Source: Pestalotiopsis fici W106-1
Taxonomy: Eukaryota > Ascomycota > Sordariomycetes > Amphisphaeriales > Sporocadaceae
Length of the DNA stretch: 64,000 bases
Assembly (NCBI RefSeq): GCF_000516985.1
Contig: NW_006917094.1
Span: 1,550,001-1,614,000 of the forward strand
Reading direction: 5' to 3'
Shown here one piece after another: positions 1 through 64,000 of this stretch (positions within the stretch are counted from its first letter, which is position 1; every line of letters begins with the position of its first letter). The notes under the pieces are model-generated. The model did not search any database. It was not told where the DNA came from and saw only the letters and a program-made list of their open reading frames with translations. Made by a program: the position numbers and the translations under genes.

Positions 1-564
1 ATTTTTAGACTTGGTTGACCTTGGAGAGGACCCTAGCATCGCGTGAGTCGAAACTGATGTGGACAGGATTCAAATTGAGCCCTCGATTTGGGGGGGGGGG
101 GGGGGGGGGAAGAGGATGCAAGAGAAGCCATGTTTCTGAAGAATCTAGTCAAGACACAATCGAGATTCCATGCCCAACAGACCTTTGCAATGCGGGGAGT
201 AATATCCTTCGTAAGAAGTATTTTGCAGTTTTCACTCCTCCTTGCCAGCCTGCTATTCGGGTTGCATGGAAGCGATGACTTTGGTGACGGCTAGCTTCAA
301 GTCCCAATATTATGCTGAAAGCTTCTTGATTGAGTAAGTTGACATTAGGAAAATAAAGTCTAGTCTGTTTCTGCGAGATTCTAGTTCCATATAGAACGAG
401 AATCTTTGTCTCGCCATCGATTACAGGCAGTTAAGAAAAAGAAATCGGACCAGCAGCGTCAAAGAAATGTATTAAACGGCTTGAACTAATATTTTGTCTA
501 TATTTACGGATACAATCGTGGAGATACGGCAGACCACCGAACGGTAGAAGATGAGTACGATATT
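1..564. other. Gene-free left edge with long poly-G
   Basis: No supportable gene. The stretch lies downstream of the minus-strand AFG1-like gene and so holds its 3' flank. It contains a run of 20 G at 90-109. Short open frames that cross the G run have no recognisable protein features. Confidence 0.6.
90..109. repeat. Poly-G tract (G20)
   Basis: Twenty consecutive G. It is one of four long G/C homopolymers in the first 17.5 kb (others at 13479, 16572 and 17437). The exact length is uncertain because such runs are hard to sequence. Confidence 0.9.
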
Positions 565-2646
565 CTATTCATACCCATCACTGGTCTGTCCTCGGCTCCT
601 TGCAAATCGGTCACCAGCTCGCTCTCTCTCATTGCGGCGAGCCATGCCATCACCTAGTACCGTGTTTCTCAACTCCTCGACCTTTAGCCCCTGAAGACCT
701 GCAGGATCTGATAGCTCAATGCTGTCGCCCATAGATACGTCACCGCTCCCTTTCGTCTTCTCAAAGAGGCCGCTCAAGGGCTTGGTGGCACTGCCGCCTT
801 CCCAGTGCCTAGCTTCTACGGGCAGCGGACTCCACCAGTGGCCGGTTCGTGAATGCCATCGAGACCCGCACAGTTCCCAAAGGCGGCTTGCTGCCCGCTT
901 GTACGCGAATCTTTCATCCTCTCCGGTAAAGGCGCCTGTGTTGCTGAAATCAGGTTTGAGTCGTGGGCTTCTCTGCTCGACGCCAAAGTCCGAGTCGACA
1001 TCCGGGTCGTATGCGCTATTTGCCGGATCCGTGGTCGGATCTGAATAAGTCGAGATGTTGGGCCTGAACGGCGAGACGGTGTCCTGATAGACTTCGGCGA
1101 TTGTCTCGGGCAGGATGGCGTCGGCATCTATAGTTTCGCCCATTTTGCTCGAGGTTAGTGTTTGGGTGTTACCAGCGGAAGAAGCTTTAGCCTCCGGAAA
1201 GAAGAGGTCGTCCGGACCAGCCTCGGCTCGCACCACTAGCTTGCACCGCGCCTCGTATAGTGCATCAAGGAGAGTGATGAGGCGACGAGCTTCATTCTTC
1301 TTGAGTATGCTGAGCACTGGAATCTGATCAATGATGAAGGTATGAAACGTTGAGGCCATGGTAATGTAATCGGCAGGACCATATGCCGAGACCAAGTCCG
1401 CAAAGTTCCAATGTACGATCCCTTGACACTGCTGGGGGATATTGACAGTACGGCCATAGACGACAAGCGATGATGGCGCCCACGGAGCGGGCTGTGAGGT
1501 ACCCGTGACGGCCGTCAAAGCCTGGTCCCATGCTTTGTGATTTTCCGGCCCAATGAGAATGTAATTATATGGTGTCTTGATGCCTCTAGCCGAGCCCACA
1601 GTCTCAGTGATATCTGTACCACTACCAAGTACATCTGTCGTACCATCAGCACCAGATATACCAAAAGCTACGGCAGGCGAATTGGTAGAGGGTTGCTCGG
1701 GCATCTCATCGGCATCCCGTCTCCTCCAATCCTTTCGCCCTTCTATATGCCAAAACTCGCATCTCGCTTTGAGTACTTCGAGAAAGTTTGCAAAGTCACT
1801 TGTCGATCCGAAAAGCTCGCCCTTGCCCTTCTTTTGCCCAAGTCCAAGTGCCCTGCTGAGGAGTCCGCCGGAAGTTGGTGGACGGTACTCGAAACCACTG
1901 GCCTTTTCCAAATCGTCGGGCATTCGGTTGGAAGAAGCAACGAGGACGCCGCCTAGTTGAAAGAAAGCGATGAATAGGTTGCTGAGGATTTTGCTCGCAG
2001 CTCTATCCGGGAGCTGGAATTCGTCCAAGAATAGTATTGGCGATTTCTCAACCATGTCCTTGGCCAGCCACAGTAACGAAAACTGCTCGTCTCTGCCCAA
2101 TTGCGAATTTGATTTTCGGTGTCTTTCTAATTGCGATAATGTGTACAGCATGAAGGTGTTGAAGTGCCATCTCTTCTTCCGGCTGGTGGGCAGACCATCA
2201 GCCAAGAGATCCAGCAACATGCTCTTGCCGGTGCCAACCTCGCCCGACAAGAACAAACCCTGCGGCGAATTGATACTGATGGCTGCTTCATGGCTTTGTA
2301 GCACGCGGGTCAAGGCAAGAGTAGCTTCCCTTGTTGGCTCGTTACGGGCAAAGAAGCGCGCAAAGAAAGGATTCCGTCGAATTGGATGGCTTTCGACGGC
2401 AAGTTCTCTGGCACCCTCGACTCGTTTTGGCCTCGATTCGTCCAGGGCGTCCTGCAGCGTCTGCAATCTGGTACGATATTCCTCAGACGGTGAGTAGTCC
2501 TTGAGTCGGAGATAAATCTTTTGCAGATGTATTGCGAGACGGTGCTGCGCTGGGTCCGGGGCACATAACCCCGTTGCCAACAGACTCTGGTACTTGACCA
2601 GCGGGTCCGTAATGGTGATGGAAGAAGACGTAATCGCTCTCTTCAT
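565..2646 (-). CDS. AFG1/LACE1-like mitochondrial AAA+ ATPase
   Basis: Single-exon 693-aa protein. Walker A GEVGTGKS is at residues 135-142, Walker B ILFLDEFQ at 204-211, and a sensor-1-like ASSNR follows at 237-241. The DEFQ variant and the order of motifs are typical of the AFG1/LACE1 (ZapE) family, which in yeast and mammals is mitochondrial and involved in turnover of respiratory-chain proteins. The start is the only ATG at the head of the frame and is followed by a Ser/Thr-rich segment; targeting is inferred from the family. The protein is longer than usual for the family, with low-complexity inserts after residue 300 and in the last 200 residues that keep the frame. It is divergent from Nup133 and shares about 1.36 kb of upstream DNA with it. 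Confidence 0.9.
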   Translation of the reverse strand: MKRAITSSSITITDPLVKYQSLLATGLCAPDPAQHRLAIHLQKIYLRLKDYSPSEEYRTRLQTLQDALDESRPKRVEGARELAVESHPIRRNPFFARFFARNEPTREATLALTRVLQSHEAAISINSPQGLFLSGEVGTGKSMLLDLLADGLPTSRKKRWHFNTFMLYTLSQLERHRKSNSQLGRDEQFSLLWLAKDMVEKSPILFLDEFQLPDRAASKILSNLFIAFFQLGGVLVASSNRMPDDLEKASGFEYRPPTSGGLLSRALGLGQKKGKGELFGSTSDFANFLEVLKARCEFWHIEGRKDWRRRDADEMPEQPSTNSPAVAFGISGADGTTDVLGSGTDITETVGSARGIKTPYNYILIGPENHKAWDQALTAVTGTSQPAPWAPSSLVVYGRTVNIPQQCQGIVHWNFADLVSAYGPADYITMASTFHTFIIDQIPVLSILKKNEARRLITLLDALYEARCKLVVRAEAGPDDLFFPEAKASSAGNTQTLTSSKMGETIDADAILPETIAEVYQDTVSPFRPNISTYSDPTTDPANSAYDPDVDSDFGVEQRSPRLKPDFSNTGAFTGEDERFAYKRAASRLWELCGSRWHSRTGHWWSPLPVEARHWEGGSATKPLSGLFEKTKGSGDVSMGDSIELSDPAGLQGLKVEELRNTVLGDGMARRNERERAGDRFARSRGQTSDGYE

Positions 2647-4008
2647 TTTCGAGTGAGTCCTTTTAAAACTTGTTCCAATTCCAACTGACCAATCAAGGTT
2701 CTGAAACCCATTTGCAGCATTTGCACCAACGCTGTGGCGTGACTGCAGCCAAAAAATGAGAGGCTAATTGGATGCGGCAGGAAAATGCTGTTTTGATAGA
2801 TCACATGAGTGCCGAGCTTAAGTATACAGATCACCGAATCAATCCCCGCGAATGAGAATCGCACCGGGCGGCGGTTTGAGCGATATCAGATCCGGGTCTA
2901 GGAGCTCGAACAATCGCGTTTGAACTCCTGGTTCCTCATGGAAATAAACAGTAGAGGAGAAATCCTGGTTGATCAATCAAAAAGAAATGCACAAAGACTG
3001 TGTCAGAGAGGTGAGAAAATAAAAATCGATTTCTTGGACTTGCAGATCGCTTGGCCCGACAAGAGAGGTGCAGAGAGTACTGAGGTCATCATAGTCTGGA
3101 CTCTGGAGCTCCAGCAGTCCATCTCTTCTCTAAACAGGACCCCTGTCGGTACTAGGAAACCGCGCGAACTTCGCATTCTTCCACGTGGAGAAGAACCAAG
3201 CTGTTTATAGTTTAGCGCATTCCAGCTCCTGGATTGGAGCTCTCGAGACTTTGAGCAACGAACAAGCAAAATAAAAAAATAAAAATTTGGACCGTTCCGC
3301 AGGCAGGCTCTTGTTGATTCGTGTGAAAAGGCTCGTTCCGTAGTTTAGAAGGGAGCTTGCAGTGCAAACAAGGCTTCTTTCTGTATTCTCTTTCCCCCCG
3401 GGACATTGATTGCCAGCCAATCATTAGACGTCGAAGCTTGGACAGAGCAATCCACAGTGCCGTTCCATGCATACCTGAGCTTCATCACCTAGGACAGCTC
3501 CAACCAAAGGCTGCATACACTGTCGCCAGGCTCTCAGACTAGGACCGCCTCGTCAGTTTTTTTTCTGCGAGCCAAACCAAAAGAAGCCCCAACACCAAGA
3601 CCAATTTGAGGTCCAATCCAAAGCAGTAGAGGAGGTCCAAACTGCAACTCACTTGCAGTCGCCCAAACCTTTTGTGGTCCATCGTCATCCATCATTTTTT
3701 CTTTCCCTCTTTCGACCCAACCGACGACCCGCGCGATCGTGTATTTTTTTTTTTCGCACCCACCATCCAGCCACCCGCTATCCACCCCATCATGAGCGTT
3801 TGCTTTCAATATCAACAACACGCGAATCTTTAGACCAGCTTTGTTCCTAAGCTTGCAGCACGCGCGACCGAGACGACGGCGACCTGGCACCTCGTCACCT
3901 CAATCCCCATCTTAACTCCGTGCCAGGGTGACCCACCAACAACAGAATACATTTCACCCAAGAAACGCGCACGCATACCTGCACCACAAACATCGCCGTA
4001 TTTGCGCC
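2647..4008. promoter_or_regulatory. Divergent intergenic region (AFG1-like / Nup133)
   Basis: No gene recognised. The region separates two divergent housekeeping genes and must hold both promoters. The part nearest Nup133 (about 3660-3960) is strongly C/T-rich on the plus strand, including a T- and C-rich run near 3694-3712, as is common in fungal leaders. Short frames here are not supported. Confidence 0.5.
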
Positions 4009-7000
4009 ATGTTCTCTTCCGTCAACGGCACCGCCAACACTGCAGCCACCCCGGCCAGTAGCACTCGCGGACGCCGCCGCCAGAGACCAGTCAGTAACGA
4101 TGATTCCGTCCGGCAACCAAAGACGAAGCGTGCTAGGATCCCTTTAAACGACCAGACATTCACAACCCCTGAGGCCAGCCAAGAGACCTACGAGGTCAAG
4201 CCTGCGCGTCAACCAGCCAAGCAGGACAAGATCGAACCCGTCGAGCATGCCTCACCACAAATCCGCAAAGAGTTGAGCTTTCGCTCTAAAAAGGCAAAGA
4301 CGGCCGACCGTCTGAATAAGGGCGATGGCAGTGTAGTACTGGTATGTCAATGGAATTCCAAGAACCTACTGCTCGCTATACGTAGCTAGACATGGGCGCG
4401 CCTTCCTCGAAACACTTCTTGATGATTACTGACTCTTGCAACCAGACGAGCAACAATGCCTTCATTGTCAGCAAGCTTCCGGCGCTCCCTGATAGATTAC
4501 GGACAGATGCGCAGAGTAAGATAAACTCACCTGCGCATCCCATGTTTTGGCGAGGATGCTAATGTGAATACAGGCCGACAACACGGTTTCCTCGACCCTT
4601 CAACCGGCTACGCCTTGAGCCTCACGCACACTCATGCCGTTGTATGGCCTTATGCCGCGTCTTCTCCGTCGCCCGAATCCTTTATCTTCTCGCTACCATA
4701 TCCATCGAGACATTCGAGTGACCCCTTACCGCTAGGATCTCTCACGCCCCCGTCGGCCTCTTCGTCGGAACCTGGTCTGGTAGTTGTTATGCCCACCAGC
4801 GGCAAGATCACATATTGGGAATCGATCTCGAGCGCGACGACTCTGGATTTTATACGACAGCAACGAAATGGAGTGGAGGACTCGATATCGGGAATGTGGT
4901 CTAGTGAAAGCGTCATTCAAATTGTCAGCGCCGAAGCCGCTGCAGGCTTTATACTGGCCTTCAGCAGCGGCCGCATGGCCTATTTGAGCGTTCGAGATGC
5001 GCACGGAAAACCCGCCATCAACGTAAACTTCTTGCGAACCAGTCTTGGACCTTCGGGTGGGGGTATCTTTGGCAGTCTGCGACACTTGGTATCGAGCTCA
5101 TCCATACAGGGCGATATTGCTGCAGTGAGGGCAAGGAAATCTTCCAAGCAAGGAGAACAGACCGTCGTTGCGGCCACCGTCAAGGGCCGCCTACACGCCT
5201 GGAAGATTCACCGAGGTGGCCATCACGATCTCCTCACCGAGTTCGATGCGAGAGAGGCCATGATCGACGCTCTTTCCGACTTGCATATCGACAACCGAGG
5301 ATCTATCGATTCCCTCAAAATCCACGATTTTGCCTTCATTCCCAAAGACCTCGAGACGAACGACTTGGAAATGACCCAGCTGCATCAGACATCAGGCTCG
5401 AGTGAACAGCAACACGTACTTGTTCTGGCTTCCCTGGCCAGTAAAGCCAGTAAGACCCCTGCCGTGCGATACTATCTCTTGGAGCTGGTTATTCCACAAG
5501 GAGCTTCTCTGGAGACGCCCGTGACCGTTGGTACTGTGCGACCAATCAATAGCTATACTACACCCCCAGATGCCCATGCACTGGCCAAGCCAAGGTTGTA
5601 TCTACCTCGACCAGCCGTCGTTGCCTTTTTGGTGTTTGAGCGTGCAACTGTCATTGCATCCGTTGCCAAGGCTCCCGACTCGCCAGATTCACAATTGCAC
5701 GTCGAAGAGAAGCACATTTTGCCCCCGACTTATGAGGATGTGGTGGATCTCAGAAGTGACCCAACACTGGAGGTGGTGGCGTCTGGAATTGAGGAGCCTC
5801 AAGCCCCAGGATCAGAGGAGTCTCGCTCTCATCGGGTCAAAACCAAGAATCCCGCTGCTGTGCTTCTCGTTCGCGGCACGGGAACGCTGAGAGTTGCGAC
5901 TACTGACGTTGATCGTTTTGCAAGCGAGACACCACCAACAATCACTCCCAAGAGCAAGCTAGAGCAAGCGGTCTTCTTTGGCATCAAGGATGACAACCCT
6001 TTGGTCTTTGATGTGCCGCGCCAATTGCCGTTTAGTGATAAGGAGCTTGCCGACGCTGCGCTCGAGTTGAGTCAGGACATACTAGCCTCCAACAATCCTC
6101 ACCTCTCTACACTTGCGGGACACCTCGAAAACAATATGCAAATGCGAGTCAAGGCCTTGGAAAAGCTCATTATTCATCTCAACAGCCTCAGGGTACAAAT
6201 GAGCCGCGAGACAAAATGGGAACTGCTATGGAATGCTGAAAAGCTGCAAGCTGCTCGCTTTGTCTGGGCCAAGCACGAGAAATTTGTACAAGAACGTCCA
6301 GACGACGCCAAAAAGGATCTCATCACTCAGATGGTCAGCTACATACGCGACGAGGAAAAGAACCAACCCAACGTCGCCAAAGGTGAAGTCGATCCTTTGC
6401 GACACTGGTTTGTTCACGATTCCTACCGAATGAACATATTTCTGGCTTGGGCCTACGAGGTCATCAAATACCAAAACAAGGCCAAGGCAGAAACACCGGC
6501 TCTGACACGCCTGATTTACGAAGCCGTGGAAGTCATGAACGGTGCTTTGAGAGATGCAATGGAGTTCCGCCGAAGACACTTGGCTTTGTACGGATTATCG
6601 GGTGAGAAATTAGCCAATGGGATCCTCGCCGACGACTACGCCAACCTGCCGAATCCATGGACGTCGGATCAGTTCATTGCCAACAACCTGAAGCGTTTGG
6701 TGGAGCTCTCGTCTGAATGGGTGAATACGGAAGAGCACACAACCAAGCCAACGGCCTCGGAGGAGCCCCTCATTGATCGGATACGCGCACTCTTGCCTGA
6801 CTTGACCGAAGTGTACCTGACATCCCTTCAAGAGCTCTCACGTTGGGCCCTGGCAAGCGATGACCCAGTCAATGTCAAGTTGGGCGAAACCTTTGAGCTA
6901 ACCTACCAGGACGACCGGAACAACAAGATCCTGCTATTGGCCGATTCCGAGAATTGGTCGGCTGCCTATAAGCTGGCCGAAGAGCACAGAGCTTTGGAAG

Positions 7001-8325
7001 CTCTGGGGCAGGTCCTGATTGGGGAAGAACAGAGTTACAAAGATAAACTCGACCAAGGAGGCTTGTCCCCTGAAGAAAGCCAGCGATTGCATGATGCCAT
7101 CTCTGCAAAGAAAAAGCAATTACACAATTACTTTGACAAGTACGGAGCCGGGTTTGCCTACCCGTACTATGAGCATCTAATCGAAGCTTGTGGTGTTGAG
7201 GCATTGATGGAGGACAACGGCGATAAGCTCTTCAAGACCTCTTTTCTCCGCACAAACAAGGAATACGCCAAGCTCTCCTGGATCAATGATATCATTCAAG
7301 AACACGACATCACGAGCGCAGCGGACACTCTCGTTGATATCGGTTTGAATAGGGAAGGTCAACTCTGGAACAAGAAGATCGAGCTTAGTCTTGGTAAGCT
7401 GGCCCGCATGGCCGAAGCATCGAGCCCTGCAAGAAAAACATCCTTCAGCGCTCAGGAGGCATCCATCAGCGCCGTTTGCGCAGACGCTTCGGTTGGTGCT
7501 ATCGACGACCAGTTGGCCATCATTCGCATCCAGGATCGTCTGTACGAAAAGATCCACCCTGTACTCAAAGCAGCACTGGATGATTCGGCTCAACTCACTT
7601 TGGCGATGGATGCTATCGCCCCCAAGCTTCCCAAGAAGTATAAGGTTCTCTTGGATATTTTTGAGCTTGGCATCTCCAGACTGCTGAACCATGAGGTACT
7701 CGACCCTTACACGCTAATCGATATCCTCACGCTTGCCCAATTCGACTCGGACTTGAAAGAAACCATGCCGGACCAGTTTTTTGAAGCAATTGAAGTTGCC
7801 AATTTGGGAATCAAGGACCTCGAGCGACGCGAGCAAGCCGAGAAACTCATTTGGCGGAGATGTCTCCTTAGAGAGGAGTGGACAAAGATTAACAACACAT
7901 CTCTCAAGGGAGACAACGACATTTGGGATGTGCTGAGCCATACCGATTTGTTCCAGGTTTACTGCGTGCTGTACACAATACGTAAGTCGACACGATGGAT
8001 TCCTTTTCTCTGCCGAACTAGACTAATCGATGAACTAGAAAACGAGCGAGAGCCGCGGAACTATCGCCGGTGGCTTCCATCGGAGGTTCTTGGTACATAC
8101 ACGGAGCAACTGGACAAGCGCTATAGTACGAGGGAGAAGGGATTTCGCGAGAAGCTCCTTGAAGCAATGCAATGGGAGGACAACAACCTCAGCAAACACG
8201 TTGAAAAGCACCGTCTCGAATACTGGGCAACTGAGACCAGGCGAATGGCTGAAGAGGCAGTTCGTGGCCATGTTGACCAACAAACGACTGACGGTGCCTC
8301 GTCGCCGACAGGTGAAACACGTTAG
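4009..8325 (+). CDS. NUP133: Nucleoporin Nup133
   Basis: Scaffold nucleoporin of the Y (Nup107-160/Nup84) complex of the nuclear pore. The model joins 4009-4341, 4446-4515, 4574-7981 and 8039-8325 (about 1365 aa), and phases agree at each junction. The N-terminal ~130 residues are basic and disordered (GRRRQR, KRAR); then come a beta-propeller-like region (from about SKLPALPDRL, with the TGYALSLTHTHAVVWPY strand pattern) and a long helical C-terminal half, as expected of Nup133. ATG 4009 was chosen because the frame upstream only offers GTG. The last intron (7982-8038, GTAAGT donor, CTAAT branch, CTAG acceptor) is 57 nt long, in phase and without a stop, so its retention would only add 19 residues. 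Confidence 0.9.
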
Positions 8326-9692
8326 ACATGTGGACACTGTGACGAGTGGGTCGATCGCATGCATTTCCAATATGAAGTTGGTCAGCACAACATTTGTTGT
8401 TGGAGATAGAGATTGCTTCACAAAAAGCAAGCCGAACTAGAGATCGGTAGAAGATTCAAGAACAGAGCGAAAAAGTACCAAGCGCAAGGCACGGATGGAG
8501 CCGTGGAGTGCCGGGGTTATTTTCAGCTCGTGATACGTTACCAGACTGGCCGAGTACCAAGGGTCAGAGTGGCTGTCTGAGAACATACGGGCTTGACATG
8601 GAAATGAGCCAATGCAGCATTTTTATTTGTACCACCTGTGACAGGGATAGGATTGAGGAAAACCCAAAAGACCGGTTGCAGTGCAGCAACCCAGGGGCAA
8701 GGTGTGAATTCTACAAGGAGTACCGGGAATAGGGTTGGCAATTGAATTGCAGTACGGACCTTGAATGCAATAGAGATGTGTCTCTCTCTCGTGCAACAAG
8801 GAAGTTTTGCTATTAATGATGTCTGGATTATTACGACTGGTATTTGCGTCTACAAGCCATCTCGAAACCTCGGGTATGGGTTGTCTTGGCCAGTAGAGCG
8901 TGGCTTGGTAATTGGCTGGTGTCTGTAATAAGAAGGAAAATTTTCAGTCGATTAAGCAATGCAAGCATGGCGTATCCATCATTGACGAATGAATACCGTC
9001 CGCGTGTGATCTTATCTCAACATTGATTGTGTGGGGTGACGACGGACTTGGGTGATATCTGCCGAAGGAGCGGCGGAGTGGCTCTCGCGGGCTCAACGAG
9101 GGGTCTAGTCTCGACGTCATTATTTCGGTGTGTGCGTGTATGTGTGTCTTTGTCTCTGCTTCTTCTCAGTCTTTTCTCATTCCGATCTCTTGCATAGGGC
9201 TGACTGTTTTCTTTGACATTGACGAACTTGGCCCTTCTTATCGGGACGCTATACTCATCATGGGCAGGGCATCCCCCTCCCCTTGAAGTGGGGTTTGGCC
9301 TATCTCCATAAGTGGACGACTATTCAACGGCTGCCGGGATGGGTACATACTCGAAGAAGAAAAAAAGTCGTTTTAGTGAGTCTATATTCTTATCTGTTTC
9401 GAGCTAATTCCGAGGACGGCTCGATTTTATCCCTCATTATGTAGCTACTATGTTTCAATTATTTCCATCTTGCAAAAGTGAAGAGGTCGTCTAGAGCAGG
9501 TTATATCTTGGACCGTCTACCACAGGCTTGGCGGTCTGTTACTCTCAGTCTCGATTTTTACTTTCGGCCGTAAGTCAAAAGCCACAAGTTTGGATCCGTC
9601 TATGAGATGATCATAGTGAGCAACCGATTTGGTAGCAAAATTCTTTAACCATAATAGCAAATTCTTCGAGGACATTGACTCCATCGTCACCA
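8326..9692. other. Intergenic, Nup133 to MATE transporter
   Basis: About 1.37 kb between two plus-strand genes. It holds the 3' flank of Nup133 and the promoter of the transporter. No gene, repeat or RNA was recognised; the open frames are short and lack domain features. Confidence 0.5.
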
Positions 9693-11192
9693 ATGGATCC
9701 CCCCGACGAATCAACCTCTCTCCTCCCAAAGCCTGCTTCATTGCCACCACAGGATGAGTCTCCGTGGTATAAGCAATGGCTGGCGGAAATATGGCTTCTC
9801 ACGAGGACTTCTATACCCGTCATGCTGGCATACACATTGCAAAACAGCCTGCAAACTGTCAGTGTGCTCATTGTCGGCCGCCTATCCCCCGAGGCCTTGG
9901 CGACAGCAGCCTTCTCCTACATGTTTGCCATGGCCACGGGTTGGCTGATTGCTCTGGGAGGTACCACGGCCCTGGATACTCTTGCCTCGAGCAGTTTCAC
10001 CGGGTCTACGAATAAGCATGACCTGGGAATTTTGCTCCAAAGGGGCCTCCTCGTGCTGACGGCTTTCTACACTGTGATTGCTGTTCTCTGGGCCTGTTCG
10101 GAACCAATCTTTCGAGCCCTTGGACAAGAAGAATTCATTTGCGTACAGTCATCACAGTTCCTCCGCATCCTGATCCCCGGCGGTCTGGGCTACGTGTGGT
10201 TCGAGTGCATGAAGAAGTACCTGCAGGCCCAGGAGATTTACCGACCGGGCACCTACGTGCTGCTCATCACCAGTCCGCTGAGCGCCGGGCTCAACTACCT
10301 CCTCGTCCACACCTGGGGCATGGGCCTCTACGGCGCGCCGCTGGCGACGGGCATTGCGTACTGGGTCTCGTTTCTGCTCCTCGTCCTCTACGCCGTCAAG
10401 GTCCGCGGCTCGGAGTGCTGGGGCGGTCTGGACCTGCGCAAGGCGGCCAACCCCAAGCAGCTGTGGCCGTTTGCGCGCCTGGCCCTGCTCGGCTTTGTCC
10501 ACGTCGGCACCGAGTGGTGGGCCTTTGAGATTGTCGCCCTGGCCGCGGGCCGGCTGGGCAAGATCCCCCTCGCCGCCCAGAGCGTCATCATGACGGCCGA
10601 CCAAATCATCAACACCATCCCCTTTGGCCTCGGCGTCGCCGCCAGCGCGCGGCTGGGTAACCTCCTGGGCGCCCGCCGGGCCCGCGATGCCCGGCGTGCG
10701 GCACACTGTGCCGCGGTGCTCTCGGTGGTGTTCGGCGCGCTGATCCTGGCGGTGCTCATGGGTACCAAGGATGTCTTTGGGCGCATCTTTAATGACGATG
10801 CCGACGTCGTGGCGCTCGTTGCCCACGTCATGCCGTTTGTGGCCCTGTTCCAGATTGCCGATGGTCTGAATGGCTCCTGTGGTGGTAGTCTTCGAGGTAT
10901 GGGCCGTCAGTGGGTGGGCGCCCTAGTCAATCTCGTCTCCTACTATGGTGCCGCACTGCCTCTGGGTATTTGGCTTGCTTTCCACGGTTGGGGTCTTGAA
11001 GGTCTCTGGGTTGGACAGTGCTGTGCTCTATATCTTGTTGGTGTGCTCGAGTGGGTTATTGTTGGGCTCTGCAACTGGGATAAGGAGGTAGAGAGAGCTT
11101 TGAGTAGATTGGATGATGGAGGTCAGGGTGAGGGAGAGGCTGTTTTGCAGCAAGATGCCGAAGATGTTGCCGAAGGTAGAGCCGTGGTTTAA
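9693..11192 (+). CDS. MATE-family multidrug/toxin efflux transporter
   Basis: Intronless 499-aa membrane protein. After a ~35-residue hydrophilic N-terminus (DESTSLLPKP) there are about twelve hydrophobic segments in two halves. The MATE pattern is visible: PVMLAYTLQNSLQTVSVLIV in helix 1, a second-half repeat with ADQIINTIPFGLGVAASARL, and DGLNGSCGGSLRGMG near helix 10. MATE proteins export drugs or metabolites by H+ or Na+ antiport, at the plasma or vacuolar membrane in fungi. ATG 9693 is preferred over the in-frame TTG at 9675. The middle of the gene (about 10150-10900) is markedly GC-richer than its ends. The tail is acidic and cytosolic. Substrate unknown. Confidence 0.92.
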   Translation: MDPPDESTSLLPKPASLPPQDESPWYKQWLAEIWLLTRTSIPVMLAYTLQNSLQTVSVLIVGRLSPEALATAAFSYMFAMATGWLIALGGTTALDTLASSSFTGSTNKHDLGILLQRGLLVLTAFYTVIAVLWACSEPIFRALGQEEFICVQSSQFLRILIPGGLGYVWFECMKKYLQAQEIYRPGTYVLLITSPLSAGLNYLLVHTWGMGLYGAPLATGIAYWVSFLLLVLYAVKVRGSECWGGLDLRKAANPKQLWPFARLALLGFVHVGTEWWAFEIVALAAGRLGKIPLAAQSVIMTADQIINTIPFGLGVAASARLGNLLGARRARDARRAAHCAAVLSVVFGALILAVLMGTKDVFGRIFNDDADVVALVAHVMPFVALFQIADGLNGSCGGSLRGMGRQWVGALVNLVSYYGAALPLGIWLAFHGWGLEGLWVGQCCALYLVGVLEWVIVGLCNWDKEVERALSRLDDGGQGEGEAVLQQDAEDVAEGRAVV

Positions 11193-11430
11193 AACGAGAT
11201 CTGGGACTGGATCCGACCTCTCATTGAGGGTTATGGAGGACTGCCACATGGGAACGGGATGGGATATGTGAAAATGCTTCTCATTGAAATGTCAATCACA
11301 CTAGACTTATGATTCATGATAAAAGGACAAAACAGGAAACATAAAATCAACTAAAAATCGGTAGAAATTACATGCAATAACCATCTACCAGGCTGGACAA
11401 ATCTCCTTGACCAAACCAAATCACACCAAC
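11193..11430. other. Convergent 3' spacer
   Basis: Short spacer between the ends of the plus-strand transporter and the minus-strand kinase. AT-rich; expected to hold both 3' ends. Nothing else seen. Confidence 0.5.
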
Positions 11431-13259
11431 TCAAACCAAATCGCTCTTCTCTACTGCCCAGTCCGGCAATTTGCAATTGATGTTAGTCTGTGCCTTCCAG
11501 TTCGGATCCGCCCGCCAAATCTCCATGTACGTTTGTAATCTCGGCAAGAGAATTCGGGCATCCGGCCTCTGCTTCGGATCCGCGTCGCCGGCGTACTTGA
11601 TACAGTACTCGAGCCGATCCGAGTAGACGGACCGATCAGTGATTTGCAAGACTTGCTTGCGGGCCGCCCGACCGCGCCAGCGCAATTCTCGCTCGGCCGG
11701 GTCCGACAAGGTCCAGCAGGTCATGTCCACTAGCAGCAGTACAGTTAGCAATCCTGCGGGGTTGAATGTAAAAGTGATTGTTGACTTGCTATGGCCGAGG
11801 ACATTTCTCTCGCATAGTGCGTGCATGATGGCGGCGACGGCCCAGATATCGGATCGGGGCGTATGCGGCGATGCGAGCTCATTGAGCTGGTCGGAAGTTG
11901 TCAAGAATGGTGCAAAGCAGAGCTCGGGCGCGTGGTACTCTGGTGTGCCGTACACGAGCCACTAATAAATGCAGAGTTAGCATTTATAATCATTATTAGT
12001 TAATTCATTTGTCGAGTTCCTCACCGGTGGTCCTTCAGCGGCGACTGCCTCACGCTCCGCCATGCCAAAGTCTGTCAAGATGACATAGAGCGGCTTACTG
12101 GAGCCCGGCGTCGAGCGAGACTTGAGCATGACATTGTCGGGTTTAATGTCGCGATGCACAATTGGCGTCCAAGAACTTGACCCTTTACCAATCTTCTTAG
12201 CTCGGTTTGTTGAATTATTATTTCCGTGGTTGAGGTCTATCGATAGGTACGAGGAGCCCGTGGCAAGAAAGTGTAGGCCGTCGATCAGCGCCAGAAAGGC
12301 GTGCCAAATGAAGGACTCTGGAATATATTCGGCAAAGGAGGGGTCGGCCTTTTTGCGCTTTTTGTAACTCGATATGAGCTGGCCTAAGTCGCCGCAGTCG
12401 CAGAATTCCACTGTGAAGTGATTAGGAGATGATCATTGTTGTTAAGACGTGGTGGCGTTTTGCCAGACATCGAGAATGGGGCGTGTCACTTACTATAAAC
12501 CGTGGCCTGGAATGGTTTATCTTGTATGAATGCATCGACGTATTGTACCTGTGGGCTCGCAACTTAGCTTAAGTTTGGGGGTCTGCTTGCTCCATGGGCT
12601 TGAGATCGCTACGAAAGTCAATGTTGTAACGTGATACTTTTCATACTTACCAGAGAGTTGCATCTCAACTCTCGCATGATCTTGATTTCATTTTTGACCA
12701 AGCTGATCATGAAATCGTTGTCGGATTTGAAGTTCTTTTGTATGAACAATTCGCTTGTGCATTTCTTGCGAACTACAAAGATACCGGCATTCATGCCTCC
12801 TTTTGTTCCGTCGCCCGGGTCTATGATTTTGACTACATCGTACTTGTCTTCGAGGGTAGTGCTGGCAATCGTGTTGCGCTCTAGTTTCATGCCTGCTCTG
12901 ACTTTGGCAAAGCCTACAGGCGGTGCAATAGAACCCGGTCTATTCGAATCGTTCCGTGGTACAATTTGAGCAGATGAATCCCCGGATCCTTTCGGAGCCG
13001 CGCTTGGCTGAGAGAGTGGCTGCGATGGTCTATATTTCGTCGTTTCTCGTGTTACGGTGTTGTAGTACAAGTACAAACCTGGTGCCTTGACCATCTGCCA
13101 CCCGTGTGGGAGTTTGCCCAAAACAGGATGCACAAATGTGCCATTGGGGGCGTCCCTCGGGTGATGATAGTGTACTCGGCCAGTTTTGACGGTCTTCATG
13201 ACTCTCCAGCCTGGTGGAACGCGCCTGATTTCCTCATTCGCGGTGACTGGCTTCGCCAT
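11431..13259 (-). CDS. Protein kinase with two N-terminal WW-like domains
   Basis: Four exons: 12651-13259, 12494-12548, 12025-12410 and 11431-11961 (minus strand, about 526 aa); all three introns have canonical ends and matching phases. The N-terminus has two WW-like motifs: VPPGWRVMKT...GRVHYHHPRD and LPHGWQMVKAPG.LYLYYN, the latter ending KYRP with Y in place of the second Trp. A kinase domain follows with ATP-lysine FIQKNF, HRDIKPDN catalytic loop, DFG, and GTPEYHAPE in place of APE. The RPDARILLPRLQ end resembles NIMA/NEK-like fungal kinases. WW domains bind Pro-rich ligands, so substrate targeting is plausible but inferred. ATG 13259 was chosen because further upstream only TTG is available. 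A GCTAACT plus CTAG inside exon 4 near 11731-11745 looks like an intron end, but no phase-matching donor was found. Confidence 0.8.
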
Positions 13260-14307
13260 CGTGGACTCTGCTTTCCAGTATAAAAGTCGCAATTGACCCT
13301 CCACCACGGATTTCTTGTAAAACTTTGCGGAAGCGGTGGGTCGGCGTTGAGATATGGTACGGGACAATCCTTCTGCAAATGAGCAACAGTCACAATCACA
13401 GCGTATTTCATCATAGCATGTCTCTGAATTACTTTACACTTGCAGTGATTCACACCACACACTAGTCTTGCATTCCATGGGGGGGGGGGGTTTTTTTTTT
13501 TAATTCCCAAAACATGTTGTTCCCGATCTAGTCCCTCTCTTGAGCAAGATATAATGATTTAGATCTTCTAATTTCGTATCAGCTCGCACAGCCTGATAGA
13601 GATCGGGTTCTATAGATTAAAGTGGCCATGCTATATCTGGATTAGTTGAGGCACCTCAATGGAGTGACGCACGACCCTCAAGCTCTGACCGAGAACTTGT
13701 GCGGCTGAAAGATCGTCGCTTCTAGGCTTGGGCTTTCTTATGGAGGCCTGCCGATCCGGGGTTTCCGATTTCCCCTTTCTATACAATCAATTGCCTTTTA
13801 CAGCAACCAGGCAGAAAGGGCTATGTTTTTCTTCAGCTAAGCTTAGGGAGGCCATTTTTGTAAATGGTTCGACCCACCATACAGCACCTATCTGGTCAGT
13901 TTGTGTGCCGTGCATCGTGTAAACTTGGCCGGAGAACTTGAATAGGCTTGAGCTGTGCCGAAAAAAGTAACCTCTTGTCTCAGGTGTGCAGCACTGAAAG
14001 CCCGCCAATTTCTTTGCGGCCGAAATGAACACGAATAGAAAGTGCAGGAAGCAGCATCTTGTGTTTCCCACATAAGCACTTGGTTAGATTACCCCATAGC
14101 TGACAGCCTTATGCTTGATGGTAGAGTTCCTAGACACATTATACGTTATGTTGGCTCGGGAGATATTTCACACTTTTGCCACATAAGACCTTTATTTGCT
14201 GTCTTTTCGTTCGGCCAACTTCACTTCTTACAGACAAGCAGTTTCGGTCTATAGTGAGGGATCACGATTAATCACCAACGATATATGGAGACTTGCAAAT
14301 AAACAAG
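13260..14307. promoter_or_regulatory. Divergent intergenic region (kinase / kelch protein)
   Basis: About 1.05 kb between divergent genes, so it should hold both promoters. It contains a G12T11 homopolymer junction at 13479-13501. No gene recognised. Confidence 0.5.
13479..13501. repeat. G12-T11 homopolymer junction
   Basis: Twelve G directly followed by eleven T, about 220 bp upstream of the kinase start. One of four long G/C runs in this end of the window. Confidence 0.9.
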
Positions 14308-16403
14308 ATGCATTCTTCACTTCAAAGACTCGCTATTCTTCTTCTGGTTTTGCCACGTCACGCAAAATCATATGATGTACCTCCGGTAGATGCCTACTTT
14401 CGCCGAATGGGACATAGCAGTGAGTCTTGTGCTGTCTGTGTATGTTATGTGGTCACAGATAACATTCACTGATGCGATACTTGTGGGCAGTCGTGGTCAT
14501 TGGTGACTATCTTTATGTTCAAGGCGGCGAAATCTCATGGGACGCGGGCAATGGAACAGCTATTGGGCAATTTTCGGACATATATGCAAACCGAGGTAAG
14601 CATGCGATGTCTAGGCGATGTGATTGTGTTTCGCAACTTTCTGCTAACATGGAATCCCACAAGTAAACAAAACTTTATCATTGCCAATCGCAGAGTCTTG
14701 GAACAATGCCACAGTCCAGTGGATTGAAACGGATAGTGTTGTTTCTGCGCCATCCCTCAGGCTTCCAGCATTGTGGCCTCAGGGCGACTCATTCTTTACC
14801 TGGGGTGGCTCGAAGCGTTTTGGATTGCCTGTTGAGGACAGTCTGCTTTGGCAGTTCACAACCGATGGAGCCGGAGGAGGAAATTGGACAAGTTCCCAAC
14901 CTGCTAATATGGAGACTTTCAGCAGCATCCGTCGTACCACTGCCGCTGCTCGAGCTAGCTGTCGTGGCGTAGGACTCTATCTCGGTGGCTACGCAGCCCC
15001 ACAAACAGACGTTGCCTTCAACGATGACACAAAAGCTTTTCCAGTACCAGGGCTTCTGACCTATGACATGGAGACGGCTACCTGGAGCAACAAAACCTCG
15101 AAGCCCGGCTTAAACAACTATGGAACATCTGTGTATGGGGCAGCTACTTGTCTGGAAGACTACGGCAACAAGGGCGTGTTCATCACAATTGGAGGCCAAA
15201 TGGAGACCGATCTCTCGGCATACAGCGATAACGGACTGACCCTGTTCGAAACAAGTACATTATCCCTGTATGATGTTGACGCTGACCAATGGCTCAAACA
15301 AAAAGTCTCCGGAGAGGCACCGGAACAAAGAGATCGAACCTGCCTCAGCACTGCTCATGGTCAAAACGGTTCATTAGACATGTAAGCTGCCGCTGCGAAC
15401 ATGATTCCATCTCCCTCAACGCAAGGCGCTGTGCTGACCAAAATACTACCAAGCTACATGTACGGCGGCATTCAAAAAGGAGGTACTGACCAGGTCAACA
15501 AAGTGTTTGACGACATATGGATACTCTCCATTCCAGCCTTTACGTGGTTCAAGCTCAATGTTACCGGCACTCAACGCTCTTGGCACGATTGTGTGATTAT
15601 CGGAAGCCAGCTGGTCTCCGTGGGGGGTTTGGGAGCGGGCGTTCGTTTTAACGAGTCTGTCCAGTTCAACGACCGTGATGAATGGCGCCAAGGTCTCGGG
15701 GTGCTGGATCTCGCCTCCATGACCTGGGCGGATGGTTTCAACGCAAACTCGACGGCATATGAATCACCACAAGTGGTAAAGGACTGGTACCGTGATAAGT
15801 ATGCTTGACGCAGGGACTTTTGGCAACAAACACACTGACTGATCGACACAGTGACTTTAGAAACAACAATTGGACAAGTGACGACGTCAAACAACTATTC
15901 ACAAACTCCGCCAAATCAACGAATTCCACCAACACGACTGATCCAATTGACGGTGAGTCACGAATCTCAAACATTTTGCTGTAGAAGCAGTCCTGACTGA
16001 ATGGAGCGTAGCAGGGACTGTTGCATCCGAGGCGGATGGCCAGAAAATTTCCATCGGTAGCATCGTTGGTGGTGTAATTGGAGGTGTCGTGGCCTTGGTG
16101 GCGATCCTTGGTACTGGCTTCTGGTATATGCGACGGCGAAAAAGTAAGAACAGCAAAGCTTCCACCGCCATTGATACACCAAATGAAGGAAAGAAAGAGG
16201 ACCCATTGCGTTACTGGGCAGAGACGCACACACAGCAGTGGTATTATGCAGAGCTCAATGGTCGCCCTGGACTATTTCAGCTGCCGAGTGAAGGCAGTGA
16301 GAGGCCTGCCGAGCTTGGTCCCCATGCCGAGGGCCATATCCCAATCGAACGCAGGAGGGGAATCTCTGAGCTGTCTGGCAGTAGTCCGGAAATGAAGGGA
16401 TGA
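14308..16403 (+). CDS. Kelch-repeat single-pass membrane protein
   Basis: Six exons: 14308-14419, 14491-14595, 14664-15381, 15454-15798, 15852-15952, 16015-16403 (589 aa). Residues 1-22 are a signal peptide (LAILLLVLP). A large extracellular region has kelch-type blades, e.g. VVIGDYLYVQGGE, GVGLYLGGYA, GVFITIGGQ, YMYGGIQKGG and QLVSVGGLGAG, with many NxT/S sites. A Ser/Thr/Asn-rich stalk leads to one membrane helix (SIVGGVIGGVVALVAILGTG) stopped by RRRK, then a ~90-residue cytosolic tail. The architecture suggests a surface or cell-wall sensor or adhesin; ligand and function unknown. The acceptor of the last intron is a TAGCAG tandem, so one Gln/Ala-type residue may vary. It lies tail-to-tail with the NLR-like gene. 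Confidence 0.82.
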
Positions 16404-16571
16404 CAGTATACGTATAACATTGTATTTTGTGAAGCCCTATGAACACTTTTATTGCATCTGTACAGAATTGAAAATCACAGAGCTTGAATACCTAGTACTC
16501 CAATCCCACAAACGCCTCTATCCTTTTACACCAAAACCCGACTGTTGATCAGATGCATTTTCCCACCAGCT

Positions 16572-16603
16572 CCCCCCCCCCCCCCCCCCCAAAAAAAAAA
16601 AAA
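16572..16603. repeat. C19-A13 homopolymer junction
   Basis: Nineteen C followed by thirteen A in the convergent spacer between the kelch protein and the NLR-like gene. Confidence 0.9.
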
Positions 16604-16631
16604 GAATCGAGCAATGAATTCAATCTTGAAG

Positions 16632-18249
16632 TTATAAATGGTACGTGGCAGTAAATACCATTGACGAAAGAATTTCGGGTCTTGGCAAAGGCACAACCTT
16701 TCCCCTCGCGTCTCTCTTGATGATCGCCAGCCGATGCAGATAGCTTAGAGAAGACTCATGAGGCTGTCGCTCAAAGTGCCCAATAAGCCTGAGCGGAGCC
16801 AACGTCGAGCTCCAGACACCAGTCGTCCCTTGCAGTGCATCGTCTACTTCAAGGCTTGACGCAGGAATACCTTCGAGCTTGTCTTGATCCCGGAAGCGAC
16901 CCATGATCAGCCACTCGATTACTCTCTGGCACCTCTTTCCAATGACCACGGCACTTTTGAAACCATCCTTCCCCTCATAGCAAATGGAGGCGCCACTGCG
17001 AACCAGAAATTTGACACTCTCGAGTCGATTGGAGAATGCTGCTGCCATGAGCGCAGATCTGTATGGACTTCCCTCAAAGTCAATGCCGGCGCCCATTTCC
17101 AGGCAGTGTGCCATGACACTCGTATCGTCAGTACATGTAGCTGAACAAATTGGACTCCAGCCCCGGTCAGGATGTAGATTGGAAACTTGACGAAGATCCT
17201 CGACGTGGAATCTGCGTCGATAGTATCGCCACAGGGGACCCATCCATGCCGCGTTCTGTGTTGGGTAACACATTTGATGCCATGGAAATGGGTTTGGACG
17301 TTTCAATTGTACCGCTCCGTTGATTACCATGCTGCCTGTTGCATAAGTATACATGGCTAAGTGCACTATGCTCCTGCCAGCAGCATCTTCAATATGAGAG
17401 CTAATTCCAATGCTCATGAAGGATGACAGGGACTTTGGGGGGGGGGGGGGGGGGGGGGGGGCGCGCACAAGGTTGCAACAGAAGTCAAGCGCCTGATGTA
17501 ATGTGGGAAAAGGTGGTGGACTGGTATTTAGAGGTGCTAGAATGACATTAGCATCGATCGTTTCAGTTTGGTAGTCGTCTTTCAAAGGTACCTCTATGCA
17601 TTCCGACAGGAAAGTCATCACTGGGAGATTGACATCCTCCCTTCGGCCATGCAAGCTGGTCGAATACAGCCTTTGCAGCAACTCGAACGCTTCAGAGCTG
17701 ATATCATAACTGATGGAATGGACGTCCATCAGAATGATCCGGATGACGTGGGAAATCGGCATCGATGGGCACTCTCAGGACAGCCACAGACCCGCCACTG
17801 GCTGCGACTTCCCAAACACACCCCCCTCCGTCACAGCAACAGACAAATATGGGCTGTTGTTTGACATTTGGAATGCTTGATCCCATGGCATTTCTGTCAT
17901 CAAGATTATGCCTGTAGAGGAAACCGTGGTCGTCACTCTTTACATGCTGTAGTAGATTTTGCAGTGTTCGCAAGTGTTCCTCGTTGTTTTGAGCGTTCTG
18001 AACACAGTAACCAATGGCGCCCCGGCCATTCTCATCCGCCATGTCCAGAGATGCTTCTGAATCAATGAGCATTATCATCGATTGATATTTATTTGCATTT
18101 GGACGAAACCAAGTACAAGGGTTGGCAGCGTAATAGAAAGACGTCCCTCCACTACCGTAGGGTCCGTCAATGGTACGACTGGACACTTTAATCAAGTGTT
18201 CTACTACTTCTAGAGAACCCCATTCCGCTGCAATGTGCGTAAAAGAGCA
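16632..18249 (-). pseudogene. Ankyrin-repeat C-terminal part of the NLR-like gene, cut off by a stop
   Basis: Continues the NACHT gene upstream on the minus strand. Directly after TAG (18250-18252) the same frame reads CSFTHIAAEWGSLEVVEHLI, a good ankyrin repeat, and stays open to 17704. Further ankyrin-like sequence (RGWSPICSATC, SALMAAAFSNRLESVKFLV) lies in a frame one base off, open 17762-16632, so a frameshift or unseen intron sits near 17704-17762. This last part also includes a run of 25 G on the plus strand that reads as a Pro run. Nonsense plus frame change suggests decay, but the long open stretches and maintained repeats point to recent loss, an allele-specific break, sequence error, or readthrough. 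Confidence 0.65.
17437..17461. repeat. Poly-G tract (G25) inside ankyrin-coding sequence
   Basis: Twenty-five G on the plus strand, read as consecutive Pro codons on the minus strand. Frame is open on both sides at the given length, so only multiples of three would preserve it. Confidence 0.85.
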
Positions 18250-21124
18250 CTATATCAAGTCTTGAATCGTCATTTCCTGATCGAAGCAAGGGTCATCCTC
18301 GCATGCCGCCAGGGTCTCCAAGTCACCCTTTTTTATGGAAGTCATTAATGTTGAATATATAGTATTGTCTGACATTGTGATTTCCATTGGTAGCAATGAC
18401 TCATCAGTCGTGAATTTGTAGCCGCACTCGATCGCGTGGATCCAGATGAGGGTACAGAGCTGACGCCCAAAATCAGTCTTGTTCAGTCCAGTGCCTATTA
18501 AGTAAACCACAAAATCAAGAGCATCTGTTTCAAAAGCGACACTATGAGGCAGACTTTTTTGAATTTCCCATATATCCTCAGGACGCGGTAGCCAGCCACT
18601 CGCCAAGGTCCACTGTAGAGTCGAGTAGTTGCCGTAGCATTGTAGGTCCAACATTGCTACATCAAGAATCGTGTGTCCCAAACCACATACAAAATAAGCT
18701 GAAATGGTTTCACCGCGGGCAAGGAGAGCCTCACAGAGACGTGAATCCTTCTTGATGCTGCGGTAAGTGTACCCATGTAGAGGATCATGGCCAAAGCTCA
18801 CGAATGAGGAGATTCCCAAAGCTGCAAAGTCCAGCATAGAAGGCGCCTTGGTATTAGTGTAGTTGCAAGCACCTTGATCAATGAGCCACAACCCTACGTC
18901 AACAAGATTCAAGGCCGCAGCAACATGAAGTGTGGAGATATCTCGTCCCAACAAGACATCAACTGCGTGTTTGATCTTTGTTGACGTTACAACAAATTTG
19001 AATCCGTCAGAACCATTAGGCTCATTGATGTATGTATAAAAGGCAATGAGCCAATTCTTGTAATTTGTTGTCTTTTTTTGATGAAGCAGCACCTTTTCGA
19101 GGTCGAGTATCATGCCGGATTGTGCCATCCCTGCAGCCTGAGCGCGATGTGCCATTATTGGCCATGTCACTGCAGCAAAATGGTATAGTGGAAATTCATC
19201 GCAGGTCTTTTGCATGCTCCACGCCTCAGCCTCAAAGTCCCGGGAAACAGGTCCATCAAAGTTCTTCAGTAAGAGGAATCGAAGAGACTGTATAGCCGTG
19301 ATTTGATAGACCTTTTCATCTGCAATATGATACAATGCCAGGTCTGGCCTCTGGAGAAGCGAGGAGTCTTGCAAGTATTCGCGTACACTGAAGTGGGAGA
19401 ACTCGAAAAAGCGGCCGTCGTTTGATTTGCGAATGAAGCTAGAACAGCTGCGAGAGATTTCTTCATCCCTCACAATTGCTTCTTTGTCCAAAGTCACACC
19501 TATTTCATCCGGGGTAGAGACGGCCTGGCAAAGTTGTGGAATTGTAAGCTTGAAGTCGTCTTCCTCAACAGCAATCAGCTTCAAAGAGAGCTGCACAAGT
19601 CTTTGAACGCGTCCGTTTCGCTGATTTATGCGATGTAGTATTCGTTCATAGGTCTCAGGGAGAGTTCTTGGCAGCTCCTCAAGTGCCGCCCGCCGATCTG
19701 CATCCGTGGGACACTCGCACAGTACATCGAGTTGGCAAGCAACCCAACGGAACCTAAACTGTCAGTAAAGCGTTGCCATTTTCAAATCATGGATTGATCT
19801 GAACTTACATCCCTTGTGCCCCCTCAATGAGTTTTGACATGATTTCATCCTTGAGACTCGCATTCCCTAGTCTCAAGCGCTTCTGTTCAATCCTTTTTTC
19901 AAGCTCTGCGCCAACGAATAAGGATATGTCTTCCGTATGTGCGGCAATTGGAATGTGGTCAAAGTCAGTTTCCAGTTGATCGCTAATGTCAGCCTCGTGC
20001 CGACTGCACAGGGCCATTGATATGGTTCTCGCGTATCGTGCAACTTCGGAAAGCATTCTGCTTACTTCGCCAGCCTTGTCGCCACATTCGTCGAGTCCGT
20101 CGACCACCACCAGGACTTGGTCATATTCATTGGCTTGCCTCACAAATAAGTCCCGAAGATCTTCAATGTCGGGAGTCATTCTGAACCCAAACTGGGGCTC
20201 TATCTTGTCGTAATATTCCTTCAGCAATTGAAAGGACGAATCTCGTTGTCGACCTAGTTGTGCCATCAGGGCTCGCAGGATGTTCGAGATGTCCCATGAA
20301 CTTTTCTTTTTGTAGTCACAGAAGAAAAAGGCAACTCCAACCTTGGGCGTGGTCTCCAGGCGACTCAACGCTTCCCGAATGACGGCTCCAGCCAGGACTG
20401 TCTTACCGGCACCAGGTATTCCGCTAAGCCAAAGCTTTGACCGGGGCTCCGTAAGCCATTCACGGAATCTCGGGGACTCTGTGAGCCACAAGCCTGTCAT
20501 TGGCTGACGTAGATTCCAGCTTGTTCGGAGATTGGGACTCGGGTCATCGACCATGAAAAAGTCCAGAATCTTTGAACGCATGTGGTCGATTTTAATGCGC
20601 GTCAAAACCTTGAGGCTTTCCACACTCTTTTGTATTTGATTCAGTTTGCTTTCAACGTTTTGCACTTTGCTGAGACATGCCATGAGATCTGCCATTGTGC
20701 TAGCTTGCAACGCAAGCTGCAAAGTCTCTTTTTGACGTGAAAGCTCGTTGACCATTTCCATAGTTCTTGATTTCCCAAAAGGCCACTTCAAAGCTTGCAT
20801 GGCATGCTTGATGCTCTTGTTGTCACCTGGAGTAGGGTCAAATCTCACGATTCGGCCTAGGATCTCGTTCAGAACGGCCCGGCACGAGTGAACATGTTCC
20901 AGTCGTAAGGGAGAGGAGCGTGTGGCATCTTGCTCCAAGGTCTCGGTCAACAGCTTGACTCCGTGGAGGACGACGGCAACAGATTGTAATTCAGTGCAGA
21001 GTGCTTTGATATCCTTTTGTGCATTCGAAGCATCTTGAGTGTAGCGAAACACCCCACGAAACGCCGAATCGGCCAAAGACAGTAGACCCGCTATGCTGGC
21101 CGCGATAGACAAGGGATCAGCCAT
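18250..21124 (-). CDS. NLR-like STAND protein (HeLo-like N-term, NACHT, ankyrin start)
   Basis: Two exons, 19809-21124 and 18250-19753, phase-matched (939 aa before TAG). The N-terminus MADPLSIAASIAGLLSLAD is characteristic of the fungal HeLo-like/STAND N-terminal domain. A NACHT-type NTPase follows: Walker A GIPGAGKT at 235-242 and Walker B VLVVVDGLDECG at about 337-348, then a winged-helix-like LPETYERILHRIN and weak ankyrin-like units (DISTLHVAAALNLVDVGLWL). Fungal NACHT/ankyrin proteins of this build are NLR-like and linked to allorecognition and programmed cell death. The reading frame continues into ankyrin repeats after the stop (see 16632-18249), so this is either a truncated protein or a nonsense allele. 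The next gene upstream on the same strand is a HET-domain gene, another incompatibility family. Confidence 0.82.
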
Positions 21125-22185
21125 GGTGAGAAGATGCCCATGGGTTTGAATGAGTTGAGAATGGCGTTGATATGTCGTGTTTGAAGGAGAGAAACGATAT
21201 TGTCTTGTCTTTGCCCGTCAGGCTTCTGTAACCGGGATCTGGGCACCCCGCAGCCGAAACGATGGCTCTAGATATCAACATTGCAGCAGTCCAATCGTAA
21301 TTGACTTCCACCCGCAGCACAGCCCGAGGGCATGCGCAAGGCTCTCCTCGGGTGTCACGACATGCCATTATCTGCGCGTGGCCGATTGCCTGCAGAGAAT
21401 TGCGGACCAATAGCGGTATCACTGGAAACAGGTAGGCGGCCAAGGCATACTCGTCATGCGAAGCATGGTTGATAGGTACACTTGTAGCAGCCGCTGGAAA
21501 TCAACGAGAACAGCAAATCGCAGACATGAAATGGGAGGCTTGGTAAGAGAGTCATGCCAAGGAAAGATGTATCACGTCCACCGGGATCGAAGGTCCCCCT
21601 TCACTTGCGATTAATTCAATCGAGGTCTCAGGCTCTCGGTATGCGTGCGAAGGCTTGGATTGTTGCTGCAGTTCTTGACAGCCCCGCACCACCTTATTCC
21701 ATCTTATTACCGAACGGCGAGTTGCCCACAACACAGAGTACTAGATACCTACCTACCCACACTGGTATTACCATTTTACGCCGCCTTTCATAGTACAAGT
21801 CAATTTGATGATTCGAAAAATTCTCGACAAGGCTGACATTGTCCAATTCCTTCACTCATGGTTCAAAGAGAGAAATCATGCTATCAACTCTGATCTCGCT
21901 TTCCTTGGAATCAGTGCGCGATGTAGCCTTCTGGCTGCTGCTGCCGGACCAGGCTGTCCTTTGCTGAACTTGCAAGGCCCTCAAAGTCCTGCTGACGCCC
22001 ATGGCCTGGAGAACTCCACCACAGTGACACTCATGAACGCTTTTTGAGCTTCAAGGATGGCGTCTAACTCAAGAGTAGTGCAAGTGGAAGTTGCCATTGC
22101 CCGACTGGCAAGTAATACAATAACTGACTTGTCTCTCGCGTGCCACCTCCCAGAGCCCAAATGTGATTGCTCATACGGGTAGATT
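21125..22185. other. Intergenic between HET gene and NLR-like gene
   Basis: About 1.06 kb. It holds the HET gene's 3' flank and the NLR-like promoter. No gene recognised. Confidence 0.5.
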
Positions 22186-24302
22186 TCAAACCAAGACAAT
22201 ATCGCGTTCCACAAATAGTTGGCTCAACCCCAAATAGCAATCCACATACTCATTGTCGATACTTAGTAACCCGATTCGTACAAATTCCCCTTCAGCAGTG
22301 TCGTGAGGCACAACCACAAGTGCTTCCATGAGTGAATTCCCCACATGCACATTGCCTGAATCGCCGTCGTCGGCTGGCGGGTGATGGCAGTACATAATAG
22401 GCAACACTAATACAGCCACGTCATCCCCCGGTTTCGTACCTCTCAATTTGGTGTCGATACAAATATATGCATCCGCGTCGTCTCTCCAACATATCGACTG
22501 CCCATTCTCACAGTCAATTGACAAGCATTTGCCTCTGACTCGACCGTCTTGGTCGCCGTAAGGCTCCCTGATGGTACACGTCGCGGGAATAAGCTTGCCT
22601 TTCAGGTGCAAGGCCACGGCTGCCATTTCGCCACTCCAATCCAGGCGTCTTTCAATCCGAACAAGGCTGAATTCTTCAACGATATTTCTGCAGCGTCGGT
22701 GGTGCCTGATGCTGCCTGGGTGGATCTGGGAATCAATGCTGGCCCAGCTCCATGATGGTGCTCTCCACTGGACTGGCTTGGTCGGATTCCGATCAAAATG
22801 AACAAACCAACAGAGCTCCCAGCCAAGTTGTGGAAGCCAAAGCCCAGCGACGAAGTCTTCTTGGAGGTTGAGCTGCATGCAACGTGCAAACCCCTCGGCT
22901 ACGCCCCGAAGCGCCACCAGCTTGTCGGCTGGCTTAGTCAATCCACAACGCGTATAAGAAATGAGAAAAGTCCGCCAATTATTGAACATGTGTCTATGCC
23001 ACAGCTCCGACTTCCAGGATCTAGGACGAGCAACCCCTGATTCGCAAGGGTTCGGCATAAGGTCATAGAGTAAATCCTTCATTTTGAACTTGTTGTACAT
23101 CCAGTAAACCTGTTCCCCATAAACGGATTTTGGTGTTCCATTTGGGAAAGCTTCATTGGCATGGACATCGAGACATTCCCAGAACAACTGATCCCGAGCA
23201 AAGGATATAACTCGTTTGGAGAGAACGCGTTCCTGCATAACCCAAGCTCTCGTGTTTAACTTCTGCTTTTCGACAGAGTCTTCCCACTGTGTGGAGGATA
23301 ATACCAGGTATCTCTTGAGCTGTCTGCTCTTTTCGACTGTGTTTGTAGGCCAATGAACGTCTACCAAGAACGAGCAGTCCACCTCCTGCCTATGGGTGAA
23401 GAACAGCCCTTCTGTGCTATCAGCAGCTCCCGTCGCCGAGATATTGCAGACCGCGTTGGCGTAGACCTCGCACATTTTCGACGATTCGTGGTTCCAGTCG
23501 TCCCGGCTGTCTTGGAAAATACAAAGGGAGTCGATCCACAAGTACTCGAAACCCAAGTCACGCGTAATCTGTACAGCGTCGCGAAACGTCTTGGGGAGAC
23601 TGGTAGCCGCGATGCCATCTGTCAGGCCATCGAAAGTGCTCTTGTTAAGCAATGGCACGTTTGACTTTCCCCAACAGTGACTGAGAGTGAGATAAGCAAT
23701 ACTGTCCGATCGTAAATCATCAGTTGTTCTGAGGTAAACTTTATCCCGATCAGGACCAGCAACGTAGAGAAGTCGAGATGGGGGATCGTCTGCGAGATGA
23801 CGCGAAATAGTCTTGGTGCGGCACGCAGCATGGTTCTTAAGGCAGTTTTGAAGCTGGTCGACGCAGAACTGAAAAGACGATGCAGCTTTCGTAGTATCCG
23901 GGATAGATTCTTCGCATTTTATGCCGTCAAGTTCTTCATCATAGCGTGTTAGCTGCCATCCCTCATCGCAGCCAGTGGTTGAAAGGGGATCTTTAGCTCA
24001 CTGTCTGGGTCTCTAAGGTTCAGGTCAATACAAGATCCATGAACAGTTGTAGCGCTGTGAGCAGAAAGTCTGAGCGATAGACCAGACTCCAAGTCCCAAA
24101 CTTCGTAATATATTTGCCATTCTTGATCAAAGTGGCGCGAGATGAGTTTTGTATCAATAATAGCGCAAAGGCGGCACCATAAGCGCGACGATATCGTAAG
24201 AACGTCCTCGGATCGTAGTAAAACCTTTTCTTCATCAACGCTGATCGGATGCTGAAAAATCTTTCTGCAGTGATCGCATAGTGAGGCAACAGGTACAGAC
24301 AT
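22186..24302 (-). CDS. HET-domain (heterokaryon incompatibility) protein
   Basis: Two exons, 24002-24302 and 22186-23933 (682 aa), joined across a 68-nt intron (GTGAGC donor, GCTAAC branch). The N-terminus has CxxC pairs (LCDHC, CRLC) usual before fungal HET domains. The HET core is complete: YLTLSHCWG, LPKTFRDAVQITRDLGFEYL, WIDSLCIFQDS..DW and SKMCEVYANAVCNISATG, then TRAWVMQERVLSKRVISF, and WRAPSWSWASID in the C-terminal part. HET domains trigger cell death when partners with incompatible alleles meet. The trigger partner is not visible, but the NLR-like gene lies 1.06 kb downstream on the same strand. Confidence 0.9.
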
Positions 24303-26331
24303 CTCGAGAGGTCACAGCGGGTCTTTCATAAAGTTGGGCTTGCACGATGCAGGCAGCGACTTAGGTAGCGAAACGATTTAAGAAATGCCCTCATCGAGTG
24401 CGTGCGGGGTAGCCATTCACAAGGCTGTCAATCTGCAGATACTCAGGCAACAATCTTACGCCTCCACCGCCGCATTGGTCGAATATGAGCTCGATGCGAC
24501 ATAAGGTGCATCTTAGGTGTGTGCATCCTTACTGAGTCTTATTTTCTGGGTAGGAACAAGTCCTCGAAGTATAGTCGTACTAACAAGTGACTCCCTCACA
24601 CTTGGCGCTTCCGGGGTCGTGCTGACGGAGCTGCATCCTGCTCTAGGTCACTACGAGTGTAAAACCTCCTGTGTTGGACTTCATGCCCGGTAGTGGATAC
24701 TTGTATGCAAAATCTCACTTGTGCCAAGCAGGGCCACGGTTCAGTCAGGCCAAACCAGAAAGAATTAACCCGGCAGGGTAAAGACGTTTGTCGGCGTTCG
24801 ATACATGATAAGCAAGGAGCACTGGGGCAAACCAGCACAAGACATCTCGTCAATCCATATAGCTGCAACACCAGCAAAGATGTGAGGTGTGATGGGTTTT
24901 CAGAGACCAGCCATCGATATGAACAAGTTCTCTGCATCAAATGGCAGCTTCTTCTTGAGGCTGTTGGTCCTTCGCTCGAAGAGCTGATTCTGGACCACGG
25001 TGCCCCCACGGCTTGTGTGTATACTGTAGGCGATGGCGACCATGTTCCTTTAGAGAATAAACCTACCTAACCTAGAAACTAGCCAATGAACGGGCCGGGT
25101 GATGTGGGTCTCAATGGAAGGTATCTGGCCAGCGTTGTGAAATATCCGTATATAATGGGCACTATACACACCCTAGTAACCTTATCTCACACAGCAAGTG
25201 AAGTGATCTCTCATTCATACCCTACGATGTGATTCAATATACGTGACTTGAGATCTTCGGCGAATCAATGACTGTCTCTATCCAAGATACCTTCTGTGAC
25301 TACTTCGAGTTAATCCATGTGCATATTGGCTCTTTTGGCTACTGAATTCATTCCTTTATCACACAACAAGAGCTGGAAAAAGAATTGGTCTTTGCCATGA
25401 TAAAGAACAAATGTTAGTAGATTAAGAACGTTCTCCTGCATACTATCAAAAACCCTTTTTCGACCCTTTCGTTTGATCAGCCGTCTCCCAAGTGTACGGC
25501 GCCATATAAACTTGTGATTAGCATCGTGAACTGCGTCGCCGACGTGGACCAGCTGAAAACATCAGAAGCATCAATATCCACGCCGAGAACTACTTCTCGT
25601 TACCCTCCGCCCTCTGATTTACTTAACTCTCCGCTTTTGCGCCTTGTGGCCTGGACAGCTAGGCTCACGAACAAGCAAACACGCACACGTAATTGGTGAG
25701 AATCAAAACAGGAGTTCCGGTCCTTCCCCAGAACAAAAAAGTCGTCCCTCAGCACTCTCCTTCGGTTTCATTGCCTTCTTCCAGAACCTGATAAATCAGC
25801 AATCGTCCCACCTTGGCAAATAAGACAATAATTACAACATTTCTCTGAAAGAGACGGCTCCAACTTGACTTGCAATCACCAAGCACAAACCAGAGCTTGC
25901 TGGCTTTTATACTCCCGAACTCCCGAACTCGAATTCAAGAATGGAATCACACTATACCCTCAATTTTGGCATTCTCTAAAGCCATCTCGTCTGAATCACA
26001 ACATCAATACTTGCGGACAACTCCCACACCACGCTGACACCAAATCCACCTTGTTGCTCGAGCCTTTCGATTCTTCTACATATAACGTTTCGAAATCCCG
26101 ATGCAACAACACGCAGGCGACCACGAACACAACTGCTGATAGTAGAATTACAGCCAAGACGAGCAACATTCATTTCACCAGCTACAAACCTTTAATCTCG
26201 ATTAGCTTCGTCTTCATTCCTGCCCCTTCCTCAGTCTACAGCAACGAAGCCGGCCCAATTTGAATGGCAACGCCAAGAACAGCACTGCGCGTATTCCTCC
26301 CAATCACCTCCCGACCACCGACTTTCTCACC
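24303..26331. promoter_or_regulatory. Long intergenic region (HET / acidic protein)
   Basis: About 2.0 kb between divergent genes. No gene recognised. From about 25740 to 26331 the plus strand is C/T/A-rich with few G, resembling a fungal leader of the following gene; a 132-codon frame there (25865-26263) is judged spurious. Confidence 0.5.
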
Positions 26332-26946
26332 ATGACTACCCCCAACCACATACAGCCCTTTCGAGTTCCTCTGGCTCAAGAGGAACTCGGTGACCCCGAA
26401 GCTGTCACTGAGCGACAGACGAGAGATCGCGAGGCCGTAGTTGAGCTCTGGGCCGAGGAGACCATTGCCAACAGCCTGGTCTTTTTGGAAGCACCTTCGC
26501 ACTACTGGAAGATGAGCAGGAACGCCACGACGGAGGAATTTTAGGAGACCCTCTACGATGTTGTATCCTGCACTGATCGCGTGCTGGACGCCCTCTGTTC
26601 ATTCAGCGGCGCCGACGAAGACGAAGACGACGAGATGGATGACGATGACGACGACAAGGAGGACAGCGAAGAGGACGAGGACGAGGACGATGGTTGGTCC
26701 TTGGTCAGCGCCCCGACCGACTACGCCGAGGACGGCTGCATCTACCTCGGCGAGCAGGTCCGGGGCGTGACCTTCCCCGTCCCCGTCGGCGCGGGCTGCC
26801 CCCGCGGCAGGGTCCGCGAGGTCCTCGAGGACCTCAACGAGGCCTGCCGCGAGATGCTTGGCCTGCCTGCGGGTGCGCTTCCTGGCCTCGTTGGAGGCGA
26901 GAGCGAGAGCGTAAGCTCTTGCTTTACGGCCGACTCGTACGAGTAG
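26332..26946 (+). pseudogene. Small acidic disordered protein, in-frame TAG at 26542
   Basis: Frame from ATG 26332 to TAG 26944 (204 codons plus one internal TAG at 26542-26544). The first 70 residues are hydrophilic; after the stop the same frame reads ETLYDVVSCTDRVLDAL, then a highly acidic stretch at 26617-26691 and a GC-rich tail ending FTADSYE. Coding character is even on both sides, so the TAG looks like an internal nonsense (TTT-TAG-GAG where CAG would give F-Q-E). Alternatively, a 66-nt in-phase intron with a weak GTCTTT donor could end at this very TTTTAG, giving an uninterrupted protein of about 182 aa. No known domain. Function unknown. Confidence 0.5.
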
Positions 26947-27124
26947 AGATGGGAGGAATTTTAGAAAAGGAATGTTTGAGTTGTTTTGGTTTTTGCTTTC
27001 TCTATTTTCTCTCCTTCCCTCTGTTGGATAATAAATTGTTGGCAATAGAATATGACAATTGACGCAATGGAAAGATTTTCTCTCTGTATTATTATTTCTA
27101 TGCTCAGAGCGCGATTGTTCGTTA
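26947..27124. other. Convergent 3' spacer
   Basis: AT-rich spacer between the acidic-protein gene and the minus-strand cupin gene. The 13-mer GGAGGAATTTTAG at 26952 repeats the one at 26532. Confidence 0.5.
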
Positions 27125-27805
27125 TTATTTCTGCTCAGACAAGTGACTATACTCGCTATACACTCCTCCTCTCCCAACACACTTTCCCACAACCAGACTC
27201 GCGCCCAGAACTGTCTTCGTCACGACCCATTGCGCCCAATCCGGCCACCAAGAGTCCTGACGTAGAAGGACCGGCCAGTTATCACATTTCCAAAAGAGAC
27301 ACCTTAACTCATTCTCCAGCATCCACTCCCCGCCGTACAACTCAAACCATGACACTTTCTTCTTTCCTCCGCCAGACTCTCCAGTAATCTCTCTTCTGCT
27401 TTTGACAAAATCCAAAATCATGCCATTTAAATTCCGAAAGAAAACCTCCTTGTCTCCATCCCGAGGATCCGTCCACTCCCGAACCACCAATTCCTCCTCG
27501 TCCCCAGCCGTGCGCTGACTACTCCGCCTCCACTCATGCACCGCTCCCCTCGGCACCGTGACGACACCGTCCTGTGCCGTGACCGCCGGCAGCACTGTAC
27601 CCGCCAGCGTGACCTCGGCTGCGCCACTGAGTACCTGCAGAAACTCGGTATGCGACTCGTGCCAGTGCGGGCCCGACGACCACGCCGAGCCCACCGGCAG
27701 CGTAATTGTGGCCTGGCCTGGGACCGAGAGATCGTACACGACGGCCTCGCGCCCCGGGCGGCTGAATGTTGGCACCGCTGCGTAGTTGGTTCGTCTGGGA
27801 GACAT
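27125..27805 (-). CDS. Cupin-domain protein
   Basis: Intronless 226-aa protein starting at ATG 27805. Cupin motif 1 is GPHWHESHTEFLQVLSG (metal-ligand pattern HxH...E...G), motif 2 is GVVTVPRGAVHEWRR (PxGxxH). The central beta-barrel spans about residues 25-105. The C-terminal half (RNLNGMILDF, KCDNWPVLL, W-rich end) resembles small fungal cupins found beside secondary-metabolism or stress genes. A hydrophobic stretch near the end (VVTKTVLGASLVVGKCVG) could be a membrane segment. Substrate unknown. Confidence 0.82.
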   Translation of the reverse strand: MSPRRTNYAAVPTFSRPGREAVVYDLSVPGQATITLPVGSAWSSGPHWHESHTEFLQVLSGAAEVTLAGTVLPAVTAQDGVVTVPRGAVHEWRRSSQRTAGDEEELVVREWTDPRDGDKEVFFRNLNGMILDFVKSRREITGESGGGKKKVSWFELYGGEWMLENELRCLFWKCDNWPVLLRQDSWWPDWAQWVVTKTVLGASLVVGKCVGRGGVYSEYSHLSEQK

Positions 27806-28410
27806 TATCGCCGTATTATCTTTGGTTGTTTCTCAAGTGGTTTGTCCCTAGACTAAGGAGAAATGTCTGCTGTTGACTTTTGTAATCTCGTGACTTGTGA
27901 TGCTTGGAGTATTCTCATATCGGCTCCTCTATTCATGTATTTTTACTTGGACTATGAGAGTTTATTAGATTTGTAAGCTCATGGATCTGGCAAACATGTT
28001 ATCCCTAGCTCTTCAAGATTGACACGTAAGCTTTTCGAGATCCTGTGACTAGCCGGACAAGTCAGATCAAGCATGCATTTTCACTAGTGCGACTATAGTA
28101 AGTTTGTTCATAATTGAATGCACTCACGAACAATATTAGAATTTCTGCATTGCCTGTGAGTTCTGAATCTGCTTTACGTAGAACAAATACCATCTATTTA
28201 TTGCATTGTGATACTGTTTTATTTATACTGTGTTTAATCCATCGTGTCAACATTCATCCAATCATATATGGCTTGTTTCCGTCGTCCCTACACGTTTCGG
28301 AGACGAGATATTCTTTTTGCCACTGACCGAGAGGTCGATCTGAGCGTACGTATTGCCCTACGCGCTGAGTGGCGGTGGCACCGTGTTGCTCTCGGCGTTT
28401 TGGTACCCTC
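27806..28410. other. Intergenic, PSD to cupin
   Basis: AT-rich region between two minus-strand genes: 3' flank of the PSD gene and promoter of the cupin gene. No feature seen. Confidence 0.5.
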
Positions 28411-31400
28411 CTAGGAGATGGTCTGGCTGCCCTCGCCTCCACCACGGATGCGACGGTTTGCCTCTTGCTTGTCAGCTTCAGTGACATCGCTGGGATCTTT
28501 GCGCATGTCAGGTGTCCACTGGGGAGTGTTGGGGCTGTGACCAATCGACATGCCCACCGAGATCTGCGCTGTGTCAGCCGTGAAATTTTACATGATCCGA
28601 ATCCAACAGGAGAACTTACCAAAGTCTCGAGGGCGCTGTTCGAGTTATCCACCAGGTCATCGTCAAAGACCATCTTGCCCTCCTCGAAAAGAAGTACAAT
28701 CGTGCTACCGCCAAACTTGAAATATCCAAGCTCTTCACCGCGCCTCACTTCTTCGCCTTCCTTTCGAGTAATGACCGTGCTGCCGACCATCATTGCACCA
28801 ACGCAAATGACCATGACACGACCGTGGTTGGGAGTGTCAATCGGGCAAAGAACACGGACGTTCTCACCATAAACGTCGAGGGCTGATCGAATAGCCATGG
28901 GGTTGACAGTGTAGTATTCACCTTCAATCAGCTTGGGCTCTCGGAGAATACCGTCCACAGGAATATGGAAGCGATGGTAATCCTGAGGAGCCAAACGGAA
29001 GATACCAAGGGCACCCTTTTCGTACCGCTGAACATCCTCGGGATAAGCATCGCCGAGAAGTCGCTGAATCGTGAACTCACGGCCCTTGATCCAAATATTG
29101 GTGGCCGTGTCAATGTTGTTGAATACAACAGAACGGCAATCAGCTGGCGACACGAAAATGTTGGGGTTTTCTGGAGCCGAGCAAGGTCGAGCGCCGGGCT
29201 TGAGGGCACGGTAGAAGAATTCGTTGAAGTTCTTGAACTCCTCAATTGGTAAGAGAACCTCATCCATATTGAGATTGTGGAACTTGATGAAGCCGGGAAT
29301 ATCCTCTTTCGACGCCGGATCATCGTACTTCTTACCCTGCTTGACACTCAAGCTCTTCAACATCTTGCGGACTATATGGGGTTAGTAAGTTCTCATGATA
29401 GCATTGGTGTCTGACACTTACTTCTCTTGTTCTCCATGTCCTTGGACTTGAGACCCTTGTAGAGCAATCTGATGCCGAGTCTGACGTAGACACTCATCTT
29501 CTCCTCATTGATCTGGCCAGTAAGACGGTCCTGGACCAAGATGTTGGCCGAGTTGGCACCCAGCTTGTAGCCACCGTACGAGATCTTGGTGATGACCTTG
29601 GAGTACCACTTCCTCTGTGCTTGGCTGGCAGTGACGAAGCCTCCCATCATAATGGAGTTGACTTGGCGCCAATCTTGACTAGCACAAGTAGCAATGTGAG
29701 TGATGATGTCCGTGTCCTTGCGCTTATTGAGACGCGGCTGATGGCAGATCGGACATTCCCTGATCTCCACGACGTGCTCTTCACCCTTGTTGACATTCAG
29801 ATCGTCCTTGTCAAGGCTCTCGCCCTCTTCACCAGGGGTGCTCATGGTGGGAACGACGATCGTAGCTGTAGAAGGCTGCTCACCCTGGATGGTCGAATCC
29901 TGGGAGCTCAATGTAAAAGAGCCTTCTTCACCGGGCGTTTCGGTCGGGGTAGAGTCGCCGCTACTCGCCACATGGCCAGGCACGGACAACATGTCCTTTA
30001 CTTTTCCGGCATCTGGTAATACACCCTTGAATTTGTTACCGACAGAAGAGGGCTTACTCTTTTGCTCCAATTGGTCTTCCAGGCATATAACAGCTTCGTC
30101 CATGGTGAGATTACTAGTCTCTTCACCATTGGCAGCCTTGTGCGGGAATCTTTGGAAGAAACTGTCGATGGTGGATTCTCGCAGGGTCGAGCCGAGTGTG
30201 TCAAGCATGGTGGTCAGCTCAACCTTGGAAATTTCTCCACTTTCATCCGTGTCGTACTGTCTCAACATGGCACGCCAAAATTGTTGACGTAGCGCAGGGT
30301 ATGGCATGTACTTGGCACGAATGAATAGTTGCGGGTTGTGCTTGGCCTCCCATTTTTCCATGTTCTTCATCTTTAGGGGCACGGTGAATGGAACAAAGTC
30401 AGGGTCATCCGCAGCAGCTTCGCCGGTTTCACCACCCGCTGCATTTAGCACAGGCAGCTGCTCAGGCGCAAGAAGATTAGGATCGGGATTGGCTGCAACA
30501 GCTCCCGGTGCATCTCCCTGGCCCGACATGGTGGAAGGGTTCTTGGACAGGGGCGGGCGCATCTTGTTCAGGCTTTGCGACGAGGCCGATCTCGACATTC
30601 CCAGCTTGGCCAAGCGGGACTTCTTGAGGGGAGTGAATTCTGGAGGGTCTTTGAGATCGTAAAGACCAGTTTCAGGGTCTGCTTTGGGCGATTTTTCAAT
30701 AATTTCTTGCAGAGGGAATGAGGTGGAGGCAATGAAGTCGTTTCCAGAGTACTTGTCGCGGTCAATCACGGTAAAGGCGAAGGAGTAGGTCTGCTCATGG
30801 TTCAGAACCTGGAAGAGCATCTTCTCGTTAAAGACCGGGTTCAGGTTATGACGAACCACCTTGGTGCGGTAGGTCTTCTTGCCGAGCGAGGCCACGACAA
30901 AAGGATCCATGTCGAAGCTTGTCTTTGTAAAGTTGGACTCTGGCGGCAAATCGGTAATACTGCCAATTTCCAAGAACACGAGACCTACGACATCACTTCC
31001 ACCGTTCGTAAACTCATAGGGATTCTTTCTCTTCTTGCGCTTGAGACCCTTGATCCTCATTCTCCGCTTGCGCTTCTCAATGGCCTCGGGCTTGGTAGGG
31101 TCTTCGTCTTCTGGGGTCTCATCGTCGTCGAGTACATCTTCGTCATAGTCCTCGTCGTCGTCTTGGGAATTGTCAGTTCCACTGCGTTGAAGGTCGGGCA
31201 CCGCCGCAGAAGTAGTGCCTTTGGAAGACGACCTTGGGCCGAGTATGGGAGTTCTCGTCGGGGTGACATTTCGAGATGGCACGTCGGGCACCAAGCTGGC
31301 GAGCGCGCGAAGTTTCTCCAGTACTTGTGCGTCAGTAGCTGCGGTGTCGTTCCCGTCAAATATGGTAAACTGCAGCAGGATTTCTCCAGAGACCACACTG

Positions 31401-32056
31401 TCCTTGCTGCCAGTTCTCTTGCTTTTCAGAGGATACCATCTTGGTTCTTGCTCGTTCCGGTCGTTGTTGAATATCTCCTCGAGCGCTAGATCAAACTCGC
31501 CCAAGTAGTCTTTTCCGAACCGATCCTTGTCCCAGCAGATGGCTTCGAGGAGGAGGTTCTCAATGCCACTGATGGGAAAAGTTGCAACGACATTCCATTC
31601 GGGGTTCAGCGTCTTGGGGACGCAGTGTGAAACGAATCTGTTTTCGCCGCAATTCAATTGGAGGTACTGCAGAACACTCGAAGTTAGTCGCAGGGTCGGA
31701 CCGAGCCTATGGACTCGATTTAAACGTGCAAAAAACGTGCCAACTTACAGGATCTGAAGTACCTCCGCGGTCCTTGGCGGCCAAGTTTCTTGCCTGTTGG
31801 CAAATGCATGTGTTAGTCTCCACGGTTCCGCCAGAGAGCTCCTCCTCTCTCTATACTCTAATAACATTCCGACAAGGGAAGCTCTTACACGAATAACGAC
31901 GACTTTCAGGACCAGGCCAGCGTCCTTCTTAGCCTCGGGGCTTGAACTTTCTGCCTTGACGGATCGCATTGGGCTGGTGCTGCGACTGTTTGTGGATGAA
32001 TTGGTGTTGGATTTTGAAGTTGTCCGCTTGAGACGGTTGGGGATGAGGGAGACCAT
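28411..32056 (-). CDS. Phosphatidylserine decarboxylase with C2 domains (PSD2-like)
   Basis: Five exons: 31889-32056, 31749-31793, 29422-31666, 28620-29371, 28411-28563 (1120 aa, phases agree). It converts phosphatidylserine to phosphatidylethanolamine. Order: a C2 domain spanning exons 1-3 (LKVVVIRARNLAAKDRGGTS, DPYLQLNC); an acidic then basic linker; a second C2 domain (VFLEIGSITDLPPE...FDMDPFVVASLG); an EF-hand-like loop (DTDESGEISKVEL); a Cys/His cluster (CPICHQPRL...HIATC); and the catalytic domain with DYHRFHIPVDG and the self-cleavage motif FGGSTIVLLF that generates the pyruvoyl group. The C2 domains place it with the endosomal/Golgi PSD2 type rather than mitochondrial PSD1. The last junction uses GCGCAG at 28564, restoring SVGMSIGHSP. 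Confidence 0.92.
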
Positions 32057-35000
32057 TTTGAATTCAGTTTCAGGGGAGCGCGTCCTCCCAGCTGCTGGGC
32101 AGGCGCTGCCAAGTTTCTTGTGATTTGCAAATCAAGGAGGGGACGGGCAATCGAGCTGCACAATGAGTGACGTGGGCGATCCGCGAATCCCCTATCCTAT
32201 TGGGTATTGGGGGCCTTTCCCCAAACAAGAGCGAGCTGAAGGTTGGGAGGCGTCTCTGCCCGCCTACTGCAACGTACAGTATTAGGTGGGATCCGGGAAG
32301 CGTGCGTGTGCTGCTGCTGCTTGTTGCAGGTTTACTTGCCGGCACTAGGCGCTGAATGGTGTCAAGAGTAACCACACAGCCAGGGTGGGAGGTTCCAAGG
32401 AGCTGGAAAAAAGGAGCCAGACGACACCTGCGACGAGGTGAAAGGAGAGGGAGATAAGGATGAAAATGAAGATGAACAAAAAACTATGTTATTATCGGGA
32501 AAGCAAAAAAATGAAGCAGTTATTTGCAAAACCGGACTAGGAGCTGGACATGAGGCAGTGAGCGAGTCGGACTGGCGGGAAGGCATGCGACAGCTATTGA
32601 AGCACCATTTGGGGGGGATGTTACGTACTCGTCGAGGTGCTGTCTGCTAGTTATTAGCAGCAAATTAATTAATGAGCCAACTCCTCCCTCAATCCCCTCT
32701 TAGCTTCTTTCCCCCCTTACGCCTCGGTCACTAGTGTGAGATGGGATGGATTGTTGCTTAGAAGCTTGCTGCTGGGCGCTGGCTGGCGACGGTGCGTAAA
32801 ACCGTCAAGCCCCCCAGGTGGTTCCCGTCATGCCAAGAAATCGCGCGTTCGATGGCGGGGCAAGGCTTCCGTCATTCACGACTTGCACACTAGCGATAGC
32901 GTCAGGAATTCTGGAGAAGTCGAGTGGAAGGTCTGTTCCCGGAACCGTCTCGGTGGTTAAGAGGGGGGAAAAGGTTTTGGCTTTGATGGGTATGATCGTA
33001 GTACTGTAATTCCGGATTGTGATCAGACTGGTGAAAGCGCCCTTTCCAGAGCGGACAGTGGATGTGGACGTGCACGTTACTAGGAATAAGGCTGGAGCTG
33101 AAAAGGTGGATTGATGTCTGCAACAGAGAAATAGAGAGAGATACAGTGGAGAAAAAGGAGAGGGCAGATGAGATAAGAGCGAGAGGTCAAAGTTCAAGAC
33201 AATGAAGCAAGTCCATTTCTATCCATTAAAGGTTAAGCACGGAATTAACCACCATCTCTAGATTCTGTACTCAACCGAGGGGGAGGATCACATCACTTTT
33301 AGCATTAGGAATAAGAAGCGAGATGTGCATCATAGAATGGTTGGTACAGGCTGGAAAAGATGCGCAGAGGATGCATGATTGGCAGGCTGTCCCCATTTCG
33401 GGCAACGACAGCGCAAACGATCAATGGTAGAGTGTTTGAAAGTAATACAGTAAATTGATACATCACATCACTGGGTTGCTGTATATGTGTTCCGAATATA
33501 CACAGTACGCCCTACCCAGCCGTAGCTGACTGCGCTGGATTGGTGAAATCAGGATCAGATCGGCAAGGGATAGCCGTGTCCGGCCGGGGCAGTGTGCATC
33601 AGAATCGATTTGTTGTTGGATCCTCCTACATCATCATATACAAAGTCTATATGTGCCTTACTTGCTAGATATTTGTATACTAATAGGCAGGATTTTACAT
33701 TATGTACTTCATACAAAAGGCTACCACTTTGCCTGTCCGTGGATCTTTACTGTTGGGCAAGAAATTTAGACCCTCTGAACTGATTGCCCTTTCCCATCTT
33801 CACCCACAAACAGAAAGAAATGATCGTCGACAGGGAAGTTTGGCCAGGATCGCTGAAGAAGAGTCGGGACAGACGGGGGACGCAAATGCACACACGCGAC
33901 CCGGTGCCACTGTCTCGGTCCTTCGGGGCTCAGCAAACCCCCGCCTAATGCAACAGCTTAAAAAGGCTGACTTGCACGATCCCAGCGCCCAGTGCCCGTA
34001 CATAGCAGCTTCTATTACTTCACTTTCTCTTATCAGACCAGAAAGCCCAAGGTTATTAGTCGAAAGGAGGGAAGAAGAGATGATATCGTCATTATACTTT
34101 TGACCGTCTGTCCCGAGAGCTGTCAAAAATAAATATTACGGGTTGCTCGGAAATGGCACAAGTCTCCAACTTACTAGGCAAGGTACCGACATGGCCAAGA
34201 TAGCTTAAATAGGGATCCAATCCTAGAGTGTTCGTTTACGTGTACAGTAGTAGCGTTACGTTAATTGGTAATGTAGCTGTCCAAACTTTACTGCTTACCA
34301 GCTACGTCAATATCAGAAACAGTGTCCACTACATCACGGGCTATGGCGGGGGGCAGCGCTGCTGTTGAGAGCAAGGCAGATTTCCATTTGCAATCTAGAA
34401 TCGAGATTCACTAGTTACGTTTTTTTTAACATTGCTGACGATTGGTGGGATCCACATCATCCTTCTCTATTTTGGGCCCAGCAATGTGTTTGGTCGTCCC
34501 TTTTGCCAACACGAACAAGAGGCGGCACAGTTTCCTAGCTAGCATTTGCTGTCTTGAACTCTGATGTCCCATTGTTTCGAACCAGCCAAGCCAACCCAGC
34601 GCACCGCCCCCCCACAAGTTTTAGTGTTGTATATCAGGCACTTTGTGAAGCAGGTCAATTCCGAAACACTGCTTGGCATGTCTCTTTCCGAAGCGAATGT
34701 GCGGGCATAAAGTAAGCCAAGTCAACCAACTTCCGTCAAATCTGGGACCGCGGCTTGGTTGCTGTTGGCTGGCTAGTGGTGATAATCCCATTCACGGTAC
34801 CTGCAAGTTTCCCTTGTTGCATTAATACGACTATTATAGCTATTGTCGATGCAGGAATGTCTCGGTTTCCACGAGCTCCAGGTTGCCAACCACATGTCAG
34901 CAAATGCCTTACTTCATGATGAAACACTTTAAAAATAGAAAAAATCGTGGGGTGAAACCCAAACATATTGGTTTATTGTCTTCAACAATCTATTTCTACC

Positions 35001-35165
35001 ATGTCTTCTTAATAGGCAACCAGCCCGCAATTGTTCTCATACGACCCATTACGCCTTGCTTATGCTCGTGTATATGTAAAAAGAATCTTCGAGAGCATAC
35101 GGGAAATCCATCAACGCCAAGTATATGCAAAATTTAAAAAAAGAGGTAATCCCAACAGAACTAGC
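32057..35165. other. Gene-poor region upstream of PSD
   Basis: About 3.1 kb between the start of PSD and the end of the HAD phosphatase, both minus strand. Only short frames without domains. Composition shifts toward AT from about 33200 on. No repeat unit or transposon end recognised; a long promoter or a non-coding transcript cannot be excluded. Confidence 0.45.
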
Positions 35166-36252
35166 TTATGCCTGAACCCGGGTCATGGGATCAATCTCAT
35201 TGACCTCGGTAATGGCGGGAGTCTTGAGCTCCGTGTAGGCCTCGGGCCAGAGGAACATCTTCTCCTCCTTGGAGGGCGACATGACGGCAAAGCGAGGGAT
35301 GGCCTGCTTGCTCGACACACGGCGCCACATGTTGGCACGGGGGTTGAAGATGGCCGGCAGACCATGACCTGCGGTCTTCTCCTCGTCCTCCTTGCGGATC
35401 TCCTCGAGCTTGGTCTGGATGTCGGCAAACGTGTCAAAGGGAATATACTTGATCTTGTGCTCGACGCAGTACTCCTCGAGACGCAGACCGCGGCGGGCAA
35501 AGAGGACATCAGCCTCGCGGGCGGCGGGCAGATCCGAGACACCGTCGCCGATGAAGACAATGAGGGGAATGGTACCGTCGTCGCACGTCAGCTCGGCCGC
35601 TGCGCGAGCCTCGTTGACGGAGAGGGCCTTGTCGTGGCCGAGCTCAGTGTCGTGTCTCCAGATGGGCTTCCACGACGAACCATCCTCCTTGATCTCGGCA
35701 TCGTTGGCAATGATCTGAATGTGAGACGACTCTTCCTCGCCGAGGAAAGTGTCAAGGACCTTGCGGAGAATCGGCTTCAGACCGGCGGAGATGACATTGA
35801 ACGGGATTTCGTTGGCCAGGCACCACTTGTGGAAGGACTGGAAATCGACATCGATCTCGAGCGTCTTCTCCATGACCTCAAATCCGTCATCGAAGGGGAC
35901 ATTCAAGGAACCCCACATCTCTTCTGATACATCTCTGAAGGATCGCTCGCCAGTTTTGATTTGTTCGTCGAGCATCTCGCGTTTCTTGGAACCACAGCCG
36001 TAAGCGTCGAACAGCACGTGGCCGGTATCTTGCATGAAAATTGTTCCATCGAAATCTGGGATCTGTCAGTGGGCGATCTCTCAAAGTAAAGCAACCTTCA
36101 GTGGACAACATAATGTGCGTTATGCGGAAGGCCACTCTCATGTTTGAAGATGACTGAGACATACCTGAGAAGCAGATGACCTTTCTCTTCTTGGGTGCTT
36201 CAGGCGCAATGGCCTTGACCTGTGGGACAGGAGGGGTGAGTGCGGCAGGCAT
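35166..36252 (-). CDS. HAD-superfamily phosphatase (phosphoserine-phosphatase-like)
   Basis: Two exons, 36165-36252 and 35166-36055, joined across a 109-nt intron (325 aa). The join rebuilds HAD motif I, SDFDGTIF, right at the splice site; motif II is NVISAGLKPI, and motif III/IV is IVFIGDGVSDLPAA. This order, with a helical cap after motif I, marks an IB-type HAD phosphatase like uncharacterised fungal PSP-like proteins. The substrate is a small phosphorylated metabolite by family inference; serine phosphate is not proven. The C-terminal ~70 residues extend past the HAD fold. Spliced ends are supported by the exact recovery of the catalytic Asp pair. Confidence 0.85.
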
Positions 36253-39200
36253 GTCGACGATTTTACTTTTGACGTAAAACTATAGAATAGTCTGATGTGT
36301 ATAGGTCGAGACCTATTTGAGTTTCTAAATGTGTGAGAAACAAGACAAGGATTGCTGTCCGGGTATTGAAAATTGTCACTAATAGTCAACAGAGCCCAAC
36401 CTACGAGGCGCGCACAACGGAGGACAAGAGGCAACTTATATAGAGCAAGTCCGCCACGATAATGACTATGCTAAACTAGAAGGGTCCGGCGGGTAGCAGC
36501 AAGTCGGGGTGGGCCGGGGGTAAAGAAAATGTGCCCTCCGAGTATGAACCAGGCTTGGCTACCGACATGGTACCAGGCCCATGAAGTTCTCGTCTGCTCG
36601 AACGGCTAGACGAGCCCGCGGGTAGGTGGAGATTAGGATCCTGCTCGCCTGCATGAGCAGAAAAAAAAAAAAAAGACGAATGCAAGGGCTCCGCCGAAAC
36701 TGGATATCAACCACCCAGAAGTTGGCCCTGGCAATGGTGTGCGGCATAAGACGTGGCTGCTTTGGCATAGGTTCACAATGACACAATCCCACATCACGGT
36801 CCATAATTTTCAGTGTCAAGATCAACATGTTATTTTGTGAGTGTTGGCCGTCTACAATATCACTTGCAAATCGGTGCCTCATCTAAGGGAAGAAGACTGG
36901 AGAGGATCAGAGACGGCTGCTGATCCGGGTCGGCTACGTTGCGAGTAACGGCTTGCAAGCTTCCAGGATGCGGCTCACTGCAGAGTATGTTACATATCGG
37001 GCATCGTGTCGCCGCTTGTTGAGTCGCCCCCTATGGAGCCCCAACCAGTCTCACGAGGTTCCAGGCCATCTTGGGCGCCTGGACGCCTATAGCCCCGGAG
37101 ATCCCAGCACCCACAAGTCGACAAGATCTTCACACAACATGCGGCTTTTGAGATCGTCCATTTCCCTTAACGGCAAGTAGACGTGCTCTGCCTCGCTGTG
37201 ATACGACGAGGAGATAGGCACGCATAGCCAGGGCAACCAGGGCAGGTATGTACACAGCGCGTCTGGCGCAAACTAGGTTTTGCTGGGCGTTTGTTATTCC
37301 CTGGTCTCGTTGCCCTACTGGTGGGTGAGATCAGGGCATGGGGAATGCTGAATTCTACAACCATGATTGCCATATCACCTTGCCGACCTAATTCCTGCTG
37401 GACTTTTTGTCGAGTCACGACGTGGCGGTACTGACATGTGCTTGGGTTGGTTCGCTAGCAACGAATTGTTTCATTGTTCGATTCGATCGATGTCGAAGAA
37501 AAAGAAGGCCCGAGTGCCCCGGATTTCACTCTTATGATGTCATTATAAAATCTCCGCCGCAGAGAATTGCGGGTGCGTTTGGAACCCAGCGAGCGACTTT
37601 GTGCGGGCGCGGCCTTATCTGGGGGCAAGGGCAGCACTATGCGGCGAACAGTCCTGCAGCCCTCATTGGTCGTCGTGGGACAACTGCAATCAATAGTACA
37701 TAGCGATTCTGGTTGAACTGTCCCCCAGCCGCGGGCCAGTCCCAACTGAGACTGGGGGCTCCAGGCTTATGCAGAGCGACCTTGGATCCTCAAGTGCTCC
37801 CCTCCCCCATGGGCAATTCTGGTTTCTGATGTGAGATTTCGTGGCTCCTAGGTGTAGCCCCTGACCAGCAGAGCGGTGAGGGGCAACTCGACACGTTGGA
37901 TGCAGGCCGCCGCAACTCAAAATTGTAGTGTACCACGTAGGATAGAATGAGGGGCATCCATCCATCGACCAAGGCCATGGAGGGGCAGTCTATGAATTTT
38001 GTTCCGCTCTGCCCTGGCAACTGCCAACAACAAGATGTCCTCAACCAACATAACACGCATTCTTGTAATTAGGTGATTCGTCCGAACCCACGGAAAGAAG
38101 GATTGAAAATCAAAACAGTAGCGGCATCAGCAAAATTTCACACATGCTGGCTCAAAGAAGCTCTTTGTACATCGCAGGTAGTGGCATTCAGTCTTTCGTA
38201 CGAGCTACATTCACCGTGTCTAGCTATTACATAGGCAGGGACGGAGGATTGATGTGCGAGACCCCACCACCCATGTCGACATGGCGATTCGCAAGATACC
38301 AGTGTTGCCATGGACATTGTGAGCCCAGTCAATATGAATTGCTGACAGCCCAGCTAGGCAACATACTCTCTAGGGCCATGGGAGTGCAGGTGAGTCCGGA
38401 GCAAAAGTCTCTCACCACTTTCCCCCCTCCATGCCACACCGTCATAATGCATCAAGACCACAATGTCTGGCAGGGCATCAGTTCATCGCTTATGGAACGC
38501 CGGCTCATGCAGTCACGATGTTAGATTGCAGGCCTCCAAGATATACAATGACGTCTGCTTGCTGACCGAGTAACAAAGCAAAGGCCCTACTTGAAGTCCC
38601 TGCATAAATGATGTTTATTAAGACGACTCAAACGACTGGCATCCCTGAGCTATTGAGGTGAGGATATACATGTAATGGTTGCTGCATCATTTGCAATCGG
38701 TGCAGTCATCTGAGCAGCCATTCACAACGCCGGCTTCTCTCTGCAAGGTCAGCAGCCAGACCGCTCATGTCCATCACCGGTCAAGAACACAGATGCAAGA
38801 ACGTTATGGCCATGCGAACCTAGAACTCGGTACTCCTCCATGGGTTATCTGGAGCGGTTATCACATCCATTGTATCATCTCCATGGCGAAGATATCACTA
38901 TGATTTCACAACTTTTCGATCTTTCAGAGATCGTAACCACCATGTTGCAATATGATGTTATGGGATGACGTTGAGTGATCTGTATGATACTCGCGAACCA
39001 CAAAACCATGCCGACATGGTAATTCATCTTCATTTACTATGGGTAAGCTCACCAAGATCGTCAAGTAGTGCAGATATGGCTTGATAGCCGTCCTCCGAAC
39101 GTCTCATGAGTCAAACCCCTCTATCCCCTCTCGATCTCCCGCCTCTTCAAATATGCTTCTGAGAGCCTCCTCGCTATTTATTTCTATACATATTGTCAGC

Positions 39201-39658
39201 TTGACGTTGCACAGTATATTATCGACATTGATTCACACCAAAGTGAGGCTCAATTTGCGAATCTGCGCCCCATGGAAAGCCACGTGATTTGCACCATTTC
39301 ACAACAAGTAGCGTCTTCCCATGGCAGAGAATATAGATCTTAGATAATTTGCCATTATTTCGCATTCTTTTGCAACGAGGCTGCTTTTTTTCATGCTCAA
39401 AAGCATAGCTAGGGTAATGAAGTGCCGCAAATCGTTCGAGACAAATATAATCGTTCTAGCTGATTGTTGACAATCTTCTGATCCAAATTCTCAAGTACAC
39501 ACTGGACTGGTGTAAATAATGTAATATTGGCACTTTCTTTTTGGTATAGTAGCTTTTCCGATCGCCATATGCTTCTATTCGCGCGATGAGATCCCCAAGC
39601 CGTTCATTACTATCGTACCACGGCAGTGTTGTGCCGTATCGTATTTTCTTGTGCAAAT
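36253..39658. other. Gene-poor region between coatomer epsilon and HAD phosphatase
   Basis: About 3.4 kb. It contains the 3' flank of coatomer epsilon and the promoter of the phosphatase. An A14-type tract lies near 36661. Short frames on both strands lack domain features; no gene, RNA or repeat family recognised. Confidence 0.45.
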
Positions 39659-40662
39659 CTATGCCGCGGCGACCTTTGGCTTGAACTTGGCTGCTGCCTT
39701 TTCGAATTCCGACTTCTTTTCCTGCCAATCGAGCAACAACGGGTGCGATGGGGCCGCTGTTTCGAGTGCCCTGAGAGCATTGTTAGAACAGTGGCGGTAT
39801 AAAATGATCCACGAAAATGTCAACTTACGACAAAGCCTCCTGTCGATCTTGTCCGGTCAGCGTCTTCAGAACCACCAAGTTGGCAAGTGCATCGGGGTTT
39901 TGTGGTTCCTTTGCCAGCACCTGGTCGAGGGCGGCTTGTGCTTCTTCGTATCGTTGCAGGTGGATCTCGGTCACTGCTTGGGAAATGAGAGAGGTTGTCG
40001 ACGATGATGCGGGCGTCTGGGCCAGCTCCTCGAATACGTAGAATGATTGCTGGTACTTCTCTCCACCCTGCAGCTCTTCATTAGCACATCTCCTGGTATG
40101 AGTCGGAATCTAGGGCTATGCGTACCTCTCGGATTCCTACCCATGACTCGGCCAAGTTGACAAGTAGACTGTCTTGAGCCCAGCTGCGCGCGGCCTTGAC
40201 CTCCTTCTGGGCGAGGTCGAGTCTGTTCTGCTGGAGGTGGATCTGAACAATCAGGGCAACGGCCTCGAGGTTGCCCGAGTGTTGCGAGAGGAGGGCGAGG
40301 GCCTCCTCGCTCTTGCCGGCTGCCTGCAGCACGGCGCCTCCCACGACCTGAACTATGGCATTGTCTCCGTGTGCGGCAGCGAGCTCCTCGACGGCCTTGA
40401 CCGCCTCGTCCGTGGCGCCGAGCTGTTGGTTGGCGAACGCGGCAACAGCCTGCAGCTCTGGTTCCGATGCGCCCTTGGTCTCTGCCAACACCTCCTTTGC
40501 CTGACCCTGGGCAATCTGCGCGCGCAGCACCAGCACCTTGGCAGGCAGCTCGTTCTCGGGGCTGAAGACGGAAGTGTCAAAGTCGACGACCTCTTGGTAC
40601 TGTGCCTGGTGGAAGTGGTTGTGAATGTTCACGAGCTCGCCCTCTGCGCTGTAGGGATCCAT
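39659..40662 (-). CDS. SEC28: Coatomer subunit epsilon (COPI)
   Basis: Three exons: 40126-40662, 39829-40067, 39659-39770 (295 aa, phases agree). It is the epsilon subunit of the COPI coat, which acts in retrograde Golgi-to-ER transport and stabilises alpha-COP. It opens with YSAEGELVNIHNHFHQAQYQ and is made of TPR-like helical pairs (e.g. EEALALLSQHSGNLEAVALI, YEEAQAALDQVLAKEPQNPD), with WVGIREGGEKYQQSFYVFEE across the first junction. It ends DWQEKKSEFEKAAAKFKP, the usual epsilon-COP C-terminus. Length is normal. Confidence 0.93.
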
Positions 40663-41678
40663 GATGATCGTCGGTGGTTCTTCGAGGTCGAATTGGTCTG
40701 GTTCGAGGTCGAGGGGGTCTCGTTGAAAGCTAACTATCGTGGTTCTGGACAGTGGACAGCTTTGTGGTTGTTGTAGTGCAGCATGTATCCTAAGCAGCGG
40801 AAGAAGCCGCCAGGCCAGGTGGCAGCCCCAATAAGGAGACGCTAAGCTTCAGGGTGCCCCTGGACATGGACTCTGTTGATTGATTGGCTCTCTGCTTTGG
40901 ACCCTTACGAGACGACTATTTAACAGAGCTTCCAGGGAGAGTCAAGATAGTCAAGATAGTCAAGATAGTCACCTGGGCACTTAGGACAAAGTCACACTGA
41001 ACAAACAAAACTTAGAGTTTTGTTTTTCGCCAATACATTCTTGGCTTTCATTTTTATAATGCAGTTCACTGATGGAAGTCTGTCATGTCTTGCCAAAAAT
41101 TGCCACAAAGTCATTTGTTTAATTTCAATTGCGCCATGTGGAAGAGTTAAATGTAACAGGTGGCGCCGAGACAACACTAATTCATGGTATTTTCAGATAA
41201 AGGATAACAGGATTCAATTCAAGAGCACATCCGGTGATGTCTTTCAGAGTCACCAGGTTTGACCACATACATACTTTGATGCCATCGGTGAAGATAGATA
41301 CTGAATCAATTAGAATTGTAAAAGAATTTTAATATTGTTGTGATCCAAGCTATGCTACACAAGGCACAAGTAAACTTCAATCACGATAGATACATAAAAC
41401 GAAGATGAAGTGTAACCGCTACCTCTGGTGTTCGTAGCAACATAGGAAATATGGGAGAAGGTCGACACCAATCTCTTGACCATTTGCCCGCTTCATCGAA
41501 TACTACCAAACCAAAAAATACTCACCTAGTCATATCTGACCCGAGTACACTTCTGAACCCGTATCAGATTACAGCGCGGGGAAATTCTGAGTAACGAAGA
41601 GTGACAAAGGAAACATTTGATTCTGATGACACATATCTGGCTTGCATAGCATACAACGCGTTGTCGGCGCCGCTGCAT
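40663..41678. other. Intergenic upstream of coatomer epsilon
   Basis: About 1 kb holding the coatomer promoter and the 3' flank of the small membrane-protein gene. It contains a short tandem repeat at 40940-40970. No gene seen. Confidence 0.5.
40940..40970 (+). repeat. 9-bp tandem repeat (AGTCAAGAT x3.4)
   Basis: Three and a half perfect copies of AGTCAAGAT. Minisatellite-like, no known role. Confidence 0.85.
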
Positions 41679-42331
41679 TCAGTGTACATAGTGCGAAATC
41701 ACGCTCAACAGCAACCCAAAGGACACGAGTTGAGGCAAAATCGTCACCAATTGCTTCAGCGCTGAGTTTGTATCAAAGGTTGCAGGCCAGAGGGACATCA
41801 TTCCGAGGGTCATTGCAAAGAGTACAATGATACTGCTCCGTTGACTCCGCGGGCAATTTTGGTGAAATGCCACAGTCGACAATGCATATATTTGGATGCA
41901 TCCAAAGGCGATGGTTGGTGAGAATGCGTCCCTTTGGTCACTCGTCTCTCGAGAGAGCATTGACTGTCTCTTGTTAGAGTACTGCGATATCTGCGCAATT
42001 CGATGACTGTTACACATACGCTGAAATCTAGACCCAGTAGCTTCTCGGCAATGTCGACGGCTATCGTCTTGCTTCCGAAGGATGGGAACAACGACGGTCC
42101 TATGAGGATCGACGTACAAGCTGAAATCGTACCGCTCATTGCCAGAACGACTAAATTGACGCCGTCCCTCAGTCCAGAGCGTTCTTGTGACGAACCATTG
42201 CTCAGTCCCGTTGGAGTCAAACTTGTTGGCTCATAATAGTGACCGGAGTTTCGCGAATAGCGCTGCACTGTCACAGGTTCTATGGTGCTTTCTTCGCATT
42301 TTCGTTCTTTTAGTAGCATGACGGTGTTCAT
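41679..42331 (-). CDS. Small multi-pass membrane protein, unrecognised
   Basis: Two exons, 42020-42331 and 41679-41963, joined over a 56-nt intron with GTATGT donor and CTCTAAC branch (198 aa). Hydrophilic N-terminus, then hydrophobic segments VNLVVLAMSGTISACTSILI, AFGCIQIYALSTVAF, SIIVLFAMTLGMMSLWPA and LPQLVSFGLLLSVISHYV, so about four membrane spans. No domain recognised. It is divergent from the unrecognised membrane-protein gene at 42968, 636 bp apart, so the two may share regulation. An upstream exon ending near 42360 (a hydrophobic LLHMILTTIIHIGATISYI frame) is possible. Confidence 0.55.
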
Positions 42332-42967
42332 AGATATAGGAAATCGTGGCTCCTATGTGTATTATAGTAGTAAGTATCATGTGTAGCAGGCGCATACTCC
42401 ATATTTCTTGCCTCCCGGAACTCACCTAAATGACTGCGCACTGTCGGTGATTTGGATCAAGGGCTATGCAAATATCTTGCATGGGCTGGCGAAATCCGTG
42501 TGGCACTCACAGACAGTCAGTGTGCTGGACAGCATGGACAACAAGCCTTGGTTTAATCCATTGGTAAATATTTTTCGAAGATGTATGTGGGAGCCGGCAG
42601 GTATTACACTTTGGGGATCTCTCTGGGTGAGTCCAATTCGAGGCGCGGGGATTGGGCATCACCACATCGACCACGTAGGGTTTTTTCTCGCAAAGTCCTA
42701 CATGGTAGCCTGACTCTGTGAGCCTCGTTTTATGATTCGGCCTGAGAGTTCAGGCTTATGGTCATCATTGCATTCATGCCGGTGCCCCTTTTTACTAAGT
42801 AATGGGGCAGCACCGCATTATCAACAGTTTCAATTCTTCCTGTGTCGTTGTAGTTGGTGAGGCCTGATTCTATTTTCCCCCTTTTTCCCAATCGTCTTTG
42901 GCTGCGCAATCAGTTCAGGTTTCTCTCTAGTTTGGAGTTCCGTGTCATTTTTCTCTTCAAAGTTGCC
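42332..42967. promoter_or_regulatory. Divergent spacer between two membrane-protein genes
   Basis: 636 bp separating divergent starts; C/T-rich just before 42968. A 101-codon plus-strand frame (42408-42713) lacks features. Confidence 0.45.
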
Positions 42968-44592
42968 ATGGACGATGAAACGGATTCAAACTCCAGTGCT
43001 TCTGAGCCCGAAATTAAGTTGCCACAGGCACAGATCAGCGGCGAAGCCTATTGCATCTTTCGCAATGAAATTTACTCCCAGTCAAACTTTAGCAGAGATT
43101 CTAGAGATCCCTTTGCTCCTCCCGAGCAGCCTTCAGTTTTGATGCTATGTTCGAACACGAAAGCCCATCTCACCCTGTCACAAGAATTAGTCACTTGTTC
43201 ACCGAACCAAAAAAGAGAGCTCGAACAGACTGTAAAGTCCAAGATCTTGAACGATGTCATCAGGACTTTCACGGGGCCTGGTGCACGTTGTATTGTGGAC
43301 CAGATAATCGATTACCCCAAGTCTAGTTTCGGAACCAGCGTCATTAAGGCTGATAGTGCTGTGTCGATCAGTCTTGCGGCGCTGGGCAGCGTGACATCTC
43401 CCCCTTGGGCAACCCTTTGGCGAATCATGCTGAAAGTCCTGACTTTCCTATTTCATACACTTCCAAGCAATCATTCGCGAATCCTCGTAGCACGGCGCCT
43501 GCCTACTTCATTGTATGACCAGGCGCATGTAAGTATAGGAGGGCCCCGAGTGTATAGGTACGTCTCTGCTACTATCCATCATATTTCTTCCTGACTGAAG
43601 CTGATTTAGAATTAGTATGAACCATGGTTCTCGGATTGTGCTCGATGCGAACTCGAAAGATGAGTATTCTGTGGATGGTATCTCTACCAATGTCAGCCAA
43701 CAAAAGTATTTCGAGCGTTGTCTCGGAAACTCACCCTCAAGCTCATGGTACCTCATCAGACAACTCAAGCACAATCTCATCTTTCCTCTCACGGTCAATT
43801 CTACACATCGCAGCGTTATAGAATACATACTCGCGAAATGGGAGAATTTCGTATCGCGCATATTCACCTTCGTGCTTCAACTCTCCCAAATCTTCCCGCC
43901 GAATAATTTCCGAGCATTACCACTCTCTTCGATAGTCTTCTTGATGGTCCCCGGGGCATCCGCCTCACCGACAGCCAACAATGTCTTGGCGCTGCCCAAG
44001 GGACAGGACAATAATGGCAAGTCCGATTCATAATGGCAATGGCATGTTGTCATTTACGTTACCGGCCTGCTATGGGCCGGCTCAGCTTGGGCCTTCAACA
44101 GAAACCGCGACATCAGCACCAAGTTGTACGAGGTATGGTATGCCATCGCTGCGTTACTGTACAATGCTGCGTACGGTTACAAAGCATTCATTGAGCTTAG
44201 GATGGATTCAGCAGCGAGGTAAGTAAGCATATCACAACTGCATCCCCAGTTTCACAATGATCTCAACTAATTCGCCTTTAGTGCCGGTCTGATGGCTCTA
44301 GTATTCACTGCCGCGTGGTCATATCATGACACGAGGCGACTAGGGACCAATAATCGCCGTTTGTTAGTCAGCCCCTTGTATTATCATATTGCTACCGACC
44401 TGACCAGATAATAGACTTGTTCTTAGCATTGCTATCATCGCTCTCATAACAGATAGCAAGCTTACCAGTATGATGAGCTCGCCGGATGTTGCAAAATCAT
44501 TCATGACGTTGCTCGTGCCGTGTGTGACCGGTGCAGTCTTCTTTTGGTGGGCAGTACGGATCGTTGACGCGCTGGTGGGGCAGTTGACCTGA
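42968..44592 (+). pseudogene. Unrecognised membrane protein, copy A, broken by in-frame TAA
   Basis: Exons 42968-43557, 43610-44218, 44282-44362 and 44415-44592 give 486 codons with consistent phases, but codon 338 is TAA (44031-44033). The first ~335 residues are soluble-looking with an acidic start (MDDETDSNSSASEPE). After the TAA the frame encodes membrane segments (WQWHVVIYVTGLLWAGSAWA, YAIAALLYNAAYGYKAF, LLVPCVTGAVFFWWAVRI) that match copy B on the minus strand at 50571-51294, including the positions and phases of the last two introns. Copy B has a glutamate where A has TAA. Conservation after the stop argues for a recent nonsense change, readthrough or a sequence error. Family and function unknown. 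Confidence 0.65.
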
Positions 44593-46860
44593 TCTTTCAG
44601 GACCTCCCCACATCCAGGAGCCTTGTGTTTGTGAAATTCCGGTCGGGTAGTGCCTTTGCCCCGGCCTGCCGCTGGACAGAACCCCCGGACAACACACTTC
44701 ATCATCTATTGGTGATACCTAGTTGGTACCTACCCAGTAGGCTTGCGCCCTGGCCCAGGAAATCCATGGATATTGGCAACCGGACGGACTACCGGACAAG
44801 TGGATTCCAAAACTCCCAAGGGACTTGAATACTGGATTTCAAGTTTGGACGTCTCTAATCGAACTTGGTTTTCCTTTCTATTGTTTACTACGGATAGAGA
44901 AAGGATGACATGAAAAGACCAGAGCCAAGAATATTCCCGGGCGTCGACGTACCATTTTCCGCTTTTTCTTTTCCTTTATTTGTCACTCTTCCGGTTTGGC
45001 CGTTTTGAGAGAATCACAGTCCCAGAACCGGGAAAGAGGATGCAACTGCCGAGATGGCCAACTCGTTGATCCGACTGGAGGTTGGTCCTCAACCTAACTC
45101 TATAGAATGTCTCAGGACAGAAGGACTGGCTCGCACCGGTACTGTTATTCGGTATATAATTGGATGTTCTGGATTGCTTTTCATTGCTTGTACCTCTCTC
45201 ATATCCGTTCAATGTCAAAACAATGTCATATTTACTTTGGGGTAGTCCCCACGCAATTTGTACATGAGCGTCTGTATCTTGAAGCTCGGTAGTACGTTGC
45301 AGTCACGCTCGTTGTCATGTGTGTACCTGTGCATCAACAAATGCATTGGTAGCTTCATGGACATGCCCGATAAGCTCTCGGGTGCCTATCGTAGGTGATG
45401 AATGGTGAAAAATTGTGGCAAAAAAGTCCAACGTCATGATCGGGCTCGTCAAATGTTTGGCAGAATTGTCATGAATTTGCATTTCTGTTGGAAGGTAGGT
45501 ACACACTGACCTAGCATACCATATGCAGGCTGCCGTGGCTCCTAGCAAGTAGGCTAATTTATGGGGACAATTGTAAGAACTAAGATGCGGCCGCCGCCAA
45601 CTCCGCAAGTCAGCAGCTCGCTTGACAACTCACAGGCACAATGTCCACATCAAGCAAATCACCAATAGGTGGGTGATGCAGGTATCTGGACTATCAGGCT
45701 ATTATACGTGCTTGTCTCCATAGAGGCCAGACACTGGCCGGTCTGTTAACGAGCTGTATGCCTTGAGACACGTCCCTTGAGCGGAGTTTCCATTCAAGGA
45801 CTTAGTGTGGGTATCAAGTCATGATTTACAGATGATAGCATAGTAAAGAGTACTACTATGCAAATCCTTAGGTAGGCAGACAATGTGGGAAAGAGTTTCT
45901 CTTGTTTACATTGATAGATTGGTTTGACCTCAACACGCCTGTAACTATTATGGGATGCGCGTGGTGCTGGAAGGACCAATAAATTCATTCTTAGACTCGT
46001 GCAGATAATTTAAGGCCTTTTCTTCTTCTTCTTTTAATGACTCCTTTTCAAATTCCAGTTTCATAAAATTGTAAGTATCAATGTCATGCCTGTTCATGTC
46101 ATTCATTATCCTCCTAAGGTTAGGTATGTTGCAGGTATGAAGGTTTACCTTAGAGTTCAAATGTGGGGTCGGTTGCCTGGAGTCATGGACTGGCTGGCGT
46201 TAGTGCCGTGCCGGAATCCGCCCAGTTCTGCTGTGTTGTCTCACAGTCTCAAGCTCAGCCTCAACTCAGATTCTCTCGGCCTAGTCCACAAAATATCTGG
46301 CACCATCACCGCTTGACGCAGCGCACTTTTCGTCTAGTATCACATCAAGGTTCGTTGCGACCTATGAGAGTACACGGTCCAATCTGCTATGCAATCGGCA
46401 TGAAGATCCCTCCAGGCAGTATTCTGCTATGGTACGATACAATGCTTGTACGCTGCGGCATGTTAGCCCCAGCTGCTCAGAGTATCCAATGAGCGTCATA
46501 TACAAGATGGTGCGATAGCTCACGGAGCCGGCAGCTGTAATGAGTCACCGGGCAACTTGCAACACGGCCGCTAGCTACGCCGTACTCCAGGTCCAGGGCT
46601 GGCTGGCGGCTCCGGCTGCCTGCATACATGATACAGGAGGGGCATTGCTGCCTGTGCTTCAGCTCCTATATGTCGAAAGGTACATATAGGACCAGAGATG
46701 CCCAAGTTGAGATTCTTTTTTTTCAGCAAGCCAGCATCATCAACCTCTCCCTTCTTTGCCCTTGATCAGCAAGAAGCGACCTTAGGCCAGATTCACCCTA
46801 GTCCTTCTTGTCCCTTCATTTTACAAATTTGAGAAATAGCCCTATTGGGTAGATATCATC
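44593..46860. other. Gene-poor region upstream of the H3-tail AAA ATPase
   Basis: About 2.27 kb. No gene recognised. A 70-codon charged minus-strand frame (45948-46160, Glu/Lys-rich) could be a relic but is too short to name. The last 150 bp before 46861 are C/T-rich, with an eight-T run near 46720, as expected of a leader. Confidence 0.45.
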
Positions 46861-46923
46861 ATGGCTCGTACAAGACAGACAGCTCGTCGTGGTGGTGGTG
46901 GCAGTGCCCCACGCAAACAGCTG
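46861..46923 (+). other. Histone H3-tail mimic at the protein N-terminus
   Basis: After Met, the residues ARTRQTAR align with H3 1-8 except R for K4; then R for K9, G for S10 and T11, GG kept (12-13), S for K14, and APRKQL identical to H3 15-20. That is 15 of 20 positions identical, with no gap. The loss of K4, K9, S10, T11 and K14 removes the main methylation, acetylation and phosphorylation sites while keeping A1, R2, Q5, T6, R8, R17 and K18. A further GGVRHY a few residues on recalls H3 GGVKKPHRY. Confidence 0.85.
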
Positions 46924-49707
46924 AACAACTCCAGCAGATACGGAGGTGTGCGTCACTACGATGAAGAATACATGAAGGCCCAAAAGAAGGCCGAGCGCCA
47001 CGAACGCATTGTGGCAGACCAGCTACGTGTTGATGCCAAATGGCGACCCAAGATCCCCGCAGTTCGCAAGGTCAACTGGGAGGACTTCAAGAACCACTTC
47101 CAAGATGTCGACAAGCCAGAGTATGCCATTGAGGTTTTGGTGGCCAACGCCAATCTCCAATCTCAGATCAGACAGGAGCAGGGACTTCGACGCAAGGAGG
47201 ACTTTGCCCGCATGCGCGAGAGCTGGATGAAAGAATGGGGCGCAACCAAGCCTGAAGGTCCCCAGAATAGTTCGTCTGCCCAAGACAGGGCGAGAAGAGA
47301 GGATAGAGCCAGGAAGGAAAAGAGAGCCGACATGGCTCAGCTTCCTGGAGGACAGATTCAACGTGTCCGGATCCAATCTCAGCCCGTTCTCGGTCATCTT
47401 ACCGCCCTGTTCAATGAGACTTACAAGAGATCTTCGCCGCGGACGTTCCTGCGACCCTTCAGGTCTCTCGTCTACTTCCAACCCAAGATGAAGGCAATCT
47501 TGGCATCTTTGGAGGAGAAGTGGGGCGACGTTGAGGACCTGGACGATGTCTCTGGTAGAGGTGTCGATACCTTTGACGATGTTGATGTTGTTGAGAAGCC
47601 CGGAAGCTCCACTACATCTGGCGAGAACAATGATGACGCTCAGAAGAATGAATCCGGTGAAGATTTCCCTGACGATATCTCCCTGGCATCGGTTGACTCC
47701 AATGCTGAGGACATTGACTTGTTCATGGACAGCACCGAGGCCCTCCGCGACATGCGCTGCTACGTCAACTTTGTAGACGAGGAGATCATGCCGCTGTACC
47801 AGCAGTTTGATGGAAACTCGGCTACCACTGTCAGATACGACGACCTTTGGGCTCTGTTCCGTGTCGGTGACCTGATCTACTTTCCATCAGCTGGAGAGAC
47901 TGGTGGTCGTTACCACGAAGTCTGGCGCATCTACCGTGTCGAGTCACCAGATGCAGACATCTCCTATCCCAAGGCGGGAGGCGAGTTCTACGCTGACGAG
48001 TTCGGAGAGTCGAGGAACGAAGGGTTCAAGATCTATGCCTACTACATTGACCACGATGGCACGAGCTTTGGTGCCGTCCGTCACAAGTTTGAGATTGAGA
48101 ATTTCCCTGGAGAGCGTGCCATTGACAGCCTGGAGGTCTTCCCGATTCGTTTCTGGGACGATCGCCAGAACGCCCTGGATACTCTGAAGTCACAAGGACG
48201 AAGCTTCCAGAAATACCTCGAGGCCAGCAACCGTCACCAGTCGTACTCGGCTTGGACTCTGACTCGCAACCCGCCTTTCGATACCGAAGATGTAGAAGAT
48301 GAGATCCTCAGAGATGAGAACAATGCTGAGATGCGTCACCCAGAGTTTGTGGAGAGTGACGTCATTGTCGACATGATGGAGGCCTACCACAAGAATCCCG
48401 ACTGGCGACCTAGATTCCACACACCGGCACTGACCAAGCCAATTCTCTGCAACGGAGAGGAGGATGAGATGCCAATCCAGCAATGGTATGACGGAGCACG
48501 CGGCAAGCTCGCATATACAGTGAATGAACTTGTTCAAACCAAGGACGGCATCGAGACCTATCAACGTCGCGAGAATCTCAACGTGGACAAGTTCCTGCGC
48601 CAGAGGGTTAGGGGAACGCGCCGGTATGAGAAGGATCCCACGGCTCTGGAGCTGCGCGAGGAGGACCTCATTCTCCTGCCCAGGCGCATGTTTGCCTATG
48701 TTCTACGCGAGCGTAGATTTGTTCCGGTCAACATCAACTTTCTGCAGCCGATCCGCCGCGACCAGGGTGTGTTTGAGAGTCTCAGCATCCAGAAGGACTA
48801 CAAAGACATTGTGCGCGGTCTGGTGGTCTCGCACTTCCAGAAGAAGGGACTCGAGCGTCGCTATGCCGAAGTTCCCGTCGAAGGTACTGGCCAGGATCTG
48901 ATCCAGGGTAAGGGTCGAGGTCTTGTTGTCCTCCTTCACGGTGTGCCCGGTGTGGGTAAGACGGCGACTGCTGAGGCAGTCGCCATGGAGAACCGCAAGC
49001 CGCTGTTCGTCATCACTTGTGGTGACCTCGGTCTGTCTCCGTCCCAGGTCGAGTCGTCGTTGACCAACGTCTTCCGCCTGGCCAACCTCTGGGACTGTGT
49101 ACTTCTGCTCGACGAAGCCGACGTGTTCCTTACGCAGCGGTCCAACGATGACATGAACCGTAACGCCCTAGTCTCGGTCTTTTTGCGCGTGCTCGAGTAC
49201 TACAACGGTCTGCTATTCCTGACGACCAATCGTGTAGGCAGCATCGATGACGCCTTCAAGTCGCGTATTCACATGTCGCTGTACTACCCGCCCTTGGACA
49301 AGACCCAGACCCGCGACATCTTCCGCCTCAACATTGCCAAGTTGCGCGCCATCGAGGCCCAGCGCTGTGCCATGACGGGCGATCAGCCCCTTGTTATCAA
49401 GGAAGATGATGTCTTGGCCTTTGCTTCCAAGCACTACGAGGACAATGCTCGTCTGACGGCCTGCTGGAACGGCCGACAGATCCGTAACGCCTTCCAGGTC
49501 GCCTCCAGCTTGGCCAACTACAAGTTTGCCGACGACGTCAAGACGGCACACGCCCTCGGCCGGGCTCCGCCTGCCGCGCCTGTCCTGGATGGCAGCCTGT
49601 TTGAGAAGGTCCAGATGTCGACAGTCAGCTTCGACAGACACATGCAGGATGGTCGGGGTATCGATACAGATTTGCCACTGAGGACCACCTTTGACAGGAA
49701 GCACTGA
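46861..49707 (+). CDS. AAA ATPase with histone H3-tail-like N-terminus
   Basis: Intronless 948-aa protein. Residues 2-21 copy the H3 tail (see separate entry). A charged linker (to about residue 170) and a large conserved N-terminal region follow, with YVNFVDEEIMPLYQQF and DDLWALFRVGDLIYFPS, typical of fungal DUF7025-type AAA proteins. The AAA core has Walker A HGVPGVGKTATAEAV (about 693-707), Walker B CVLLLDEADVFL (about 746-757), sensor-1-like FLTTNR, and an arginine-finger-like FKSRIH near 800, then a C-terminal lid (ARLTACWNGRQIRNAFQVA). Proteins of this build are predicted remodelling ATPases, mostly uncharacterised. The start is well fixed: ATG followed directly by the H3-like residues after a CT-rich leader. 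It sits between two divergent copies of an orphan membrane protein. Confidence 0.88.
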   Translation: MARTRQTARRGGGGSAPRKQLNNSSRYGGVRHYDEEYMKAQKKAERHERIVADQLRVDAKWRPKIPAVRKVNWEDFKNHFQDVDKPEYAIEVLVANANLQSQIRQEQGLRRKEDFARMRESWMKEWGATKPEGPQNSSSAQDRARREDRARKEKRADMAQLPGGQIQRVRIQSQPVLGHLTALFNETYKRSSPRTFLRPFRSLVYFQPKMKAILASLEEKWGDVEDLDDVSGRGVDTFDDVDVVEKPGSSTTSGENNDDAQKNESGEDFPDDISLASVDSNAEDIDLFMDSTEALRDMRCYVNFVDEEIMPLYQQFDGNSATTVRYDDLWALFRVGDLIYFPSAGETGGRYHEVWRIYRVESPDADISYPKAGGEFYADEFGESRNEGFKIYAYYIDHDGTSFGAVRHKFEIENFPGERAIDSLEVFPIRFWDDRQNALDTLKSQGRSFQKYLEASNRHQSYSAWTLTRNPPFDTEDVEDEILRDENNAEMRHPEFVESDVIVDMMEAYHKNPDWRPRFHTPALTKPILCNGEEDEMPIQQWYDGARGKLAYTVNELVQTKDGIETYQRRENLNVDKFLRQRVRGTRRYEKDPTALELREEDLILLPRRMFAYVLRERRFVPVNINFLQPIRRDQGVFESLSIQKDYKDIVRGLVVSHFQKKGLERRYAEVPVEGTGQDLIQGKGRGLVVLLHGVPGVGKTATAEAVAMENRKPLFVITCGDLGLSPSQVESSLTNVFRLANLWDCVLLLDEADVFLTQRSNDDMNRNALVSVFLRVLEYYNGLLFLTTNRVGSIDDAFKSRIHMSLYYPPLDKTQTRDIFRLNIAKLRAIEAQRCAMTGDQPLVIKEDDVLAFASKHYEDNARLTACWNGRQIRNAFQVASSLANYKFADDVKTAHALGRAPPAAPVLDGSLFEKVQMSTVSFDRHMQDGRGIDTDLPLRTTFDRKH

Positions 49708-50570
49708 TTGCAGTTGCGTGGCCATTACAAGTCGTGATGATAGAGTTTGGGTTTTGTTTGGCGTATGACGAATCATTACTCTGCTTTACTTATTGAAATT
49801 TTCGCATGCCACAAGTAGCATAGCTTTTATATCCACAAAATTAAAATCGTTGATGATTTAATTTGATCGAATATCTGTCTTGACGAATGTGCTTGAAGTA
49901 TGTGGGCACATCTGGCGACTTTGAAGAATATCCCGGGACTTGCACTATCTATGAACAAATTTACGAGGTTCACGAGACTGCAGAACTGCACAAACGATGG
50001 CAGAAAGGGAATCAATTGAAGGTTGAGATACAGAGCTATCTACAGTCCCCAAAAAACTGCCAATTTCCCGTTATATGTGTCACTTACAGTGGCAAAGCTG
50101 TAGACAGCCGGCCGTAGCCGCTTCTGAACTCTTCCGCGATCCTTTGTTGACTGCAGGCATCAGCAGCCCCACCGCCTTTCGCCAACACCGTCCTATGATT
50201 CTTTTGTTGATGTGCAGCCTAAGTAATACGCACCAACCGCTATCCTGTTTGTTCCTAGGAGCATGGTCTATGCCAATGCTAGAGGATTCTCTCGATCCTT
50301 TCTTCCGTCATTGATGCCTCCTCAAAGTATTCTTCATCGTCGTCGGTTGTGTTGTTTGGGAATAGATTAGTTGGGTGATACTTTTCAACCTAAAGCAAAC
50401 CCTCTATGGCGAAATCTTTCGAGAATGACCCTCTCTATCCACGTATCGTCAAGACGTGGGCACTTTCTCGCATAAGATAGATGAACATAAAACATCGGCA
50501 TGTGTTCCAGAGTAGTAGGAAGACAGCGATATAGAGTCTGGGATTTGACTCTTGCGGGGAAGCCATCCCA
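49708..50570. other. Convergent spacer (AAA ATPase / copy B)
   Basis: About 860 bp between convergent gene ends. AT-rich at the left. No gene, repeat or RNA recognised. Confidence 0.5.
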
Positions 50571-51429
50571 TTAGTTCAACAGTGGCGCAATATGGGCACC
50601 CATAATTCGACATGCCCACCAGAAGAACGTCGCGCCCGCGATGCAAGGCACCAGCAAGGCCATGAACGACTTTGCAGGGTCAGATGAGCTCACTGTACTT
50701 GACAGGTAGCAATCCAAACCCAGGACTACCGTGGCTGTCCCGAGGCCAAGTCTGTTGTCCATAATCAGGGCAAGCATAATTACTCTTTGGGATGCAATGA
50801 CTCACAGTTGTCGTTGTTTGGTGCCCATTCGCCTGGTATCGTGAAATGTCCACGCTGCCGTGAAGCCAATGGCTATCAGACCAGCACTGAAATTCCGTCA
50901 GCAAATACATCCAACTTTGACAACAAATTTTGATGTACGTGAACTGCGGAGCAATTTCTCACCTTGTCGCTGAGTCCAGTCTCACTTCAACAAACGCTTT
51001 GTAGCCATACGCCAAGTGGTACAAGAAGGCAGCAATGGAGAACCAGACCTCGTAATTCTTGGTACCGGCAGCACGTCCCCTCTCGAACACCCAAGCTAAA
51101 CCCGCCCATGTCAAGCTGGATAGCCATATGGCAAGATGCCACTGCCACTCTAGGTCGGGAGCAGCACTGCTTTGGCTTTCGCCATTAGGAATCGGCGGCT
51201 TGATACCAGTCGGTGAACCAGTCGCTCCGCTCATGTGCATTATCATCCCTAGAAGAGATGATGTCGGCAAAGAACAATCCTTCAAAATGCGTGTCTGAGA
51301 GAGGAGAGAATTCAATAAAGTCTCATGCCTAATTCACCAAGCAATGCGTAGAGGATGCAAAACCACTCAACGAATTTCTTTCAGTGGACGGATTAAGTCG
51401 ACACGAGACCAGTAATCCTTGGTTCACGA
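50571..51429 (-). CDS. Unrecognised membrane protein, copy B (5' end undetermined)
   Basis: Four phase-consistent exons: 51338-51429, 50963-51294, 50806-50886, 50571-50751. It is paralogous to copy A: WQWHLAIWLSSLTWAGLAW, SIAAFLYHLAYGYKAFVEV, RRMGTKQRQLLGLG, KSFMALLVPCIAGATFFWWA all match A, and the last two introns are at the same sites and phases. Three to four membrane helices. Upstream of 51429 no ATG-led exon could be fixed; a frame reading GVGISCDIISRGCVKGPF near 51580-51680 may be part of it. The first listed intron (43 nt) is short. It may be a functional gene with a missed first exon or a 5'-truncated copy. Confidence 0.55.
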
Positions 51430-51819
51430 CTGTGCTTGGACCAATATACCATGAAGGACCATATGAACCAGCGGCCGATGGGCAACGGAGGTGGGAAGCA
51501 AGGCTACTCTTTGAAAACACGCTTACTCATACCGCGATGCCAATGTATGGTGTATCTATGCCATGCGTGAAGGGACCTTTGACACAACCACGCGAAATGA
51601 TGTCACATGATATTCCAACTCCAGACTCAATAAACTTAACTGTAGAGAAATTCGAAATAAGACAGCTGATGAACTCTAGACAGTAAACTATGGTTTCACA
51701 TCTAAATGGGATACATGATTGTATACATCTACTTCAGAACCCTCTATACTTCATTGTAATGCAGCAAGTAAAGTCTCAATTGTTCTCGACTTCAGATAAT
51801 CTGCGCATGGCTAAATGTA
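51430..51819. other. Spacer with possible 5' part of copy B
   Basis: 390 bp between the aminotransferase stop and the first confident exon of copy B. On the minus strand it may contain B's missing first exon. The 100-codon plus-strand frame overlapping this stretch (51384-51686) is antisense to copy B and judged a shadow. Confidence 0.4.
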
Positions 51820-53311
51820 TTACATGTATTTCCTCAATCCCCTCAACCTTGACTTTGCATCTTCCAAGACGCTGTCCTCTTTGCAAATAGCAAATCTCAA
51901 ATAGTTCTCAGCCAAATGCGCATTCTCCGGGAGGTAAAACTCAGTCGGCGGAATCGCCGCCACGCCAAACTCGACCGTCAAAAACCAACTCAGCCGAAAA
52001 TCCCGCGGCCGAGAGGCCACATGCGGTGGAAACGGATAGTCCTCGGGGATCTTGACCTTGGCAAAGTTGACCATGACAAAGTATCCGCCCTCTGGCATCG
52101 AGTAGGGCAGGCCCAGCTCGTCGCACACTTCGGTGAACCGCTTGATCTTGCCGAGCAGACTTTTCCGGGAATCCTCCCAAAAGTTGTGCTCATCAGCCTG
52201 TGCAAAGCCAACGGCACATGCTTCCTGGAGTGGACTAGGACTAGAGTAACAAATCCTCATGTGCGCGGCACTGACATATTTGATCAAATGCTGCGGGCCT
52301 ATAAGGAACCCCACGCGCCATCCCGTGGCATAGAAAATCTTGCCAGCAGATCCTACGGTGAGGGTCAAATTTCGAATCGCTGGAGAAATCGTTGCCATGC
52401 GTGTCATGGGTACGTAAAAGAGGCTGTCGTAGACTTCGTCCGAGAGTATGATGATGTTGTGTGCCACGCAGATATTTCCAATCTCCTCGAGTTCCGCACG
52501 GGTAAAAACCTTTCCCACGGGGTTATGAGGAGAGTTGATGACAATCATGCGAGTGCGCGGAGTGATCGTGTCCTTGAACTTTTGCAGGTCGATTTTCCAA
52601 TCTCCCGACGACGACGTGCTATGGTCGCCTCCTGGGGGTGGAGCCAGGGGAACATATCTCACTTTGCCTCCCGCCATTTCAATGTTGCTGATGTATTGGT
52701 CAAAGAAAGGCTCAAAGACAATGACCTCGTCGCCGTCCTCAACAAAGGCCATGAAAGCACATAGCATGCCTAAATCCTAGTGAGTTGGTATGCACGAACA
52801 ATGACCTTGTCGATAAACAAACCTTCATTCGCCCCTGTAGTGATCGTCACTTCAGTGGTCGGGTCAATCTCCTTTTCCAAACTCTTGGAGTAGACCTTGG
52901 CGATGGCGGCTTTTAGATTCGGCCGGCCAGTTGTCGGGGAGTACTGATTTGCGTCTACCCTAGTGACAGCCTCCCGAGCCGCCTCAATGATAAAGTCTGG
53001 AGGGTTGTAACCGCTGTTTGGGGGGTCAACTACGGCCAAAAGTAGGAGGATATATACGCTCTTACAAGAAGCCCTGCCCCATATTCACAATGGGTTTGAC
53101 CTGGATTGAGAGTTTAGTATAGCTCAGTCAACCTACACCAGTAATACTCACCGGTGACGCTGCCGCGGCATCATTCACAATCGTCCTAATCACTATCAGA
53201 CCTTTACCTGAGACTTAGAATCGAGGAAGCTTACCACACGTCTTGACGTTGGCCAGCAACTCGTGCCGCCGGCCGAATTGCTTTGAATTGTCCATTGGTG
53301 CAGTCGCCCAT
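51820..53311 (-). CDS. Class I/II aminotransferase, kynurenine-aminotransferase type
   Basis: Five exons: 53235-53311, 53152-53185, 53066-53100, 52823-53013, 51820-52769 (428 aa, phases agree). PLP-dependent fold-type I enzyme; family members transaminate kynurenine and other aromatic or sulfur amino acids to 2-oxo acids. Seen: RVAGQRQDVWTIVN, NMGQGFFGYNPPDF across an intron, ITTGANEGMLCAF, INSPHNPVGK, SDEVYDSLFY, PLP-lysine motif SAGKIFYATGWRVGF, and PEGGYFVMVNF. ATG 53311 is the one whose frame gives these; the nearby ATG at 53293 is out of frame. Mitochondrial or cytosolic location cannot be told. First gene of a group of metabolic genes extending to the right edge. Confidence 0.9.
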
Positions 53312-53965
53312 GTTAGGTAGACTTAATTGTCAGTCAAGGAAGTTTAACAAATAGAACTCGACTTGGCTTGAAAGACGTCTGTAGTTCGTTTCTATACTCC
53401 AATGTTTAATAGCGGCTTCTCCCACTGATCGATGGCGCTATAGGTTGGCCCGCTGGCGATCCGGCCTTGTCTCGCTTATCCCTCCTGATGCCGGGGGGTT
53501 CACCGAGTCCGCTTCCGCTCATACGGATGCCGCAGATAACGGGAACGGAAAAAACAGGGGAGGTGGCTTCATGCAGGCAAGGTACTAGGTTAGGTAGGTG
53601 TCGCGCCTAAACGTGCTACCTAATGCACCTAGAATTACAGTGGATTCGTACCTCGTCTTAGCGGCGTTCTTTACTAATGTAATGGCCCAGGTAGGTCCCT
53701 ATCAATGCCGGCGTTCCTGATAACCCTGAGCACATTTTGGTCATCATTTTAAAAATAGACGCCCCTCCATAGCCATATTCCAACGGTGTTATGCTTATCT
53801 ACCATGCAAACCAAGATCACATGAATCGACTATGCTGCATATTGAATTCTAATGTTGCTGCAGTTCATGTTGTTTTGGCGTGGAGACGACCATACAACCA
53901 AGTATTCTTGCTTGTCTCCGTCATGACTGATGGGGGTAGCTGAATGCAGGAAACGTTTGTAATAA
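53312..53965. promoter_or_regulatory. Spacer upstream of the aminotransferase
   Basis: About 650 bp holding the aminotransferase promoter and the 3' flank of the transcription factor gene. A CGG-N3-CCG site is at 53524-53532. No gene seen. Confidence 0.5.
53524..53532. promoter_or_regulatory. CGG-ATG-CCG palindrome, candidate Zn2Cys6 site
   Basis: Inverted CGG triplets with a 3-bp spacer, about 215 bp upstream of the aminotransferase ATG and next to a Zn2Cys6 regulator gene. Such CGG repeats are usual targets of the family; a single short site may be chance. Confidence 0.3.
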
Positions 53966-55730
53966 TTAGCATAGAACAAGACCTTTATAGGTTGTTGTGA
54001 TCAGGTATTGCCAAGTGACAGTTTCCCCTTGATTGCTCCTCCTCCAGAGCTCATCCAGGAGCTTATGTGCTACGGAAATATTTCCAAAGCCAATTGTAGC
54101 TTCCATGATATCCAGTCTATATTCTACCGTTAGGCGGTTCGGCTTTGTCATACTGCCCACGCCCGCCATGAAAAGAGGGAACAGCATGTGCGCTTCCATC
54201 TCCGATCCGGGCCGAATCAGTGACAACGCTGATAATATGTTGTCCGAGGCTTTTTTGATCTGTGGTGCATTGCTAGCAAGACCTCGGGTTACTTGCTGCA
54301 AGTGCATATTAGTAGCCCATTGCAGAGCAAACCCCAAGGCTCTAGCTTCCACTAGAGAGCGACATTCATCGCTAGATTTAGGAGGCTCCCAGCTCTGCAG
54401 CGAGAGCTCTATCTCCTTTGATACGTCTGTAGTATCCTGATTTGATGCATTATTCCCATGCATACCCAATCCGTTTACGCACGCCAAGGATTCATACAAG
54501 TCAACAGAAACGCCAAATAAAGGATGTGTGAGACCATCAGGGGCTAACACGGTCTCGGATCGAACCTTCAAATGTTTTCCAAATCTCGCGGGCGTCTGGT
54601 TTGAGGTAATCGAAGTAATACAAGTAAGATAATTGTATATCTCGATCAGAATACTCACAGGTGGTTCGATTGTATGGCTGTTAGTCCGGTCGAGCAAGGC
54701 CTTGGCTCCGTGTAAATGCAACACCCATTTCTTTGAATTACCGACACATATCTTGGTCATGTTAATATCTTGGCCAAAGGACAGCTGAACTTGAACTGAC
54801 CTCTACTAGGCACAGAAGAAGCGTGGACGCCAGAGCCCACACTGGGTCATCCAGATCTTCTAACTCGGCCATCAACTTGTCGAGCGCTATACCTCGGTGC
54901 GTATTGAGATCCCGTTCAAAATCTGGATAGGCTTTGGAGAGATGACAGGCCGATAGCGCGGTCAAAGAATGGCGGATCATTGAGTTTTCCAAAGCCATCG
55001 GCACGATGACGCAAAGAAAGGGATTGAGTTTGTCCTCGACAACAACCAAGGCTCGTGAGACGGATTGTAGGAAATGGTTCAAAAGATGCCGCTCTGGAAT
55101 GGACCATGTCCGTAGAGCCTGATGTGTGACGCCTGTAAGATTGTTGAGCGCAGTAGAGGGTAGGAATGTGGCGAGCCCAAGCTCGTCGTCATCAGCACAT
55201 GGGAGTCCCAGTGACGCGAGTGCTGTACTACCAGCCAAGCGCGCTGCTTTTGCCGTGTGCATACGATTATCGGTCTCAATGAGCGTCAAACAGTCTGAAA
55301 AGACTGCGACCCTACTCGTCGAGCGAAAATCTCCACCAAGTTCCGTCTTGGTCCACTGGAGAAAAGCGTCTGACGCTAGAAAAGAGTCAGTCATATAAGA
55401 TGGTGTACTTGGCTCTGAACCTGGGCTTGACCCTGCCTCTTGGGAAAGAATGCAGGTCAGTCCAAGACGTCGACAATCGCTGCATGTCGGTTTGGCCTCA
55501 TCGCATTTTCTCCTTCTCTGGCGACAATTCAAGCAACCGGTTGCAGTCTTGGAGTGCTTGACTTTGGTCACATTCCGCGCTGGTCTTGCATGACCTGTGG
55601 CAACAAGCACGCTGCCTGGTTCGTAGGAACAAGACAGCGAGAGTCGTTCACAACGGGCACAGGGTTGTTCTTTGCTACATCGAGATTTGATCGATTTGCA
55701 GATCTGGCAAGCCGTGCTTTTACGCCCCAT
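53966..55730 (-). CDS. Transcription factor with two tandem Zn2Cys6 clusters
   Basis: Two exons, 54801-55730 and 53966-54751, across a 49-nt intron (571 aa). Two complete zinc binuclear clusters lie in tandem: C8-C11-C18-C24-C27-C34 (Cx2Cx6Cx5Cx2Cx6C) and C66-C69-C76-C83-C86-C93 (Cx2Cx6Cx6Cx2Cx6C), each with a basic loop (KSIKSR; RQRRRK). The rest matches the fungal-specific regulatory region (HLLNHFLQSVSRAL, IRHSLTALSACHLS, STLLLCLVEICVGNSKKWVL, HLHGAKALLD). One cluster per protein is the norm. It is divergent from the esterase gene (650 bp) and beside the aminotransferase, so a local regulator role is likely but inferred. Confidence 0.9.
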
Positions 55731-56380
55731 AATGGCGAAAGCAATGTCGGCGGGCGGTTTCTGTGCCCCCCGAGGCAGAATGCCTGTCGATTATGCGCGA
55801 GTGGTCGTGTTTGGAAGCTGCTTCGGGCCTGTCCGCGACCAACTTCCAGCCTCAGCGGAGCAATTTTGGCAACGGCTCTTGATAGAGCCCCTTGTGTAAT
55901 ACGAGTGGAGAATTACCCTCTGAGATGGCAATTGAATGCAGACCGGAAAGAAGGAGTAGAAAATGGGCCACGGATAACGAGTCGGACTGCATCAAGACTG
56001 CAAAAGCCGTCGTTTATATCCTCGAATCCCGTCGTTCATTATTGGGGTACTGAGGGGAAGGTCTGCATCTCCACTAGGCTAAATTCCGCCTATCTATTCG
56101 CTGAATTGACATGTTCTAGCGCTAGTAGGCGCGGGTCTGTTCCCGGTGCACGCAAATGCTGGGTTGCAAGTGCCGCCAGGTCTCCAGCGACTTTCGCGAG
56201 CCTAGTGCGCTAAGTTGAGCCAAACCAGCGCTGAATTCACCATGAGTATATTCGCCGGGCACTCCACATGAACAACTTGTGTTGGAATATCTTGCCATTA
56301 ATTTGGCAATTTTGGTGACTCTTCCTGTTTTCTACAATACCATCTACAACCTTGGCGACCTAACAGAGGTATTGAACAAC
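55731..56380. promoter_or_regulatory. Divergent promoter region (regulator / esterase)
   Basis: 650 bp between divergent starts of the double-cluster regulator and the HSL-type hydrolase. No gene. Scattered CGG and CCG triplets but no clear spaced pair. Confidence 0.5.
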
Positions 56381-57510
56381 ATGGCAGTGCTAGACGATCC
56401 CACGACATGGGACGAATGGGGCAAAGTAGACGACGAGTTTGCTCAGGTACGTGACTGACGCTATCGGCTTAGGAACTCAAAACTCATAACGGTGCAGATG
56501 TTGGCAGACAAGGTTGAGCGAAGATTTCCCCCAGTAGAGCTAGACAAGCTTCCTCATATACGAAGCACCTGGATGCAGAAATGCAGAGCAGATATGATTC
56601 AAATGCTCGACGGCAACAAAAACCATGTCACTTCCCAAGAAATCTCGATACCACTTTCGAATGGAGACGAAACTCGCGCTCTAGTATTCAAGCCAAAGAT
56701 GGACACAGGCGGTGATAAGCCATTGCTTGTGCTGATACACGGAGGAGGTTTTCTATTTGGAGTTGCAGAGATGGAGGCAGCGGCTTGCATCAGCGCGACC
56801 AGAGAGTATGGATGTGTGTCTATTAGTCTAGACTATAAGCTGGCGCCAGAAGCCAAGTTTCCTACTGCTTATAATGACTGCTGGGAAGCACTGCAATGGG
56901 TGAGTCAAGGCATACCTCTACCCGTGACTGGTTCCATACTAAGACAAGTAATAAGCTTGCCACGAATGCCTCAACCATCGGGGCAAGTCCGGCTTCCGGG
57001 TTCATTCTGGGAGGCACATCTTCCGGCGGGCAAATGACAGCTGCGCTGTCGCACATGGCCAGAGATCAAAGTCTGTCGCCTCCATTGACTGGCGTCTACC
57101 TCAACGTACCTGCATTGGTGCAACCTTCATTAGTTCCGCACATGTACAAACAGATGTACAATAGTCGCAAACAGAACGAGGGCAAAACTGGACTATCAAA
57201 AGAAACAATTCTGATATTCGAGAGGGCACTTGAGGCAGACCTGGAGTCTGAGCTGTGGAATCCAATGCTGTGGCGCAATGGGCATGCCAATCTCCCCAAG
57301 ACCTATTTTCAAGTGTGCGGGTCAGATGTTCTCCGCGACGATGCATTGATATACGAAAGGATATTGAGGAAAGAATATGGTATCAAAACTCGGCTGGATA
57401 TCTATCCTGGTCTGCCTCATGTTTTTTGGTACATGTTTCCCGGCCACTCCTCTGTTACTAGGTTTCACGAAGAGAGGATCAAAGGTCTCGGGTGGCTTCT
57501 ACAACAGTAG
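56381..57510 (+). CDS. HSL-type alpha/beta hydrolase (esterase/lipase)
   Basis: Three exons: 56381-56446, 56498-56899, 56956-57510 (340 aa, phases agree). Alpha/beta hydrolase of the hormone-sensitive-lipase group. The oxyanion motif IHGGGFLFG lies near residue 103, the nucleophile elbow GGTSSGGQ near 175, the acid is in VCGSDVLRDDALIY and the His in YPGLPHVFWY. LDYKLAPEAKFP between them is typical. No signal peptide, so intracellular. Ester substrate unknown. It starts divergently from the double-cluster regulator. Confidence 0.9.
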
Positions 57511-57926
57511 TGGGACAACCAACGCATAGATATAATCACATTACCTTGAGCTAAGAACCTTTGAGAGACTCCTGGATTCTTTCGGTCGATTCCTGTTTGG
57601 GTTCAATTGTGCCTCGAAATAAGGATTGATTGCATGCTAGCTGCGTTCTCGTGACCGATCGTCGAATCTTGCCATGTCGGATAAGTCAGTAGAGCTCTAG
57701 TGAGACCAACTATCGTACAGGTTAAATTTCCATGTAATCAAATCAGGCGACATCTATGAGCATGTAAATATGTCACTGCATTAAGCTCGGAAAATGGCAA
57801 CTAAGCTATAAGACAAGAAAGTCGTGGGTAGGATTGATCATTATGGGGCGACTTGTCTATACTCGAGATGTATTGTGTCAATCTAGAGGAATAGCACGAC
57901 TGTACAAGCCTTGAGATGCGGTCTAC
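57511..57926. other. Convergent 3' spacer
   Basis: About 415 bp between the ends of the esterase and MFS transporter genes. Nothing recognised. Confidence 0.5.
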
Positions 57927-59922
57927 TTAGGCACGGGTCTCGCAGCTGGTCTTGATTGCCACATCCATCTTGTTCAGCTTACCTGATGCATGAGAAATTT
58001 CCAATCCGTCAATCGTCTTTGGACCTTCGATATCACCAGAGCCGACACCACCCCCAGTGACGGCGTCGAACTTTGCGTCAATCTCTTCAAGAGTCAGGCC
58101 CTTGGTCTCAATCCAGAAGTATGCCACAAAGACAAACATGACGACGTCCCAGCAGGCATTGATCATGTACGTCTCCCAACCAATAGCCTTGAGCGCAAAC
58201 GGCCACACAAATACACTGAACAGCCTGTCATTGCCTGGTTAGTATCAACATGACCTAGTCAGATATCCTTGATGAACCTACCCGCCGCAGGTGATGGCAA
58301 ATGTCCACGCTGCCATGCCATTGCTACGAATGGAAAAGTTGAGTACTTCGGGTGGGTAAAGAATGGTCAATGGCGTGATTCCAATAGCATAGCTGCCTTG
58401 GAAAAGATAAATAGTCGCAACGGCCGAGTAGATTCCAGGGTTGTTGCCACCATTGCCATATACTTGTATCGAGGTCAGCGGATACAAAGCAGTGCAGACT
58501 CTGGATAGCTTACGTTTGGTAAGTGCGCCAATTAGGAATATGAAGATGATCATGCCGGCAATGGAAAAGAGTGCCATGGTCTTTCTACCAGCCTTGCCCA
58601 CGAGCCAAGTTCCGATCAGACTTATGACCAAGCACCAGGCGTTGAGTCCAATATTCTATTCATCCGTTAGTTGAACTTCTTCCCGATGAGGGAGGAGTAG
58701 GACAGATGCCTACAATTTCAAGTTGAATATGAGTGTTTGTGATACCAGCATTGCTCAGCATATCACCTAGATAGTAAGAGATAATGTTGTTCCCTGGAAG
58801 AAATCAGCCAAATCGCCCAAAGTACTGTCAAGGACAAACGTACCACTAGCCATGGCCAGAACCGCAACAGAAACGACGAGCATGAGTCTCCTTCTCGAGT
58901 TGGGCGTACGAAAGACCTCGCCATACGTCATCTTCTTTCCTGTATTCCTCTCCCACTCGATAGTGTCGACAATCTCCTTGTATTGAAGCTGGGTCAAGGG
59001 ATCTTCCTTGTCCCCGTTGCTGTGCGTCGAAGCCAGGACAGTAAGAGCATCGTCGCATCTGTCTCTATGAACAAGCCAGCGTGGCGACTCGGGGACAAAG
59101 AGAAGTATGAGGCCGCATACGACGCTGAAGAGCGCCTGCAGAGCGCAAGGGAGACGCCACGCCAAGGAGCCGGCGAGATCAGCCGTGGCATAGGTGACGC
59201 CGGCTGCGATCAAAGCGCCTATACATACATGTTAATATCCAGTCGTGACGCGAACCAAACGTTTTGGTACTTGCCCACATAGTAAATTGAGAAGATGAAG
59301 GCCAGGCCTGACGCTCGCCATTTGGGAGGCAAAGTCTCTGCCAGCCATCTAAGCCGCCGTTAGTTGACTGCGTTCAAGGATAAAAAGGTGACTAATGTAA
59401 AACCAACGTGGATGCAGCAATTGAGGAAGTCCCCGAGCCGGCGCCGAGAACCATTCGACCGACGACAAACATGCCAACCTCTTGCGCGCAAGACATCAAG
59501 ACGACGCCAACGATCTTGAGCGCCACGGAGATGAGGACGCCGGTTCTGCGACCAACGCGGTCGACGACCGGGCCCATGAAGGTGGAGACGACTGCCCATC
59601 CGAGAAATGACGCGGCCGAGTTGAGTGATTTCGTCGCGGTCGTCAGTTTCAGGGTGGACGTATAGGACGGAAGTATGTTAATGCCATTGCTGCAAACCGT
59701 GAGTCAGAGTCCAATGGAAAGGGTGAAATGCTTGGGCACACATCAAGGCTGTATCGTAGCCGGTTGTCTGTGTGACGTACAATTAGCTTCTTCTTGCAAA
59801 CCGTGGATGCATCCGGGAGGACATACCGTCGCAAAGACACATGAAGACAGAATGATCAAGAGAATGGTAGTGGTGCTAGACTTGAACTGCAAGGGGCCAA
59901 GAGCCCCGTCAAAGAAACCCAT
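57927..59922 (-). CDS. MFS sugar-porter-family transporter
   Basis: Nine exons: 59827-59922, 59742-59767, 59408-59689, 59275-59348, 58844-59218, 58714-58793, 58514-58655, 58282-58462, 57927-58224 (517 aa, all phases agree). Twelve-helix sugar porter with the family signatures DRVGRRTG after helix 2, PESPRWLV before the central loop, GKAGRKT, and an ETKGLTLEEID end. It resembles the lactose/hexose permease branch of filamentous fungi; substrate unproven. The fourth intron starts GC instead of GT (G|GCAAGT at 59274), and this alone gives the conserved YYVGALIAAG. A perfect 6-9-6 inverted repeat lies 190 bp upstream of the start. Confidence 0.9.
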
Positions 59923-60637
59923 CTTCTGCTACGCTGATCGTACGACCTTGCACGACTTATTTTCGACAACTCTTTTTGGATGTTGACCCAAAGTTATTAC
60001 GGCATCCCAAAAGTCGGCCGTTGTGGCCCCCTATATGCCTCAAACACGAAACCATAGATACCAAATCGGCTGTCAAGTTCGGTGTGGACTGTAGTGCCCA
60101 CGAGCAAAAAGCCGGCGCTCAGTGAACGCCGGGATATATCATTAGCAGATACCTGACTTGTTTAGTCCTGCAGTAGCGGCAATCCAGAATCTTGGGGAAA
60201 ATTGTGGATCTATAGAAACAAGTGGGCATAATCCGAAAGCCGTTGCCACTGCTAGCACTTCAAGATATTGTTCGGGGGTTGATACAAAGAATCTCTGGTT
60301 TATTGGCATAAGCTCAATCTCGGAAGTGAGGTTTGGTACGATCCACGTGGAGGTGTGGTTATCGACGTACACATCACAGTGGCTTTCCACGCGTCCCGAG
60401 TGTTCACAGAATTGAGTGATACGTGAGGGACTTTAGGCAGGTTGCAAATTCGCGGTATCAAGGCTGACTTTCTCTAACGGGAAATGCTTTTTCCCCCTCA
60501 TAAAAATGGTTCAAGTGGCTAGAGAATGAATATAATTTTCCAGTTGGTAGCTAATCGTACATAGCAACTGCACGTGGTGCCCCGCATCAAGATACCCAGG
60601 AGACTACTTCCTCATCTCGAGAAGTTCATCTTCTACT
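59923..60637. promoter_or_regulatory. Promoter region of the MFS transporter
   Basis: 715 bp between the end of the dioxygenase gene and the transporter start. Holds a GC-rich inverted repeat at 60112-60132. No gene seen. Confidence 0.5.
60112..60132. promoter_or_regulatory. Inverted repeat CCGGCG-N9-CGCCGG
   Basis: Perfect 6-bp arms with a 9-bp spacer, in otherwise less GC-rich sequence, about 190 bp upstream of the transporter ATG. It contains CCG and CGG triplets in everted order, a layout some Zn2Cys6 factors bind. Role inferred from position only. Confidence 0.4.
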
Positions 60638-61694
60638 CTAATATGCCTTCAAGCCGGCAAGCCTCAACAACTTGTCACTGAGAACAGGCGGATCGATTGG
60701 TTCATCGCGATCCCGCGGGTCTCTGCTACCATCTGGTAGTATGGCATGGGTAGGGCCCGGCTTCATATGCTCAAACGGCCAATGGGTTGCAGATCCAAAA
60801 TGCTGAAAGACATTTCTCTTCAGCTCCAACTGCTCTTGCGTCGCCAAGCGTGCTGGCATGTATGTAGCATAAATCGCCGTCCTAATCTGTGTGCTTCTCT
60901 CTGTTGGGTCTGAACCATAGTGGATAACTCGCGAGTCCCACATGATCAGGTCGCCGGGCTCGCAGCACACCTTGTGCGGGCGCAGGCCCTTCTTCTCGAA
61001 CCAGGAAAGTTCTTCCTTTGGAAAGAGGTAAACATCTCTTCCATTGAGAGGTTCCCTGAGATGAGTGTCGAAGAACTCGTCGTGGTATTTGTGCGATTTG
61101 GGAATTACCACCAATCCTCCATCCTCCGGGCCCGAGGGCGAGAGGTGTATGATTCCCTGGATGCAATGCGCACCACGCTTTGAAGGGCTCTGGTCTACAT
61201 GCTCCCAGGGCTCCCTCGCAGGAACATCCTTTCGGTTGGGAAAAGTAATGTTGAGACCGTCAAAACTAGTGAGGAGCTCATCCGTGCCCCAGAGCTTGCC
61301 AAATGCTTCCAGGACGCCTGGCTCCATCCTCGCTTCCCACATGAAGCTCTCATGCGAGGCGCAGTACGCGGCAAACGCATTGGCACGGTTTGTCAGAGGT
61401 ATATTGTCTTTCATCCATGTATCAGGGTTTTCGAAATCGAGAGGTGTATTGAAGGTTCGAACCCAGTCGTATGCCCTGTTCTGGTACTCGATCGCCTTGG
61501 CCCGCGGAATAGCATTCTTGACAACGACGAAACCATCGTCTCTCAGTGCGTCGCGGAAATCTCCATGATGAGCCCTACGTTGTATTGTCAGTATGATGTG
61601 AGAAACTACCTTCTTGCGTATATACTTGCTTGTTCAAAATGGGAATATCTGGGTAGACGAGATCCCTATCCGTTTCGAGGACAAGTGGTGACAT
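60638..61694 (-). CDS. Phytanoyl-CoA dioxygenase (PhyH)-family oxygenase
   Basis: Fe(II)/2-oxoglutarate-dependent oxygenase of about 334 aa. The first exon is 61626-61694 (SPLVLETDRDLVYPDIPILN), the main exon 60638-61574. Iron ligands: HVD in PWEHVDQSP and the distal His in DSRVIHYGSD; RTAIY supplies the 2-oxoglutarate Arg. GGLVVIPKSHKYHDEFF and EPGDLIMWDSR are usual for the family. The two exons cannot be joined in frame by GT-AG: with donor GTATAT and acceptor CGTAG one extra G remains in a GGG run at 61573-61575. So either a one-base change or a sequence error exists, or the true first exon differs. Substrate unknown. Confidence 0.8.
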
Positions 61695-62503
61695 TTTTTG
61701 AACGATAGTTTTGAAGATAATGATTCAATTGGACACAGAACTTAATGTTAATGCGATAAGTATGAAAATGCTAAACTGCGTAAACATGAAATTCAGCTGT
61801 AGAAATGAGCGCCTCGGACAATACCCTTCTTGATATGGGACAAAACCCGTCGTTTAACAGACCTTGAACCGCTAAAAAAATCACTGGCAGCCTACCAGGC
61901 CCCTGTATGCAGGCTAAGAGCAAGTGCGGACACACACACAGTCTATGACCTCTAGCATTTGCCGATCATGTAAACAAGTTCTTGCATGATCATTGGGGAT
62001 TATTGGCAATTGTCGTTGTCTTCCAATAATTACTTTCTATGCTGGCGGTTCCGTGATTTACAAAATGCTCAGTTGTAGCCCCAATGAACACGGTAGTATG
62101 ATATACTAAACGACGGTGTAAACCCACTATAGACCGGAACGACGGCTTTTAGTTCGCACGGATGTTGGCGCTGGATCTAGCAATGCATTGCCAGGATTCG
62201 ATTAGTGATGACCCGAGTATTGACACTCCAGATCCGATTCAGCATACCCCCGCCCAAAAGCAACAGGGCTCTGGGCCAGACAGTACATCGCTTGTCCTTG
62301 TGCATCCGTTTAGGCGCAGCCGCCCGACTGAAACCTTTCAGCATTTTCATCATCCCCAAAATCATAGGCAGTTGGAGAACCATACAGTACGTTGCGGTTG
62401 CAGAGACTTGAACCCTTCGCCTTTTTGTTGCGTCTTACTCAGCGGACGAGGGTTTGAAGTACATTTTCTTGTTCATCGACAGAACCATCCTTCGCACATA
62501 AAA
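61695..62503. promoter_or_regulatory. Divergent promoter region (PhyH / D-lactate dehydrogenase)
   Basis: About 810 bp between divergent starts. Plus-strand frames at 62162-62410 precede the dehydrogenase start but have no features. No tRNA found despite a TTGAACCC-like word near 62410. Confidence 0.5.
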
Positions 62504-64000
62504 ATGTTTCGCACAGCAAGTTTTTCGGTGCGCAAAGCTGTGTCAAGAGTTCGCCCAAGGATCTCGGAACCATTTTGGAGCCCAGCCAGCCGTGTACAAT
62601 GGCGCCTAGCGTCTCTGCATGTTAAACGTGCCGGGGGCCGATCTCTGCTCCCAGGTGTTGCGCTTGGTGTTGCTGGCCTGGGTGTCGGTGGCCTGATTGT
62701 CGCATCGATGACAATGGTCAAGCCAGATGTGATTGAGTACGCAAATAGAGACACCATGTTAAAGGTCTTGTGATCGTACCTGAACCTGTTCTGCATCCTA
62801 TAATCTGACACTGTATGTAGGCAGCACGTGAGATCGAGACTCTACTGGGCAAAGACGGCATCAGCTATGATGAGAGCGTCATCGAGGCTCATGGCTACTC
62901 TGATTGGTCTACATCCAACTCTACAGGCCGGCCCATAGCAATCGTCTATCCAGAGACTACCGAGCAAGTCTCAAGCATTGCCAAGATATGCCACCACTAT
63001 GATACACCAATGAGTGCGTTTGAAGATCTTTCGGCTGTAAGTGACTTTACTAATTTGCAACAGTTCCATTCGGCGCCGGATCCTCTGTTGAAGGCAACTT
63101 CTCTTCGCCATACAGTGGAATTTGCGTGGATTTTGTCAACATGGATAAAGTTATTGAATTTCATCCCAATGAGTATGACTTGACTAGGCCCTTCTTGTAC
63201 GAATAGGACAAACTAATTCTCATTATCGCAGCATGGATGTAGTGGTACAGCCCGGAGTCAATTGGATGAACTTGAATCAGCAAATCAAGGACAGTGGATT
63301 GTTTCTCCCACTAGATCCATCGCCTACAGCTAGTATTGGGGGTATGGTATCAACGAATTGCAGGTAGGGAACCCGAAGATACTCTCCAATCTTGTGAAAT
63401 CTAACGCAAGCAGTGGGACCAATGCCTTTCGTTACGGAACCATGAAAGATTGGGTAATCAACCTTACTGTGGTACTTGCCGATGGTCAGATTATCAGGAC
63501 CAGACATCGACCAAGAAAGACTTCGGCAGGTTATAACTTGACATCTCTGTTCGTTGGAGCTGAAGGCACATTGGGTTTCGTTACCGAAATCACCGTCAAG
63601 CTTGCTGTCATCCCGCAAGACACAAGTGTTGCTATCGTTTCTTTTCCCACAATCAAGGAAGCCGCAGAAGCTGCCACTGGCATCATTCGATCGGGACTAC
63701 AGTTGGCAGCCCTGGAGCTGATGGATGAAGTGCAAATGTCCGTCTTGAACAAGCATGGCAGTGAGGCTGTTCGGAAACGGAGATGGGATGAGAATCCCAC
63801 GTTATTTATGAAGTTCGTCCCCGCACTCTTTCAGAATGATCCAGACAAACTAAGTCGATATGTAGATTTTCCGGAACTACTGCCGCGATTGCTAGTGACA
63901 TCTCACGGGTTGAGACCATCGTCAAGCCTTTCAATGCTGGCCAGTTCTTCTTTGCCAAGACCAAGCAAGATGAGGTGGACTTATGGTCTGGCAGGAAAGA
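62504..64000 (+). CDS. D-lactate dehydrogenase (FAD, cytochrome type), partial at window end
   Basis: Six exons so far: 62504-62764, 62821-63013, 63064-63172, 63232-63363, 63411-63812, 63866 to the edge; phases agree. The flavoprotein oxidises D-lactate (or related D-2-hydroxy acids) and in yeast passes electrons to cytochrome c at the mitochondrial inner membrane. A basic, Ser-rich presequence (FRTASFSVRKAVSRVRPR) and one membrane segment (GVALGVAGLGVGGLIVAS) fit that place. FAD-binding signatures: PFGAGSSVEGN, VVVQPGVNWMNLN, LPLDPSPTASIGGM, CSSGTNAFRYGTMKDWV, GAEGTLGFVTEITVKL. The FAD-oxidase C-terminal domain is cut by the window end. Confidence 0.92.

Follow-up and report, generated by a model that had tools for sequence, protein, structure and literature searches.

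To our knowledge, few proteins start with a mimic of histone H3, and most such mimics are short or come from animals. The SNAG domain is described as an H3 mimic, and we know of no SNAG start that is near-identical to H3. At the N terminus of SNAI1, GFI1 and INSM1 this domain recruits LSD1, potentially at the catalytic site (excerpt of PMC12143397). In PAF15 (PCLAF), the N-terminal VRTK resembles H3 1–4 and, as H3 is, is bound by the UHRF1 PHD (excerpt of PMC8034647), and in Shugoshin-1, which starts with AKER, an N-terminal Ala peptide occupies the H3-tip pocket of survivin (excerpt of PMC13040270). Among AAA+ ATPases, Yta7, Abo1 and ATAD2 are tied to the H3 tail, which they bind (excerpt of PMC9898759).

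The ATPase gene described here lies in a 64,000-nucleotide stretch of Pestalotiopsis fici W106-1 (contig NW_006917094.1, positions 1,550,001 to 1,614,000), called the window in its entirety, and combines these features differently: one of the fungus' own ATPases begins with a likeness to H3 of up to 20 residues. Unlike in the SNAG factors, the start is H3's own sequence and the carrier is an ATPase. Whereas PAF15 offers four residues on a mammalian, PCNA-interacting protein, the likeness in this family spans up to 9–20 residues on a fungal AAA+ ATPase, and outside one clade the orthologues vary freely at residue 4. Yta7 combines a bromodomain with two AAA modules; the window protein has an H3-like tail, one AAA domain and DUF7025. 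Its architecture is that of the fungal DUF7025/AAA/AAA_lid_13 ATPases (some annotations read ‘related to TOB3’), but a conserved H3-like start is absent from the 120 members listed for one paralogous family. No paper on this start or this ATPase was found among the matches listed from the open-licence PMC literature.

The ATPase gene and its H3-like start

The features of the gene are as follows (window coordinates).

46837–46839, + strand: in-frame stop TAG, 5′ of the start codon
46861–49707, + strand: intronless AAA+ ATPase gene, 948 amino acids (open reading frame and Pfam domains)
46861–46956, + strand: predicted disordered N-terminal tail, residues 1–32 (pLDDT <50, block means 31–39)
46864–46923, + strand: H3-tail-like segment, residues 2–21 (ARTRQTARRGGGGSAPRKQL), 15/20 identical to H3 1–20
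46864–46887, + strand: block 1, residues 2–9 (ARTRQTAR), common to orthologues from several orders; A1, R2 and T3 are its best-kept positions, followed by Q5 and T6
46906–46923, + strand: block 2, residues 16–21 (APRKQL, H3 15–20), from sequence comparison
46954–47043, + strand: predicted helix, residues 32–61, end of the variable linker, containing the consensus segment AERRERILADRRR
47815–48156, + strand: DUF7025 (PF22942), residues 319–432 (Pfam)
48928–49287, + strand: AAA ATPase domain (PF00004), residues 690–809 (Pfam)
49300–49650, + strand: fungal AAA lid AAA_lid_13 (PF23232), residues 814–930 (Pfam)

PF22942, PF00004 and PF23232 occur in the order expected for a DUF7025 fungal AAA+ ATPase and score 81.3, 67 and 36.4 bits, all above their cut-offs; the AAA domain contains GVPGVGKTA, a Walker A motif. 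The first-pass annotation, made from the sequence alone, had called the protein a remodelling ATPase, a description that finds no support here: there is a single AAA domain, no SNF2 or helicase family is among the seven Pfam families matching the protein at E ≤ 0.1, and no Pfam match to a bromodomain was found in it. The protein is 96–97% identical to P0001 of Neopestalotiopsis clavispora. DUF7025 matches number 28 in the P. fici genome when counted per exon, or about 26 loci. The predicted structure (mean pLDDT 66.5, pTM 0.57) models the AAA core poorly, possibly because eight paralogue-family rows were mixed into the alignment, and a fold search of the PDB with this model returned nothing at E ≤ 0.001.

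The start codon stands in the context ATCATCATGG; the frame cannot be extended 5′ of this Met because of the in-frame TAG at 46837, and the second in-frame Met is residue 38. The protein begins MARTRQTARRGGGGSAPRKQL. Comparison with the genome's own H3 (gene at C4:4422239) verified the earlier claim of an ungapped 15/20 match to H3 1–20 in register from the initiator Met, with K4R, K9R, S10G, T11G and K14S as the only differences over residues 2–21. In local alignment, residues 2–31 match H3 1–34 with z = 10.3, a score equaled in 0 of 2,000 shuffles. Searching 177,635 distinct PDB sequences with residues 1–44 (phmmer) gave 130 matches at E ≤ 10, the top one at 4.2e-5, and the 60 listed consist entirely of H3 chains, H3 peptides and variants of H3, Cse4 included. 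The start of P0077 likewise found only H3-type chains among the 60 matches listed, and those of P0098 and P0014 gave no PDB match at E ≤ 10. One PDB match in these searches is a DNMT3A–H3 fusion.

The codon pattern for M-A-R-T-x-Q-T has three DNA matches in the P. fici genome, namely the ATPase gene, H3 and one with TGA as its fifth codon; as a protein start it was thus found only in H3 and the ATPase gene, by an exact search that omits very common words and is blind to starts split by introns. At 9 of the 15 identical residues the codon is not that of H3, and the bases agree at 42 of 63 positions, start codon counted; the start therefore did not arise by recent copying of H3 DNA. Judged by these comparisons, the ATPase start resembles the H3 tail more closely than chance would allow, and the two are in register from the first codon.

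Distribution and conservation of the start

The family set comprised 129 proteins, namely the window protein and 128 listed from searches that gave the best 120 of 181 and the best 120 of 222 matches; the second query, P0077, was picked for its H3-like start and contributed eight proteins. Ten without a complete start (P0041, P0065, P0091, P0095, P0097, P0109, P0113, P0115, P0117 and P0125) were excluded, leaving 119 (118 relatives and the window protein); the position consensus was computed on 113 complete starts, six more being added later. Among these listed matches, the commonest residue over the 113 starts is H3's at each of positions 1–8, and 88 of them have Ala as residue 2; position 9 is R in 38 and K in 31. 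Agreement with H3 1–9 averages 4.19, reaches at least seven positions in 20/119 and is complete in 3/119, compared with a mean of 0.97 and never more than six in 500 shuffles of the starts; against two H4 tail variants the family means are 1.07 and 1.04.

Starts that match H3 in at least six of nine positions make up 5/6 of the Amphisphaeriales clade, 23/50 of a clade of Hypocreales, Glomerellales, Microascales and one Sordariales species, 3/57 of a Xylariales clade, 0/4 of a Diatrype/Monosporascus clade and 0/2 of the deep members, these orders resting on eight named taxa. On the sequences compared, most members of the 57-member Xylariales clade no longer carry the H3-like motif. The family tree was rooted on one distant paralogue and places Xylariales members in two positions; since its deep branches disagree with the accepted orders, the origin of the H3-like start is not dated.

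Beyond residue 9 the likeness is local. Exact APRKQL occurs in only 3/119 proteins (the window species, P0001 and P0002), shorter stretches like it in P0017, P0070 and P0112. An H3 match extends past residue 9 at p ≤ 0.05 in 24/119 starts, against 7, 11, 17 and 18 with control sequences (one reversed and three shuffled H3), and we rejected such an extension as a family trait, finding it convincing in just a handful of proteins, those of the window species, P0001 and P0002 among them. Of the pattern ARTxQTAR…APRKQL, proposed earlier as one that orthologues might keep, an H3-like start is present in several orders and the exact second part in those three proteins.

Retention differs from position to position, as seen in a random 2,500 of 7,021 pairs. 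Outside the 57-member Xylariales clade, pairwise identity across five distance bins is 0.52–0.92 for residues 1–3, 0.28–0.53 for residues 5–6 and 0.15–0.35 for residue 4, which turns over at least at the linker's rate; the linker itself lies no more than 0.02 from the shuffled baseline at distances above 0.4. Residues 7–9 (0.21–0.35) are near linker level. Inside the Xylariales clade the best-kept residue is K4 (0.50–0.71). Parsimony on 62 tips requires 10 changes at A1, 10 at R2, 14 at T3, 26 at K4, 21 at Q5, 27 at T6, 33 at A7, 24 at R8 and 28 at K9, with 26–41 at residues 10–21 and a core mean of 7.2. In sister pairs outside the 57-member clade, residues 2–9 are 0.55 identical versus 0.46 for the linker (31 pairs, 18 higher and 10 lower), and inside it 0.52 versus 0.57 (28 pairs, 9 higher and 17 lower), core identity being 0.82 and 0.88, respectively. 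In the sister pairs, constraint on residues 2–9 as a whole is thus weak. By the pairwise comparison, A1-R2-T3 is retained outside the Xylariales clade, Q5-T6 less strongly, and residue 4 is freely replaced. The free variation among orthologues that was to refute the first-pass interpretation is therefore seen in part: residues 1–3 and 5–6 are kept outside that clade, but beyond residue 9 the sequence is free, and the clade itself has mostly lost the match.

The 54 listed starts with ART carry K4 in 28 cases and Arg in five (the window protein, P0001, P0104, P0015 and P0037), and P0056, P0060 and P0077 even open MARTKQTARK, which speaks against the earlier idea of an ‘unmodifiable’ design. As residue 4 varies while ART and QT are kept, K4R and K9R are a local matter, and independence of K4 is the general one. 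The orthologues thereby form a natural mutagenesis series, with residue 4 free and A1-R2-T3 and Q5-T6 kept outside one clade, so that one can ask directly which pocket in fungi recognizes the tip of H3 independently of K4. The H3-like start is also a first handle on the function of the large DUF7025 ATPase family.

Docking and its alternatives

We give nearly an even chance to the reading that the start is an exposed H3-like docking peptide on a Sordariomycete AAA+ ATPase, read without K4 by the fungal chromatin machinery. In its favour are the H3 consensus across the family, the retention of A1-R2-T3 and Q5-T6 outside one clade, the H3-type chains listed from the PDB and the predicted disorder of the tail. 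Against it count the weak constraint in sister pairs, residues 7–9 at near linker level, the loss of the match in most of the Xylariales clade, the empty PDB searches with P0098 and P0014, and the MAPG starts of many paralogues, which show that short conserved starts are nothing special. In proteins that start Met-Ala, the initiator Met is as a rule removed; its removal here would expose Ala1 as in H3. The peptide could then dock in a pocket of the fungus' own chromatin machinery that reads A1-R2-T3-x-Q5-T6 independently of K4, a candidate type being an arginine-2-anchored PHD-type reader, and docking would tether the ATPase to that chromatin complex or compete with H3 there. The parallel with SNAI1-type mimics at LSD1, drawn in the first-pass annotation, would be a tentative analogy. 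Because K4 would not be needed, binding would be insensitive to the methylation of K4 by which H3 itself is switched. The second block, APRKQL, lengthens the H3 copy in Pestalotiopsis and two close relatives. The fuller proposal is held more tentatively, as well short of an even chance: that the H3 tip A1-R2-T3-x-Q5-T6 on this ATPase is a docking address indifferent to residue 4, and hence a constitutive competitor or recruiter at H3-tail sites that is uncoupled from K4 methylation, extended to H3 residue 20 in Pestalotiopsis and dropped in most of the large Xylariales clade.

Slightly less probable than even that proposal, and on balance unlikely, is that the start is a relic, an ancestral H3-like sequence now drifting within a disordered tail, basic and rich in Arg and Gly, that would act in nuclear import or nucleic-acid binding and have no H3-reader partner. 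The closeness of residues 2–9 to the linker in sister pairs would fit such drift, as would the absence of the match from the four Diatrype/Monosporascus clade members and from most of the 57 in the Xylariales clade; R, K and G also abound in most of the orthologue tails displayed. However, outside the 57-member clade residues 1–3 and 5–6 stay alike even where the linker approaches its shuffled baseline, and a merely basic tail would not prefer T3, Q5 and T6 to K4.

If the start does dock, the partner would have to ignore residue 4. The P. fici WDR5/Swd3 candidate (L050, a single exon scoring 179.5 bits against a Pfam cut-off of 250) has Y and G opposite two fly phenylalanines, at what we take to be the clamp positions within its alignment; the second falls at a low-confidence alignment end. 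The clamp of WDR5 consists of F133 and F263, and in its Win site R2 anchors H3 and K4 makes no contact to the core (excerpt of PMC5852437), which had made WDR5/Swd3 an attractive partner. The P. fici homologue thus seems to have an altered clamp, its second position weakly aligned, which puts WDR5/Swd3 in doubt as the partner. DIM-5 and a survivin-type BIR also appear to fit poorly as partners, and each figures in one of the explanations below.

That the tail is a substrate mimic, with K4 and K9 modified by Set1 and DIM-5 so as to recruit methyl readers, we consider highly improbable. The three MARTKQTARK starts, the K4 in about half of the ART starts and its retention inside the Xylariales clade would suit it, but outside that clade residue 4 changes no more slowly than the linker, and the window species has Arg at both positions. 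DIM-5, moreover, requires R8–G12 of H3 (excerpt of PMC3248561); opposite R8-K9-S10-T11-G12 the window protein has R-R-G-G-G, and residues 10–12 are free in the family.

Two further explanations seem marginally less credible again. In one, chromosomal-passenger docking, a free Ala1 and a phosphorylated T3 would engage the BIR of the survivin homologue of the fungus in the manner of H3T3ph and shugoshin. A1 and T3 are indeed kept, and the P. fici genome has two adjoining BIR matches (C3:1852201–1852672, one with an internal stop in a reading that disregards introns) and a haspin-type kinase match (C3:4574594). Survivin requires Ala1, prefers R or K at position 4 and is probably indifferent to position 2 (excerpt of PMC13040270), whereas the ATPase family outside the Xylariales clade shows the reverse, R2 being among the best-kept residues and position 4 the most changed of the first five. 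In the other, ranked on a par with it, the tail would be a pseudo-substrate or loading handle for the protein's own AAA+ pore or that of a Yta7/ATAD2-type chaperone. The AAA1 chamber of Yta7 threads an H3 N-terminal peptide, modelled N terminus first, but the peptide density was modelled as residues 10–24 (excerpt of PMC9898759), a stretch that varies in this family. For the ATPase, the structure prediction is of low confidence over the tail and a large part of the AAA core, and weighs neither way.

Least credible of all is a chance resemblance to H3 in a basic, low-complexity start, since 20/119 starts match at seven or more of nine positions while no shuffle exceeded six, and M-A-R-T-x-Q-T was found to open just two P. 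fici genes, even if the MARTK start of the P. fici paralogue P0129, whose nearest listed relative opens MAPSRV, shows that short matches occur.

The paralogues give the background for such matches. Those listed (the best 120 of 824, from one paralogous family) average 0.85 against H3 1–9 with a maximum of 5, two reaching 5/9 and the others no more than three, and no conserved H3-like start is present among these 120. The P. fici paralogue at C1:173969–174235 starts MARTKAAAQRS, a likeness to H3 that we attribute to chance given how few of its listed relatives reach 5/9. Short conserved starts are themselves not unusual, as MAPG opens 36 of the 120.

The ATPase and its H3-like start

Features of the ATPase gene and protein (Pfam domains all above cut-off)
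46861–49707, + strand: AAA+ ATPase ORF, 948 aa, intron-free
46837, + strand: in-frame stop upstream of the ORF; start context ATCATCATGG
Residues 319–432: DUF7025
Residues 690–809: AAA
Residues 814–930: fungal AAA lid

Residues 2–21 of this protein (ARTRQTARRGGGGSAPRKQL) align without a gap to H3 1–20 and are identical at 15/20 positions, the five substitutions being those listed by the first-pass annotation, whose central claim of an H3-tail look-alike at the extreme start is correct and is followed here into orthologues. A search of residues 1–44 against 177,635 distinct PDB sequences returned 130 matches at E ≤ 10 (best E 4.2e-5), the best 60 of which were H3, H3 peptides or H3 variants throughout. 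In the P. fici genome the codon pattern for M-A-R-T-x-Q-T has three matches, one in the ATPase gene, one in the H3 gene, which lies on that contig too, and one with a stop as fifth codon, in a search that took exact matches only, skipped very common words and missed starts split by an intron. Codons differ from those of H3 at 9/15 shared residues, and 42/63 bases agree. It follows from these PDB matches, the genome-wide rarity of the pattern and the differing codons that the start is neither a chance likeness nor newly copied from H3 DNA: at protein level the two agree, while the DNA has diverged. In the AlphaFold2 model (mean pLDDT 66.5, AAA core poor), used for tail disorder alone, pLDDT is below 50 at residues 1–32, followed by a helix at 32–61; the N-terminal tail is predicted to be disordered.

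Distribution among orthologues

With the window protein as one query and P0077, an orthologue from Diplogelasinospora, as the other, the best 120 of 181 and the best 120 of 222 matches comprised 128 different relatives, or 129 with the window protein, 119 of them with a complete start. The closest orthologue among the matches listed is Neopestalotiopsis clavispora P0001 (96–97% identical).

Selected orthologue starts
P0056: MARTKQTARKSTRGGG
P0077, Diplogelasinospora: MARTKQTARKRTGRPAP
P0060, Mariannaea: MARTKQTARKIRRAP
P0098: MARTKQTTRKPIPRR
P0067, Poronia: MARPKQTARKPPRAS
P0002: MARTKQTARGGRAPRKQL

In 113 starts, the commonest residues at positions 1–8 (numbered as in H3) are A, R, T, K, Q, T, A and R, exactly those of H3; position 9 has R in 38 and K in 31, and Ala directly follows Met in 88/113. 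Over the 119 starts the mean match to H3 1–9 is 4.19/9, with at least six matches in 31, at least seven in 20, at least eight in 12 and all nine in 3; exact ARTKQTAR occurs in 5/119. Shuffled starts averaged 0.97 and, over 500 rounds, never went above 6; the means were 1.07 and 1.04 for two variants of the H4 tail, and the paralogous DUF7025 family (best 120 of 824) had a mean of 0.85 and a maximum of 5. Against the PDB, the P0077 start found H3-type chains throughout the best 60 of its 127 matches (best E 0.0074); the starts of P0098 and P0014, two further relatives, had no match at E ≤ 10.

On a tree built from protein cores and rooted with one distant paralogue, with orders taken for eight named taxa and P. 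fici placed in Amphisphaeriales, starts with at least 6/9 matches make up 5/6 of the Amphisphaeriales clade that holds the window protein, 23/50 of a clade of Hypocreales, Glomerellales, Microascales and one Sordariales species, 3/57 of the Xylariales clade, 0/4 of a clade that includes Diatrype and Monosporascus, and 0/2 of the deep members. This trait changes 19 times on the tree, versus a shuffled mean of 27.7 and minimum of 22. The deep branches are at odds with accepted orders, and the origin of the H3-like start is therefore left undated. P0077 (Diplogelasinospora grovesii) is the sole orthologue recognised as Sordariales among the names in the matches listed, where its nearest named match is Fusarium nematophilum (79%); sparse retention and horizontal transfer are alternatives. 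Two Xylariales-clade members that have lost the H3 match, P0013 and P0032, begin MTGRGRGKKG and MTGRGNGRRG, and match an H4 tail, TGRGKGGKG, at 7/9 and 6/9, respectively, with the other 117/119 at 5 or fewer.

Residues held and residues free

Among the 62 tips outside the Xylariales clade, parsimony changes number 10 at A1, 10 at R2, 14 at T3, 26 at K4, 21 at Q5, 27 at T6, 33 at A7, 24 at R8, 28 at K9 and 26–41 at later positions (core mean 7.2), counts that ungapped counting from Met inflates at the later positions. For this reason pairs were also compared by distance (2,500 of 7,021 pairs), those outside the Xylariales clade falling into five rising distance bins.

Identity across the five bins outside the Xylariales clade (17, 56, 319, 180 and 89 pairs)
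Residues 1–3: 0.92, 0.86, 0.67, 0.52, 0.72
Residue 4: 0.35, 0.32, 0.18, 0.23, 0.15
Residues 5–6: 0.53, 0.46, 0.35, 0.28, 0.47
Residues 7–9: 0.35, 0.32, 0.21, 0.21, 0.25
Aligned linker (variable stretch after the H3-like start): 0.59, 0.34, 0.23, 0.23, 0.22
Shuffled linker baseline: 0.30, 0.25, 0.21, 0.21, 0.21

These identities indicate that A-R-T-x-Q-T is held outside the Xylariales clade and residue 4 is not. The reverse holds within that clade (residue 4, 0.50–0.71; residues 1–3, 0.36–0.59; residues 5–6, 0.00–0.43). In sister pairs, residues 2–9 taken together reach 0.55 versus 0.46 for the linker outside the clade (18 higher, 10 lower, n = 31) and 0.52 versus 0.57 inside it (9 higher, 17 lower, n = 28), a result that stands against strong constraint on these residues. 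Taken together, the bin identities and the sister pairs indicate a motif under constraint partly and in some lineages, and not frozen.

Of the ARTxQTAR...APRKQL start, A-R-T-x-Q-T is thus kept outside the Xylariales clade. The second block, APRKQL (H3 15–20), is exact in only three of the 119 starts: those of the window protein, P0001 and P0002. P0002 has ARTKQTAR and then GGRAPRKQL, that is, H3 minus K9-S10-T11 with K14 as R; P0017, P0070 and P0112 carry partial look-alikes. An extended H3 match reaches p ≤ 0.05 in 24/119 starts versus 7–18 in four controls, so that the extension is weak as a family trait. Nor is K4R, earlier read as making the tail unmodifiable, a family trait, being present in just 5/54 starts with ART; the 'remodelling ATPase' is no known remodeller, and the comparison with mimics that occupy LSD1 stands as a tentative analogy.

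Candidate readers and related loci

The tail, predicted to be disordered, with Ala after Met in most members and carrying residues of the H3 tip, would dock on a reader that is anchored by R2 and tolerates any K4 change, possibly a PHD-type domain, for which the pattern appears to call. The main rival to this docking reading is a relic, an H3-like start gained once and now drifting within a basic tail. The P. fici WDR5 homologue apparently has Y and G at the fly protein's two phenylalanines, whose positions in the alignment are our assumption, the second lying at a weak alignment end. In WDR5 itself, R2 is the anchor and the Win-site core makes no K4 contact, according to PMC5852437. The closest precedent is UHRF1 and PAF15, in which an N-terminal H3-like peptide is read by an H3-tail domain: the UHRF1 PHD is described in PMC8034647 as binding both H3 ARTK and the VRTK at the PAF15 start. 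A survivin-type BIR fits poorly; BIR and haspin-type matches are present in the P. fici genome, but position 4 is free in orthologues outside the Xylariales clade, whereas survivin wants K/R there and is probably indifferent at 2 (PMC13040270). Because residue 4 is free, the sequences also argue against a Set1 substrate role or a ligand of a K4-measuring pocket. DIM-5 fits poorly as well, as the H3 R8–G12 that it requires (PMC3248561) is not kept in orthologues.

No literature on this H3-like start or this ATPase was found among the open-licence PMC papers listed by searches for them. N-terminal H3 mimicry is a known kind; new here would be the fungal AAA+ ATPase carrier and a residue 4 that is free across much of the family. 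To our knowledge, the H3-like stretch is longer than in animal cases.

Other loci in the P. fici genome and the window
Contig C6, 1514072–1514091, − strand: protein with two internal H3-like stretches (loci L067 and L070)
Contig C1, 173969–174235, − strand: DUF7025 paralogue PFICI_00053, start MARTKAAAQRS (loci L013 and L038)
Window, 19805–23475, − strand: NPHP3_N ORF and HET-domain ORF, close neighbours

The C6 protein, a single open frame of ~538 aa with a middle rich in Lys and Ala, has no Pfam domain above cut-off; its stretches SRPKQTARRGG and PRTKQTARRGGG, 32 residues apart, are similar to RTRQTARRGGGG of the window protein, and a PDB search with its H3-like stretch had no H3 among the matches. 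The C1 paralogue, spliced by eye, is 100% identical to PFICI_00053 over 710 aa, and its start was rejected as a conserved H3-like start, being unconserved among the best 120 of 824 relatives. DUF7025 has 28 matches in the genome (L010–L037), a large ATPase set; one, L020, has an N-terminal helix region in common with the window protein and no H3-like start in the 1.5 kb that precede its DUF7025 match. The proximity of the NACHT-like NPHP3_N to a HET domain resembles fungal incompatibility gene neighbourhoods.
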